Assembly (NCBI GenBank): GCA_017540175.1
Contig: JAFYBN010000003.1
Span: 1-45,196 of the forward strand
DNA from: Clostridia bacterium
Lineage (GTDB): Bacteria; Bacillota; Clostridia; Oscillospirales; CAG-272
Length of the DNA stretch: 45,196 nt
Reading direction: 5' to 3'
Both the position numbers and the translations under genes were made by a program. A model generated the notes under the pieces. That model did not search any database and was not told the origin of the DNA. It was given only the letters and a program-made list of their open reading frames with translations. Positions 1 to 45,196 of the stretch are shown here, piece by piece (position 1 is the first letter of the stretch; every line of letters begins with the position of its first letter).

Positions 1-513
1 CTTCGTATCCGGGGCGGGAGCTACGCGCTGGAAAACCAGATTACGGATCAGATTCCGGAGAAAGGAAAGAATACCATGAGAATCGCGGTCACCTATGAAA
101 ACGGAGAAATCTTTCAGCATTTCGGACATACGGAGCAGTTCAAGCTCTACGACGTGTCGGACGGAAAAATCGTCGGGGAACGGATCGTCCCGACGAACGG
201 AAGCGGTCACGGCGCGCTGGCGGGCTTTTTGAAAGCGGCGCAGGTCGACGCCCTCATCTGCGGCGGCATCGGTATGGGCGCGCAGAACGCGCTGGCGGAA
301 GCGGGGATCGCGCTCTACGGCGGCGTGACGGGATCGGCGGACGCGGCCGCAAAGGCGCTGGCGGAGGGAGTTCTCCGGTTCGATCCCGACGCGAAATGCG
401 ATCACCGGGGAGAAGGGCACGGTCACGAACACGGGGAAGGTCACGTGTGCGGACATCACGGCGGCGATTGCGGTCACGGGCATTGCGCAGATCATCACTG
501 CGAGGGCAACTGA
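1..513 (+). CDS. DUF134-NifX-like fusion protein, C-terminal part (5' end outside window)
   Basis: The frame is open to the left edge of the window. Its first residues (LRIRGGSYAL) look like the end of a DUF134 DNA-binding-type domain, and a dinitrogenase iron-molybdenum cofactor (NifX/NifB C-terminal-like) domain follows from MRIAVTYENG to about residue GVLRFD. DUF134-NifX fusions are known in Clostridia, so I treat the whole open frame as one partial gene. The ATG at 76, preceded by GGAGAAAGGA, is the alternative start for a stand-alone 145-residue protein. The NifX-type fold binds metal clusters or cofactors; its role outside nitrogen fixation is not established. After the domain comes a tail of about 38 residues with 11 His and 5 Cys, probably metal-binding. 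The next gene starts directly at the stop codon, so the downstream genes are likely co-transcribed. Confidence 0.75.
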   Translation, partial: LRIRGGSYALENQITDQIPEKGKNTMRIAVTYENGEIFQHFGHTEQFKLYDVSDGKIVGERIVPTNGSGHGALAGFLKAAQVDALICGGIGMGAQNALAEAGIALYGGVTGSADAAAKALAEGVLRFDPDAKCDHRGEGHGHEHGEGHVCGHHGGDCGHGHCADHHCEGN

Positions 514-972
514 ATGACTGCATACAGGTTTTACGGCTGGGAAAGCGCCGACATCAGGGATGAACGCGGACTGACACCGCGAGAGTATTACGATCTGCTC
601 TCCGAAATCTGGTGTGCGGAGACCTGCGCGCCGCGAATGCGCTCCCACTGGTCGCCGGAGAACAAAACGCTCGGTCAATGCTCGATCACCGCGTTTCTGT
701 TGCAGGATCTCTACGGCGGAAAGGTTTTCGGCGTACCGCTCGGCGACGGCAATTATCATTGCTTCAACGTTGTCGGGGATTGCGTGTTCGATCTGACGAG
801 CGAGCAGTTCGGAGATAAAAAGCTGAATTACATGGATTGTCCCGAACAGTTCCGGGAGACGCATTTCGCCAAAGAGGAAAAGCGGCAGAGATACGAACTC
901 CTGAAAGCCAGGCTCTTCGCCCGGCTGCCGGGTATTGCCGAAACCGAATTACAGAGAGGAGAACGCGGATGA
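514..972 (+). CDS. YunG-family protein of unknown function
   Basis: 152 residues with the features I associate with the YunG family: a QCSITAFLLQDLYGG block, then a GNYHCFNVVGD block, then VFDLTSEQFG. The family has no established activity; the conserved Cys, His and Asp in that order could suggest a papain/transglutaminase-like triad, which is inference. There is no signal peptide or membrane segment, so the protein should be cytoplasmic. The ATG immediately follows the stop of the NifX-like gene, and the stop codon overlaps the ATG of the DUF5714 gene (ATGA), so all three are probably translationally coupled. The basic extension after about residue 125 is poorly conserved. Confidence 0.7.
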   Translation: MTAYRFYGWESADIRDERGLTPREYYDLLSEIWCAETCAPRMRSHWSPENKTLGQCSITAFLLQDLYGGKVFGVPLGDGNYHCFNVVGDCVFDLTSEQFGDKKLNYMDCPEQFRETHFAKEEKRQRYELLKARLFARLPGIAETELQRGERG

Positions 973-1661
973 ACGACGAATGCCTGATCTGCGGCTCCCC
1001 GCTTGAATATCTGGAAGCGGATCAGCCGATGGAGTGCGCGGTCTGTCACAGGAAAGAGAACAGCAAGACCCGCTGTGTCCGGGGCCATTATGTGTGCGGC
1101 GCGTGTCACACCGCCGGGATGGACGCGATTGTCGGTCTGTGCCTCGGCGAGACATCGAAGGATCCCGTCCTGATCCTCGAAAAGATGATGGCGCTCCCGT
1201 TCTGCCACATGCACGGGCCGGAGCACCACGTCATGGTCGGCGCGGCGCTTCTGACGGCATACCGGAACGCGGGAGGGGAGATCGATCTCGAAAAGGCTCT
1301 TTCCGAGATGATGAACCGCGGGAAAAACGTGCCGGGCGGCGCGTGCGGCTTCTGGGGAGCCTGCGGCGCGGGGATCTCTTCCGGCATGTTTGTATCGATC
1401 ATCTCCGGTTCCACACCCCTGACCGTTGAGCCGTTCGCGCTGTCACACAAAATGACGGCAAAGTCGCTCGGCGCCATCGGTGAGATCGGCGGTCCGCGCT
1501 GCTGCAAGCGGGACTCGTACCTGTCGATTCTGGAAGCCGTCGACTTCGTAAAAGAATACTTCGGCGTGGAGATGGAGAAGCAGGAGGTCGTCTGTACCCA
1601 TTCCGCGAAGAACAATCAGTGCATCGGGAACCGCTGTCCTTTTGCGAAGTCCGATCACTGA
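969..1661 (+). CDS. DUF5714 domain protein with N-terminal zinc-ribbon-like segment
   Basis: 230 residues. The first 45 carry CLICG, CAVC, TRCVRGHYVCGACH: paired Cys/His motifs like a small zinc or iron binding domain. The rest matches DUF5714: HGPEHHVMVGAALL, then GACGFWGACGAGISSG, GGPRCCKRDSY and a C-terminal C-x5-C-x4-C arrangement near NNQCIGNRCPFAK. The many conserved Cys and His residues suggest a metal or Fe-S site; the function is unknown. The ORF could be read from 837, but the ATG at 969 is chosen because it follows GAGAGGAG and overlaps the previous stop in an ATGA. The chromate-transporter gene follows after 13 bp. Confidence 0.75.
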   Translation: MNDECLICGSPLEYLEADQPMECAVCHRKENSKTRCVRGHYVCGACHTAGMDAIVGLCLGETSKDPVLILEKMMALPFCHMHGPEHHVMVGAALLTAYRNAGGEIDLEKALSEMMNRGKNVPGGACGFWGACGAGISSGMFVSIISGSTPLTVEPFALSHKMTAKSLGAIGEIGGPRCCKRDSYLSILEAVDFVKEYFGVEMEKQEVVCTHSAKNNQCIGNRCPFAKSDH

Positions 1662-1674
1662 CCCGGAGGATGGG

Positions 1675-2247
1675 ATGCTGCTCGATCTTTTTCTGACCTT
1701 CGCCCAAATAGGGCTTTTCACCTTCGGCGGCGGGTACGCCATGATCTCCCTGATCGAAAACGCCTGCGTGGAGCGAAAGCACTGGATCACCCACGACGAC
1801 ATGATGAACATCACGGTGATCGCCGAATCGACGCCAGGCCCCATCGCCGTCAACTGCGCCACCTTTGTGGGCTATCGCCAAAAGGGCCTTTTTGGTGCGC
1901 TGGCGGCTACGCTGGGGCTGATCCTGCCTTCCTTCGTCATCATTTATGCGGTCTCCTTGTTTCTGGATTCCTTTCTCGAGATAACGTGGATCGTGAGCGC
2001 GTTCAGGGGCATCCGGATCGCGGTGGGGATTTTGATCGTGGACGCGGCGGCGAACATGATCCGGAAGATGAAGAAAAAGCCGCTTTCGTGCGTGATCCTC
2101 GTGGGTTCCTGTGCGGCGATGCTGTGCGTCAACGTATTTTCCCTGAAGTTCTCCTCTGTCAGCCTGATGCTTTTCGCCGGGGCGGTCAGCCTGACCGTCT
2201 TTCTGATTCGCAGTGCCTCGTCCGGGAAAGGCGGTGAGAAGCCGTGA
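1675..2247 (+). CDS. Chromate transporter family protein, first half-subunit
   Basis: 190 residues, the usual size of the short CHR-family proteins that work as a pair. It opens with LFTFGGGYAMISLIE and has ESTPGPIAVNCATFVGYR, both hallmarks of the family, then several hydrophobic helices. The start at 1675 has CGGAGGA just upstream; the open frame runs further back but overlaps the DUF5714 gene. The TGA stop overlaps the GTG of the second subunit. CHR proteins export chromate in characterised proteobacteria; in anaerobes with this gene order the physiological anion is unknown. Position behind DUF134-NifX and DUF5714 may point to an oxyanion linked with metal cofactors, which is inference. 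Confidence 0.9.
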   Translation: MLLDLFLTFAQIGLFTFGGGYAMISLIENACVERKHWITHDDMMNITVIAESTPGPIAVNCATFVGYRQKGLFGALAATLGLILPSFVIIYAVSLFLDSFLEITWIVSAFRGIRIAVGILIVDAAANMIRKMKKKPLSCVILVGSCAAMLCVNVFSLKFSSVSLMLFAGAVSLTVFLIRSASSGKGGEKP

Positions 2248-2966
2248 TCTACCTGGATCTTTTGATCGGGTTTCTGAAAGTCGGATGCTTTGCGTTCGGC
2301 GGGGCGTACGGCGCGATCCCGCTCATCCGGGATGTGGTTCTCTCCTACGGTTGGCTGAGCGACGAGCGGCTGACGGACATGATCGCGGTCAGCGAAAGCT
2401 CGCCCGGACCGATCATGGTCAATCTGGCGACCTATGTGGGCAGCAGTCAGGCGGGACTCTTCGGCGCGCTGATCGCAACGCTGGCCGTGGTGACGCCGTC
2501 CTTCCTCATCATTCTGCTCCTGACGATCCTGCTCAAAACCGCGCTGAAAAATAAATATGCTGCGGCGGTCCTCGGCGGGCTCAAGCCGTGCGTCATCGGG
2601 ATCGTTCTGGCGACCGGATGCGTCATGGTGATCAGGCAGGGCGTTCTTCCCCTGCTGACCGAAGCAGGAGATTCCCGCCCGCTGATCCTCTCGGCGGGGC
2701 TGGCGCTGGTGTATTTCGGATCGAGAAAGATCTTGAAGAAGGGACTGCGTCGTCCTGATCCTGATTTCCGCCTGTGCGGGGATCGTGATGTACGGTGTGT
2801 GAGAAACAGCGATGCCATCCGGTTTTCCAGGCGCGGGTATCGCAAGGATGGGGGATCACGCATATCCCGCTCTATCCGGCATGAAAGACGCGGAAGCTGC
2901 TGTGAGAAATTCTCCGCCGATCCGCCCTTTCTAACACTTTTTCTAACAAAATCCGCTGAATATTAG
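2244..2966 (+). CDS. Chromate transporter family protein, second half-subunit, frameshifted near C-terminus
   Basis: It begins with GTG in a GTGA overlap with the first subunit. FLKVGCFAFGGAYGAIPLIR and ESSPGPIMVNLATYVG mark it as the partner half of a short-chain CHR pair. Up to about residue 166 (FGSRKILKKG) it is normal. From there the frame becomes Arg-rich and runs on to 2966 with no likeness to the family. One nucleotide further on (read from 2746) the sequence gives CVVLILISACAGIVMYGV and a stop at 2800-2802, exactly a last membrane helix and the expected length of about 186 residues. So a one-base insertion (or equivalent) near 2742-2748 displaces the end; this is a recent mutation or a sequencing error. 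Confidence 0.85.
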   Translation: MIYLDLLIGFLKVGCFAFGGAYGAIPLIRDVVLSYGWLSDERLTDMIAVSESSPGPIMVNLATYVGSSQAGLFGALIATLAVVTPSFLIILLLTILLKTALKNKYAAAVLGGLKPCVIGIVLATGCVMVIRQGVLPLLTEAGDSRPLILSAGLALVYFGSRKILKKGLRRPDPDFRLCGDRDVRCVRNSDAIRFSRRGYRKDGGSRISRSIRHERRGSCCEKFSADPPFLTLFLTKSAEY

Positions 2967-3110
2967 AAAACCTCCTCAGGCTCAATGCCTGCCCCGTTCC
3001 CGAAAAGTTTTTCTGACGAATATGCGGAAACCCTTGTTTTTATTCACTTTTCGGCTTCTTCTATCTTCCGTGAACTTCCGTCACCGTCCGCAAAAATCCG
3101 CTATCGTCCA
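2930..3110. repeat. Intergenic repeat copy A (diverged dispersed repeat)
   Basis: It contains ttttctaa...ttagaaaa (about 2945-2972) as a small stem and gtttttctgacgaa at about 3006, then ttgtttttatt and finally tgaacttccgtcaccgtccg at 3071. The same blocks recur around 44640-44785 in the same order, and the last block recurs at about 27164 (tgaacttccggcaccgtccg). The stretch 2803-3110 has no other gene I can support. Confidence 0.5.
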
Positions 3111-3124
3111 ATCGTAATTATCAT

Positions 3125-3175
3125 CTTGAAAACCGTTTGACGCGGGGTCCGTGGGTTCGAATCCCACACCCTGCG
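3125..3175 (+). pseudogene. 3' fragment of a tRNA-Ser(UGA) gene, possible attachment-site scar
   Basis: cttgaaaacc (3125-3134) is the anticodon loop of tRNA-Ser with anticodon TGA. The T arm gtgggttcgaatcccac lies at 3151-3167, followed by an acceptor-like accctgc and a discriminator g at 3175. No 5' half (acceptor strand, D arm, 5' anticodon stem) is visible upstream. Between the two pieces, cgcggggt pairs with accctgcg around the T arm, so the remnant can still fold. Integrases of many elements use the anticodon-to-3' part of tRNA genes, so this is a plausible leftover att site. Confidence 0.6.
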
Positions 3176-3247
3176 GGAAATAAGGAAAGGCATCTCGGAG
3201 CTCACATGGGCGGGAGGTGCCTTTTTCTAAAAAACCGAGGTTTCATC

Positions 3248-3679
3248 ATGCATTTCGTTTCAAAATTCTTTGCCGATCTGACAACAGGAGAGCTGTACGA
3301 AATCCTGAAAGCGCGCTCCGCAGTTTTTGTTGTGGAGCAGAACTGCGTCTATCAGGACATCGACGGGCTGGATCCCGAAAGCCTGCACGTCTTTTTTGAA
3401 GACGAAGGAAGGATCGCTGCCTATCTCCGCGCCTTCGTGAAGGAACCCGGCGTCGTGCAGATGGGACGGGTGCTGACAGTGGACCGTGGGGTCGGTCTCG
3501 GCGGGATGATTCTCAAAGCCGGGATCGAAGAAATCCGCGCCAAGTTCCATCCCGGGATAATCTATATCGAAGCACAGAGCTGCGCCGTGGGATTTTACGC
3601 GCGGGAGGGCTTCCGGGTGACGTCGGAGGAATTTCTCGAGGACGGGATCCCGCATGTGAAGATGGATCTGGATTTGTGA
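3248..3679 (+). CDS. elaA: GNAT family N-acetyltransferase, ElaA type
   Basis: 143 residues, close to the size of ElaA. Recognised features: LYEILKARSAVFVVEQNCVYQDIDGLD near the N-terminus, where ElaA proteins have R-x2-VFVVEQ-x-C-x-Y-x-E/D-x-D, then VQMGRVLTVDRGVGLGGMILKAG, the acetyl-CoA binding region, and AQSCAVGFYAREGFRV near the end. The substrate is unknown. The frame extends upstream to 3137 through the tRNA fragment; I choose ATG 3248 because the family N-terminus starts there and GAGG lies about 8 bases upstream. It appears to be a single-gene unit, ending before the hairpin at 3720. Confidence 0.85.
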   Translation: MHFVSKFFADLTTGELYEILKARSAVFVVEQNCVYQDIDGLDPESLHVFFEDEGRIAAYLRAFVKEPGVVQMGRVLTVDRGVGLGGMILKAGIEEIRAKFHPGIIYIEAQSCAVGFYAREGFRVTSEEFLEDGIPHVKMDLDL

Positions 3680-3719
3680 GGCGGGAAAAACGCACAAACC
3701 GCAAGTACATACAATCTCC

Positions 3720-3765
3720 GAGAAACGGCAGAGACCGAGGGCTGACCTTGTCTCTGCCGTTTCTC
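3720..3765. terminator. Perfect 16-bp inverted repeat, possible terminator
   Basis: gagaaacggcagagac at 3720-3735 is perfectly complementary to 3750-3765, with a 14-base loop. There is no real T run on either side, so it may be a rho-independent terminator of weak type or another structure shared by the ends of elaA (+) and btuD (-). The remaining sequence to 4088 shows nothing else I can name. Confidence 0.5.
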
Positions 3766-4088
3766 TATACCGTTATGCCGTGAACAGACGGACAAAGGAG
3801 CATTATTTCGGACGGACTTAATGCGACAGATCCCTTTCACTTATCCGCACCGGCGCCCCGGTAGAGCATATACTGCCTCTTTCTGTTCTCTTTATTGATC
3901 CTGAACCCGCGCCCGCAATCCTCCGGAATCCATACTTGCACGCGCCGTCATTGTCCGCAAGCGCCCTCCGCCGGATCGCTTTCCATGCGCCGCGGCACAG
4001 GAGAGCCGGTCAACAGCACGCAGGTTCGGGAATAGGTCGATGGATCCGTGCCGCCGGACAAGGCGGTCCGGGGACGGATAATCCGTAC

Positions 4089-5231
4089 TTACGCCTCCGG
4101 AAGCTCGCGCAGAGAGGTATAAACTCTCTTTCCCTCCTCGCGCGCGTAAAGGATCAGGTCGGCGTTCGCGCGGTTGTATTCGCCCGCCGGGCAGCCGCAG
4201 TCGATCACGAAATCCGCGCGCCCGATGATCTGACGCGCCTCGGCGATTTCACGCTCGCCGATCGGCATATACGCGGCGGAGGCGACGACCTTTTCCGCAA
4301 GCGGAGAAGCGGCCGCCATGTCCAGATCGTTTTCCGGCAATATGCCTGCCGCAAAGGGAATGCCGCGTTTCTGCAGCGCGCGGTAAAAGGGGATCCCGCA
4401 GCCGCAGCCGCCGACCGCGAAGCACCGGATCCTGCCGCGCGGGGCCGCGAGCTCCACGCTGCCGAGCAGGGTGTTGAAGGACCCGTTTTCGATCCCGTAG
4501 AGCGCGGCGATCGTGTCGTCGGAAAAAATCTCGTCCGGCGTACCGTATGCGGCGATCCGGTCGCCCTTGACGCAGACGATCCGGTCGGAAATGCGCTCGG
4601 CGAGGTCGATCTCGTGCAGACTCATCACCACGGAAATGCCCTGATGCTTCGCCATATCGGACAAAATCCCGAGCAGCTCGATCTTATGCCGTATGTCGAG
4701 GAACGAGGTCGGCTCGTCCAGCACGATGATCTCCGGCTCCTGACAGATGGCCCTCGCTAAAAGTACCCGCTGATGCTGACCGTCGCTGATCGCGGTGACG
4801 TCCTGATCGGCAATATCCTCCGCATGAACGCGGGCAAGCGAGCGCTCCACGACCTCCTTGTCATGTGCGGTCAGCAGGCCGAAGCTGCCGGTGTACGGAT
4901 AGCGCCCGGCGGAAACCAGCTCCCGGCAGGTCATGAGCTCGGGGCGCACCCGCTCGGTGAGGACGACAGCGAGCTTGGTGGCGATATCCCTGCCGCTCAG
5001 CGTGCGCATGTTTTTCCCGTCGATGTAAACCGTTCCGGCGATTGCTGCCAGATGCTGCGTGATGCTTTTCAGAATGGTGGACTTCCCGGAGCCGTTCGGG
5101 CCGATCAGCGTCATAATCTCCCCCTTCGCGAGGGAAAGGGTGATGTCGGAGATCAGCGGTACGCCGCGATATCCTACCGTGAGCGATTCCAGTCCCAGCT
5201 TCGCCGCCGCCGGATTGTTTTCACGCGTCAT
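4089..5231 (-). CDS. btuD: Corrinoid/siderophore-type ABC importer ATPase with extra C-terminal domain
   Basis: 380 residues; ordinary BtuD/FepC ATPases are about 250-270. Walker A GPNGSGKST is at residues 44-52, the signature ISDGQHQR at 148-155, Walker B IIVLDEP at 168-174, and an H-loop is near SLHEIDLAE. From about residue 258 a further domain of about 120 residues follows, with GGCGCGIPFYRALQ, IPFAAGILPENDLD and DFVIDCGCP. Similar extensions occur on clostridial ATPases of this transporter class, but I know no function. Start ATG 5231 has AAGGAGG upstream and overlaps the permease end by 11 bp. The riboswitch upstream of the operon suggests cobalamin or another corrinoid as cargo. Confidence 0.85.
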   Translation of the reverse strand: MTRENNPAAAKLGLESLTVGYRGVPLISDITLSLAKGEIMTLIGPNGSGKSTILKSITQHLAAIAGTVYIDGKNMRTLSGRDIATKLAVVLTERVRPELMTCRELVSAGRYPYTGSFGLLTAHDKEVVERSLARVHAEDIADQDVTAISDGQHQRVLLARAICQEPEIIVLDEPTSFLDIRHKIELLGILSDMAKHQGISVVMSLHEIDLAERISDRIVCVKGDRIAAYGTPDEIFSDDTIAALYGIENGSFNTLLGSVELAAPRGRIRCFAVGGCGCGIPFYRALQKRGIPFAAGILPENDLDMAAASPLAEKVVASAAYMPIGEREIAEARQIIGRADFVIDCGCPAGEYNRANADLILYAREEGKRVYTSLRELPEA

Positions 5232-6261
5232 TTTTCCGCCTCCTTGAAACCATGAGCCAGATGACGATCGGCGCGCCGACTGCGCTTGTCACCGTGCTGA
5301 GGGAAAGCTCGGTGGGATTGAACAGCATCCGCGCGGCAAGATCGCACAGGACGCAGAATACCGCCCCGCACAGAAAGCACGACGGGATCATGAGGATCGG
5401 CTTTTCGGTTTTGAGCAGGATCCGCGAAATATGCGGGACCGCGATCCCCACAAACGAGATCGGCCCGGCAAACGCAGCGACGCAGGCGGACAGGATCCCG
5501 GTGGTGATCACCAAAAGAAACCGGAGCGCTTTGATGTTGAGACCGAGACTTTTCGCGTAGCCCTCTCCGAGCGCGTATGCCGACATGGGCTTGGACAGCA
5601 GAAAAACCAGGAGAAGGATCGGCAGTATGATGAGGGCGGACGCCTTCACGCTCTGCCAGGTCGCACCCGAATAGGTACCCATCGACCAGTGCGTCAGATT
5701 CACGATCTCCGATTCGTTCGCGAAATTCACGAGAAGATCGGTCACGGCGGAACAGATATAGCCGATCATGATGCCGATGACGAGGAGCATCGACATGTTT
5801 TTGACTTTTCCGGTGAAAAGCAGGACCAGCAACAGGGACAAGAGCGAGCCGACAAACGAGGATATCACCGTGACCGAAATCGGCATCGGACTGAACACCT
5901 TTGCCATGGCGATGGTGACGACGGCGAGGAACATCTTCGCGCCGGATGAAATGCCCAGCACGAACGGACCGGCGATGGGATTGCGGAAAAAGGTCTGGAT
6001 CAAAAACCCCGAAAGCGAAAGCGCGCCGCCGAGGAGGATCGAGAGCATGATGCGCGGCAGACGGATCTTCCAGATCACGTTGTACGCCACGACGTTGGAA
6101 TCGTCCCGCCGGAGGACGATACCGAGAATGTCCTTCACCGTGATATCCACGCTGCCGCTTTTGATGCTCCAGATCACCGCGATCCAGAGCAGGACGAAGA
6201 ACGACAGAAATACCATGCCGCAGCGCATGGTATTTCCGGTTTGAGAGAAGATTTTTCTCAT
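5221..6261 (-). CDS. btuC: Corrinoid-type ABC importer permease (FecCD family)
   Basis: 346 residues with about nine to ten hydrophobic segments. Family landmarks are WKIRLPRIMLSILLGGALSLSG, then FFRNPIAGPFVLGISSGA, and late in the protein AFAGPISFVGIAVPHISR, followed by the C-terminal SLSTVTSAVGAPIVIWLM. It would form the membrane channel with BtuF and BtuD. The frame is open to 6381, but ATG 6261 lies in an ATGA overlap with the btuF stop and fits the family N-terminus, so it is the start. Cargo is inferred from the upstream riboswitch; FecCD permeases also carry haem and siderophores. Confidence 0.88.
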   Translation of the reverse strand: MRKIFSQTGNTMRCGMVFLSFFVLLWIAVIWSIKSGSVDITVKDILGIVLRRDDSNVVAYNVIWKIRLPRIMLSILLGGALSLSGFLIQTFFRNPIAGPFVLGISSGAKMFLAVVTIAMAKVFSPMPISVTVISSFVGSLLSLLLVLLFTGKVKNMSMLLVIGIMIGYICSAVTDLLVNFANESEIVNLTHWSMGTYSGATWQSVKASALIILPILLLVFLLSKPMSAYALGEGYAKSLGLNIKALRFLLVITTGILSACVAAFAGPISFVGIAVPHISRILLKTEKPILMIPSCFLCGAVFCVLCDLAARMLFNPTELSLSTVTSAVGAPIVIWLMVSRRRKNDA

Positions 6262-7472
6262 TTGAGCTTGAAGAGATAGGTGAGGCGATCGGTGGACTCG
6301 TCCGCAGTAAGCATGAGGTGAATATCGTTGATCATGCTTCCGATGGTGTTCTGGATTTGGAAATAATCGGGCGTGGTGCACCAGACATTGCCGTTCTGAA
6401 CCGCCTTCATGTCGGACAGGATCGCCGCTCTCTCGAGAAAGGCGTCCATCGTCTCCGGCTTGCCGCCCATCGACCAGATATAGATGATGTAATCCGCGTC
6501 CTTCGCTTTGTCGTAGAAGGCCTCGAGCTCCATCTTGGCGGTGCCGGCCTCACCGACGCCGACGTCGGAAAGCGCGTATTCGCCGCCCGCGATCTCGAGC
6601 ATCTTCGCCATATAGTCGTCGGCGTTGCGGGCATAAAGCACGCCCTTGGAGGTGATATAGAACATGGCGACCGACTTGCCGGTCTTTTCAGCCTTCAAAA
6701 GCTCTTCCACATACTGGTCCTGTGTGTTGAAGACTTCTTCGGCAGCCTCTTCCTTATTGAAGATCGCGCCGTACAGCTTCGCCCACTCCACGCGCCCGAG
6801 CGGATGCTCTTCCTGCGCGGACTGGTCGAGGACCACGTCGACGCCGAGCGACGTCAGCTGGGCCTTGACGTCGTCGGTGAGCATGGTGGAGAAGAACGCG
6901 AAGGTCGTTCCCTGCGCGACGATCTTTTCGTAATCGGGCGTCTTGTAATCCCCGATATAGGTCAGCTTGTTGTCGGTGAGGGCTTTCTTGACGTCGTCGA
7001 TGTACCAGGAATCGACGTCGTAGGTCGTCAGACTGATCGCGTCGAGCGCGCCGACGGCGTTGATCAGGGAAGTGACGGGGGTGGAAGAGACGAGGATGTT
7101 CTTCACGGGCTGCCGCAGGACGACGGCGTTCTCCGGCGCGTCCTCCGGAACGCTCATGCCTTCGGGAACGATCAGCATCACGCTGAAGTTGTCGGGCGCG
7201 TTCTGCACCTTCGCGATCTTGTAGCCGCCCTTGTAATAGTCCACGCTGAAGAACTTCGCGTATTTCAGTTCCATGCTGTGGTCAAGGACGAGCTTGCCGT
7301 CGTAGTTTTCCTCGCCTTGGGCGGCCTCTTCGGCGCCCTCGTCGTTTTTCGTTTCGGCATTGGTCTGCGCATTGGCGGAAGCGTCGCCGGTTTCGTTCTT
7401 TTCGCCGCACGCGGAAAGAACCGCTGTCAGCATGAGAAGCGCCAGCAGCAGAGAGAGGATTCTGAGTTTCAT
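6258..7472 (-). CDS. btuF: Corrinoid-type ABC importer substrate-binding lipoprotein
   Basis: 404 residues. A lipoprotein signal with lipobox LSAC puts the lipidated Cys at residue 22; an Ala/Asn/Glu-rich linker to about residue 55 follows, then a periplasmic-binding-protein fold of the BtuF/FepB class: NILVSSTPVTSLINAVGALD and a TYIGDYKTPDYEKIVAQG block in the first lobe, a long helix, then YIIYIWSMGG in the second lobe. ATG 7472 is chosen because AGGAG lies 10 bases upstream and the signal peptide starts there. It is the first gene after the cobalamin riboswitch, so B12 should shut expression down. Another corrinoid or cobinamide is equally possible as cargo. Confidence 0.85.
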   Translation of the reverse strand: MKLRILSLLLALLMLTAVLSACGEKNETGDASANAQTNAETKNDEGAEEAAQGEENYDGKLVLDHSMELKYAKFFSVDYYKGGYKIAKVQNAPDNFSVMLIVPEGMSVPEDAPENAVVLRQPVKNILVSSTPVTSLINAVGALDAISLTTYDVDSWYIDDVKKALTDNKLTYIGDYKTPDYEKIVAQGTTFAFFSTMLTDDVKAQLTSLGVDVVLDQSAQEEHPLGRVEWAKLYGAIFNKEEAAEEVFNTQDQYVEELLKAEKTGKSVAMFYITSKGVLYARNADDYMAKMLEIAGGEYALSDVGVGEAGTAKMELEAFYDKAKDADYIIYIWSMGGKPETMDAFLERAAILSDMKAVQNGNVWCTTPDYFQIQNTIGSMINDIHLMLTADESTDRLTYLFKLK

Positions 7473-7534
7473 GTCGTTTTCTCCTAAGATGATAGTTTGA
7501 CATCCGCCGATAGCCACGACGCATATCAAGGTTC

Positions 7535-7670
7535 ATCCGGCGTTTTCCGCGTCGGACGACTCCACCAAAGCGGGGCTGGCATTCGGACTCCCTTCGTTAT
7601 CAAGGTCACCGCTGCGGAACAGCTGCGGATTCGCACCGCATTCCCCGTTTGAGGCACGGACGTAAGAAAA
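7535..7670 (-). promoter_or_regulatory. Cobalamin riboswitch
   Basis: Read on the minus strand, the segment has cggggaatgcggtgcgaatc, cgcagctgttccgcagcggt and then agggagtccgaatgccagcc. These correspond to the conserved core of cobalamin riboswitches: GGGAA...GGTG.AA.TCC, GC.GT.CCGC..C.GT and AGTC.G.A..CC.GCC. It lies in the leader of btuF, about 60 bases before the start codon, and should repress the importer when adenosyl- or related cobalamin is bound. The exact outer boundaries (P1) are approximate. Confidence 0.9.
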
Positions 7671-7795
7671 CCGTACCCCCCGCTCGCTATTCGGTTGGAG
7701 ATTTGGTTGTAATCAGATCGGCGCGCACGATCTGCTCACATCGCCTGAGGGTCGGAATGAATCCCTTTTTCGGGTATCATTGGCTAACCTTCATA

Positions 7796-7824
7796 AGTAT
7801 ATCGCGTTTTCCTGTTTTTATCAA
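7796..7824 (-). promoter_or_regulatory. Sigma-A promoter of the btuFCD operon
   Basis: On the minus strand, TTGATA (7824-7819) and TATACT (7801-7796) are separated by 17 bases. Transcription would start near 7789, giving a leader of about 315 nt that contains the cobalamin riboswitch. Confidence 0.7.
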
Positions 7825-8334
7825 GCGTTGTTCTGCCGATTATCGAACCGCAGTTACTCGGAGTTTTGTGTGGTATTGCCAAAAAACAGTCCGGGAATTT
7901 GATGTATTTGCGGAAGCTCAAAATAAAATATTATATAATTCGGATGTGCGCGTTATAATAACGCTGCATGATTGTAATATCAATCATATTTCACACACGA
8001 TTTCATGCCCAAGCTGTGCGTTTGTTGTGTCCAAACCAAAACCGAAACACACAGCAGCGCTCACGCACAGCCGTCATCCTCGGGCAAACCGGCATAACAG
8101 GCGTTTGGAATCCTGTTTTCTCAACTGCTCCGGATCACCCGGCGGAGCGCGGCCTGGCGGAGCGCGGCCTGGCGGAGCGCAGCCCGCCAGAACGCCCCCC
8201 GTCGGAACATCACCCGGACGACCGTCAGGATGAGATTCAGAGTTTCCCGAACCGGCTCCGAAACCAGAATCAAAAGCCCGGAACCGCTGTTCGGTTGAAG
8301 AGATCCGCGGCGACCGCACCGGGGATGGACGGAA
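7825..8334. other. Non-coding stretch with small palindromes and a tandem repeat
   Basis: No convincing gene. An AT-rich core at about 7920-7990 contains gcgttataataacgc (7950-7964) and atgattg-taatat-caatcat (7968-7987), both dyad-symmetric and possibly operator-like. Open frames across it (for example 7649-8233 on the plus strand) have poor composition and no family resemblance. The right part contains the 15-bp repeats at 8141. Confidence 0.5.
8141..8185. repeat. 15-bp tandem repeat, three units
   Basis: ggcggagcgcggcct occurs at 8141-8155 and 8156-8170, with a third slightly changed copy at 8171-8185. It is in non-coding DNA. Confidence 0.9.
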
Positions 8335-8718
8335 TCATTTTGCCGGGATCGTCTTCACGCGCAGCGTAAAATAGAGAATATGGGCCAGCCAGACGACGGC
8401 AAGGATTACGCATGGAATCCAGATCCCTTTTCTCGCCATCATGAAGATCCCGAAGCCCATCAGCAGCGTTACCGTGCAGATGACGGATATTTTCGTGGAG
8501 CGCAGCATACCGCGTTTTTTCACAAAAGAATCCAAATGCTTCTGATAGAGCTTTGTGCTCAGAAACCAATCATGCAGTTTTTGAGAGCTGTTGGCGAAGA
8601 AAAACACGGTCAGCAGATAAAACGGCGTTGTGGGAAGAATGGGCAGAAACACACCCACCGTCCCAAGCCCCAGGCAGGCGCAGCCCAGCGCCATGAAAAC
8701 GATCTTTTTGATATTCAT
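8335..8718 (-). CDS. YbaN/DUF454 family inner-membrane protein
   Basis: 127 residues with three to four hydrophobic segments. The N-terminal KKIVFMALGCACLGLGTVGVFLPILPTTPFYLL is the DUF454 signature region (G-x-G-x2-G-x3-P-x-LPTTPF), and it is followed by SSQKLHDWFLSTKLYQKHL, also typical. Function is unknown. The frame is open to 8868, but ATG 8718 has GAGGAGG at good spacing and begins at the family N-terminus. It lies 106 bp downstream of the ABC exporter gene; DUF454 genes often sit near cydCD-like exporters and haem-related genes. Confidence 0.85.
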   Translation of the reverse strand: MNIKKIVFMALGCACLGLGTVGVFLPILPTTPFYLLTVFFFANSSQKLHDWFLSTKLYQKHLDSFVKKRGMLRSTKISVICTVTLLMGFGIFMMARKGIWIPCVILAVVWLAHILYFTLRVKTIPAK

Positions 8719-8824
8719 TTTTTGAAGCCTCCTCTTTTCCGCTTTTGTTATTGATCCGCCGACATACAGAGCGCCGCCGGAATCGGTATGCGCTTTTCCC
8801 GTTCCTGCTTGGTTTGTATGTTCT

Positions 8825-10447
8825 TCATGAAACGTTTCCGCTCTCCATTTCGATGATTGTATCGGCAATCCGGACGGTGGATCTGCGATGGGATACCAGC
8901 ACCACGGTTTTGCCCTTAGCTTCCTCCTTCAGAGATTTCAGGATCACCGCTTCGTTCAGGCTGTCCAGATTGCTTGTGGGCTCATCCAGCAGCACAAACG
9001 GCGCGTCATGCAGGAATGCCCGGGCCAGACCGATTCGCTGGCGCTCGCCGCCGGACAGGGTATCGCCCAGCTCGCCCACAGGGGTATCATAACCTCGGGG
9101 CAATGTCATGATGAAATCATGGATGGAGGCTTTTTTGCAGGCTTGGGCGATCTCATCATCCGTGGCGTCCGGTCTGGCCACCCGGAGGTTGCCCGCGATG
9201 GTGTCTTTGAACAGATGGGTTTCCTGTGTCATGTAGCTTTCCATATCCCGCAGGTTTTTTGTGTTGATGCTTTCCACGCTCCGGCCGGAGACGGACACTT
9301 CGCCCTTGTGCACCCGCCAGAAGCGCATCAGCAGCTTGAGCAGGGTGGATTTGCCGCAGCCGCTTTTGCCCACGATGCCGACGATTTTGCCCTCCGGGAA
9401 AGAGAGGGTCAGATCGTTCAGCACAGGTTCCTTTCCATAGCCGAAGGTCACATGGTCGGCCGCTGCGCCGCTGAACGTGATTTCGGTCCGACCTGTAATG
9501 TCCTGTGTTTCCGGCGTTTCATCGATCACGGCAAGCACCCGCGCACCGCTGGCCACCGTAGCCTGCAGTGTGGTCCCCAGACCGGCAAGCGCCGTCACCG
9601 GGCCGAAGGAGGACATGAGCGCTGTCAGGGGGATCAGAAAACCGTCGAAGCCCACCGCGCCCCGGGTGTACAGGAAGGCGCACAGCAAGAGCATAGCAGC
9701 GTCGAAGAACAGAATAAAGGTATTGGCAGTCGCCAGATTGATGCCGGTCAGCCTGTTCAGCCTGCCGTTCTTTTCCGACAGGAAATCGGTTTTGCTTGTC
9801 AGCCCATGAAGGCGCGTTTTGCCGCCGCCGTACTGGATGGTTTCATCCAGCCCGCGAATGCTTTCCAGCATATAGGCGGAGAGCTCGCCGTTCTCTGCCC
9901 GCAGCTCGTCCCCTAAAGTGCCGCTGCGCCTCGATATGATGACAGGAAGCACCACACCCACGCTGACAAAGGCCGCCAGCGCCAGAAGGCCTAAACTCCA
10001 GTGGAAGGAGCCGATAAAGACCGCCATGATCAATTCCACGAAGAAGGCGATGCAGACAGGCGAAACGGTGTGGGCGTAGAACACCTCGAGAAGCTCCACA
10101 TCGGAGGTAATCAGGGAGATCAGATCGCCCTTGTCCCGGCCTTCCAGCTTGGCGGGGCACAGACGCCGCAGAGCCTGGAACACACGATCCCTTATGATCG
10201 CCAGCAGTGTGAAGGCAATATAGTGATTGGTACGCTGCTCGGCGTATTTCAGCACGGCGCGGAGCAGCGCGATGCCGATCAGCGCGGTCCACGGGAAATT
10301 GATGGAAAAAGGAATGTTGATTTTCAGCCCGTAAAGCACGGCATAGCCGCCCAGAATCGGGATGAATCCTGCGCAAAGAAAGCCGAAAACACCCATGATA
10401 ATCGCAAACTGATATAATCCCCTTAGAGTAGACACACGAAAAAACAA
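8825..10447 (-). CDS. CydC-like ABC exporter half-transporter, 5'-truncated
   Basis: 540 residues from a TTG at 10447; the true start is uncertain. An exporter-type membrane domain (about residues 12-310) opens at AIIMGVFGFLCAGFIPILGG, part of the first helix of CydC-like proteins. The ATPase has Walker A GIVGKSGCGKST, signature LSGGERQR, Walker B VLLDEPTSNLD and H-loop SHRRS. The usual 15-25 N-terminal residues are missing: the codons before AIIMG (VSTLRGLYQF) come from the left arm of a 31-bp inverted repeat. No RBS stands before the TTG, and the partner half-transporter (CydD-like) that normally precedes it is absent. Such pairs export thiols or haem-linked reductants, or remain uncharacterised. 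Probably a remnant of a two-gene operon; residual function cannot be excluded. Confidence 0.75.
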   Translation of the reverse strand: MFFRVSTLRGLYQFAIIMGVFGFLCAGFIPILGGYAVLYGLKINIPFSINFPWTALIGIALLRAVLKYAEQRTNHYIAFTLLAIIRDRVFQALRRLCPAKLEGRDKGDLISLITSDVELLEVFYAHTVSPVCIAFFVELIMAVFIGSFHWSLGLLALAAFVSVGVVLPVIISRRSGTLGDELRAENGELSAYMLESIRGLDETIQYGGGKTRLHGLTSKTDFLSEKNGRLNRLTGINLATANTFILFFDAAMLLLCAFLYTRGAVGFDGFLIPLTALMSSFGPVTALAGLGTTLQATVASGARVLAVIDETPETQDITGRTEITFSGAAADHVTFGYGKEPVLNDLTLSFPEGKIVGIVGKSGCGKSTLLKLLMRFWRVHKGEVSVSGRSVESINTKNLRDMESYMTQETHLFKDTIAGNLRVARPDATDDEIAQACKKASIHDFIMTLPRGYDTPVGELGDTLSGGERQRIGLARAFLHDAPFVLLDEPTSNLDSLNEAVILKSLKEEAKGKTVVLVSHRRSTVRIADTIIEMESGNVS

Positions 10448-10482
10448 AAACGTGTCTACACTAAGGGGATTATATCAGTTTG
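10405..10482. repeat. 31-bp inverted repeat around a 16-bp AT-rich centre
   Basis: Arms 10405-10435 and 10452-10482 are complementary over 31 bp with one mismatch. The spacer is acgaaaaaacaaaaac. Each arm contains gatataatcccc or its complement. The left arm replaces the 5' end of the ABC exporter gene, so the breakpoint lies at or in this structure. It resembles two abutting mobile-element ends or a recombination hairpin; I recognise no known IS terminus. Confidence 0.85.
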
Positions 10483-10735
10483 TGAACCGTCGCCTGATTT
10501 CGTTTTCGTCCTGCCCGTGTGCCCCGACAGCGGCCTGTGTCGGGCTTCTCTGCGGGTGGGACGTTGCCCTGCCTGACCACATAGCACCCGCCAAATCGCC
10601 CGGACGGGGCGGCCAGTGGACTGTTACCGGATCACGTCCGCCGTCAGGATTTCAAGCATGATCTGCGCACTGAGGACGCAACCTTCGACGAAGAGGTCGC
10701 GGTCGCTCTCGACGCAGGGATCGGAGGAGGGCTTT

Positions 10736-11050
10736 TTACTGATCCGCCAGCTCGATCTTGAAATACACGGGGCGCAGCCCGTCGTTGCAGCAGGAGACTG
10801 CGGTGTACGGCTCGCGGACCCAGTCGCCGTAGAAGAACCCGTCCGCCCCGCCGCCGTTTGCCAGCGCGAACACATATTGAAAGATGCACTTCCACGCCGT
10901 GTCGCAGAAGCCGTCGGGCTTTTTCAGATCGGTAACGAAGACCTGTCCTTCCTTCATCGCCGTGCAGGGACCGAGTCCGGGCATGGCGTACCGTTCGGCC
11001 AGGTCCTTTTCAAAGCTCGTTTTCAGAACCGTGATTTTTACCTGTTTCAT
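10736..11050 (-). CDS. TIGR04076 family protein
   Basis: 104 residues, small and Cys-containing: KQVKITVLKTSFEKDLAERY, then GPCTAMKEGQVFV, KKPDGFCDTAWKCIFQYVFAL and a final AVSCCNDGLRPVYFKIE. This pattern (start V-K-I-T-V-L, middle G-x-F-C-x-x-A-W, end C-C-x-D-G-x-R-P-V-x-F-K) fits the TIGR04076 family, whose function is unknown. GGAGAAG precedes ATG 11050. It is the last gene of the redox operon, 44 bp after the aldo/keto reductase fusion. Behind it, on the same strand (10739-10624), a short stretch reads like the C-terminal end of another protein (DRDLFVEGCVLSAQIM), perhaps a gene remnant near the repeat at 10405-10482. Confidence 0.75.
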   Translation of the reverse strand: MKQVKITVLKTSFEKDLAERYAMPGLGPCTAMKEGQVFVTDLKKPDGFCDTAWKCIFQYVFALANGGGADGFFYGDWVREPYTAVSCCNDGLRPVYFKIELADQ

Positions 11051-11094
11051 GCGCTTCTCCTTTCCCGCAGGGTCGATTGACCCCCTGCATCCGC

Positions 11095-12519
11095 TCAATA
11101 CCAGTCGTGTTTTTCTCCCCGGTCGAGGGCGGCGATCCGCTCCATTTCGTCGTCCGTCAGTTCAAATCCGAACAGATCGAGGTTTTCCCGGATATGCTCC
11201 GGGTTGGAGGAGCCGGGGATCACGACGATGCCCCGCTGCAGATCCCAGCGAAGGATCACCTGCGCGGAGGACACGCCGTGGGCTTGGGCGATTTCGGTAA
11301 TGGTTTCGTCCCCGAGCAGCTCCGCCGTATAGCCTCTTCCGCCGAGCGGGTACCAGCACTGCACGACGACCCCCTTTTCCTGAATGAACGGAACCACGTC
11401 CTGTTCCTGATAATAGGGATGGATCTCATTCTGCACAAGCGCGGGCATGATGCTGACCTGCGGGAGAAATTCCGTCAGCTCCTCCCGGTACCAGTTGGAC
11501 AGACCGAGGGAGCGGATCTTTCCTTCTCTGGCGTACCGCTCCATGGCCTGATACGCCTTCACATCGCCCTTGCCGGGATGGTGCAGGAGCATCATGTCGA
11601 TATACCCGATGTCCAGCTTTTCCAGCGCCATGTCGATGGCGGTCTCGGGATCGTCAAACTGGGTCGGATAGATCTTGGTGATGACAAAGATCTCCTCGCG
11701 GGCAATCCCGTATTCCTCCATGCCGCGCCGCACGCCCTCTCCCACGGCCTCTTCATTCCCGTACATATACGCCGTGTCGATCAGCCTGCCGCCGTTCTCG
11801 AGAAGCGCCATGACGGAGTTGACGCAGGTATCGTGATCGAGCGCGTAGGTCCCGAGGCCGAGGATCGGCATGGTGTATCCGCTGTTCAGAAGAACGGTGC
11901 GGGTATCATAGTCGAACACCCCCGCAGCTGATTCGCCGACAGGCGCTTTGTTCAGCGAGAATACCACGGAGGGATCGCCGTCTCCCAGCGCCTTCCGGAT
12001 CTGCTCCGGAGTCAGCCCCTGTACTTTGCCGAGCCGGGTAAAGCTCCATGTGTTTGTGTCGTAATAGATGGTGATCTGGTTCCCCTGATACAGAATCACG
12101 TCTCCGGGTTCCGTCGTGATCCTTTCATCATTGGTCGGAAGCGAAGCGCCGAGAGAACCGACTTTTTCAAATCCGCCGTAATCGTGCATGGCGACGGTAA
12201 TATCGCCCTTTTTCAGCAGTTCCGTAAAAGCCTCTGCGGAGGAATTGTCCTCCGGCTTGATGATCAGGGTATCGTCACCGATATGCGCATAAATCATGGT
12301 TTCTCCGTTTCCCTCCGATTTGTCCCCCGAAACCTGATCGGCAGGCGTCCTGGTTTCGGAATCTGGGATTTTTTCCGTTTGAGCGGAATGGTTCTGCTCC
12401 CGGCTCTGTGCTATGGAAGGATCAAGATCCACTTCCCGCCCGGTTTCAGCATTTTGACAAGCAGAAAGGCAGATCATGAGCAGCAAAGTCAACGAAAGAA
12501 AAGCCGATAATCTTTTCAT
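11095..12519 (-). CDS. Lipoprotein-anchored cyclophilin-like / aldo-keto reductase fusion
   Basis: 474 residues. A signal peptide with lipobox LSAC gives a lipidated Cys at residue 21. A Ser/Thr/Glu-rich linker follows to about residue 72, then a cyclophilin-like fold domain (about 73-190: METMIYAHIGD-type start, FTELLKKGDITVAMHDYGGFEKVGSLG, PGDVILYQGNQITIYYD). An aldo/keto reductase follows (about 205-474): the tetrad Asp and Tyr in LIDTAYMYGNEEAVG, Lys in VITKIYPT, His in MMLLHHPGKG, with the C-terminal VVIPGSSNPEHIRENLDLF for NADPH. ATG 12519 is preferred over the GTG at 12525 for spacing from GGAAGTGAG. An exported AKR is odd, because its cofactor is cytoplasmic. Third gene from the end of the LysR-linked operon. 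Confidence 0.88.
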   Translation of the reverse strand: MKRLSAFLSLTLLLMICLSACQNAETGREVDLDPSIAQSREQNHSAQTEKIPDSETRTPADQVSGDKSEGNGETMIYAHIGDDTLIIKPEDNSSAEAFTELLKKGDITVAMHDYGGFEKVGSLGASLPTNDERITTEPGDVILYQGNQITIYYDTNTWSFTRLGKVQGLTPEQIRKALGDGDPSVVFSLNKAPVGESAAGVFDYDTRTVLLNSGYTMPILGLGTYALDHDTCVNSVMALLENGGRLIDTAYMYGNEEAVGEGVRRGMEEYGIAREEIFVITKIYPTQFDDPETAIDMALEKLDIGYIDMMLLHHPGKGDVKAYQAMERYAREGKIRSLGLSNWYREELTEFLPQVSIMPALVQNEIHPYYQEQDVVPFIQEKGVVVQCWYPLGGRGYTAELLGDETITEIAQAHGVSSAQVILRWDLQRGIVVIPGSSNPEHIRENLDLFGFELTDDEMERIAALDRGEKHDWY

Positions 12520-12557
12520 ATTCACAGTCTCACTTCCAATGGCAGCAAAAATCCCTG

Positions 12558-13100
12558 TTATTTGAGACGGCGACCGAATTCATACGCTTTCTCCAGCATA
12601 TCCGGATGCTGTCCGACTTCGCCCGTTCCGGTGAGACCTCCGCAGAAGAGCGTATCGACAAGCTCCGCTTTTTCAAAGCAGTCGACCCAGCCCCCCAGTC
12701 CGGAAACCGCCTTTTCCGGGACGGCAGCTTCATCCTCCGCGGCGACCTCCAGCATATAGATGCTGCGGAAGCGGTAGTCGGACGGGAACAGCGGATTCAA
12801 GCGGTCGAGGAGCGTCTTCATCTGTCCGCTCATCTCATAGTAATAGATCGGAGTGACAAAGACCAATGCTTCCGCTTCCTTCACCTTTTCCGCGATCCAC
12901 ACCGCGTCGTCCTTCTGTACGCACTTCTGTGTCTTCTGGCAGGCAAGGCATCCGATACAGAATTTGATCTCCTTGCCTTTGAGACTGATCTGCTCCACCT
13001 CGTGGCCCGCATCCTTCGCGCCGGCGATCAGACGCTCGGCGAGGACGTCGGAGTTGCTTTTTGCCCGCAGGCTTGTCGTGATGACCAGAACTTTGCTCAT
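12558..13100 (-). CDS. NAD(P)H-dependent flavodoxin-fold oxidoreductase
   Basis: 180 residues of the NADPH-dependent FMN reductase / iron-sulfur flavoprotein-like class. VLVITTSLRAKSNSDVLAERL is the FMN phosphate loop, CIGCLACQKTQKC is a Cys cluster found in many family members, and FVTPIYYYEMSGQMKTLLDR is the second flavin-contact loop. It likely reduces quinones, electrophiles or metals at the expense of NAD(P)H; the substrate is unknown. ATG 13100 overlaps the hydrolase stop (ATGA) and follows GAAGGAGA. It is part of the operon divergent from lysR. Confidence 0.88.
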   Translation of the reverse strand: MSKVLVITTSLRAKSNSDVLAERLIAGAKDAGHEVEQISLKGKEIKFCIGCLACQKTQKCVQKDDAVWIAEKVKEAEALVFVTPIYYYEMSGQMKTLLDRLNPLFPSDYRFRSIYMLEVAAEDEAAVPEKAVSGLGGWVDCFEKAELVDTLFCGGLTGTGEVGQHPDMLEKAYEFGRRLK

Positions 13101-14098
13101 TTCAGATTCTCCTTCAGAAACGTTTCGATCTTGTCAAACGGGATCGCGTTCTTCCCGCCGCCGTCGTAGAGGTCGGTGTGGGTCGCGCCGGGGATGATGA
13201 GAAGTTCTTTATTGTCGGCGTACTTCGAATCCTTCACCATGTCGGCGTAGGCGTCGCGGCCGAAATAGCAGGAGTGGGCCTTGTCCCCGTGCATCACCAG
13301 CACCGCCGAGCGGATCTCGTTCGAATACCGCAGGATGGGCTGGTTGAGGAAGGATTCGCAGCCGATCACGTTCCAGCCGCCGTTCGAGTTGAGAGACCGG
13401 GGATGATAACCGCGCCCGGTCTTGTAGTAATCGTAGTAGTCCTTCACGAAATACGGCGCGTCCTCGGGCAGGGGATCCACCACACCGCCGCCGAGCTTGT
13501 ATTCCCCGGACCGGAGGTCTTCCAGTCTCTGGGCGCACATTGCCTTCCGCTTTTCGTACCGCGCCTCTTCGCTGTCCTCGGAATCGAAATATCCCTTCGC
13601 GCTGACACGGGTCATGTCGTACATGGTGGACGCGACCGTTGCTTTGATTCTGGTGTCGAGGGCAGCCGCGTTCAGCGCCATGCCGCCCCACCCGCAGATC
13701 CCGATGATCCCGATGCGGTCCGGATCGGCTTGATCGCACAGGGAGAGGAAGTCCACCGCCGCCATGAAATCCTCGGTGTTGATGTCCGGGGACGCCATAT
13801 ACCGGACCGCGCCGCCGCTCTCACCCGTGAAGGACGGGTCGAAGGCGAGAGTCAGAAAGCCCCGTTCCGCCATGGTCTGGGCGTAGAGTCCCGCGCACTG
13901 CTCCTTCACCGCGCCGAAGGGACCGCAGACCGCAATCGCCGGGAGCTTCCTCTCCGCGTTCTTCGGCGCGTACAGATCCGCTGCCAGGGTGATCCCGTAC
14001 CGGTTCACAAAGGTCACTTTGCTGTGATTCACTTTCTCGCTCTGCGGGAAGGTCTTGTCCCATTGTGCACTCAGTTTCAGTTCTTCCTTGACGATCAT
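13097..14098 (-). CDS. Alpha/beta hydrolase, dienelactone-hydrolase-like
   Basis: 333 residues. The nucleophile elbow is GIIGICGWGGMALNAAA, with Cys at the nucleophile position as in dienelactone hydrolases (G-x-C-x-G-G). The acid is likely in VLVMHGDKAHS and the His in IPGATHTDLYD. No signal peptide. It would cleave a small ester or lactone, or act on a modified quinone ring; no substrate is indicated. The open frame goes back to 14347, but ATG 14098 follows GAGAGGAG and sits in an ATGA overlap with the small coiled-coil gene. Such hydrolases often occur next to flavodoxin-fold reductases and AKRs in LysR-linked clusters. Confidence 0.85.
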   Translation of the reverse strand: MIVKEELKLSAQWDKTFPQSEKVNHSKVTFVNRYGITLAADLYAPKNAERKLPAIAVCGPFGAVKEQCAGLYAQTMAERGFLTLAFDPSFTGESGGAVRYMASPDINTEDFMAAVDFLSLCDQADPDRIGIIGICGWGGMALNAAALDTRIKATVASTMYDMTRVSAKGYFDSEDSEEARYEKRKAMCAQRLEDLRSGEYKLGGGVVDPLPEDAPYFVKDYYDYYKTGRGYHPRSLNSNGGWNVIGCESFLNQPILRYSNEIRSAVLVMHGDKAHSCYFGRDAYADMVKDSKYADNKELLIIPGATHTDLYDGGGKNAIPFDKIETFLKENLK

Positions 14099-14316
14099 TT
14101 TTGGCTCCTCTCTTTCATTTCCTTTTCGATCTGCCGGATCACCGTGTCGATCCGGTCCACTTTTCTCTGGCTCTCGTGCAGCTCGTCCATGAGGACGCAT
14201 CGCTGTTTTCGGAGAGCCTTTTTCAACTCTTCCAGCTGCCCCGCCCGGCAGAGAAGAAGATCCTCTTCTCTTGGCAGCAGTCCGGCCAGTCTGTCCGTGT
14301 ACGTTTCCGTTTCCAT
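14095..14316 (-). CDS. Small coiled-coil protein, unknown
   Basis: 73 residues, highly charged, predicted to be almost entirely helical with heptad-like spacing (EELKKALRKQ, HESQRKVDRIDTVIRQIEKEMKE). I recognise no family. It is believable as a gene because AAAGGAGA stands 10 bases before ATG 14316, its stop overlaps the ATG of the hydrolase (ATGA), and a promoter lies directly upstream. It is the first gene of the redox operon; such short leading proteins may serve in translational coupling or binding a partner, which is speculation. Confidence 0.65.
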   Translation of the reverse strand: METETYTDRLAGLLPREEDLLLCRAGQLEELKKALRKQRCVLMDELHESQRKVDRIDTVIRQIEKEMKERSQK

Positions 14317-14341
14317 GCTGTCGTTCTCCTTTGGTTTGCAA

Positions 14342-14390
14342 ATTCATTATACCACCTTGACAGAGAACGCGCTAATGGTTATAATGAATA
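14342..14390. promoter_or_regulatory. Divergent promoter/operator between the redox operon and lysR
   Basis: On the plus strand TTGACA (14357-14362), 17 bases and TATAAT (14380-14385) form a consensus promoter for lysR. attcattatacca (14342-14354) and its near-complement tggttataatgaat (14376-14389) make a dyad; the left half supplies a TATAAT in the minus direction (14350-14345) for the operon. LysR proteins typically bind such divergent regions, repressing their own gene and activating the other. Confidence 0.75.
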
Positions 14391-14426
14391 TCATGATATG
14401 CCCATTCGGAATAACGGGAGGACCCC

Positions 14427-15305
14427 ATGGAACTCAGAACGCTCCGCTACTTTCTCGCCGTCGCAAGGGAGGAAAACATGACCCGCGCGGCACAAATCCT
14501 GCATGTGACGCAGCCCACGCTGTCCAAAGCCCTCCGCGCTCTGGAGGACGAGCTCGGAAAAAAGCTCTTCGAGCGGCACAGCTTTTCGATCTCGCTGACC
14601 GACGAGGGGGCGCTGCTCCGAAACCGCGCCGAGGACCTGATCGCCATGGCGGACAAGATCGAGGGGGAATTTCTCGCTCTGGACGACATCACCGGCGGGG
14701 ACCTGTATTTCGGTCTCGCCGAGTCCTTCGGGATCCGGTTTCTCGCAAGGGAGCTCCGCATCCTGAAGGAACAAATCCCCGGTCTGAAATACCATATTAC
14801 CAGCGGCGACACGGAGCAGGTCACGGAAAAGCTTGACAAGGGGCTCCTCGATTTCGCGGTGATCTGTGACGAGCCTGACCGGCGAAAATACGACTCCCTC
14901 GTCTTTCCGGAGGCGGATCTCTGGGGCCTGATCCTCCCTGCCGACGCGCCGCTCGCGAAAAAAGAGACCGTCACGGCGGACGATCTCATCGGGCTTCCGC
15001 TCTTCACCTCGCGTCAGGCGTGGGAGGGCGATATTCATGTATGGGCGGGGGATCGGTGGGAAGAACTGACGCTGGAGGGGTCCTTCCGGCTCGCCTACAA
15101 CGCCTCCCTGTTCGTGCGGGAGGGGCTCGGGGCGCAGCTGACCTTCGAACATCTCGTGGACACCTCCCCGGAGAGCGGTCTTGTCTTCCGGCCCCTCGAA
15201 CCGCGGCTCGAGAGCAGACTGCACTTGATCTGGAATAAGTTCGGGACCTTCACGCCCCTCGCCGAGAGGTTTCTCCGACAGGTGCGGGAGGACTGCACAG
15301 GATGA
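14427..15305 (+). CDS. LysR family transcriptional regulator
   Basis: 292 residues. The winged HTH occupies about residues 1-60 (MELRTLRYFLAVAREENMTRAA, then HVTQPTLSKALRALEDELG), followed by a linker helix and an effector domain with periplasmic-binding-protein fold from about 90. GGGAGGA precedes ATG 14427. It is transcribed away from the redox operon and very likely controls it. The effector could be a substrate of the reductases or hydrolase; nothing in the sequence identifies it. Confidence 0.92.
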   Translation: MELRTLRYFLAVAREENMTRAAQILHVTQPTLSKALRALEDELGKKLFERHSFSISLTDEGALLRNRAEDLIAMADKIEGEFLALDDITGGDLYFGLAESFGIRFLARELRILKEQIPGLKYHITSGDTEQVTEKLDKGLLDFAVICDEPDRRKYDSLVFPEADLWGLILPADAPLAKKETVTADDLIGLPLFTSRQAWEGDIHVWAGDRWEELTLEGSFRLAYNASLFVREGLGAQLTFEHLVDTSPESGLVFRPLEPRLESRLHLIWNKFGTFTPLAERFLRQVREDCTG

Positions 15306-15425
15306 AGAATGGGATCCCGCTGTCCGGTTTCGATCCCGCGAATCAACGTGCGGATGCGCTCCCACCTGTTTTTTTCAATCCTCTGTTTTCGAATACCGGT
15401 TCGGGAGAAAGCAGCGAACCGAGCC

Positions 15426-16748
15426 TTATTTCAGCACCGTGACCCCCATCAGCGCGAAGATCACATCGTTGGCGATGACGCGCATTTCGACCTCGCGGAC
15501 CGGGACGCCTTCCCTGAGCCGGAACCGCAGGATGTGCGCCTCGAGGTCCGTTTCCACAGGCTTTGTCAGGTCCAGTCCTGCGGAGGACAGCGCACCGCGG
15601 CCGCCGCCGATGTTCTCAAAGCCGTTTGCCGGGGTGGAGTGCCAGCGTCCGAACTTGGTGAACCACATGTCGCCGATTCCGTCGGGACTCGAGAGGGGAT
15701 GTACCTCCTCCGAACCGTCCTCATACCGGACGGTGATCCGGAGGTTTTCCACATGGGACTGCATCGGGAGCGTGATCCCCGTGATGAGAAGGTAGAGCGC
15801 GCGGCCCTCCTCTCCCACAGCAACGGCGATCCGGTCGGGATGGGACGGAGAGACCAGAGTCGCCGCCGCCATGCAGTTTCCCTCTCTCTTGGAGCGGAAC
15901 GGGATCCCCTCGCCCGTCACGGCGATCCCGTTTTCATCCACCAGACTGCGCCACCGGTCGGGCGTCTGTCCGTAGAACGGATGGGACCGGGTAAAACCTC
16001 CGTTCACGTGCCATTTATAGTAATCGAAATTCACCTGACTGTATGTCTCGGGCGGGCGCACGGCTGCCGCCATGATCCCGTCGGCGGCTTCCATGGGAGA
16101 GGCGTAGTTGAAGAGGGCGTCCATGTCCGTCGTCTTCCACTCATACGGCGCTTCAAACTCCTCCCGGAAGGAGCGGAACACCGCGGGAGCCTTCTTTTTC
16201 CCGATCCGGAGCTTCACGGGGCGGATGTACGCGGCTGCCCCGGCTTTCATGTGCAGGAAGAATACGCCGCTGCCTTCGCTTCCCGTCACCTTCGCCGCGA
16301 TCCGGCCCTTTTCAAGCCGAACGTCGGACAGAAGGCCCTCTGGATCCTCGAGGGACAAGACCGTTTCTCCCGCCCAGCCGAAATCCAGCGTCTCCCCCGG
16401 AGAAACCTCGCGCCGCGGGTCTGCGGGAGACAGGTTCAGATTCCAGTATTCGGCGACGATCTCACCGGAGGACGCGGGCGGACAATCGACCGAGACGCGG
16501 ACGGAGCAGAAACCGGGCTCGACCGAATACGGCACATCCCGCCCGTCGAGCGTCACGCGGAGGATTTCGGAGACGGGCAGAAGCAGGTGTGTCCGGAGCG
16601 CGGTCCCGGGCTTTTTCAGGCTGTACTTCAGCCGCAGCTCAGCGTCGCTTCTCCTGTATTCGTAGTCGATCAGAGCGGAATGCGCCTCGATTTGCGGCAG
16701 CTCATCCGGCAGGCAGGGGGCGAGGATGATTTCACTCCGTTCGAGATG
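15426..16748 (-). CDS. C-terminal part of the frameshifted (alpha/alpha)6 glycosidase
   Basis: This is the continuation of the gene starting at 18882. Its frame runs from HLERSEIILAPCLPDEL (just after the G6 run at 16748-16753) through to a stop at 15426; the first in-frame ATG is only at 16556, inside the domain, so it is not an independent gene. The first 100 residues look like the beta-sandwich that closes many (alpha/alpha)6 glycosidases (RSDAELRLKYSLKKPG). The remaining 300 or so (PVKLRIGKKKAP, FNYASPMEAADGIMAAAVRPPE, MWFTKFGRWHSTP) form further beta-rich domains I cannot assign. With one G removed, the combined protein has 1151 residues. Confidence 0.75.
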   Translation of the reverse strand, partial: HLERSEIILAPCLPDELPQIEAHSALIDYEYRRSDAELRLKYSLKKPGTALRTHLLLPVSEILRVTLDGRDVPYSVEPGFCSVRVSVDCPPASSGEIVAEYWNLNLSPADPRREVSPGETLDFGWAGETVLSLEDPEGLLSDVRLEKGRIAAKVTGSEGSGVFFLHMKAGAAAYIRPVKLRIGKKKAPAVFRSFREEFEAPYEWKTTDMDALFNYASPMEAADGIMAAAVRPPETYSQVNFDYYKWHVNGGFTRSHPFYGQTPDRWRSLVDENGIAVTGEGIPFRSKREGNCMAAATLVSPSHPDRIAVAVGEEGRALYLLITGITLPMQSHVENLRITVRYEDGSEEVHPLSSPDGIGDMWFTKFGRWHSTPANGFENIGGGRGALSSAGLDLTKPVETDLEAHILRFRLREGVPVREVEMRVIANDVIFALMGVTVLK

Positions 16749-18882
16749 GGGGGTGAATCCCGAGGATCCCCTCGAATACCTCCCGTCCGAACATGCCGAT
16801 GGTGTCGCCGAAAAGCGGATTCATCCGCCCTGTTCCGTTTACCGAAAGATGGCAGGGCAGATTCAGCGCCGTATGCGTATAAAGGTGAGGCCCCCCGCGG
16901 ACTCTCCCCGTATCGTAATCGAAGTTCGGGATGCCCGGGTCCCGACCGCCGTAGAGCGACATATAGACGAATTTGAAGATCTCGTAAGCCGGCTCGGCAA
17001 GACCGATCTGCTGATACGCCAGCGCGAGGTTCAGCTCCTCCCCGCCGTTCAGTTCATAGATCGAATGGCTGTACAGATCGCCGCCGTTCGGATGCCACCT
17101 CGAGCTGCGGCACATCTTCCCGCCGTTGTCCGTCCTGACCCAGTCGAGATTCGCCTCCGCCCAGTCGAGCATCTCGAAGGTCCGGATCGGATCCGCGACG
17201 CCGAGCTCCGCGGGATGGTAAATATCCGCAAGCTCCGGCTCATCGTGGATCAGGCCGTTTCCTCTCAGATCCCGCGCGTAGGCGAACACGCCCTTCCGCT
17301 TCTGCCAGAGGACCCGGTTGAGATCGCTCTTCACCACGTCAGCCTGCCGCATCCAGTACGCTTTCCGTTCCGGATCCTCCTCCAGCCCGGCGGCGAGCGT
17401 CATCAGATTGTACAGGTACGCCGAACCCTGCGTACACTGACCCATGATCGCCCAGTGGTGATCGCTGATCCAGGTATTGAGGCAGTTTTCGAGAAGCAGC
17501 TCTTTCCCGGGTCTCAGCCGCCGCAGATCCCGCTCGATTGCCCCTTCCACGATGGGCAGCAGTTCCGCGGCGAAGGCTTTGTCCCCTGTATACTCCCAGT
17601 ACCGCCGCGCCTGATGGAGGAAGGTCTGGTGCATATTGTAGAATGCGACGGCGTCCGGACGGGCATCTTCAATGGTTCCGTTGAATCCTCCCCGGTCAGG
17701 CCCTTCCGTGATCCGGGTATGGACGAAGTGGTTTTTGAAATGCGCCGCGGCCTCGCGGAACATCCCGTAAGCCAAGGGTCCGTAGGCGACGCGCCAGCCC
17801 TGGTACCCCTCCCGCCACGACAGATTGCCGTGCAGGAACACATTGTCGCCAAACACGCCGTCCGTGGGAAACGCCCCCGCCGCGACCGCCCCGTCAAACG
17901 CGGGGTCGCCGGTTTTCACCGTCAGCCGTCCCGCGACAGCCCGGTTGCTCTCCCGCACGGCGGAAAACAGCGCGTCGAGCGGCTCCTCCCGGATCGCGCT
18001 CCCGATCCCGACCGCGGCACAGCAGACGCACCCGGTCGGGAGCTTTGCGCAGGCGACGGCGTCGGGAACCTCTCTCCCGACACCATAGTCGGAGCCGGAG
18101 TCGGAGCCGCAGCCGAAGCCGGAACCGGATACCGTCTGCCCCGGTCGGAAGAAGCGCAGGGCGTCCGGGGGAGCGGCGGAGTATTCGTCCCCGTCCGCGC
18201 GCAGAAGGATCGGAACGTCCTTTGCGAACCATCCGTCGTCGGAGGTAAAGCGTTTGAGTCCATATGGATTCGGCGCGTTCTCCCGCTCTTCAGTCACCCG
18301 GATCGCCGCATGGGATTCGGAGAGTGAAACGACGTTGCCCCGGACCATATCGCGGGAAAACTCCAACCGGTACGGACTGTGGGTCTGCCATCCGAGCACG
18401 CCGCCGTGGAGCCAGTACAGCTTCGTATCTTCGCCCAGCCGCATGTCTGTGGTATCTACATGGATCAGAAGCCCGCACGCGCCCCGTCCCGAGACGAACG
18501 TGACGCGGACAGGATCGGGGGAAATGCGGTCGTCCTGCGCCGTATAGCGCACTTCCCCGTTTTCGTATTCCGCGGTGACACACCGAAACTCGTCCAGAAA
18601 TACGGGAACCGCGCCCTTCACGAACGCGAACCGCCCGTATCCGCCCGTGCCGCCGACATTGTCAAAGTGGATCTCGTACTTCGGCGAGAGCATGGCGAGA
18701 ACAAACGGACGGAAGGGGATCTTCTCCCGTTTCTTCATCTCTTCCGGATCGAAGAGCAAAGCCCGGCGGTTGTCGGGATACAGGACGCACGGAGTTGACC
18801 GCTCCGGATCAAAGGGCTCGGCGGACTCGTACCGGATCCCGCGGCCCGTGGGCTCATACCGATATACGCCCTCATATTCCAT
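16732..18882 (-). CDS. (Alpha/alpha)6-barrel glycoside hydrolase-like protein, N-terminal part, DUF4450-like
   Basis: 716 residues up to a premature stop. N-terminal beta-sandwich (about 1-290) with FDNVGGTGGYGRFAFVKG; then an alpha-helical catalytic-type domain (about 310-700) with FLHGNLSWREGYQGWRVAYGP, FYNMHQTFLHQARRYWEYTGD, WISDHHWAIMGQCTQGSAYLYN and a late HTALNLPCHLSVNG. The layout recalls DUF4450-containing enzymes and other (alpha/alpha)6 glycosidases; the assignment to a CAZy family is uncertain. No signal peptide. ATG 18882 is preceded by GAGGTGAT. Translation leaves frame at the six-G run 16748-16753: GIHP is followed by PSRTE-stop, whereas deleting one G gives GIHPHLERSEIILAP and a full-length enzyme. 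Its neighbours are other carbohydrate enzymes. Confidence 0.75.
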   Translation of the reverse strand: MEYEGVYRYEPTGRGIRYESAEPFDPERSTPCVLYPDNRRALLFDPEEMKKREKIPFRPFVLAMLSPKYEIHFDNVGGTGGYGRFAFVKGAVPVFLDEFRCVTAEYENGEVRYTAQDDRISPDPVRVTFVSGRGACGLLIHVDTTDMRLGEDTKLYWLHGGVLGWQTHSPYRLEFSRDMVRGNVVSLSESHAAIRVTEERENAPNPYGLKRFTSDDGWFAKDVPILLRADGDEYSAAPPDALRFFRPGQTVSGSGFGCGSDSGSDYGVGREVPDAVACAKLPTGCVCCAAVGIGSAIREEPLDALFSAVRESNRAVAGRLTVKTGDPAFDGAVAAGAFPTDGVFGDNVFLHGNLSWREGYQGWRVAYGPLAYGMFREAAAHFKNHFVHTRITEGPDRGGFNGTIEDARPDAVAFYNMHQTFLHQARRYWEYTGDKAFAAELLPIVEGAIERDLRRLRPGKELLLENCLNTWISDHHWAIMGQCTQGSAYLYNLMTLAAGLEEDPERKAYWMRQADVVKSDLNRVLWQKRKGVFAYARDLRGNGLIHDEPELADIYHPAELGVADPIRTFEMLDWAEANLDWVRTDNGGKMCRSSRWHPNGGDLYSHSIYELNGGEELNLALAYQQIGLAEPAYEIFKFVYMSLYGGRDPGIPNFDYDTGRVRGGPHLYTHTALNLPCHLSVNGTGRMNPLFGDTIGMFGREVFEGILGIHPPSRTE

Positions 18883-19118
18883 GGTATCACCTCGCGCTTT
18901 TTGCGGCATGGGAAGCGGAACCACCTTTCCGTACCGAATGCGGCGATCTCTGTTTCATCAAAGACTTTTCCGCGCTGAGAACGCGGGAGCCGCACGAGAT
19001 CCCGCAGGCGCGTTCCGCGCTCTTCGCCGCGGAGCTCAACCGCGGCTGTCGGGACACGGGTCCGACGCACGGAAGCTCATTCCGTTCTTTCCCTGCGCCT
19101 TGCCGCTTGCCGTGCTGT

Positions 19119-22100
19119 TTATTTCGAATTTGCCACATACATCTCATGGATCGACCAGTAGTTCGAGGAGCTTTGCCCGTTCTGCTCGATCCGGAGTCTC
19201 GAAGCGGTGACGGGCTCAAAGTTCATAATCCCGCTGCCGCCCGCGCCGGATGCGATGGGGCCGCTCCACCCGTCCTCGCCCTCCGCCTGTACATAGACGC
19301 TGAATTCCCGGGGCGCGTCCCCGGTACTGGAGCCGATGTCCAGAATCAGGGTATCAAAGGTCAGCGGTTCTCTGAAATCCACTTCGAACCACATTCCCGG
19401 TTCCTGCACCTTCGCCGTGTCCCAGCGCGTCCCGATATCTCCGTCAAAGGCACGGCGGGCGGCGCCGGAATTGTGGCTGGCTCTCGCTCTCCATTTGCTG
19501 CGGTCAAATTCCGCCTCCACCCCTTCGGACGAGAACTCACGGGACGAAGAGAGATTGTTTTCCCAGATCCCCTGATTCTGTCGGACTCCCGCCGCGTCGG
19601 CTATGGAAGCGGTCACTTCCAGATATTCGGAGCCCTTTGAGCGGTTCAGGAGGGGATCCTTGTGATTGATGTTCGAGCTCTGAATGCTCAGCCGCCCGCC
19701 CCTGAGATCGGCAAAAGCGGTATTCCCGGGGTTCATGAAATGCGCGCCTATCAGTTCGACCGTTCCGCTGTTTTCTCCGAGAAAAACGCCGCAGGTCGGT
19801 CCGCCCCAGTAATCCGAGGCAAAGAGCTTTACGTCAAAGGAGCTCTCCGGCTCCGCGTAAATGTAATAGATTTCGCTCTGCCCGAGGGATACGAACTGCG
19901 TGTTGATGAAGGTGAAGCCCTTGGTCGTCACACCTTTTTCGAGATAAAACGCTTTTTCATCCGCGTCCAGACCGAGGCCTAAGGAGATCCCCGTCGGTCC
20001 GCCGCTGCCTTCGCTGATGAATCTGATGCCGGAATACGCCCCGAAGTTGAAGCAGTTGTACATGGTCAGGTTTTTCGTGTCGCCGAGGATGAAGAACTCG
20101 AGGTTCGCGTAGCCGTAGTCATAGATCGGGGAATTGCTCTTGTAGCTCTCCGGGGAGTTCGGGAAGCTGCCGAATTTCGATTCCCGGCCGGCGGCGTAGA
20201 CGATGGTGTTGCACATCACGTTCGCAAGGTACCCGTTTTCACTGCCTCCGCCGATCTTCACGCCGTAGTTGAACATGTGCCCCGCGAGGAAATCCACATA
20301 GAAACCGTCGCATTTGCAGGTGAAGAGATCCAGCGCCGCGTAACACGCCCGAACGCCGACGTTGACGATATAAATGCCGCTCCCCAGCCCGCGGATCGCC
20401 CAGGGGTATTCGTCCGGTTTCCAGTTTTTGGAATCCGAGTAGATCTGGTCAGGATAGTTGATCGTGATGTTCTTCAGTCCTCCGCGCGCTTCAACGGACA
20501 GGAACGGGTCGGCCGAGAAATCTCCCCTGCCCCACTTCGATTCAAAGATCGTTCCGTCCCCGTGCGGCGTGGTGCTGTTGTCGCACGCGCCTCGCAGCTC
20601 GACGCCGGTCGGAATGCGCAGCGTTTTTTCGAGGTTCCAGTGCCCTGCCGGTACAAATACGATCCCGCCGCCGTTCGCCTGTGCCGCGTCGAGCGCTTTC
20701 TGAAAAGCGTCGGTATTATCCGGCTGACGGAGCCCTTCCTTCGCGCCGAAATCGGTGACAAGGAAGAGGTCGAACTTCGCGGGGAGCTTTTCTTCCGGTT
20801 GAATGCGAGCAAAAGCCGGGAGCTTTTCGCCCTTCAGCGGGGTGTGGTCGATGTTCGAGCGGAAGAAGGAGTGATTCGTGATCTTCGCTTCCCCGTCGAA
20901 CCGGTTCCCGACGATGTTCGCCCTGCCACCCGATCCGATGCGGATGTGTTCGGGCGCATCCGTGTTGTGAAAATCCGAATCGGTGATGTTCAGCGTGCCG
21001 CCCTCCGCCAGCACCTCGCCGGATTCGATGACGCAGGCGGTCATCAGGACCTTGGTATCGGATGTCGGATCGATGACAAGGGCTTTTTTCGCGTCCAGCG
21101 TGCAGTCCGTGAACTGCGCGGCATCCGTTGTGCCGGGAGCGATCCATATCCCGGTCTCAGAGTTCCGAATGCGGATGTTTGTGAACATGATCCCGACCGA
21201 ATTCGAGGCTTCGATGGAAATGCCGATTTTGCATCCGGTAAAATCAAACGCATAGTTGTGCCCGTTCGGCGTGGAACCGGGGCTCCCGACGGAGGGCATG
21301 GCGGCAAATCCCTTGCTGTAGCCCTCCACCGAGATATAGGAGGCATAGGACCAGTCGTTGCGCCGCATGATGAGCCCCACGGCGTTCTCATAGAGGTAAG
21401 TGCGCAGATTCTCCTGTGCTTGAGGCTGGACGAAGGGGTCTTCCAGTCCCAGCTTTTCATACAGGCCGCATCCGATCCAGTACGCCGGGGAAAAATGCAC
21501 GTTCTCCACCCGCCCGACGTCGGCGATGTTGTCCACCTCCACACCCATATACAGGGGTGTTCCGTAACAGCCGTTCACTACCGGAGAAGCGCCTCCGTTC
21601 GTGTAGGAGAAATGTACGGCGCGCCAGCAGTTGACGAAGGTGACGTTTTTGACGTTGTTGTATTCGTTCCCGAAATAGTTGTTCACACCCATTTTGATCG
21701 TGGGTGAGTATTCCGTGATGTTGTCCGGGGTCTGCTCCGGATACCAGATCGCCGCGTCCATGATGCCCGCGCCGAGTTCCATGTCGATGAAGCTCTCCGC
21801 GTTCGCCCCTTTTCCGCGGCCCGTATAGGCCATCAGCACCGTGCCTTCCACAGGACTGCCGGGCTCGGGTTTCTTCCAGTCTCCCCGGATGGTCACGCCC
21901 CTGTGGATCGTCAGGTGTCCGTTGATCCGGTAGAAGCCCTCCGGGATGTACAGCGTTCCTCCGCCGAGGCTGCCGAGCTTGTCGAGGAGCTTCTGGATGA
22001 TCCCCGTGCAGTCGGTCTGACCGGTGGCGTCCGCCCCGTATTCCGACAGATCATATGCCGCCACAAAAGTCCCGACGGAATCGTCCGTGAACCCCTCGCG

Positions 22101-22373
22101 CCGGATGACCGTATAGGCGGGGGCGTAATCATTGCTCTGTGCTTTGTTGACCTTCTGTCCGGCGGCTTCGGCGGGGGCCTCTGTTTCCGCCGCCTCCGGT
22201 TCGGACGCGGGCAGGCTCTCCGCATCCGGCTCGGATACGGGCAGGTCGGTTTCCATCGTTTCGGGATCGCTCATGACTTCATCCTCCTCAGGAATGGTCC
22301 CGTCTTTGCGGCAGGAAGTCCATGGTAAGACTGTGAGTACCGCAAGCAGGAGCAGAATCGCACAACGCTTCAT
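19119..22373 (-). CDS. Secreted lipoprotein with two right-handed beta-helix domains and a discoidin-like domain
   Basis: 1084 residues. The signal peptide ends in TSC (Cys21), a slightly unusual lipobox; a Glu/Ala/Pro-rich linker runs to about residue 85. The first pectate-lyase-3/GH28-type helix begins at LSEYGADATGQTDCTGIIQ and has GGGTLYIPEGFYRI; the second begins at VTDFGAKEGLRQPDNTDAFQ and has GGGIVFVPAGHWNL. The last 140 residues (SHNSGAARRAFDGDIGTRWDT ... SNYWSIHEMYVAN) are an F5/8 type C (discoidin) sugar-binding domain. It should be on the cell surface and bind or cleave a polysaccharide; beta-helices of this kind include lyases, hydrolases and epimerases. Start ATG 22373 has GAGGT upstream. 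It lies alone between its own promoter and the split glycosidase. Confidence 0.85.
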   Translation of the reverse strand: MKRCAILLLLAVLTVLPWTSCRKDGTIPEEDEVMSDPETMETDLPVSEPDAESLPASEPEAAETEAPAEAAGQKVNKAQSNDYAPAYTVIRREGFTDDSVGTFVAAYDLSEYGADATGQTDCTGIIQKLLDKLGSLGGGTLYIPEGFYRINGHLTIHRGVTIRGDWKKPEPGSPVEGTVLMAYTGRGKGANAESFIDMELGAGIMDAAIWYPEQTPDNITEYSPTIKMGVNNYFGNEYNNVKNVTFVNCWRAVHFSYTNGGASPVVNGCYGTPLYMGVEVDNIADVGRVENVHFSPAYWIGCGLYEKLGLEDPFVQPQAQENLRTYLYENAVGLIMRRNDWSYASYISVEGYSKGFAAMPSVGSPGSTPNGHNYAFDFTGCKIGISIEASNSVGIMFTNIRIRNSETGIWIAPGTTDAAQFTDCTLDAKKALVIDPTSDTKVLMTACVIESGEVLAEGGTLNITDSDFHNTDAPEHIRIGSGGRANIVGNRFDGEAKITNHSFFRSNIDHTPLKGEKLPAFARIQPEEKLPAKFDLFLVTDFGAKEGLRQPDNTDAFQKALDAAQANGGGIVFVPAGHWNLEKTLRIPTGVELRGACDNSTTPHGDGTIFESKWGRGDFSADPFLSVEARGGLKNITINYPDQIYSDSKNWKPDEYPWAIRGLGSGIYIVNVGVRACYAALDLFTCKCDGFYVDFLAGHMFNYGVKIGGGSENGYLANVMCNTIVYAAGRESKFGSFPNSPESYKSNSPIYDYGYANLEFFILGDTKNLTMYNCFNFGAYSGIRFISEGSGGPTGISLGLGLDADEKAFYLEKGVTTKGFTFINTQFVSLGQSEIYYIYAEPESSFDVKLFASDYWGGPTCGVFLGENSGTVELIGAHFMNPGNTAFADLRGGRLSIQSSNINHKDPLLNRSKGSEYLEVTASIADAAGVRQNQGIWENNLSSSREFSSEGVEAEFDRSKWRARASHNSGAARRAFDGDIGTRWDTAKVQEPGMWFEVDFREPLTFDTLILDIGSSTGDAPREFSVYVQAEGEDGWSGPIASGAGGSGIMNFEPVTASRLRIEQNGQSSSNYWSIHEMYVANSK

Positions 22374-22871
22374 GCAAATACCTCGTTTTGATCAAAATCC
22401 GGTTTTTACCTCCCGTCAGCGGGGAGAGGGAATACGCGCGAGCCGCCGGTGTCATTCGTTTGGGACATGAACAGTTTACCATAAAAACAGGAAAGATTCA
22501 ACAGATCACGGGAGATTTGTGCGGATTTTGCATTCCCGGGCTCACCGCGGCAAGGTCCGACTTCAGGCCCGGCTTTCATGAGATCGCCGGGAGAGCTCCG
22601 TCCCGCCGCCGATCCCGCGGCGGAAATCATACCGGACGACGGGCGGCGGACCGGGCGGGAGAAGCTGTTATGGTACAAGTCTCCGGATGTCACTTTCATA
22701 TCTCCCTACGTATTTTCGCCTTTATGACAGCATACATCGGCGGCATGTCAAGCGGCAAATCCGACGGGGATCGACGGATTCTTCTGCCGGACTGCGGGGC
22801 GGAGAAATCCGGCGGCGCAGGCTCGGGGCAGGTCTTCCGAACAGTTCACAAAATGTTTACACACTTCCTCC
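22374..22871. other. Intergenic region between the beta-helix and GH32-like genes
   Basis: It holds the minus-strand promoter listed at 22473 and, near its right end, leads into the plus-strand promoter at 22872. Open frames here (for example 22406-22699 minus and 22687-22875 plus) lack RBS, codon bias and family resemblance. I see no RNA gene. Confidence 0.5.
22473..22501 (-). promoter_or_regulatory. Probable promoter of the beta-helix lipoprotein gene
   Basis: On the minus strand TTGAAT (22501-22496) and TAAACT (22478-22473) are 17 bases apart, about 95 bases before the start codon. Confidence 0.5.
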
Positions 22872-22902
22872 TTGACTGTCCCCGTGCCGGACGGTTTATA
22901 AT
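22872..22902 (+). promoter_or_regulatory. Probable promoter of the GH32-like gene
   Basis: TTGACT (22872-22877) and TATAAT (22897-22902) with a rather long 19-base spacer, about 85 bases before ATG 22992. Confidence 0.55.
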
Positions 22903-22991
22903 AAAGCAGTCAAACCGGTGCGAGGTGCGTATGCGCATCCGCGATGAGGGCTGTGAAAAGAAACACCGTACCGGAGAAAGGAATCGCCGCC

Positions 22992-24302
22992 ATGAAACTG
23001 CTTCGCTTTTCCGCCCCCCTGACTGCCGCCGTCGCCGACAGCCGAAGGCAGACCGCCCTGAGTGTCGAATCCCGCGCGGAAAAATCGGGCTTTGCCGTGG
23101 GTGTCCGGGTCTTCTCGGACTACGCCGCGGACCCCCTGACCCTCATGGCACCCGGTCTCCCCGAAGGAGCGGACCTCGCCCTTCTCGTCCTTCCGTGGCG
23201 GATCGAGCTCTGGGCAAACGGGCGCCTCACCGACGAGGAATGGCCCTCCGGATCCCTCTTTCTCTCGGACGTCTCGGCCGAGGCATGGCGCGCCGCCGGG
23301 ATTTCCGTAACGTCTGATCCGAACGACAACGACCGGGCAAATCTCCCCCTCCGCGCGCCGGACTTCTCCACCGACTGCGGCATTTCGGCGAACGACGCCC
23401 CGGAGCGGATCATCGGACAACTGCTTTCGGAGAACGGGGAGAACCCCGCCGAGGGATGGAGGCCGCGCGATCCGGGCGTCTTCGCGGGCGACTGCATGCC
23501 CTATACGGACACCGATCCCGACGGTGTCGAACGGTATCACGTCCTGTACTTAAAGGACCGCCGCCACCACCGGAGCAAATGGCACAAGGGCGCGCACCAG
23601 TGGGCGCACATGTCCACCCGGGATTTCAAAAACTGGGACCTGCATCCGCTGGCGGTGTCCATCGACGATCCGTCCGAGGGCTCGATCTGCACGGGCTCGT
23701 GGCTGAAGACGGCGGACGGGGCGCACTGCCTGTACTACACCGTCCGGCAGATCGACAACTCCTCCGCACCCATTCTGCGCTCCGTGTCGGAGGACGGATA
23801 TGCCTTCCGCCGCGATCCGGCGTTTTGCATCACACTCTCCGACCGTTATCACGGGCCGAGCGCGCGGGACCCGAAGATCGTCCGGGCCGGGGACGGGGTC
23901 TATCACATGTTCGTCACGACCTCCCTCATGACCGGGGATTTCGCGGGCCGCGGATGCCTCGCACACCTGATCTCACCGGACGGGAAGACGTGGGAGGAGA
24001 CGGAGCCGATCTATGTCTCACCGGACGGGGATCAGCCGGAGTGCTCGGACTACTTCGCGAAAAACGGCTGGTACTATCTGATTTTCAGCCACCGTGGGCG
24101 CGGGCAGTACCGAATCTCCCGAAAGCCCTTCTCGGACTGGCGGATGCCGGAGAACCCGGACATCCCCTGCGAAAGCGTGCCGAAGGCTGCGCTCTGGAAC
24201 GGGCGCATCCTCTTCACGGGCTTCCACCGGATCGAAGGCTACGCGGGGACGCTGACCTTCACGGAGGCATGGCAGGAGCCCGACGGGTCGCTCAGGTTCT
24301 GA
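22992..24302 (+). CDS. GH32-like glycoside hydrolase (five-bladed beta-propeller)
   Basis: 436 residues. Matches to the GH32 layout: an HQWAHMSTRDFKNWDLHPLAV block (like W-G-H-x-x-S-x-D-L-x-x-W-x-x-x-P), then GSICTGSW, the RDP motif in SARDPKIV (transition-state Asp) and ECSDYF (like the W-E-C-P-D acid/base motif). The N-terminal WMNDPNG motif is not canonical; in its place stands GDCMPYTD, whose Asp could be the nucleophile. About 130 residues precede this as a beta-rich N-terminal domain. No signal peptide, so intracellular. ATG 22992 follows GGAGAAAGGA; the upstream frame to 22944 is less likely. Fructan hydrolysis is usual for GH32; the altered motif makes another sugar possible. Confidence 0.75.
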   Translation: MKLLRFSAPLTAAVADSRRQTALSVESRAEKSGFAVGVRVFSDYAADPLTLMAPGLPEGADLALLVLPWRIELWANGRLTDEEWPSGSLFLSDVSAEAWRAAGISVTSDPNDNDRANLPLRAPDFSTDCGISANDAPERIIGQLLSENGENPAEGWRPRDPGVFAGDCMPYTDTDPDGVERYHVLYLKDRRHHRSKWHKGAHQWAHMSTRDFKNWDLHPLAVSIDDPSEGSICTGSWLKTADGAHCLYYTVRQIDNSSAPILRSVSEDGYAFRRDPAFCITLSDRYHGPSARDPKIVRAGDGVYHMFVTTSLMTGDFAGRGCLAHLISPDGKTWEETEPIYVSPDGDQPECSDYFAKNGWYYLIFSHRGRGQYRISRKPFSDWRMPENPDIPCESVPKAALWNGRILFTGFHRIEGYAGTLTFTEAWQEPDGSLRF

Positions 24303-24384
24303 GCCGCTCAGGTTCTGAGCCGCTCAGCTTCTGAGCCGTTCAGCTTCTGAGCCGCCCAGATTCCAAGCCGCTCCGGTCCCGAAC
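24289..24384. repeat. 16-bp tandem repeat, five to six units, covering the GH32-like stop codon
   Basis: Units of cgctcaggttctgagc start at 24289, 24305, 24321, 24337, 24353 and 24369, with growing divergence to the right. The first unit encodes the last residues (LRF) and the stop of the GH32-like gene; the rest is non-coding. Each unit is itself partly palindromic (gctcag...ctgagc). Confidence 0.9.
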
Positions 24385-24481
24385 TGCTTCGGCAGGAGAA
24401 TGACCGCGCAGTCCTTGCCGCGCAGCAGCATAAGCCGGGTAAGCCGCTCAGACGACCGTCCGGAGAAAAACATCCCCGCGG

Positions 24482-24541
24482 CGGTCGGCAATCGGCGGTC
24501 GGCGGTCGACGGTCGACGGTCGACCGTCGACCGTCGACGGC
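24482..24541. repeat. Heptamer repeat block with 34-bp perfect palindrome
   Basis: Repeats of cggtcgg / cggtcga run through the block, then invert to ccgtcga. Positions 24505-24538 are a perfect palindrome built from gtcgac and ggtcgac units around ggtcgacc. It lies 40 bases before the mannosidase start, so it would be in or near its leader. Confidence 0.9.
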
Positions 24542-24579
24542 TGGAGCGGAGATGAAACGTATATCAGAAAGGGGACCTT

Positions 24580-27105
24580 ATGAAAACCTACATGTTCTGC
24601 AACGCGCACCTCGATCCCGTCTGGCTCTGGCAGTGGGAGAGCGGCATGAGCGAGGCGATCTCGACCTTCCGATCCGCCTCCCGCATGATCGACGACTACC
24701 CGGACTTCATTTTCAACCACAACGAATCCCTCCTCTACGAATGGGTGGAGGAGCACGAGCCCGCCTTGTTTGAAAAGATCCGGGAGCAGGTGAAGTCCGG
24801 CCGGTGGGAGATCGTCGGCGGGTGGTTTCTGCAGCCCGACTGCAACATCCCCGCGGGCGAGTCCATTCTGAGGCAGATCCTGCGCGGACGCCTGTATTTT
24901 TATGACAAATTCGGCAAAGTCCCCGTGACGGCGGTGAACTTCGATTCCTTCGGACACGCGCAGGGGCTGGTGCAGGTGCTCAAAAAGTGCGGGTACAAGC
25001 ATTACGTCAACATCCGCCCCGGACGGGGGAACTACGATTTCGACTCCGAGGACTTCCGCTGGATCGGATACGACGGCTCCGAGATCCTCGTCCACCGCTC
25101 CGACAAAGGGTACAATTCCGTTCTCGGACACGCGGCGGAGGAGCTCTGCGGCACACAGGATCACCCCGGCTGGCTGAGCAGGCACGCGAACGATGAAAAC
25201 GCCCTTTATCTCTGGGGCGTCGGCAACCACGGCGGCGGACCGTCCCGCAAGGACCTCGACGACATCGCATCTCTCAAGGCGTCGGGCGTCGACCTCGTCC
25301 ACTCCACCCCGGACGAATATTTCGGGACGGTCGACCGGGAATCCGCACCGATCGTCAACCGGGGGCTGAACCACCTCATGGAGGGGTGCTACACGTCGAT
25401 CATCCGCATCAAGCAGATGCACCGGCGGCTCGAGAACGATCTCGTCATGACCGAAGCCATGGCGGCGCACGCAGAGCTTCAGGGGCTGGCCGTCTACGAC
25501 AAGGACAAGCTCGACGACGCGTGGCGGGATCTGCTCTTTTCGGAGTTCCACGACTCCCTGCCCGGCTCCTGCATCCAGCCGGTGGAGGACGACGTGCTCC
25601 GGATGCTCGACCACGGGCTTGAGATCACGAACAAGCTGAAATCGAAGTACTTCCTTGCCCTTTCAGCCGGACAGCGCCCCGTGGACGACGGAGATACCGT
25701 GCCGATCCTCCTCTACAACCCGCATCCGTTCCCGTACACCCAGCCCGTCGACGTCGAATTCCTCCTGCCCCGCCAAATGTGGCACAAGGACTTCTCGAAT
25801 CCCGTCGCCTATGTGGACGGCGTCCGCGTCCCCTGCCAGCAGGCAAAGGAGAGCGGCAACTTCTACATGGACTGGTGCAAGCGGATCCTCATCGAACACC
25901 CGCTGCCGCCCATGACCGTCACGCGCTTCGACGTGAAGTTTGAGATCCTTCCGACCCGTCCCCTGCCATCGCTCGAGCCGGACCGCAGACGGACGAAATA
26001 CACTGTTGAGACCGCGCGGGGCGAGGTGATCGTCAACAAGCGCACCGGTCTGATCGATTCCTACAAGGTCGACAGCTTCGAATACCTCGGGCCGGACGCG
26101 CTGGAGTTTGAGGTCTTTCAGGATGCAATCTCCTGCTGGGACGGGCACCCGAACCTCGATCTGCGTTTTCCCGAGGGACGCTTCACCCTCATGACCCCCG
26201 GCGAGGCGACCGACTTCTCCGGCGTCAAGGGACAGCTCGTCGATCCCGTCCGCCCTGTGGAGGACGGCGAGGTCGAGACGATCCTCGAGGCGGATCTCAA
26301 GTACGGCCACTCCCGCATGATGGTGCGCTATATCGTCGGGAAGCTGTCCGGGTCGCTCGACGTCGAGGTGCGCGTCTTCTGGGCTGAGAACGAAAAGCGG
26401 CTGAAAATGAGGATTCCCACGGTCTTTGAAAACGGCGGGCATTACGGCATGACGATGTTCGGCCGGGAAAAGCTCCGGGAGGGGAGCCGCGGCGAGGACA
26501 CCTTCTCCCAGTACTGGCAGGCCGTCGCGGACGACAGCCATGCGCTGACCGTGCTCGACGACGGCGTGTACGGCTCCGATTATAAGGACGGCGTGCTCCG
26601 GGTGACGCTGCTCCGTTCGGCGGGCTACGGATCCGGCCGGTCGGCGTGGGGCGAACCCTTCCACGAGCCGATGTATCAGCAGAGGATGGATCAGGGCGAG
26701 CGGCGGTACCGCTTCCGGCTGACGGGGGGCGAACGTGCCGAACGGCTGACACAGATCGACTGGGAAGCCGCCATGTGGAACCGCAGACCCTACGGCTTCG
26801 CGTTCTGCCCGTCCGGGGACGGCACAAAGCCCGCGCCTCTGTGCACGGTCGACGCGCCGAACGTGGTTCTCTCCTGCTTCAAGCGGAGCGAGCGGGAGGC
26901 GGGCGTCTGGATCCTGAGACTATACGAGGCGCAGGGGATCGCCGCGCAAGCCCATGTCGATCTCCCCGCCGCGGGGTGTTTCTTCGACGCGGCGTTCGCG
27001 CCGTTTGAGATCAAAACCTTCCGCCTGAAGGACGGCACGGTCGGGGAGTGCGACATGCTCGAAGGAGCGGTGCCTACGATTTTCAGCGAGCAGGACGGGA
27101 AATAA
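24580..27105 (+). CDS. Alpha-mannosidase, glycoside hydrolase family 38
   Basis: 841 residues. The GH38 opening CNAHLDPVWLWQWESG gives the zinc-binding His and Asp; FIFNHNESLLYEWVEEHEP and WEIVGGWFLQPDCNIPAGES follow as in the family, and NFDSFGHAQGL contains the catalytic nucleophile Asp. A GNHGGGPSR-type block near residue 213 supplies further zinc/substrate contacts. Middle helical bundle and C-terminal beta domains follow. No signal peptide, so it acts on mannosides taken into the cell (retaining exo-alpha-mannosidase). AAAGGGGA precedes ATG 24580. It ends 24 bp before the broken AraC gene on the other strand, which may have been its regulator. Confidence 0.92.
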   Translation: MKTYMFCNAHLDPVWLWQWESGMSEAISTFRSASRMIDDYPDFIFNHNESLLYEWVEEHEPALFEKIREQVKSGRWEIVGGWFLQPDCNIPAGESILRQILRGRLYFYDKFGKVPVTAVNFDSFGHAQGLVQVLKKCGYKHYVNIRPGRGNYDFDSEDFRWIGYDGSEILVHRSDKGYNSVLGHAAEELCGTQDHPGWLSRHANDENALYLWGVGNHGGGPSRKDLDDIASLKASGVDLVHSTPDEYFGTVDRESAPIVNRGLNHLMEGCYTSIIRIKQMHRRLENDLVMTEAMAAHAELQGLAVYDKDKLDDAWRDLLFSEFHDSLPGSCIQPVEDDVLRMLDHGLEITNKLKSKYFLALSAGQRPVDDGDTVPILLYNPHPFPYTQPVDVEFLLPRQMWHKDFSNPVAYVDGVRVPCQQAKESGNFYMDWCKRILIEHPLPPMTVTRFDVKFEILPTRPLPSLEPDRRRTKYTVETARGEVIVNKRTGLIDSYKVDSFEYLGPDALEFEVFQDAISCWDGHPNLDLRFPEGRFTLMTPGEATDFSGVKGQLVDPVRPVEDGEVETILEADLKYGHSRMMVRYIVGKLSGSLDVEVRVFWAENEKRLKMRIPTVFENGGHYGMTMFGREKLREGSRGEDTFSQYWQAVADDSHALTVLDDGVYGSDYKDGVLRVTLLRSAGYGSGRSAWGEPFHEPMYQQRMDQGERRYRFRLTGGERAERLTQIDWEAAMWNRRPYGFAFCPSGDGTKPAPLCTVDAPNVVLSCFKRSEREAGVWILRLYEAQGIAAQAHVDLPAAGCFFDAAFAPFEIKTFRLKDGTVGECDMLEGAVPTIFSEQDGK

Positions 27106-27128
27106 TCTCTGTTTCGAACACTCAACCC

Positions 27129-27954
27129 TCAGGAACGAAAAGCCGGAAGATCATGCTTGCCCATGAACTTCCGGCACCGTCCGTCAAAATCCGCCGTCGT
27201 TTTTGCCGCGGCCCCGCTTCGCGGCTTCGCCGTTTCATCGCGGTCGATCCGCGGTTCTGAGATATGCCCGTTCTGACCGATCCCGCCCGCCACGTTCATT
27301 CTCACGAGGGTCGAATACTGCTTGACGGTCATACCGGTCGCGGTGACGAAATCGGCCGCCAGCTTCGCGCGGCTGACGTAGAAACGGGCGGCAAGCTCCT
27401 CCATCGTGAACGGATCGGCGTAAGAACTCACAAGTTCGTTCATCACATCGTTGATATAGGGGATTTTCGCCCGCAGATCGACGGTGTTGCCGGGCGAACG
27501 GTATTTCGCGATCTCGCAGAGAATCAGACAGGTCAGCGCGTTCCGGCTGCCGTCTTCGGCGTTCATCGCCGGATAGCGGCGCACATACGCCTCCATCGTG
27601 TCCCGCAATTTCCTCCGTCAGCCGGATCACCGTCATATTCGCGTTTTTGAAGAACCGGACCGTTTCACGGATCCCGGCGATCTCGTCGAGCGCATCGTCG
27701 AAAAAGTTGATGACATAGCGTTCGTAGTACCCGTCGATCAGCTCCGCGCGGTGAAGCGTATAGCTGTTGTGCAGAATCACGGCGGGCGCGTTCACCTCGG
27801 CGGACTTCAGATTGTTCTCGAGCCGAAGTTTCCCGGAGACGAGGAACAAGAGCTCGTTGTGATTGTGAATATGACTGAACGGCAGACGGTAGGCGGACGA
27901 AGTCATATGAAACACGGTCGGGCCGTCGTCTGCGAAAATATTGGGAAGCGGCAT
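27129..27954 (-). pseudogene. AraC family regulator, frameshifted and 3'-truncated
   Basis: The first part (start ATG 27954 with GGGAGG upstream) is a cupin sensor domain: FHMTSSAYRLPFSHIHNHNELLFLVSG, then VILHNSYTLHRAELID. After MTVIRLTEE (about 27608) the frame is lost. One base further, it continues as LRDTMEAYVRRYPAMNAEDG and reaches the first HTH of the AraC domain (FTMEELAARFYVSRAKLAADF, MTVKQYSTLVRMN). There the second HTH (about 40 residues) should follow, but the sequence turns into an unrelated tail ending KFMGKHDLPAFRS, the end of which is the intergenic repeat copy B. So it carries two lesions and is probably non-functional. Confidence 0.8.
27150..27215. repeat. Intergenic repeat copy B
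   Basis: tgaacttccggcaccgtccg at 27164, followed by tcaaaatccgccgtcgt, matches copy A (3071-3110) with few changes over about 35 bases. It overlaps the false 3' end of the AraC remnant. Confidence 0.5.
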
Positions 27955-28109
27955 CGGAAAGTACCTCCCGGTCAATCATGGTCGTTTGATTATTGCATAA
28001 TCTCCGATCTGTTTCAACATGGATTTCATGAACGCCCGAAAGACGGCTGCGCGGACTTTTCCGTGTTCACCGCAACTCTGAAAAATCAACTCACAAAAAG
28101 GAGAGTATC

Positions 28110-28260
28110 ATGAGCTATCAGCAGTACGTACCCTACGCCCCGGACGCGGGCCGCTACGACGGGCGCATGCCCTACCGCCGGTGCGGCAGGAGCGGGCTCA
28201 AGCTCCCCGCGATCTCCCTCGGTCTCTGGCATAACTTCGGCGACATCACGCCCTTCGGCG
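28110..28260 (+). pseudogene. 5' fragment of an aldo/keto reductase gene
   Basis: A strong RBS (AAAAGGAGAGT) leads into about 50 codons reading MPYRRCGRSGLKLPAISLGL and WHNFGDITPFG, the start of a YghZ-type aldo/keto reductase. After about 28260 the family similarity ends; on the minus strand the next 100 bases read ARIKVTPDEVRRVLDAEG, which looks like the tail of a different protein. The rest of the reductase is missing, so this is a deletion or recombination joint. The functional gene, if any, is elsewhere. Confidence 0.75.
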
Positions 28261-28369
28261 TCCAGCACCCTTCTCACCTCGTCGGGCGTCACCTTGATCC
28301 GCGCGTCGGGTTCGGACGCCAAAAACCGCCCTGCCCCACCGGAACAGAGATGAAATTTGATTTTCCGCC

Positions 28370-28909
28370 TCAGAGCAGAGCCTTGACGCAAGCCTCCACC
28401 TCCGCCATGTCCGCCGTGGGCTCGAAGCGCGCCGCGACGTTCCCTTCCCGGTCGACGACGAACTTGGTGAAGTTCCACTTGATGTCCGGCTTTTTGTCCC
28501 AGTCGGGATCCGCCTCGGAGAACATCTTCTCAAGCAGCGCCTTGTACGGGTGTTCGCCGAAGCCCTCGAAACCCTTTTCGGATTTCAGGTAGGTATAGAG
28601 CGGCAGTTCGTTTTCCCCGTTCACGTCCGCCTTTTTCATCTGCGGGAAGGTGGTGTTGTAATGAAGGGTGCAGAAATCGTGGATCTCCTCGTCCGTGCCG
28701 GGGGCCTGCCCGCCGAACTGGTTGCAGGGGATGTCCAGAATTTCGAGACCGCAGTCGTGGCAGTCCCGGTACATCTTCTCGATGGGCTCGTACTGGGGCG
28801 TGAAGCCGCAGCCCGTCGCGGTGTTGACAATCAGGATGACCTTGCCCTTGAAGTCCACGAGGTTCAGCTCTTCCCCCGTCCCGGTCGTGACCTTGTAATC
28901 GTAAATCAT
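28370..28909 (-). CDS. Glutathione peroxidase family protein (Cys type)
   Basis: 179 residues. Catalytic Cys in NTATGCGFTPQYEPIEKMY, Gln in DIPCNQFGGQAPGTDEEI, and Trp-Asn in DIKWNFTKFVVDREGNV, all as in the GPx family; the active-site residue is Cys rather than selenocysteine. Bacterial members usually use thioredoxin rather than glutathione to reduce peroxides. AGGAGG stands before ATG 28909. It is the last gene of the HxlR-led operon, directly after a glutaredoxin-like protein that may serve as its reductant. Confidence 0.93.
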   Translation of the reverse strand: MIYDYKVTTGTGEELNLVDFKGKVILIVNTATGCGFTPQYEPIEKMYRDCHDCGLEILDIPCNQFGGQAPGTDEEIHDFCTLHYNTTFPQMKKADVNGENELPLYTYLKSEKGFEGFGEHPYKALLEKMFSEADPDWDKKPDIKWNFTKFVVDREGNVAARFEPTADMAEVEACVKALL

Positions 28910-28997
28910 GGCTCATCCTCCTCAGTATTTTTCTTTTTGGTTTTGTACTTCCGAACGGTTATTTGTGCCGCCCGGGCAGCGGGGCATGGGGCCGCGG

Positions 28998-29309
28998 TCA
29001 GCAGCCCTTTCTGCCGTTTTTGTGATCCTCGACGGAACAGGCGGCGGGGGAACCGTATTCGATCAGACCCGCGTCCGCCGGATCGACGGAGATCCTGCCG
29101 TCCTCGAACACAAAGGCGGGAACCCCGACGTCCCCGATTTTCTTCAGGTGATCGAAGACGGGGCTTTTGTCCCGAAGTCTTATAAAAGCGCTCAGGTTCC
29201 GGATGTTCTCGCCGATGTTGATGTATTGAAACTCGTCCTCGCGCCCCTTGATCTGCTCGTAAACATAATCGCAATAGGGGCAGGTGGGCATTCCGTAGAT
29301 TTTGATCAT
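28998..29309 (-). CDS. Glutaredoxin-like protein
   Basis: 103 residues. MIKIYGMPTCPYCDYVYEQI has the active-site CPYC; GDVGVPAFVFEDG has the cis-Pro loop of the thioredoxin fold. The C-terminal tail is short and contains two further Cys. GGAG precedes ATG 29309; the frame extends upstream but has no reason to be coding there. Position between a flavodoxin-fold reductase and a peroxidase suggests it relays electrons within the cluster, which is inference. Confidence 0.88.
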   Translation of the reverse strand: MIKIYGMPTCPYCDYVYEQIKGREDEFQYINIGENIRNLSAFIRLRDKSPVFDHLKKIGDVGVPAFVFEDGRISVDPADAGLIEYGSPAACSVEDHKNGRKGC

Positions 29310-29388
29310 TTCGATGCTCCTTCCGTATCGTTTTTCCGTTTCCGGGTCAGCTCCCGTTCGTGCCGCCGTGATCCCGGGGCAGGCCTCG

Positions 29389-30030
29389 TCAGCCCATCCC
29401 CGCGAGCTTCCTGCCCGCTTCATAGACCTTCCGGCACTCCTCGGGGAAGACGGTCTCGTGCCGTTTCTTTTTGGCGTCCGGGTCAAACATGGACCACGGC
29501 CAGTCCGTTCTCGCGTAATCCGCGAGCTGCAGCGTGTCCCCGCTGACGAACACCTCGGTCGGACCGACGAAGCGGTCAAGAGTCCCCCGATACCCCCGGA
29601 GCAGCCCGCGGTAGGCCGTATCCGGCGCATTGCTCGTCATGATGAGCAGAACGGGGATCGGACGCGCATTGCAGCACGGCGTCTCCAGGTTGTAGGTCAG
29701 GTTCTGGAAGATCAGCCGCTCGTACAAGGCGCGGAACGATGCGGTCAGCTCTCCGAGATAATTCGGCGAGCCGATAATCAGCCCGTCCGATTCCCGGATC
29801 GCGTCGAGCACCGGCGTCAGCCCGTCGCGGCAGACACAGCGGCCCTTGTTCTTTTCCCGTTTGCAGCCGAAGCAGGAGATACAGCCGGTATAGCGCTCGA
29901 GGCGGAAGAGATCGAATCTCTCCACCGCGGCCCCGGCGTCTTCGGCTCCCCGCGCCGCCTCCCCGATCAGGGTGTCCGTGTTCCAGCCCTTCCGCGGTCC
30001 CGCGTTCACCGCGACGATTCTTTTGCTCAC
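29389..30030 (-). CDS. NAD(P)H-dependent flavodoxin-fold oxidoreductase
   Basis: 213 residues. VNAGPRKGWNTDTLIGEA is the FMN loop of the FMN-reductase class; CISCFGCKREKNKGRCVC is a four-Cys cluster that could bind Fe-S or a metal; IIGSPNYLGELTASFRALYER is the second flavin loop. It starts at GTG (30030) after AGGAGAC. Distinct from the other flavodoxin-fold reductase at 12558 but of the same class. It is the fifth gene of the HxlR-led operon, 106 bp after the radical SAM gene. Confidence 0.88.
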   Translation of the reverse strand: MSKRIVAVNAGPRKGWNTDTLIGEAARGAEDAGAAVERFDLFRLERYTGCISCFGCKREKNKGRCVCRDGLTPVLDAIRESDGLIIGSPNYLGELTASFRALYERLIFQNLTYNLETPCCNARPIPVLLIMTSNAPDTAYRGLLRGYRGTLDRFVGPTEVFVSGDTLQLADYARTDWPWSMFDPDAKKKRHETVFPEECRKVYEAGRKLAGMG

Positions 30031-30136
30031 AGAATGTCTCCTTTCATAAGGCGGGCTTTATTCCTTCGCCGCCCCTTCCGTCATTTGCCTTGACTGTGTT
30101 TTTCAGTCTGCGCGCCGCAAATCGTCACACCGCCGA

Positions 30137-31258
30137 TCAGCTTTTGCGCGGATGCGGACCCTCCGCCATGATCCGCTCGACAAGCTCCCGCTTTTCGTAC
30201 AGGACGCAGCCTCCCGTGTGATCGTCCAGCAGAAGCCCCCCGTCGCAGAGCGCCGTGAACAGCGGGGAGCGCAGGGCTTCGCGCAGGGACGTGTCTTTGA
30301 CGTTTACGTCGGAATACGGAGAGAACGGACAGGGCTCGGCTCCCCCGTGGGAATTGATGTGGAAGAAGCCCCTTCCCGCCGCGACGCACCCGCCCGATCT
30401 CTTCTCGTCTCCCGGGAAGGAAACATAGACCATTTCGGGCCGATCCGAGCGCAGCCGCGCGATCTCATCCTGCAAAAACGCGCGTTCGGCGTCTCCCGGA
30501 GCGAGCTGGGCGCCGTCCTCCGAGACGGGAACGAATTCCACGAAGATCACGGCCTTGCAGCCCCGGTCGGACAGTTTTTTCAAAAAGCTGTCGGAGGTGA
30601 CCTCGCCGATGTTCTGCGTGGTGACGGTGACGGACGCGCCGAAAATCAGTCTGCGGCGGCAGAGCTCTTCCATGCCCGCGATCAGCCGGTCGTAGACGCC
30701 CTCGCCGCGTCGGCGGTCCGTGGTTTCCTTTCCCCCTTCGATGCTCATGATCGGGATCAGGTTGCGGCAGCGGTCAAACAGATCAAAATACCGCTCGTCC
30801 ATATAGGTCCCGTTCGTGAAGATCGGGAACAGGATGTTTTCCTTTTTTCCGGCGGCTTCGATGACGCTGCGGCGGAGCATCGGCTCTCCTCCCGCGAGAA
30901 GGATGAAGCTGATGCCGAGCCGGTCCGCTTCCTCAAAGATCCTGAGCCATTCTTCGCTCGTGAGCTGACGGACCGGCTCCGCGTCGGTCGTCGCCTCATT
31001 GCAGCGGGAATAACAGCCCGCGCAGTGAAGATTGCATTTGCTCGTGATGCTGGCGATCAGGAAAGAGGGGATGTGCTCGCCCGCGTCCTCCGCCGCCCTG
31101 CGCCTTTTCGAAGCGGCCCTGCTGGCTGCGGCGAATTTCGCCATAAAGAGGCTTTCCTTCGGATTCTTCAAGGTCGCCCTGACCGCGTCCGCAACGATCT
31201 CCTCGACGCCCCGGGTCAGATAGGCCTGCAGATCAAAAGAAGCAGAGTTTTCTTTCAT
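30137..31258 (-). CDS. Radical SAM protein with C-terminal Cys-rich region
   Basis: 373 residues. SITSKCNLHCAGCYSRC carries the C-x3-C-x2-C cluster ligand motif; LAGGEPMLRR is the GGE motif for SAM binding. Barrel strands continue to about residue 250. Then GGCVAAGRGFFHINSHGGAEPCPFSPYSD recalls a SPASM/twitch-type auxiliary cluster region, with a last Cys in TGGCVLY. The N-terminal 70 residues are helical. The substrate is unknown; proteins of this type often modify peptides or cofactors. ATG 31258 follows GAGGAAG, 13 bp after the nitroreductase stop, so it is in the HxlR-led operon. Confidence 0.88.
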   Translation of the reverse strand: MKENSASFDLQAYLTRGVEEIVADAVRATLKNPKESLFMAKFAAASRAASKRRRAAEDAGEHIPSFLIASITSKCNLHCAGCYSRCNEATTDAEPVRQLTSEEWLRIFEEADRLGISFILLAGGEPMLRRSVIEAAGKKENILFPIFTNGTYMDERYFDLFDRCRNLIPIMSIEGGKETTDRRRGEGVYDRLIAGMEELCRRRLIFGASVTVTTQNIGEVTSDSFLKKLSDRGCKAVIFVEFVPVSEDGAQLAPGDAERAFLQDEIARLRSDRPEMVYVSFPGDEKRSGGCVAAGRGFFHINSHGGAEPCPFSPYSDVNVKDTSLREALRSPLFTALCDGGLLLDDHTGGCVLYEKRELVERIMAEGPHPRKS

Positions 31259-31271
31259 GTTGTCGACTTCC

Positions 31272-32087
31272 TCAATGATTCCCGAGCGAGTAAGACGCGA
31301 TATAAACCGTCCCGTCCTCGTGAGGGATGCCGGGATCTGCGATCAGAAACGCCGGACGCAAGCCGCTCTCCGCCGCCGCCGATTCAAAATGGCACAGGGC
31401 GATCCCCATGTCGATCTTCTGGATGTCCCATGACCCGTCGCTCATACCCTTGTCCTGCTTCTTGTAAAAATGAGCGGCTCCGCCGCGGATGACGACGCGC
31501 CAGGGCTGTCTGTTCACGGCGGAAGGAGCGAGACGAACGGCTTCGAGAGCGTCTTTCAGCGATCCCGCGTTTTCTTCCGTGAGAGGTTTCTCAAAAGAGC
31601 CGTCAAAGAACAGCGTCCCGAAAGCAAGTCTGCTGTCCGCCCGGATCCCCTTTCTCATCATCGTTTCCCTGAGGGACATCTTTTCGGCAGCATACCCGAG
31701 CGGGCTGACGCACGGCATGACCTCGCCCTCGGACACCCGCACCGCGCGCTCGAAGGCTTTGCGGTCCATCGTCCCCGCGATCCATGTCGTCCCGACGCCG
31801 AGGGACTGCGCATACAGAACGATCTTTTCAAAGGTATAGCCGAACGCCTCTTCCGCATGCGGGACGCGGCGCATTTTGCCCGCGAAATAGGTATTCGCCC
31901 CCACGATGACGGGCGAGGCGAGACCTTCCTTTTCCGCGTCGAGAAGCGTCCATTCGATCGGAAGATCATACGGGTTTTCTGTTTTGGACGCGAAGTTCAG
32001 AATGCGGCTCGCGTCTTCTTCACACAGCGGCGTCCCGTCAAACGTTCGGACGCTCCGTCTCATGCGGATCAGTTCCTGAATGTTCAC
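31272..32087 (-). CDS. Nitroreductase family protein (TM-nitroreductase-like)
   Basis: 271 residues. NIQELIRMRRSVRTFDGTPL is the N-terminal FMN-binding Arg motif; LEAVRLAPSAVNRQPWRVVI is the conserved central block, and KIDMGIALCHFESAA follows. The long insert between the first motif and the central block is typical of the putative TM nitroreductase group, which holds two tandem half-domains. The start is GTG 32087, with GGAGGG upstream, overlapping the flavodoxin stop in a GTGA; a TTG at 32108 is less likely. It probably reduces nitro compounds, quinones or other electrophiles using NAD(P)H. Confidence 0.88.
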   Translation of the reverse strand: MNIQELIRMRRSVRTFDGTPLCEEDASRILNFASKTENPYDLPIEWTLLDAEKEGLASPVIVGANTYFAGKMRRVPHAEEAFGYTFEKIVLYAQSLGVGTTWIAGTMDRKAFERAVRVSEGEVMPCVSPLGYAAEKMSLRETMMRKGIRADSRLAFGTLFFDGSFEKPLTEENAGSLKDALEAVRLAPSAVNRQPWRVVIRGGAAHFYKKQDKGMSDGSWDIQKIDMGIALCHFESAAAESGLRPAFLIADPGIPHEDGTVYIASYSLGNH

Positions 32088-32566
32088 AGATCCAAACCCT
32101 CCGTCCAAAGCTTCAGATCCTCTTCGGACATATCTCCTCCGATCCGGCGGCCTTCGTCAACGCAGACACCCTCTCCGACCAGCGAGCGGATGCGTTCGGC
32201 GGTCTTTCCGATGCCGCTCCCTCCGGACGTGCAGAAGGGGATGATCCTTTTGCCGGTGAAATCGCAGCTTTCGAGAAACGTATCGACGACGCTCGGCTCG
32301 CGTCCCCACCAGATCGGGAACCCGACAAAAACGGTGTCATACGCGGCGATGTTTCCGACTCCTTCGGCGATGGGCGGGCGGCAGTCGGGATCAGCCATCT
32401 CGAGGGACGAACGGGACTGCCTGTTTCTCCAGTCAAGATCCTCAGCCGTGTACGGCACGGCGGGTCTGATCTCGAAAAGATCGGCGCCGTCAGCTGCCGC
32501 GATTTCTTCTGCCGCCTTTGCGGTCACACCGCTTGCGGAAAAATAAGCGACCAATGCTTTTTTCAT
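32084..32566 (-). CDS. Flavodoxin
   Basis: 160 residues. KKALVAYFSASGVTAKAAEEIA is the FMN phosphate loop of the flavodoxin-4 group, FVGFPIWWGREPSVVDTFLE is the second loop, and FCTSGGSGIGKTAERI the third. The start is at ATG 32566 with GGAGA upstream; the frame extends six codons further. It is the second gene of the operon, directly after hxlR, and is coupled to the nitroreductase through a GTGA overlap, so it may be its electron donor. Confidence 0.92.
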   Translation of the reverse strand: MKKALVAYFSASGVTAKAAEEIAAADGADLFEIRPAVPYTAEDLDWRNRQSRSSLEMADPDCRPPIAEGVGNIAAYDTVFVGFPIWWGREPSVVDTFLESCDFTGKRIIPFCTSGGSGIGKTAERIRSLVGEGVCVDEGRRIGGDMSEEDLKLWTEGLDL

Positions 32567-32589
32567 GTTATTTGTCTCCGTCATGGTTT

Positions 32590-32979
32590 TTATTTTTCAG
32601 CGGATCCGGCTGCCTCTTCGCCGTCTCCGTCAAATTCGACATTCTCGGCCCAGTGCGCGAGCCTGTGCAGGATGGGCCACAGCTCCCTGCCGTGTTCGGT
32701 GAGCGCGTATTCCACCCGCGGCGGGATTTCTGCATACTGTGTCCGTGTCACGATGCCGTCGGCTTCCAGCTCCTTCAAGGACGCCGCGAGCATGGTGTTC
32801 GTGATCCCCGTTGTTTTCTTCACGAGATCGTTGTATCGCTGCGTTCCGTCCACATATAGCGTGCAGATGATCCGCAGCTTCCATTTCCCTCCGATCATGT
32901 CGAGCGCCCGACCCAGCGGGCACGAATCGCCGCACGGGCAGACGGGAGCGTCCAAAGAAGCATTGTCTTCCGGTTTCAT
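32590..32979 (-). CDS. HxlR family transcriptional regulator
   Basis: 129 residues. CPLGRALDMIGGKWKLRIICTL is the typical HxlR start, followed by the winged HTH: RYNDLVKKTTGITNTMLAASLKELEADGIVTR and IPPRVEYALTEHGREL. An N-terminal C-P-C-G-D-S-C segment could be redox-sensing, as Cys is in YodB-like HxlR proteins that detect quinones and aldehydes. It is the first gene of the operon with flavodoxin and nitroreductase, so it likely controls its own operon from the promoter at 33043. Confidence 0.92.
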   Translation of the reverse strand: MKPEDNASLDAPVCPCGDSCPLGRALDMIGGKWKLRIICTLYVDGTQRYNDLVKKTTGITNTMLAASLKELEADGIVTRTQYAEIPPRVEYALTEHGRELWPILHRLAHWAENVEFDGDGEEAAGSAEK

Positions 32980-33042
32980 GAGTTCACCCTTTTTTCGACT
33001 TCGGGAAACACCGTCAAGCGGTCTTTCCTATTTTACGAAACC

Positions 33043-33071
33043 ATTATATCAGATATGTTTTCCGGAGTCAA
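33043..33071 (-). promoter_or_regulatory. Sigma-A promoter of the HxlR-led operon
   Basis: Minus-strand TTGACT (33071-33066), 17 bases, TATAAT (33048-33043), 65 bases before the hxlR start. Close to consensus. Confidence 0.8.
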
Positions 33072-33254
33072 TACGTTTTTTATACTTAACAAATCATTTA
33101 CATCCGGAGGCAAGAGGGCAGACGCTCGGGCGTGCGGCACGGAACCCGGCGGCGCGCGTGAGGCGGCGGAGGACGGTGTGAAGGGGTACGCGGCTTTCTG
33201 AAGAAAGCCCGGCAAAGACTTTTTTTGAGACGACGCGCAGATTTGTAAGCTTTC

Positions 33255-33300
33255 GCGTGAAAAAGAACGCCCCCGGACGGCTTGAGCTGCCGGGGGAGGC
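33255..33300 (-). terminator. Rho-independent terminator after the small Cys-rich gene
   Basis: ccccggg-type stem: cccccgg (33270-33276) pairs with ccggggg (33290-33296). On the minus strand it is followed by gcgttcttttt. The rest of 33060-33366 shows no gene. Confidence 0.65.
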
Positions 33301-33366
33301 TGAGACGCGGAAGCGGAGAGGTCTGTGAGGAAGACGCCGGTGATCGGACAAACGGCGCGGCGCGCT

Positions 33367-33594
33367 TCATTTGATCTGCCTGTTTTGGCGGTACCGCTCC
33401 ATATATTCCATATTGATTTCCCGGATCTCGCGCTTTCCGTCGATATAGTCCCGATAGATGTCCCAGGGATTGCCGCCGCCGAGCCAGCAGGACGAGCAAT
33501 TCTCGCATCCCCCTGTACCTGTGCAGTCGAGAGCGGATCTGATGATCTCTTCCCTCTCTTCCCGCGTTGTGTCCTTGATCAGAATGGATTTCAT
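33367..33594 (-). CDS. Small Cys-rich conserved protein
   Basis: 75 residues: MKSILIKDTTREEREEIIRSAL, then a Cys cluster CTGTGGCENCSSC, then NPWDIYRDYIDGKREIREIN. I have the impression of related small proteins in other Clostridia with the same order (K-D-T-T-x-x-E-R, Cys cluster, Y-x-x-Y-I-D-G-x-x-E-I-x-E-I-N), but I know no name or function. The four Cys could bind a metal or Fe-S cluster. It has its own terminator downstream. The upstream RBS (CGGAG) is modest. Confidence 0.7.
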   Translation of the reverse strand: MKSILIKDTTREEREEIIRSALDCTGTGGCENCSSCWLGGGNPWDIYRDYIDGKREIREINMEYMERYRQNRQIK

Positions 33595-33764
33595 TTCGTT
33601 CGGGCTCCGTTCGTGTTTCCGCCGGACGTGCCGACGGGATCGTTTTTCTTATTATAGCATATCCCCGAAGGACATGCAATCATGCGGATCCCCAAAAACT
33701 TCCCCCGGCGCGGATTCCCGCACGGCCGGGGAATGAAAAATTTCGGCGTCCGCTCCGCGCATAC

Positions 33765-33822
33765 TTGACAGGGACGCGGTTTTCCTGTATAATATACGCA
33801 TTAAACCTATTTGAATAGTAGG
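33765..33822 (+). promoter_or_regulatory. Consensus promoter of ridA with an operator-like dyad at the start site
   Basis: TTGACA (33765-33770), 17 bases, TATAAT (33788-33793). Just downstream, cctatttgaatagtagg (33806-33822) is a dyad around position +10, well placed for a repressor. The motif vaguely recalls Rrf2-type sites; the regulator is not identifiable. Confidence 0.75.
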
Positions 33823-33906
33823 CAAGTCGGTAAATTACATTTTCATTTCTCACGATTTTCCCGCACGGAGGGTGCGATCCGCGGCCCGCCGACGGCACGC
33901 GCACGA

Positions 33907-33954
33907 TGCGCGGCGCACGGCGCACTGTGCGCGGCGCACGGCGCACCGTGCGCG
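33907..33954. repeat. 21-bp GC-rich tandem repeat in the ridA leader
   Basis: tgcgcggcgcacggcgcac plus two bases occurs at 33907 and 33928 and begins a third time at 33949. It can form strong hairpins (gcgc-rich). It lies in the leader of about 260 nt between the promoter and ridA; the rest of 33595-34062 holds no gene. Confidence 0.8.
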
Positions 33955-34062
33955 TGTGATCGGAGACGACGGGATCACGGTCCAGCCGCTTCCCTCGAAG
34001 AGATGGGACCGGCCCTTCTTTCGCGGGCGGGTCCGGCCGAAGAATCATAAGGAGGATACAAA

Positions 34063-34446
34063 ATGAAAACGATTGAAACCAAAAAAGCGCCCGCGGCGAT
34101 TGGTCCCTATTCGCAGGCGATCGTCACAGGCGGACTGGTCTATACGTCCGGTCAGATACCGATCGATCCGGCCACGGGTCTGATCGAAGCCTCCGGGATC
34201 GAAGAACAGACAAAACAGGTCATCGCGAATCTCGCGGCGGTGCTTGCCGCGGCGAACAGCTCGCTTGACCGCGTCGTCAAGACGACGTGTTTTCTCAAGA
34301 ATATCAGCGATTTCGCCGCATTCAACGCGATCTACGCGCAATACTTCACGGGCAGACCGGCAAGAAGCTGCGTGGAGGTCTGTGCTCTTCCGAAAGACGC
34401 GTTGGTCGAGATCGAGGTCGTCGCGGAAGCGGCGGAAGCGGAATGA
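34063..34446 (+). CDS. ridA: RidA family enamine/imine deaminase
   Basis: 127 residues, the usual size. AAIGPYSQAIVTGGLVYTSGQIPIDP and NLAAVLAAANSSLDRVVKTTCFL, then RSCVEVCALPKDALVEIEVVA match the RidA family, including the catalytic Arg in RSCVEV and the terminal E-I-E-x-V-A. RidA hydrolyses reactive 2-aminoacrylate and other enamines made by PLP enzymes. AAGGAGG precedes the ATG at good spacing. It is transcribed from the consensus promoter at 33765 and followed by tcdA after 57 bp. Confidence 0.95.
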   Translation: MKTIETKKAPAAIGPYSQAIVTGGLVYTSGQIPIDPATGLIEASGIEEQTKQVIANLAAVLAAANSSLDRVVKTTCFLKNISDFAAFNAIYAQYFTGRPARSCVEVCALPKDALVEIEVVAEAAEAE

Positions 34447-34503
34447 AACAAGGGGCCCCCGGCCGGATCAAAAAAATGTCTGCCGGGGCGAAGGATAAGG
34501 GAT

Positions 34504-35286
34504 ATGCTGAACCAATTTTCAAGAACACAGTTGATCTACGGCGCACAGACGATGGAGGCTCTGGCGTCCTCCCGTGTCGCCGTTTTCGGGATCGGCGGCG
34601 TCGGCGGATACGTCGTCGAAGCCCTTGCCCGGTCCGGGATCGGGGCGCTCGATCTGATCGACGACGACCGGGTCTGCCTGACGAACCTCAACCGGCAGAT
34701 CCTCGCCACGAGAAAAACGGTCGGACGGTACAAAGTGGACGCGGCTGAGGAGAGGATCCGGGAAATCAACCCCGCCTGCGAGGTCCGGACCTACAAGACC
34801 TTTTTCCTCCCCCAAACACAGGATCAGTTTGATTTTCGGGAGTACGACTACGTCGTCGACGCGATCGATACGATCTCGGGAAAGCTCGCGATCGTCGTGA
34901 AAGCAAAGGAAGCGGCGGTTCCGGTCATCTCCTCCATGGGGGCGGGAAACAAGGTGAACGCTTCGCTGTTCGAGGTCGCCGACATTTACGAAACCTCCGT
35001 CTGCCCGCTCGCGCGCGTGATGCGGATCGAATGCAGGAAGCGGGGCATCGACTCGCTGAAAGTGGTTTACTCGAAGGAAAAGCCGAAGAAACCGCTTGAG
35101 GATATGTCCATCAGCTGCCGTCAGCACTGCATCTGTCCTCCGGGAACCGCCAGAAAGTGTACCCAGCGCAGGGATATCCCGGGATCGACGGCGTTCGTTC
35201 CTTCCGTTGCCGGATTGATCATCGCGGGGGAGGTCGTGAACGATCTTGCGGGAAGAACGGCGGGCGCCTTCCACTCCGCTCTGTAA
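34504..35286 (+). CDS. tcdA: tRNA threonylcarbamoyladenosine dehydratase
   Basis: 260 residues of the ThiF/E1-like superfamily. FSRTQLIYGAQTMEALASSRV and GIGGVGGYVVEALARSGIG (nucleotide-binding Gly motif), LIDDDRVCLTNLNRQILA, and the late FVPSVAGLIIAGEVVNDL match TcdA (CsdL/YgdL). It makes cyclic t6A at position 37 of ANN-decoding tRNAs using ATP. Cys in SVCPLARVMR and CICPPG are seen; the latter lies near the C-terminal region. RBS AAGGATAAGGG stands before the ATG. Confidence 0.93.
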   Translation: MLNQFSRTQLIYGAQTMEALASSRVAVFGIGGVGGYVVEALARSGIGALDLIDDDRVCLTNLNRQILATRKTVGRYKVDAAEERIREINPACEVRTYKTFFLPQTQDQFDFREYDYVVDAIDTISGKLAIVVKAKEAAVPVISSMGAGNKVNASLFEVADIYETSVCPLARVMRIECRKRGIDSLKVVYSKEKPKKPLEDMSISCRQHCICPPGTARKCTQRRDIPGSTAFVPSVAGLIIAGEVVNDLAGRTAGAFHSAL

Positions 35287-35410
35287 AAACGAGCCTGTCC
35301 GCCCGCATCTTCCAAAGTGCGTTCCATGAAACGGAAAATCCCGCGGCATCCGTTTCATTCTCATAGGATTTCCGTCAGATTTTGCCGCCGCCGCACGGCG
35401 CAGGTTTTTT

Positions 35411-36226
35411 ATGGCATTCAGAAAAGGGGCACCGCCCGGCTTTCACGTCGAGATCATTCCGCCGAAGCAGGATTCGGGGAAACTGGAAGAAGACCTCGAG
35501 CTGTTCGCGTCCAAATTCGAGCGGGTGATGGAAAGCGGATTCACCGCTTCGCTCACCGACAACGCAATGGGGCTTCTCGCGTTTCAGGGGCACGAGTGCA
35601 TCACGGAGCTCGGGCTCCGCGCGCGCCCGGATCAGGTTTTGATCCATCTCAACACCTTCCACACGAAACAAAACCTCGACGACATCCTCGATTCCTGCGA
35701 AAAGCTGGGGATCACTTCGATCCTCGCGATCAGCGGGGACGGCTCCCCCAGACTCCCGAAGCTGAGACCCGCCGACGTGGAGGCGGAAGGAACAGCCTCA
35801 GTCACCTCCGTGGAGTTGACGCGGTACATCCGAAAGCATTACCCGTCCTTCGAGGTCGGCGTTGCCTTCAACCCCTACGAACCGGTGACGCACGAATTTG
35901 AAAAGCTGAAACGAAAGCTCGACGCGGGGGCTTCCTTCGTCATCACGCAGCCGATCATCGAACAAAACGCCGTGGTGGACCGGCTGCTCGCGGAACATCC
36001 CGCCCTGCCGGTGACCGTTGAGGCATGGATGTCGAAAAGGCTGTTTTTGCTTTCGGACGTCGTGGGCTATCCCATCCCGGAGGACGCGGCTTTTGATCCA
36101 ATCGGGACGCTCACGGAGCTCATCGGACTGTACCCGGGGTGCGGTTTCTATCTCTCCCTCCTCGGCTTCAAGACGCAGTACCCGACGATCGAGGAAATGG
36201 CGGCGGAGAGGAGGGACAGCAAATGA
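35411..36226 (+). CDS. metF: Methylenetetrahydrofolate reductase
   Basis: 271 residues. HVEIIPPKQDSGKLEEDLELF carries the catalytic Glu of the first strand; FTASLTDNAMG, then ILAISGDGSPR (FAD-binding region), VGVAFNPYEPVTHEFEKLKRKLDAGASFVITQP (the A-x-F/Q-P-T-Q-P-like late block) fit the MTHFR TIM barrel. It reduces methylene-THF to methyl-THF or works in reverse. It is translationally coupled to etfB by an ATGA overlap and followed by etfA and a methyl-corrinoid:THF methyltransferase, so its electrons probably pass through the Etf. No MetV or RnfC-like partner is in the window. RBS is weak (GCGCAGG). Confidence 0.9.
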   Translation: MAFRKGAPPGFHVEIIPPKQDSGKLEEDLELFASKFERVMESGFTASLTDNAMGLLAFQGHECITELGLRARPDQVLIHLNTFHTKQNLDDILDSCEKLGITSILAISGDGSPRLPKLRPADVEAEGTASVTSVELTRYIRKHYPSFEVGVAFNPYEPVTHEFEKLKRKLDAGASFVITQPIIEQNAVVDRLLAEHPALPVTVEAWMSKRLFLLSDVVGYPIPEDAAFDPIGTLTELIGLYPGCGFYLSLLGFKTQYPTIEEMAAERRDSK

Positions 36227-37029
36227 AAATCCTGGTTTGTGTCAAGCAGGTCCCCGCGACGACCGACGCGAAGATCGATCCCGAAACGAAGCGGATCATC
36301 CGGGAGGGGACGAAATCGGTCCTCAACCCCTTCGATTTGTATGCGATCGAGGAAGCGATCCGCCTCCGCGAAAAGGTCGGCGGCGAGGTATGCGTGCTGT
36401 CGATGGGGCCGGAGAGCGCGAAAAACGTCCTGATCGAGGCGCTGTCCATGGGGGCGGACCGGGCGTTCCTGCTGTGCGGAAGAGAGTTTGCCGGCTCCGA
36501 CACGTGGGCGACGAGCTATGCCCTCTCTAAGGCCGTCGAGACTGTCGGCGGGGTCGACCTCATCCTCTGCGGCAAACAGGCCGTCGACGGGGACACCGCG
36601 CAGGTAGGCCCCGGCATCGCGGCGAAGCTCGAGATCATGCAGGCGGCAAACGTCTCGAAGGTGGAGGAGATCACCGCGGACGCCGTCACGGTTTCCCGCA
36701 TGAACGAGAACGGATTTGACGTGCTGCGTCTGAAGCTGCCCGCCCTGCTCACCGTACTGAAGGACATCAACGAGCCGCGCGTCCCCACCTTGAATAACGC
36801 GCGGAAGGCGAGAACGGCACAAATCACGGTCTGGGGCCCCAAGGATATCGGAGCGGACCCGGAGTTCATCGGTCTGAACGCGTCCCCCACGCGCGTCGTG
36901 AAGACGGAACCTCCCGCCGTGCGGAACACCGTCACCGTGAAGATCGGGGGAGAGCCCGCGGACGCGGCGAAAGCGCTCGTCGGCGAGATGATCGCCCGCG
37001 GGCTGCTCTCTAAGGAGGGGACGGAATGA
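36223..37029 (+). CDS. etfB: Electron transfer flavoprotein beta subunit
   Basis: 268 residues. MKILVCVKQVPATTDAKIDP is the EtfB start; NPFDLYAIEEAIRLRE and LCGKQAVDGDTAQVGPGIAAKL follow. The DGDTAQVGP motif (residues 122-130) is, in my knowledge of the family, the form found in bifurcating Etfs such as those of Clostridia, whereas non-bifurcating AMP-type Etfs have a D-D-D-x-N-Q-T form. LKDINEPRVPTLNNARKA is the later conserved loop. Start ATG 36223 follows GAGAGGAGG and overlaps the metF stop. It should dimerise with EtfA and accept or bifurcate electrons. Confidence 0.93.
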   Translation: MKILVCVKQVPATTDAKIDPETKRIIREGTKSVLNPFDLYAIEEAIRLREKVGGEVCVLSMGPESAKNVLIEALSMGADRAFLLCGREFAGSDTWATSYALSKAVETVGGVDLILCGKQAVDGDTAQVGPGIAAKLEIMQAANVSKVEEITADAVTVSRMNENGFDVLRLKLPALLTVLKDINEPRVPTLNNARKARTAQITVWGPKDIGADPEFIGLNASPTRVVKTEPPAVRNTVTVKIGGEPADAAKALVGEMIARGLLSKEGTE

Positions 37030-38051
37030 AAGTATTTGACGAACTGGACAGAAAGACATACAAGAACGTCTGGACGATTTCGGAATGCGCGGGCGGCGAG
37101 ATTCATCCGGTCTCCTATGAACTGCTCGGCACCGCGCGCAGGCTCGCCGCGGAGAGAGGCGGCGAGGTCTGGACGGTCGCGCTCGGGCGGGGGATCGGCA
37201 CGCAGCTCGAATCGCTGTTTGCCTACGGCGCGGACAAGATCATCGCCGTGGACGACGAGCGGCTCCGGGCGTTCAACGACGAGCTCGAATGCCATATCCT
37301 CGAGAGGCTCGTGGAGAAATACCGCCCCGAGATCATCCTCTGCGCCGCCACAAGCCGCGGACGTGCACTCATCCCCCGCCTTGCGGGCAAGATCCGCGCG
37401 GGACTGACCGCGGACTGCACGGGACTCGCGATCGACCCGGAAAACGGCGATCTGCTCCAGACCCGTCCCGCGTTCGGCGGCAACATCATGGCGACCATCC
37501 GCAGCGGGGAATACCGGCCTCAGATGGCGACGGTGCGGCCGCGCGTGATGCCGATGCCCGAGCCGGAGCCGGGGCGGACCGGAGAAATCCTCCGCGAGAG
37601 CGTGAGACCGGAGGACACGCTGAACATCAAGGAGATCCTCGGGACAATCGAGCGGCATGAGCCTACGGTCAATCTCACCGACGCCCGGATTATCGTCGCC
37701 GGGGGCCGCGCCATGAAGGGACCGGAGGGATTTAGGCTGCTCGAGGCGTTCGCAAACCGGATCGGAGGGGCGGTCGGGGCAAGCCGCGCCGCGGTCGACA
37801 ACGGCTGGATCGCGTATCCGCATCAGATCGGTCAGACCGGCGCGACGGTGCAGACGGACGTGTACATCGCCTGCGGGATCTCGGGCCAGATCCAGCACCT
37901 GATCGGCATGCAGTCCTGCAAGACGATCATCGCCGTCGACGTCGACGACACGACGCCCATGATGAAGCTCGCCGATATCGCCGTGAAGGGCGATCTCTTC
38001 GAGATCATCCCCGCGGTCATGAAGGAACTGGACGAAAGAAACCGCGCATAA
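37026..38051 (+). CDS. etfA: Electron transfer flavoprotein alpha subunit
   Basis: 341 residues. N-terminal Etf domain (about 1-190), then the FAD-binding domain: ARIIVAGGRAMKGPEGF, IGGAVGASRAAVDNGWI, HQIGQTGATVQTDVYIACGISGQIQHLIGM. The usual I-N-K-D-x-x-A-P-I-F near the end is replaced by VDVDDTTPMMKLADIAVKGD. There is no N-terminal ferredoxin-like [4Fe-4S] domain. ATG 37026 overlaps the etfB stop (ATGA). Partner of EtfB; physiological acceptor not shown, and no acyl-CoA dehydrogenase is adjacent, which leaves the MTHFR as the obvious partner. Confidence 0.93.
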   Translation: MKVFDELDRKTYKNVWTISECAGGEIHPVSYELLGTARRLAAERGGEVWTVALGRGIGTQLESLFAYGADKIIAVDDERLRAFNDELECHILERLVEKYRPEIILCAATSRGRALIPRLAGKIRAGLTADCTGLAIDPENGDLLQTRPAFGGNIMATIRSGEYRPQMATVRPRVMPMPEPEPGRTGEILRESVRPEDTLNIKEILGTIERHEPTVNLTDARIIVAGGRAMKGPEGFRLLEAFANRIGGAVGASRAAVDNGWIAYPHQIGQTGATVQTDVYIACGISGQIQHLIGMQSCKTIIAVDVDDTTPMMKLADIAVKGDLFEIIPAVMKELDERNRA

Positions 38052-38109
38052 GCGCGCCTGCCGACAGTTTTCACTATTTATCAAATGAATTCTAAACAAG
38101 GAGTTTGCC

Positions 38110-38916
38110 ATGCTGATCATCGGAGAAAAACTGAACGGAGCCATCAAATCCGTGGCTGAGGCGATCCGGAACCGGGACGGGGCGTTCATTCGCGATCTGG
38201 CCTCGCGCCAGCTCGACAGCCGGGCGGATTATCTCGATGTCTGTTCCGGGGTGCCGGAGGGGGACGCGGACGTACTCAAGTGGATGATCGAGCTCATTCA
38301 AAACGATCACCCCGACGTGCGCTTCAGCCTCGACAGCCCGAACCCCGACACCATCCTCACGTGCATTCCCCTCTGCAAGAATCCGGGCATCATCAATTCG
38401 GTCTCCCTCGAAGGGGACAAGATCGCAAAGATCCTCCCGGCGGTCAGCGGAGAGGAGGGCTGGAAGATCATCGCGCTCCTGCTCGACGAGAGCGGCATGC
38501 CGGAGACGGTGGAGAAGCGGATGGAGAGCTTTCACAGGATCGTGAAGAAGGCGGCGGAATACGGCGTCTCCATGGATCGGTTGTATTTTGATCCCCTGGT
38601 GTTTACGGTTGCCACCTCGCCCGACAGCTTTCTGAATTTCATCGGCGCGTCCCGGAAAATCCGGGAGGAATACCCGGCTGCCCACATCATCAGCGGGCTC
38701 TCCAACATCTCCCATGGGCTCCCGAGCCGGAAGACGCTGAACCACGCGTTCCTGATCGGCGCGATGATGAACGGCATGGACAGCGCGATCATGGATCCCT
38801 TGAACCGCGACATGCTCGGCGGTGTCTATGCCGCGGAGGCGCTGCTCGGGATCGACGAATACTGCATCGAATACCTCTCCGCGTACCGGGAGGACCTCTT
38901 CGGGGTACAGAAATAA
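38110..38916 (+). CDS. Pterin-dependent methyltransferase (methyl-corrinoid:tetrahydrofolate type, MtgA/AcsE-like)
   Basis: 268 residues, a dihydropteroate-synthase-like barrel. MLIIGEKLNGAIKSVAEAI, then ADYLDVCSGVPEGD, FSLDSPNPDTI, INSVSLEGDKI, and IISGLSNISHGLPSRKTLNHAFL with MNGMDSAIMDPLNRDM. These match AcsE and, more closely, the MtgA-type enzymes that transfer methyl groups between a corrinoid protein and THF in quaternary-amine or methoxy demethylation. AAGGAG precedes the ATG; a terminator follows. The corrinoid protein and the primary methyltransferase are not in the window. With metF-etfBA it makes a methyl-branch module. Confidence 0.88.
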   Translation: MLIIGEKLNGAIKSVAEAIRNRDGAFIRDLASRQLDSRADYLDVCSGVPEGDADVLKWMIELIQNDHPDVRFSLDSPNPDTILTCIPLCKNPGIINSVSLEGDKIAKILPAVSGEEGWKIIALLLDESGMPETVEKRMESFHRIVKKAAEYGVSMDRLYFDPLVFTVATSPDSFLNFIGASRKIREEYPAAHIISGLSNISHGLPSRKTLNHAFLIGAMMNGMDSAIMDPLNRDMLGGVYAAEALLGIDEYCIEYLSAYREDLFGVQK

Positions 38917-38933
38917 TCCTGACAAGCCAAACC

Positions 38934-38976
38934 AAAACGCCGTGATTGTTCCCGCCCGGGCATCACGGCGTTTTTC
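38934..38976 (+). terminator. Rho-independent terminator of the metF-etfBA-methyltransferase unit
   Basis: aaaacgccgtgat pairs with atcacggcgtttt around a 15-base loop, followed by ttttt. Confidence 0.9.
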
Positions 38977-39168
38977 TGCGTTCCGCACCGGTGTTCGCGC
39001 CGCGGAGACTTTTTTTAGAAGATCGTATCCCCGCGGCGGCTGCGCGTGACATATGCCACGACGAAAGCTTTGCGCTTTCCCGCGATCCCGTCCGCCTTGC
39101 TCCTCCCCTCTTCTCCGGCGGGGGAGTCCTGTTCCCGTCCATGTTTTTTTCTTTTTTGACCGATGTTC

Positions 39169-39197
39169 TTGACTGTTCCGACGTTTCCCGTTATAAT
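39169..39197 (+). promoter_or_regulatory. Sigma-A promoter of the alginate-lyase-like gene
   Basis: TTGACT (39169-39174), 17 bases, TATAAT (39192-39197). About 110 bases before ATG 39312. The rest of 38977-39311 holds nothing else I can name. Confidence 0.75.
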
Positions 39198-39311
39198 TCA
39201 TTTCGGAATCTTCCGTCAACGAACATTTTTTCGCAAAATGCGGAAAACGCGCCCGCGGCCGCGGAAGAACGTCACGCCGAACGCATCGGGTGGGGAAAGG
39301 ATGGGCTCATC

Positions 39312-41966
39312 ATGGAAAAAACGTGCAGCCAAATCGCGCGCCTTCTCACGGACACCGTGCCCTCGATCCGATCCTTCCGCTCCGCGTCCGGGATCCTGCA
39401 TCCCGGGATCGGGCTGACCAAGGAGATGCTCGGGCGCACCCGCCGTCAGGTCCGCGCACAGATCGAGCCGTGGAGGACGTATTTCCTCGACATGCTCGAA
39501 TCCGACGCCGCCTCCCCGACGCCGGCCTTTGCCCTGACCGATCCCGCTTCCGTGACCTTCTCTTTCCAAAGGGTGAACGGGCTTTTCGTGCGGGACGCGC
39601 TCACGGCATACACCCAGGCGATTCTCTACCTCGTCACCGGATCGGACGCGTACCGGAGAAACAGCCTCACCCTGATCCGCCGCTGGTCGTCGCTCGCTCC
39701 GGCGGAGTTCGCGCCGTTCCCGGACTGCCACATTCACGTCGGGATCCCACTCTGCCGGATCACGGCAGCGGCGGAGCTTCTGCGGTGCGTTTCCTTCGAT
39801 AGGGACGATCCCGCGCTCCGATGGACGGAGGAGGATGAGAAGCGATTTTCGGACAATCTGATCCGCCCCGCCCTTGCGGTCTTTCTCTCCGATCCGAACC
39901 ACTTCATGAACCAGCACCTCTACACGGTGATCGGCGCGATGTCGGCGTATCTCTTCCTCGACGACCGGGCGGGCTATGAGAAGACCGTCGAATGGTTCAC
40001 CGTCAACCGCGCCGCCTCAAATCCCGGCTTCAACGGATCGATCCGCCGCCTGTTCCGGAAAATCACCACCGCGGACGAGCCCGGCAAGCCGGAGGGCAGC
40101 GGACGAGCGCTCGGGACGCCGGTCGTCGAGCACGTCGAAATGGGGCGGGATCAGGCGCATGGCTGCGGGGACCTGACCAATGCGGCGATCCTCGCCCGGA
40201 TGATGCTGGCGCAGGGAACGAAGGTCGATCCCGTGACCGGAGAAGCGTCGCAGAAGCCGGATGCCGTCGGCATCTATGAGTTTGACGGGGAGAGGATCCT
40301 CATGGCGGCGGATTTCTTCTTCCGCTATATGCTCGGCTATTCGTCGAACCGTGACTGGGTCCCCGTGCCGTTTTCCATCCGGGACGGAGTGATCGCCGAC
40401 TGCTACGCCGCCTTTTCGCCGAACTACCGGGGGCGGTACCGGACGATCAATTTCTGGGATCTGTATGTCCATTACGCCTACCGCCGCCCGGACGTGAATC
40501 TCGCCGAGACCGCGCCGTACTTCCTCGAGGGCTTTCGAAAAAAAGTCCCCTCGGTATACCCGTATCGGGGGAAACGGGTGGTGAACTGGGACAATGTGGA
40601 CGGCGGCGGGGATTTCTGGCTCTTTCTGCCCGAAGAGGCGGCGGGAGATCCGGCTCTTCTCGCCCGTCCGCAGAGTGAGGGGACCGTACGCCTCGCCGAT
40701 CGCGCGTCCGCCTGCGAAAACTGCGCCGTGATCCGGGATGAATCCGAAAAGGACGGCGGACTCGTGCGCTTTTCGGGCGAGCGGGGCTGTTTCGCGCTCA
40801 CCGAGGGCGGATGGGACGGGCAGAGCATCGCCTTCCGCTACCGCTCGGACGGGCTCACGCGGCTGACAGTAGGCGGGGTGAAGGAAAGCGTCCTGCTCGC
40901 GCCGACGGGGGGACAGTGGAAAACTGCCGTCGTGCGGCGGGGGGAGGGCGAGGTCTTTGAGGATTTTTATACCGTCTCAGCAGAACAGCTCACCGGTACG
41001 CGGACGGATCTTTCCGCCGTTCTGCTTACACCTTCCGAGGGTCCGCGATTCCTCGAAGGCGACGAAACCCTCGTCCTCTGCGCGGGCATCCCGGCGGTCA
41101 TCCGGAACCCGGTCGAAGGAGCCTCGGCCATCCGGTTCCGCTCCGTCGGCCTGCCGGAGGGCGCGGAGCTGGACGAATCGACCGGAGTGATCCGCTGGAC
41201 TCCCGCGGAGGCCGGAACGCTGACCTTTGCCCTCGCCGCGGAGTCCGGGGAAATTGTTTCCGTCCGACTGATCCGCGCCATGGTCTGCCGGGATTGGGCA
41301 GAGATGCTCGACACCGCCCGGAGTCTCGCGCCGGCCGTCCCCTGCACGAGCCGCTCGGCACGCGCGTTCCGCGAAGCTCTCGAGCGCGCCGAGGCCGCTC
41401 TCGGGTCCCCGTCGGACGAAGACTTTGCCGAACGAATCGCCGCTCTCTGTGCCGCCGCACGCCGGATGGAGCCGCTTTCCCCGCGTCTGACGGACGATCC
41501 GCTGACCGGCGGGGATTCCCTCGACTTTGTGAAAATCACGGCGGACTCCACGATGGGGGACGAGCTGTTCCGGCTCGCCGAAGCGGAGGGGACCTTCTGC
41601 GGATATTACAAGGCGATCGATCGGGCGCATATCATGGACTTCGGCGAAGAATTCCGGCTGAACGCGACGAAATTCGGATTTCAGGCGCGGCCCGGCTTCT
41701 CGGACCGGCTGGCGGGCGTGCAGGTCTTCGGCTCGGCGGACCGGGAAAACTGGATCCGGCTGACGGAGCATGAGGCGGCGTTCACGCAGGAGTATCAGGA
41801 GATCCCGGTGCGAAAAGAGCTCACGGACCTCCCCGTCCGGTATCTGATGATCCGCAAGACGGCGGAATATCCGGACGCCCTGCGCGGAAGCGTTCACGGA
41901 CTGCTCGAATTCAGCGTCCTGCGCGTCTTCGGGGAGAGGCTGGAAACCGGGGAGGGCGGCGTCTGA
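39312..41966 (+). CDS. Alginate-lyase-like (alpha/alpha) toroid protein with C-terminal beta domains
   Basis: 884 residues from ATG 39312. The N-terminal 350 residues resemble alginate-lyase / heparinase-type (alpha/alpha) toroids: LHPGIGLTKEMLGRTRRQV, then SDPNHFMNQHLYTVIGAMSAYLFL (like the N-N-H-x-x-x-x-x-x-Q catalytic block), and VEHVEMGRDQAHGCGDLTN, which resembles the GRD/H motif with the catalytic His/Tyr region. After about 500, GLPEGAELDESTGVIRWTPAEAG is a putative Ig-type (He_PIG) repeat and the final 140 residues recall a discoidin-like sugar-binding fold. No signal peptide is visible, which is odd for a lyase with such domains. GGGGAAAGG precedes the ATG. The substrate is likely a uronic-acid-containing polymer fragment. 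Confidence 0.65.
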   Translation: MEKTCSQIARLLTDTVPSIRSFRSASGILHPGIGLTKEMLGRTRRQVRAQIEPWRTYFLDMLESDAASPTPAFALTDPASVTFSFQRVNGLFVRDALTAYTQAILYLVTGSDAYRRNSLTLIRRWSSLAPAEFAPFPDCHIHVGIPLCRITAAAELLRCVSFDRDDPALRWTEEDEKRFSDNLIRPALAVFLSDPNHFMNQHLYTVIGAMSAYLFLDDRAGYEKTVEWFTVNRAASNPGFNGSIRRLFRKITTADEPGKPEGSGRALGTPVVEHVEMGRDQAHGCGDLTNAAILARMMLAQGTKVDPVTGEASQKPDAVGIYEFDGERILMAADFFFRYMLGYSSNRDWVPVPFSIRDGVIADCYAAFSPNYRGRYRTINFWDLYVHYAYRRPDVNLAETAPYFLEGFRKKVPSVYPYRGKRVVNWDNVDGGGDFWLFLPEEAAGDPALLARPQSEGTVRLADRASACENCAVIRDESEKDGGLVRFSGERGCFALTEGGWDGQSIAFRYRSDGLTRLTVGGVKESVLLAPTGGQWKTAVVRRGEGEVFEDFYTVSAEQLTGTRTDLSAVLLTPSEGPRFLEGDETLVLCAGIPAVIRNPVEGASAIRFRSVGLPEGAELDESTGVIRWTPAEAGTLTFALAAESGEIVSVRLIRAMVCRDWAEMLDTARSLAPAVPCTSRSARAFREALERAEAALGSPSDEDFAERIAALCAAARRMEPLSPRLTDDPLTGGDSLDFVKITADSTMGDELFRLAEAEGTFCGYYKAIDRAHIMDFGEEFRLNATKFGFQARPGFSDRLAGVQVFGSADRENWIRLTEHEAAFTQEYQEIPVRKELTDLPVRYLMIRKTAEYPDALRGSVHGLLEFSVLRVFGERLETGEGGV

Positions 41967-42029
41967 GGGGCTTCGGCGGCACGATCCATCATCAATAAGA
42001 TCAATCAACAACAGGAATCGGGATCAATC

Positions 42030-44528
42030 ATGAACAACACGAACAAAACGCCGACGCACATCAAGGTGCGCGGCGGCAGAGTACACAACCTGAAAAACAT
42101 CGACGTGGACGTTCCTCTGGGCAAGCTGGTGGGGATCGCGGGCGTGTCCGGCTCGGGCAAGTCCTCGCTCGCTCTCGGCATTTTGTACGCGGAGGGCTCG
42201 AGGCGGTATCTCGAATCGCTTTCCACCTATACCCGACGCCGCATGACGCAGGCGGAAAAGGCGCAGGTGGATGAAGTGCTGTACGTCCCGGCGGCGCTGG
42301 CGCTCCGTCAGCGTCCGGGCGTCCCCGGCATCCGCAGCACGTTCGGCACGGGAACGGAGCTTCTCAATATTCTGCGCCTGATGTTTTCGCGCCTCTCGAG
42401 CCACAGGTGTCCGCGGGGGCACTATGTCTCGCCGTCCATGAACGTGGCGGCGGAGCGTCCTCTCGTCTGCCCGGAATGCGGCGAATCCTTTTTTGCCCCC
42501 GGCGCGGAGGAGCTTGCCTTCAACAGTCAGGGGGCGTGCAGGCGCTGCGACGGCACCGGCGTCGTCCGCACCGTGGACGAATCGACGCTTGTGCCCGACG
42601 AGAGCCTTTCGATCGACGAGGGCGCGGTCGCGCCCTGGCAGACCCTGATGTGGTCGCTGATGAAGGATATCGCCCGCGAGATGGGCGTGCGGACGGACGT
42701 GCCCTTTTGCGAGCTGACGGAAAAAGAGAGGGATATCGTGTTTCACGGTCCCGCCGTCAAGAAGAACATCATTTATCAGAACAAGACCAGCGGAGCGGCG
42801 GGAGACATGGATTTCACCTACTTCAACGCCACCTATACCGTGGAAAACGCCCTTTCGAGAGTCAAGGACGAAAAGGGCATGAAGCGCGTGGAAAAGTTTC
42901 TGAAGCAGGAGGTCTGCCCGGAATGCGGAGGCACCCGGCTCTCCGAAACCGCCCGCGCGCCGAGACTTCGCGGCATCTCGCTTGCGGATGCCTGCACGAT
43001 GACGCTCGCGAACCTGATCGAGTGGGTGGACGGCGTGCCCTCTTCCCTGCCCCCCGAGATGCGCGCCATGGCAGAGAGCATCTGCGAATCGTTCGGGAGC
43101 GCCGCGGCGCGCCTGATCGATCTGGGACTCTCCTATCTCACGCTCGACCGCGCCGCCTCCACGCTCTCCACCGGAGAGAGACAGCGCATGCAGCTCGCCC
43201 GCGCCGTGCGCAACCGCACGACGGGGGTACTCTACGTACTGGACGAGCCGTCCATCGGGCTGCATCCCGCCAATCTGGAGGGACTCTGCGGCGTGATGCG
43301 CGATCTTCTCTCCGACGGCAATACGGTCGTTCTGGTCGACCACGATACGGGCGTTCTGAAGGAGGCCGACTGGATCATCGAGATGGGACCGGGGGCAGGC
43401 GCGGGCGGCGGCTCCGTGATCGCCGAGGGTACGCTCGACGAGATCGAGAATCAGGACAGTTCCAGGATCGGCGGATTTCTTTCGGGCAGACGGTCGGTCA
43501 AGGTGCGCCGGGGTGAGGCGGCGGACGAGATGTTCTCCCTCGGCACGATCCATCTTTCCACGTCACAGATCCATACCGTCAAGCCGCTGGAGGTCGATTT
43601 CCCGAAGGGACGGCTGATCGCCGTGTGTGGCGTGTCCGGCTCCGGCAAGACGACGATGGTCCTCGAAAGCCTCATCCCGGCGCTGCAGGCGCAGATCACG
43701 GGCGGCAAACTGCCGGAACACGTAAAGTCCGTAAAGGCCGAGGGGATCAGGCAGATCAAGCTGATCGACGCCACGCCGATCGGCATCAACGTGCGCTCCA
43801 CCGTGGCAACCTACGCCGACGTGCACGACGAGCTGCGCAAGGTATATGCCAAAACGCCCGACGCGAGGGCGAGGGGCTGCACGGCGGGAGACTTCTCCTA
43901 TAACACGGGCTCCCTGCGCTGTCCGACCTGCGACGGAACCGGGACGATCAGCCTCGACGTGCAGTTTCTGCCCGACGTCGACATTCCGTGCCCCGACTGC
44001 GGCGGCTCGCGCTACGCGAAGGAGGCGAGTCTCATCCGCCGCGCGCCGAAGGGCGGAGGGCGCGGCTATACCCTGCCGGAGCTGATGGACATGAGCGTCG
44101 ACGAGGCTCTTGCCGCCTGCGCCGATCTGCCCCTCGTGTCGCGCAGGCTGAAGGTTTTGCACGATCTCGGCCTCGGGTATCTCACGCTCGGCGAAGAAAC
44201 GCCCAGCCTCTCAGGAGGGGAAGCCCAGCGCCTGAAGCTGGCGGGAGAGATGGGAAAAGGACAGGCGGATTCCGTCTTCGTTTTCGACGAGCCGACCATA
44301 GGCCTGCATCCGCTGGACGTGGAAACACTTCTCGGGGTATTCGGGAAGCTGATCGAACAGGGGGCGACGCTCATCGTCATCGAACACGATCTCGACGTGA
44401 TCCGAAATTCCGACTACGTGATCGATATGGGGCCGGGCGGCGGAGTACTCGGCGGCAAAATCACCGCCGTCGGCACGCCCGACGAGATCAAAAACAACCA
44501 GGCAAGCGTGACCGGGCGATATCTGTAA
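42030..44528 (+). CDS. UvrA-family ATPase (short, UvrA2-like)
   Basis: 832 residues, shorter than UvrA (about 940). Two ABC modules: Walker A GVSGSGKSS near residue 40 and GVSGSGKTT near 535; signatures LSTGERQR and LSGGEAQR; Walker B VLYVLDEPSIGLHP and VFDEPTIGLHP. Zinc-type Cys pairs are present (CPECGESFF, CRRCDGTG, CPECGGTRL, CPTCDGTG, CPDCGGSRY). It lacks neighbouring uvrB or uvrC. Class II UvrA proteins of this size are linked to DNA damage or drug self-resistance rather than core repair. Start ATG 42030 follows AACAGGAATCGGGATC; the RBS is weak. A terminator-like hairpin follows at 44639. Confidence 0.9.
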   Translation: MNNTNKTPTHIKVRGGRVHNLKNIDVDVPLGKLVGIAGVSGSGKSSLALGILYAEGSRRYLESLSTYTRRRMTQAEKAQVDEVLYVPAALALRQRPGVPGIRSTFGTGTELLNILRLMFSRLSSHRCPRGHYVSPSMNVAAERPLVCPECGESFFAPGAEELAFNSQGACRRCDGTGVVRTVDESTLVPDESLSIDEGAVAPWQTLMWSLMKDIAREMGVRTDVPFCELTEKERDIVFHGPAVKKNIIYQNKTSGAAGDMDFTYFNATYTVENALSRVKDEKGMKRVEKFLKQEVCPECGGTRLSETARAPRLRGISLADACTMTLANLIEWVDGVPSSLPPEMRAMAESICESFGSAAARLIDLGLSYLTLDRAASTLSTGERQRMQLARAVRNRTTGVLYVLDEPSIGLHPANLEGLCGVMRDLLSDGNTVVLVDHDTGVLKEADWIIEMGPGAGAGGGSVIAEGTLDEIENQDSSRIGGFLSGRRSVKVRRGEAADEMFSLGTIHLSTSQIHTVKPLEVDFPKGRLIAVCGVSGSGKTTMVLESLIPALQAQITGGKLPEHVKSVKAEGIRQIKLIDATPIGINVRSTVATYADVHDELRKVYAKTPDARARGCTAGDFSYNTGSLRCPTCDGTGTISLDVQFLPDVDIPCPDCGGSRYAKEASLIRRAPKGGGRGYTLPELMDMSVDEALAACADLPLVSRRLKVLHDLGLGYLTLGEETPSLSGGEAQRLKLAGEMGKGQADSVFVFDEPTIGLHPLDVETLLGVFGKLIEQGATLIVIEHDLDVIRNSDYVIDMGPGGGVLGGKITAVGTPDEIKNNQASVTGRYL

Positions 44529-44638
44529 CCGCCGAAAAGCATCCAGCAGCCGCGATCCGAAATTCAATAAATGCCGCAAGAACGGGAAATCAAAGCCCTG
44601 CCGAACCCGCCGGGAAAACGGCGGAGTTCTTCCGATCT

Positions 44639-44721
44639 CAACGGTTCTTCTATACGTTTTTCTGACGAAATCTCCCGAACCTCAGAAAACCGAAGAACCG
44701 TTGTTTTTTTATTTTCTTTCC
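44639..44721 (+). terminator. Nested hairpin with T-rich tail after the UvrA-like gene
   Basis: caacggttcttc (44639-44650) pairs with gaagaaccgttg (about 44692-44703), with ttttctga/tcagaaaa as an inner stem. ttttttatttt follows. It can serve as a terminator, and it is part of the repeat family seen at 2930. Confidence 0.65.
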
Positions 44722-44785
44722 GCTTCCCGCCCTTTCCGCCGTCTTCCGTTTCCATCCGCCCAAATCCGGCGTTTCCCGGCGGCGG
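44640..44785. repeat. Intergenic repeat copy C
   Basis: It shares with copy A the blocks gtttttctgacgaa, the small ttttct.a/t.agaaaa stem, ttgttttttattt..cttt.cgcttc and cttccgt..cc.tccgc..aaatccg, in the same order. Confidence 0.5.
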
Positions 44786-44914
44786 AACTCATTTTGCCGC
44801 CCGTCCGGGCAAAAAAATGCGCGGAGCCGCATTCCATACCCCGCTTGTGCGGAAAAAGGGCATCCCGAAACGCGGCCGGAATGATGAATTTTTCGTAAAC
44901 TTCCCGATCGAGCA

Positions 44915-44964
44915 TTGACACCGTGTCAGAATTGTGCTATACTGTTCATGCTGACACGATGTCA
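44915..44964 (+). promoter_or_regulatory. TetR-type autoregulated promoter with two operators
   Basis: TTGACA (44915-44920), 17 bases, TATACT (44938-44943). tgacaccgtgtca (44916-44928) overlaps the -35 box, and tgacacgatgtca (44952-44964) lies just after the start site. The two sites are 36 bp apart centre to centre, and each is a dyad, as TetR repressors prefer. Confidence 0.85.
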
Positions 44965-44995
44965 ACACACTTCGGCGGCACAGGAGGGAAACAGT

Positions 44996-45076
44996 ATGAC
45001 CAAAAAAACACCCGAGCAGATCGCCGGGCGGCGCGAGGAGATCGTGAACGCCTGCGAGAATGCTCATGTACGGTAA
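44996..45076 (+). pseudogene. TetR family regulator, truncated after the first helix
   Basis: AGGAGGG precedes ATG 44996. The protein begins MTKKTPEQIAGRREEIVNAC, the typical first helix of a TetR family HTH, then changes to ENAHVR and stops. After about 45056 the DNA becomes AT-rich and unlike the rest of the window, and the next HTH helices are absent. The gene was cut by an inserted or recombined sequence. The operators upstream suggest it was autoregulated and might have controlled a neighbour beyond the window. Confidence 0.75.
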
Positions 45077-45196
45077 GGAAGCAAGCAACCGAAAACAAGA
45101 GATAGACCGCCAGCACTACACTATTCCGAACCAAAGACCAAAAGATAAGCATTGTGGGAAAATCTAAACTTTTGGATTTTCCTACAATGCCAACTA
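45057..45196. mobile_element. AT-rich DNA joined to the TetR gene, perhaps the end of a mobile element
   Basis: The composition is clearly more AT-rich than the host DNA. No coding frame of note is seen to the window end. attgtgggaaaatc (45151-45164) and gattttcctacaat (45175-45188) form a stem with one G-T pair around a 10-base loop. I cannot assign an element family. Confidence 0.4.

Follow-up and report, generated by a model that had tools for sequence, protein, structure and literature searches.

A gene for a methylene-THF reductase (MTHFR)-like protein, MetF, that overlaps a pair of Etf genes raises two questions: where does this protein obtain its electrons, and what becomes of its product? 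The available portion of one survey assigns the published MTHFR classes no partner, MetV, RnfC2, HdrABC-MvhD or NuoEFG, and none of them EtfAB; for C. ljungdahlii an MTHFR-EtfAB couple has been put forward, but was considered improbable because each etfAB set there has another neighbour (PMC8515935). Whether energy is conserved by methylene-THF reduction has been debated since 1977 and is described as unproven in the accessible parts of two further papers (PMC8578096, PMC8760232).

The metF-etfBA-methyltransferase cassette

The DNA analysed, here called the window, is a stretch of 45,196 nt. The original prediction described four co-directional genes in it, and their coordinates proved exact, their families matched and all four lie on the + strand:

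35411..36226, + strand: metF, 271 aa, compact methylene-THF reductase-like protein, without MetV adjoining
36223..36226, + strand: metF/etfB ATGA overlap
36223..37029, + strand: etfB, 268 aa, Etf beta, bifurcating sequence class
37026..37029, + strand: etfB/etfA ATGA overlap
37026..38051, + strand: etfA, 341 aa, Etf alpha, without N-terminal ferredoxin domain
38110..38916, + strand: mtgA-like methyl-THF:corrinoid methyltransferase gene, 268 aa, matching PRK07535 and 4o0q

The ATGA overlaps predicted for the first three genes are present at both junctions, and a gap of 58 nt separates etfA from the methyltransferase gene. Across relatives, the 4 nt metF/etfB overlap occurs in 20 of 35 distinct cassettes (38 table rows, of which L099, L100 and L126 are repeats, L126 being the same DNA as L013). 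The neighbours of metF in the window encode ThiF-like, EtfB, EtfA and MtgA proteins. A scan of positions 34900-39100 returned no promoter-like site, and its five terminator-like sites about equal the 4.1 +/- 2.0 found in shuffled sequences.

MetF belongs to the MTHFR superfamily, as residues 12-185 match PF02219 with 57.9 bits (cut-off 24). Against TIGR00676, the model for canonical type I enzymes, it scores 48.3 bits where the cut-off is 293.7, and residues 13-181 alone are aligned; on these comparisons MetF is distant from canonical MTHFR. Three motifs nevertheless align to the E..PPK, GD and ITQ/VTQ motifs of solved MTHFRs, namely E14, GD109-110 and ITQ178-180. They are invariant or nearly so in a 32-row alignment, in which E14, D110 and Q180 do not vary. 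Two of these codons are:

35450..35452, + strand: MetF E14, placed by alignment to solved MTHFRs, invariant
35738..35740, + strand: MetF D110, placed by alignment to solved MTHFRs, invariant

We take E14 to occupy the position of the catalytic glutamate of canonical MTHFR, and D110 presumably that of its folate-contacting aspartate. We predict that MetF acts as a methylene-THF reductase. No metV gene was found among the cassette neighbours, as would mark MetFV types II-IV. Like the type I MTHFRs of E. coli and Blautia, MetF is a single subunit with no adjoining MetV; those enzymes use NAD(P)H directly, whereas MetF falls far under the cut-off of TIGR00676 and is unaligned in its C-terminal third. 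This third was considered as an Etf dock, a role that we do not claim because the Etf-less relatives L115-L118 have, by eye, a similar one.

Conservation of the MetF-Etf linkage

The source is a gut bacterium, and dozens of relatives share the four-gene set. We compared 33 loci, the window and 32 found by a search in which the named carriers are metagenome-assembled genomes (MAGs). EtfB directly follows MetF in 30 of the 33; the others are L032, where a cyclodeaminase gene comes next, L036, where the contig ends inside metF, and L037, a metF fragment. EtfA is next in 28 of these 30, the other two being contig ends. Of the 28, 25 have MtgA downstream and two have it upstream, with one contig end remaining. 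The flanks of the cassette are common to near relatives only. Adjacency of metF and etfBA thus extends to 35 distinct cassettes and is not a peculiarity of this genome.

A search with EtfA only, independent of MetF, covered 196 genomes of the class and returned 30 loci. Six of these share at least 61% identity, and all six have MetF upstream (the window's own locus, L126, identical in DNA to L013, and the new loci L127-L130); in none of the 24 at 50% or less was it visible, three of these being cut at a contig end. The EtfA tree groups 29 MetF-linked rows, 28 of them distinct, in one clade with support of 100/100. We conclude that the linkage is beyond chance.

Several observations support the Etf as the dedicated electron partner of MetF, as the original prediction had proposed. 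Besides the linkage itself, in 25 of the 33 carriers the two ETF domains adjoining MetF are the only ones, and so form a sole Etf pair; 31 of the 33 have a single MTHFR. In L114, MetF and EtfB form one 535-aa open reading frame with no stop codon and with Pfam matches to both halves, although this fusion occurs in one genome only and a base error could erase a stop. (Apparent EtfB-EtfA fusions in L021, L127, L128 and L142 were rejected, a stop codon intervening in each.) Finally, the MetF proteins of L099 and L100 are nested among Etf-linked MetF (97/95) yet accompany a different Etf lineage, and a single clade for all MetF-linked EtfA is rejected (p-AU 1e-16), which points to replacement of one Etf by another beside the same MetF.

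The linkage has its exceptions. In L032, metF lies between FTHFS and cyclodeaminase genes with no Etf adjoining, and the search of that genome returned no ETF domain. The distant MetF relatives L115-L118 show no Etf in the 1.5 kb around them, L118 being truncated on its upstream side; a dependence on Etf therefore does not extend throughout the wider MetF family.

A proposed electron path through EtfBA

EtfB matches PF01012 with 151.7 bits, and EtfA matches PF01012 and PF00766 with 147.2 and 113.7 bits. The closest solved relatives of EtfB are CarD, 7koe EtfB, LctB, C. difficile 5ol2 and A. fermentans 4kpu (217-190 bits; the next at most 107), and EtfA scores 299-227 bits against the alpha subunits of the same Etfs (the next at most 134). 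The predicted possibility of a bifurcating Etf gains from these placements in a bifurcating sequence class and from the motif set kept in the window:

36481..36495, + strand: EtfB R87-E-F-A-G91, NAD-site motif RxFxG (motif function from PMC9232219)
36586..36612, + strand: EtfB D122-P130, DGDTAQVGP, b-FAD motif (sequence comparison; PMC9232219)
36883..36891, + strand: EtfB S221-T223, SPT anchor motif (function from PMC9232219)
37464..37466, + strand: EtfA R147, the equivalent by alignment of LctC R205, the N5 arginine

The DGDTAQVGP-type b-FAD motif is said to be missing from non-bifurcating Etfs, and LctC R205 hydrogen-bonds N5 of b-FAD, the R205A change abolishing con/bifurcation in Ldh-EtfAB (PMC9232219). 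Judged by alignment, EtfBA keeps the residues required for bifurcation in that complex. Exceptions inside the clade are VGA for VGP in L021 and L024, K for R87 in L030 and L for F89 in L130; L017 is frame-broken, and the second Etf lineage is without R87. A MetF-specific signature was sought in the EtfB recognition loop, but no clear one emerged, since most of 12 clade-specific positions lie elsewhere in EtfB.

We infer a complex in which the b-FAD of EtfB would accept a hydride from NADH, electrons would be ferried by the mobile a-FAD of EtfA to the MetF flavin, and this flavin would reduce methylene-THF to methyl-THF. Because the full bifurcating residue set is present, the second electron may reach ferredoxin, giving 2 NADH + CH2-THF + Fdox -> 2 NAD+ + CH3-THF + Fdred, with confurcation in the reverse direction as in Ldh-EtfAB. 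That complex (LctBCD of Acetobacterium woodii) is alike in the b-FAD, NAD and SPT motifs and the N5 arginine, and its acceptor couple has a near-equal potential (-190 against -200 mV); its partner is an LDH flavoprotein, whereas here it is an MTHFR-family protein and EtfA lacks the ferredoxin domain. The type IV MetFV-HdrABC-MvhD of Moorella thermoacetica is likewise proposed to bifurcate from NADH via a separate flavoprotein module, but uses MetV and HdrA, neither of which adjoins metF here, where the module is EtfBA.

EtfBA could instead be a plain adaptor that oxidises NADH on behalf of a MetF lacking an NADH site, leaving ferredoxin out of the reaction, and we regard this as a real possibility. 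The alignment of EtfA begins at residue 64-66 of CarE and LctC (66 in LctC), so the N-terminal ferredoxin domain of these proteins, a feature of Ldh-EtfAB, is absent from EtfA. Acr-type Etf models also score, at 198 and 276 bits, although these values fall short of the respective cut-offs (475 and 600). Against this stand the retained residues and the Bcd-EtfAB of C. difficile, which bifurcates and in the alignment (5ol2) is likewise without a ferredoxin domain. Ldh-EtfAB needs the domain in EtfA, whereas CarCDE functions without it, and a close Etf from C. propionicum is reported to be non-bifurcating (PMC9232219); given that Etf and the missing domain, the motifs are not proof of bifurcation. 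The reduction of methylene-THF by NADH is, moreover, exergonic as it stands, by about 23 kJ/mol (PMC13391211).

The fate of the methyl group

The last gene had been predicted to be of the type that moves methyl groups between a corrinoid protein and THF, and the matches bear this out. Its product scores 56.1 bits against PF00809 and 285.3 against PRK07535 (cut-off 259), and is closer to 4o0q, its best solved relative (253 bits), than to methyltransferases of the corrinoid/iron-sulfur protein (AcsE) type (122-135 bits), as expected of MtgA. We take 4o0q to be MtgA of the betaine system of D. hafniense. The AcsE of CODH/ACS is a poor fit, with 113.9 bits against NF040758 (cut-off 370) and ACS in none of 33 genomes.

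The original prediction had proposed a search for nearby corrinoid proteins. None recurs at the cassette flanks across the loci; the genome's own MtgC-like corrinoid gene was located on a separate contig (C49), where genes for RACo, a homocysteine S-methyltransferase and URO-D-like proteins accompany it. A small corrinoid protein, one per genome, occurs in 29 of 33 carriers, RACo in 32 (in G220 and G224 as fragments only) and a homocysteine methyltransferase (S-methyl_trans) in 28; the corrinoid gene is within 5 kb of S-methyl_trans in six of the 27 genomes with both. No carrier has a MetH-sized corrinoid protein, and MetE gave one marginal match (19.9 bits) among the 33. ACS (PF03598) was found in none of them, in a search whose 14 control genomes gave matches in two archaea only and whose sensitivity to bacterial ACS is presumed. 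The window's own genome has separate PF02574, PF00809 and PF02607/PF02310 proteins and RACo, with no MetH or MetE, as in a split B12-dependent methionine synthase. Since ACS and a MetH-sized protein were not detected, MetE is marginal and the split-synthase modules are present, biosynthesis is indicated.

RACo was enriched in carriers (32 of 33, compared with 83 of 193 non-carriers of the family; Fisher p 8.5e-10, a value that ignores shared ancestry and compares sets drawn differently). As a family-wide cassette marker it was rejected: RACo is in 86 of 196 family genomes and cassette-type MetF in three, and its presence is therefore no predictor of the cassette. Riboswitches gave no evidence of methionine control near the scanned cassettes, with no SAM or T-box riboswitch passing threshold in 34 loci and the window, and the window's sole cobalamin riboswitch 28 kb from the cassette.

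There is precedent for a split methionine synthase with a RamA-like activator in the available text of PMC5764234. In Phaeobacter inhibens, whose synthase core is shared by Ruegeria (MtgCDE), pterin, corrinoid and homocysteine modules are separate, as here; the accessible portions mention no Etf-linked MetF, whereas here the pterin module sits within a metF-etfBA cluster. We consider it fairly probable that MetF-EtfBA is an Etf-dependent methylene-THF reductase feeding split B12-dependent methionine synthesis. MtgA would take the methyl group from methyl-THF and load it onto the one MtgC-like corrinoid protein that the genome encodes, RACo would keep this protein reduced, and the stand-alone homocysteine S-methyltransferase would form methionine.

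The original prediction suggested that the cluster could tie the demethylation of methylated compounds to energy metabolism, and as its main role this is not borne out. In such a catabolic module, URO-D-like or other methyltransferases would load the corrinoid protein, MtgA would pass the methyl group to THF, and MetF-EtfBA would oxidise methyl-THF by confurcation with reduced ferredoxin. The MtgABC glycine betaine system of Desulfitobacterium hafniense has comparable MtgA-like and MtgC-like proteins, and URO-D-like proteins adjoin the corrinoid gene, with BLAST relatives at eight of the 15 corrinoid loci inspected, where Pfam confirmed four proteins. The methyl-THF and lactate couples also match, at -190 mV against -200 mV in the parts of the sources at hand (PMC8578096, PMC8515935), and in the available text on Ruegeria a single MtgC/MtgD pair works in demethylation as well as in methionine synthesis (PMC12478193). 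The carriers have no full methionine synthase, yet the separate modules are present; ACS was found in none of the 33, and no methyl-substrate gene recurs beside the cassette across the loci. Catabolism is thus unlikely as the main role, and split B12-dependent methionine synthesis probably fits the gene content better, although the URO-D-like genes may leave room for a demethylating side arm.

That EtfBA serves another dehydrogenase, encoded at a different place in the genome, and is merely co-regulated with a MetF using NADH or ferredoxin itself would suit L032 and the distant relatives, but is quite improbable in view of the clade-wide linkage amid unrelated flanks, the MetF-specific Etf clade, the fused reading frame and the Etf replacement. 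A Wood-Ljungdahl methyl branch of an acetogen, suggested by a stretch with MtgA, MetF, EtfBA and cyclodeaminase genes (L033/L034) and by FTHFS confirmed at L100 (same genome as L033; the other confirmed case is L032), is highly implausible with PF03598 in none of the 33 carriers, in a search whose controls matched in two archaea only.

The cassette supplies the missing gene arrangement for an EtfAB-coupled MTHFR, and because its proteins are compact and co-expressible, the question of energy conservation becomes directly testable. We tentatively suggest that MetF-EtfBA may be a further, bifurcating MTHFR architecture, reversibly coupling NADH-driven methylene-THF and ferredoxin reduction. If so, an MTHFR-family enzyme would join the partners of Etf, and a reaction proposed for acetogen MTHFRs would occur in gut Clostridia in which acetyl-CoA synthase was not detected.

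Organization and conservation of the metF-etfB-etfA-mtgA cassette

The original prediction gave the positions of four co-directional genes exactly, and the ATGA overlaps that it described are confirmed at the metF/etfB and etfB/etfA junctions. The gene mtgA, for a methyl-THF:corrinoid methyltransferase, starts 58 nt past etfA.

5221-6381, -, FecCD-type permease gene (PF01032)
6258-7529, -, periplasmic-binding-protein gene (PF01497)
7557-7695, -, RF00174 cobalamin riboswitch
34063-34446, Rid-family gene, upstream of metF
34504-35286, ThiF-like gene, upstream of metF
35411-36226, +, metF
36223-37029, +, etfB
37026-38051, +, etfA
38110-38916, +, mtgA
38946-41966, 1006-aa ORF downstream of mtgA, with only a sub-threshold He_PIG match

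The riboswitch (49 bits) lies 27 nt 5' of the PF01497 gene, which is followed by the PF01032 gene; these two genes probably serve corrinoid uptake.

A scan of genome contigs with two short peptides, which finds near relatives only, gave 86 pattern matches, from which 32 loci were taken; many of these loci are from MAGs of rumen and other gut Clostridia, and one is from a MAG labelled Abditibacteriota. With the window included, EtfB follows MetF in 30 of 33 loci and EtfA follows EtfB in 28 of these 30. Of the 28, 25 have MtgA downstream and 2 have it upstream. No other flanking gene recurs in this set beyond near relatives. MetF of the cassette type occurs in 3 of 196 family genomes, including the genome of the window. 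When 398 genomes of the phylum were searched with a MetF profile, six matches emerged: this genome, a fusion (L114) and four distant loci (L115-L118). No Etf was seen within 1.5 kb of MetF in the distant loci, of which L118 is truncated upstream; FTHFS adjoins MetF in L115 (Pfam) and, by eye only, in L116 and L117.

The linkage was also examined free of MetF bias, using EtfA alone as the query against 196 class genomes. Matches were found in 80 genomes and loci obtained for 30 matches, leaving out partial 64-67% matches in G654, G710 and G684. All six EtfA proteins at 61-100% identity have MetF upstream: that of the window genome, L126 (identical in DNA to L013) and the previously unseen L127-L130. 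No MetF was seen in the few hundred visible bases upstream of EtfB at the 24 loci with 42-50% identity, three of which (L133, L138 and L145) end inside EtfB, where MetF is not visible. The distinct cassettes number 35 (the window, 29 of the 32 scan loci, L114 and L127-L130). In L114, from one genome (G513), MetF and EtfB share a single 535-aa frame with PF02219 and PF01012 matches; its junction has no stop, and the sole ATG/GTG/TTG codon is a GTG inside the EtfB start.

Several loci have individual peculiarities. The full cassette in the Abditibacteriota-labelled MAG (L026, G216) is 77-78% identical to that of the window and may reflect transfer or mis-binning. In L030, etfA and mtgA are separated by a gene for a formate/nitrite transporter (6006-6878; PF01226, 271 bits), a hint of one-carbon flow derived from formate. 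A single 533-aa ORF in L028 (961-2562) joins a resolvase domain (PF00239) to MetF, and may be due to chance, mis-assembly or mobility. THF riboswitches of about 89 bits (L033, 12302-12398; L034, 12294-12390) sit 3' of an MtgA-FTHFS-MetF-Etf-cyclodeaminase stretch.

Exclusivity, history and motifs of the Etf

We considered as carriers the 33 genomes holding the window or a scan locus. In 25 of them, the only two ETF domains are the pair adjoining MetF. Elsewhere, G208 has its second ETF domain at the start of a different contig, G205 and G212 have one each, G226 has a fragment, G222 has none, and G216, G223 and G227 have four each. A single MTHFR was found in 31 of 33 carriers and none in G226 and G227. 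The MetF of G227 is only a fragment (L037, 5688-5966); this genome, which lacks an MTHFR match, has two Etf pairs elsewhere.

In the EtfA tree, 29 MetF-linked rows (28 distinct) form one clade with support of 100/100. The MetF-linked EtfA of L099/L100 groups instead with an Etf from its own genome (G223) that has no link to MetF (100/100), and monophyly of all MetF-linked EtfA, a group defined by linkage and not taken from the tree, was rejected (p-AU 1e-16). This second Etf is without R87 of the NAD motif. Because L099/L100 and the Etf-less L032 are nested among Etf-linked MetF proteins in the MetF tree (97/95), the most parsimonious account is that the link between MetF and Etf is old, that it was lost in the L099/L100/L032 branch, and that L099/L100 gained a different Etf.

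The top five solved relatives of both Etf subunits are CarDE, 7koe, LctBC and the Etfs of C. difficile and A. fermentans; human, Paracoccus and Methylophilus-type entries score well behind. The organisms named here, and the sorting of these Etfs as bifurcating or non-bifurcating, follow partly general background and partly PMC9232219. Mutants of the Acetobacterium woodii Ldh-EtfAB described there show that EtfB DGDTAQVGP, RxFxG and SPT, together with EtfA R205, are required for con/bifurcation. The window EtfB has DGDTAQVGP (122-130), RxFxG (87-91) and SPT (221-223), and its EtfA has R147, the R205 equivalent. Exceptions within the clade are L021 and L024, whose DGDTAQVGP-type motif finishes in VGA, L030, with K in place of R87, and L130, with L in place of F89; the L017 sequence is frame-broken. 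LctC and CarE have an Fd domain, whereas the window EtfA does not, and PMC9232219 also cautions that C. propionicum has a closely related Etf that is non-bifurcating.

MetF, MtgA and the destination of the methyl group

MetF matches PF02219 over residues 12-185 only (57.9 bits) and falls far under the TIGR00676 cut-off (48.3 against 293.7 bits). Its E14 (HVEIIPPK), D110 (SGDG) and Q180 (ITQ), which we take to be catalytic-type residues of MTHFR, align with motifs of solved MTHFRs, and these three residues are invariant across a 32-row alignment. The C-terminal third gave no alignment to solved MTHFRs in the structure-sequence searches run. The best solved relative of MtgA is 4o0q (253 bits), presumably MtgA of Desulfitobacterium hafniense, although the structure listing labels it only 'Dihydropteroate synthase DHPS'; corrinoid/iron-sulfur protein methyltransferases score 122-135 bits.

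ACS was found in none of the 33 carriers with a model that matched only two archaea among control genomes and that we assume also covers bacterial ACS. One B12-binding_2 protein occurs in 29 of 33 carriers, in open frames of 153-259 aa, and therefore none is MetH-sized. That of the window genome is MtgC-like (NF047996, 208.5 bits, under the model cut-off of 370), and its gene lies on another contig (C49) with RACo, DUF2284, two URO-D-like proteins and a homocysteine S-methyltransferase. A DUF2284 metal-binding protein gene lies between corrinoid protein and RACo genes in L098 (7374-7955, -), with BLAST relatives at 8 other corrinoid loci. RACo is present in 32 of 33 carriers (fragments only in G220 and G224), compared with 86 of 196 family genomes. 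S-methyl_trans occurs in 28 of 33, in open frames of 201-463 aa, and MetE gave a single match among the 33, at the cut-off (19.9 bits). Of the 29 genomes with a corrinoid gene, 18 have it within 5 kb of RACo. In the 27 genomes that have both a corrinoid gene and S-methyl_trans, the two lie within 5 kb of each other in 6 (G000, the window genome, and G200, G211, G212, G213 and G227).

The split methionine synthase of Phaeobacter has the same module set as the carriers (PMC5764234), and methionine synthesis is the most likely methyl sink. According to PMC12478193, this core serves in glycine betaine demethylation as well in Ruegeria, and a catabolic arm via the URO-D-like proteins is therefore possible.

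Comparison with published MTHFR classes

EtfAB is absent from the four acetogen MTHFR types and the five bacterial groups as set out in the consulted sections of PMC8760232 and PMC8515935, respectively; the latter reports, and argues against, an EtfAB-MTHFR couple once proposed for C. ljungdahlii. In the portions examined, a survey of bifurcating enzymes pairs Etf with Bcd, Car, Ldh and Fix, and MetF with HdrABC (PMC6085437), another paper has metF beside HdrABC and bifurcating-type etfAB separate (PMC10553843), and PMC2702500 and PMC13391211 contain no metF-etf link. No published metF-etfBA cluster was found in a literature search limited to open-licence PMC papers, mostly by listing. A bifurcating reaction with ferredoxin, at about -5 kJ/mol, was proposed for the Moorella enzyme (Buckel and Thauer, PMC5861303, in the extract consulted).

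Judged against these partial texts, MetF-EtfBA is an MTHFR arrangement that is conserved, has a dedicated bifurcating-type Etf and belongs to none of the published classes compared. Electron coupling between MetF and EtfBA is likely, and bifurcation is possible.
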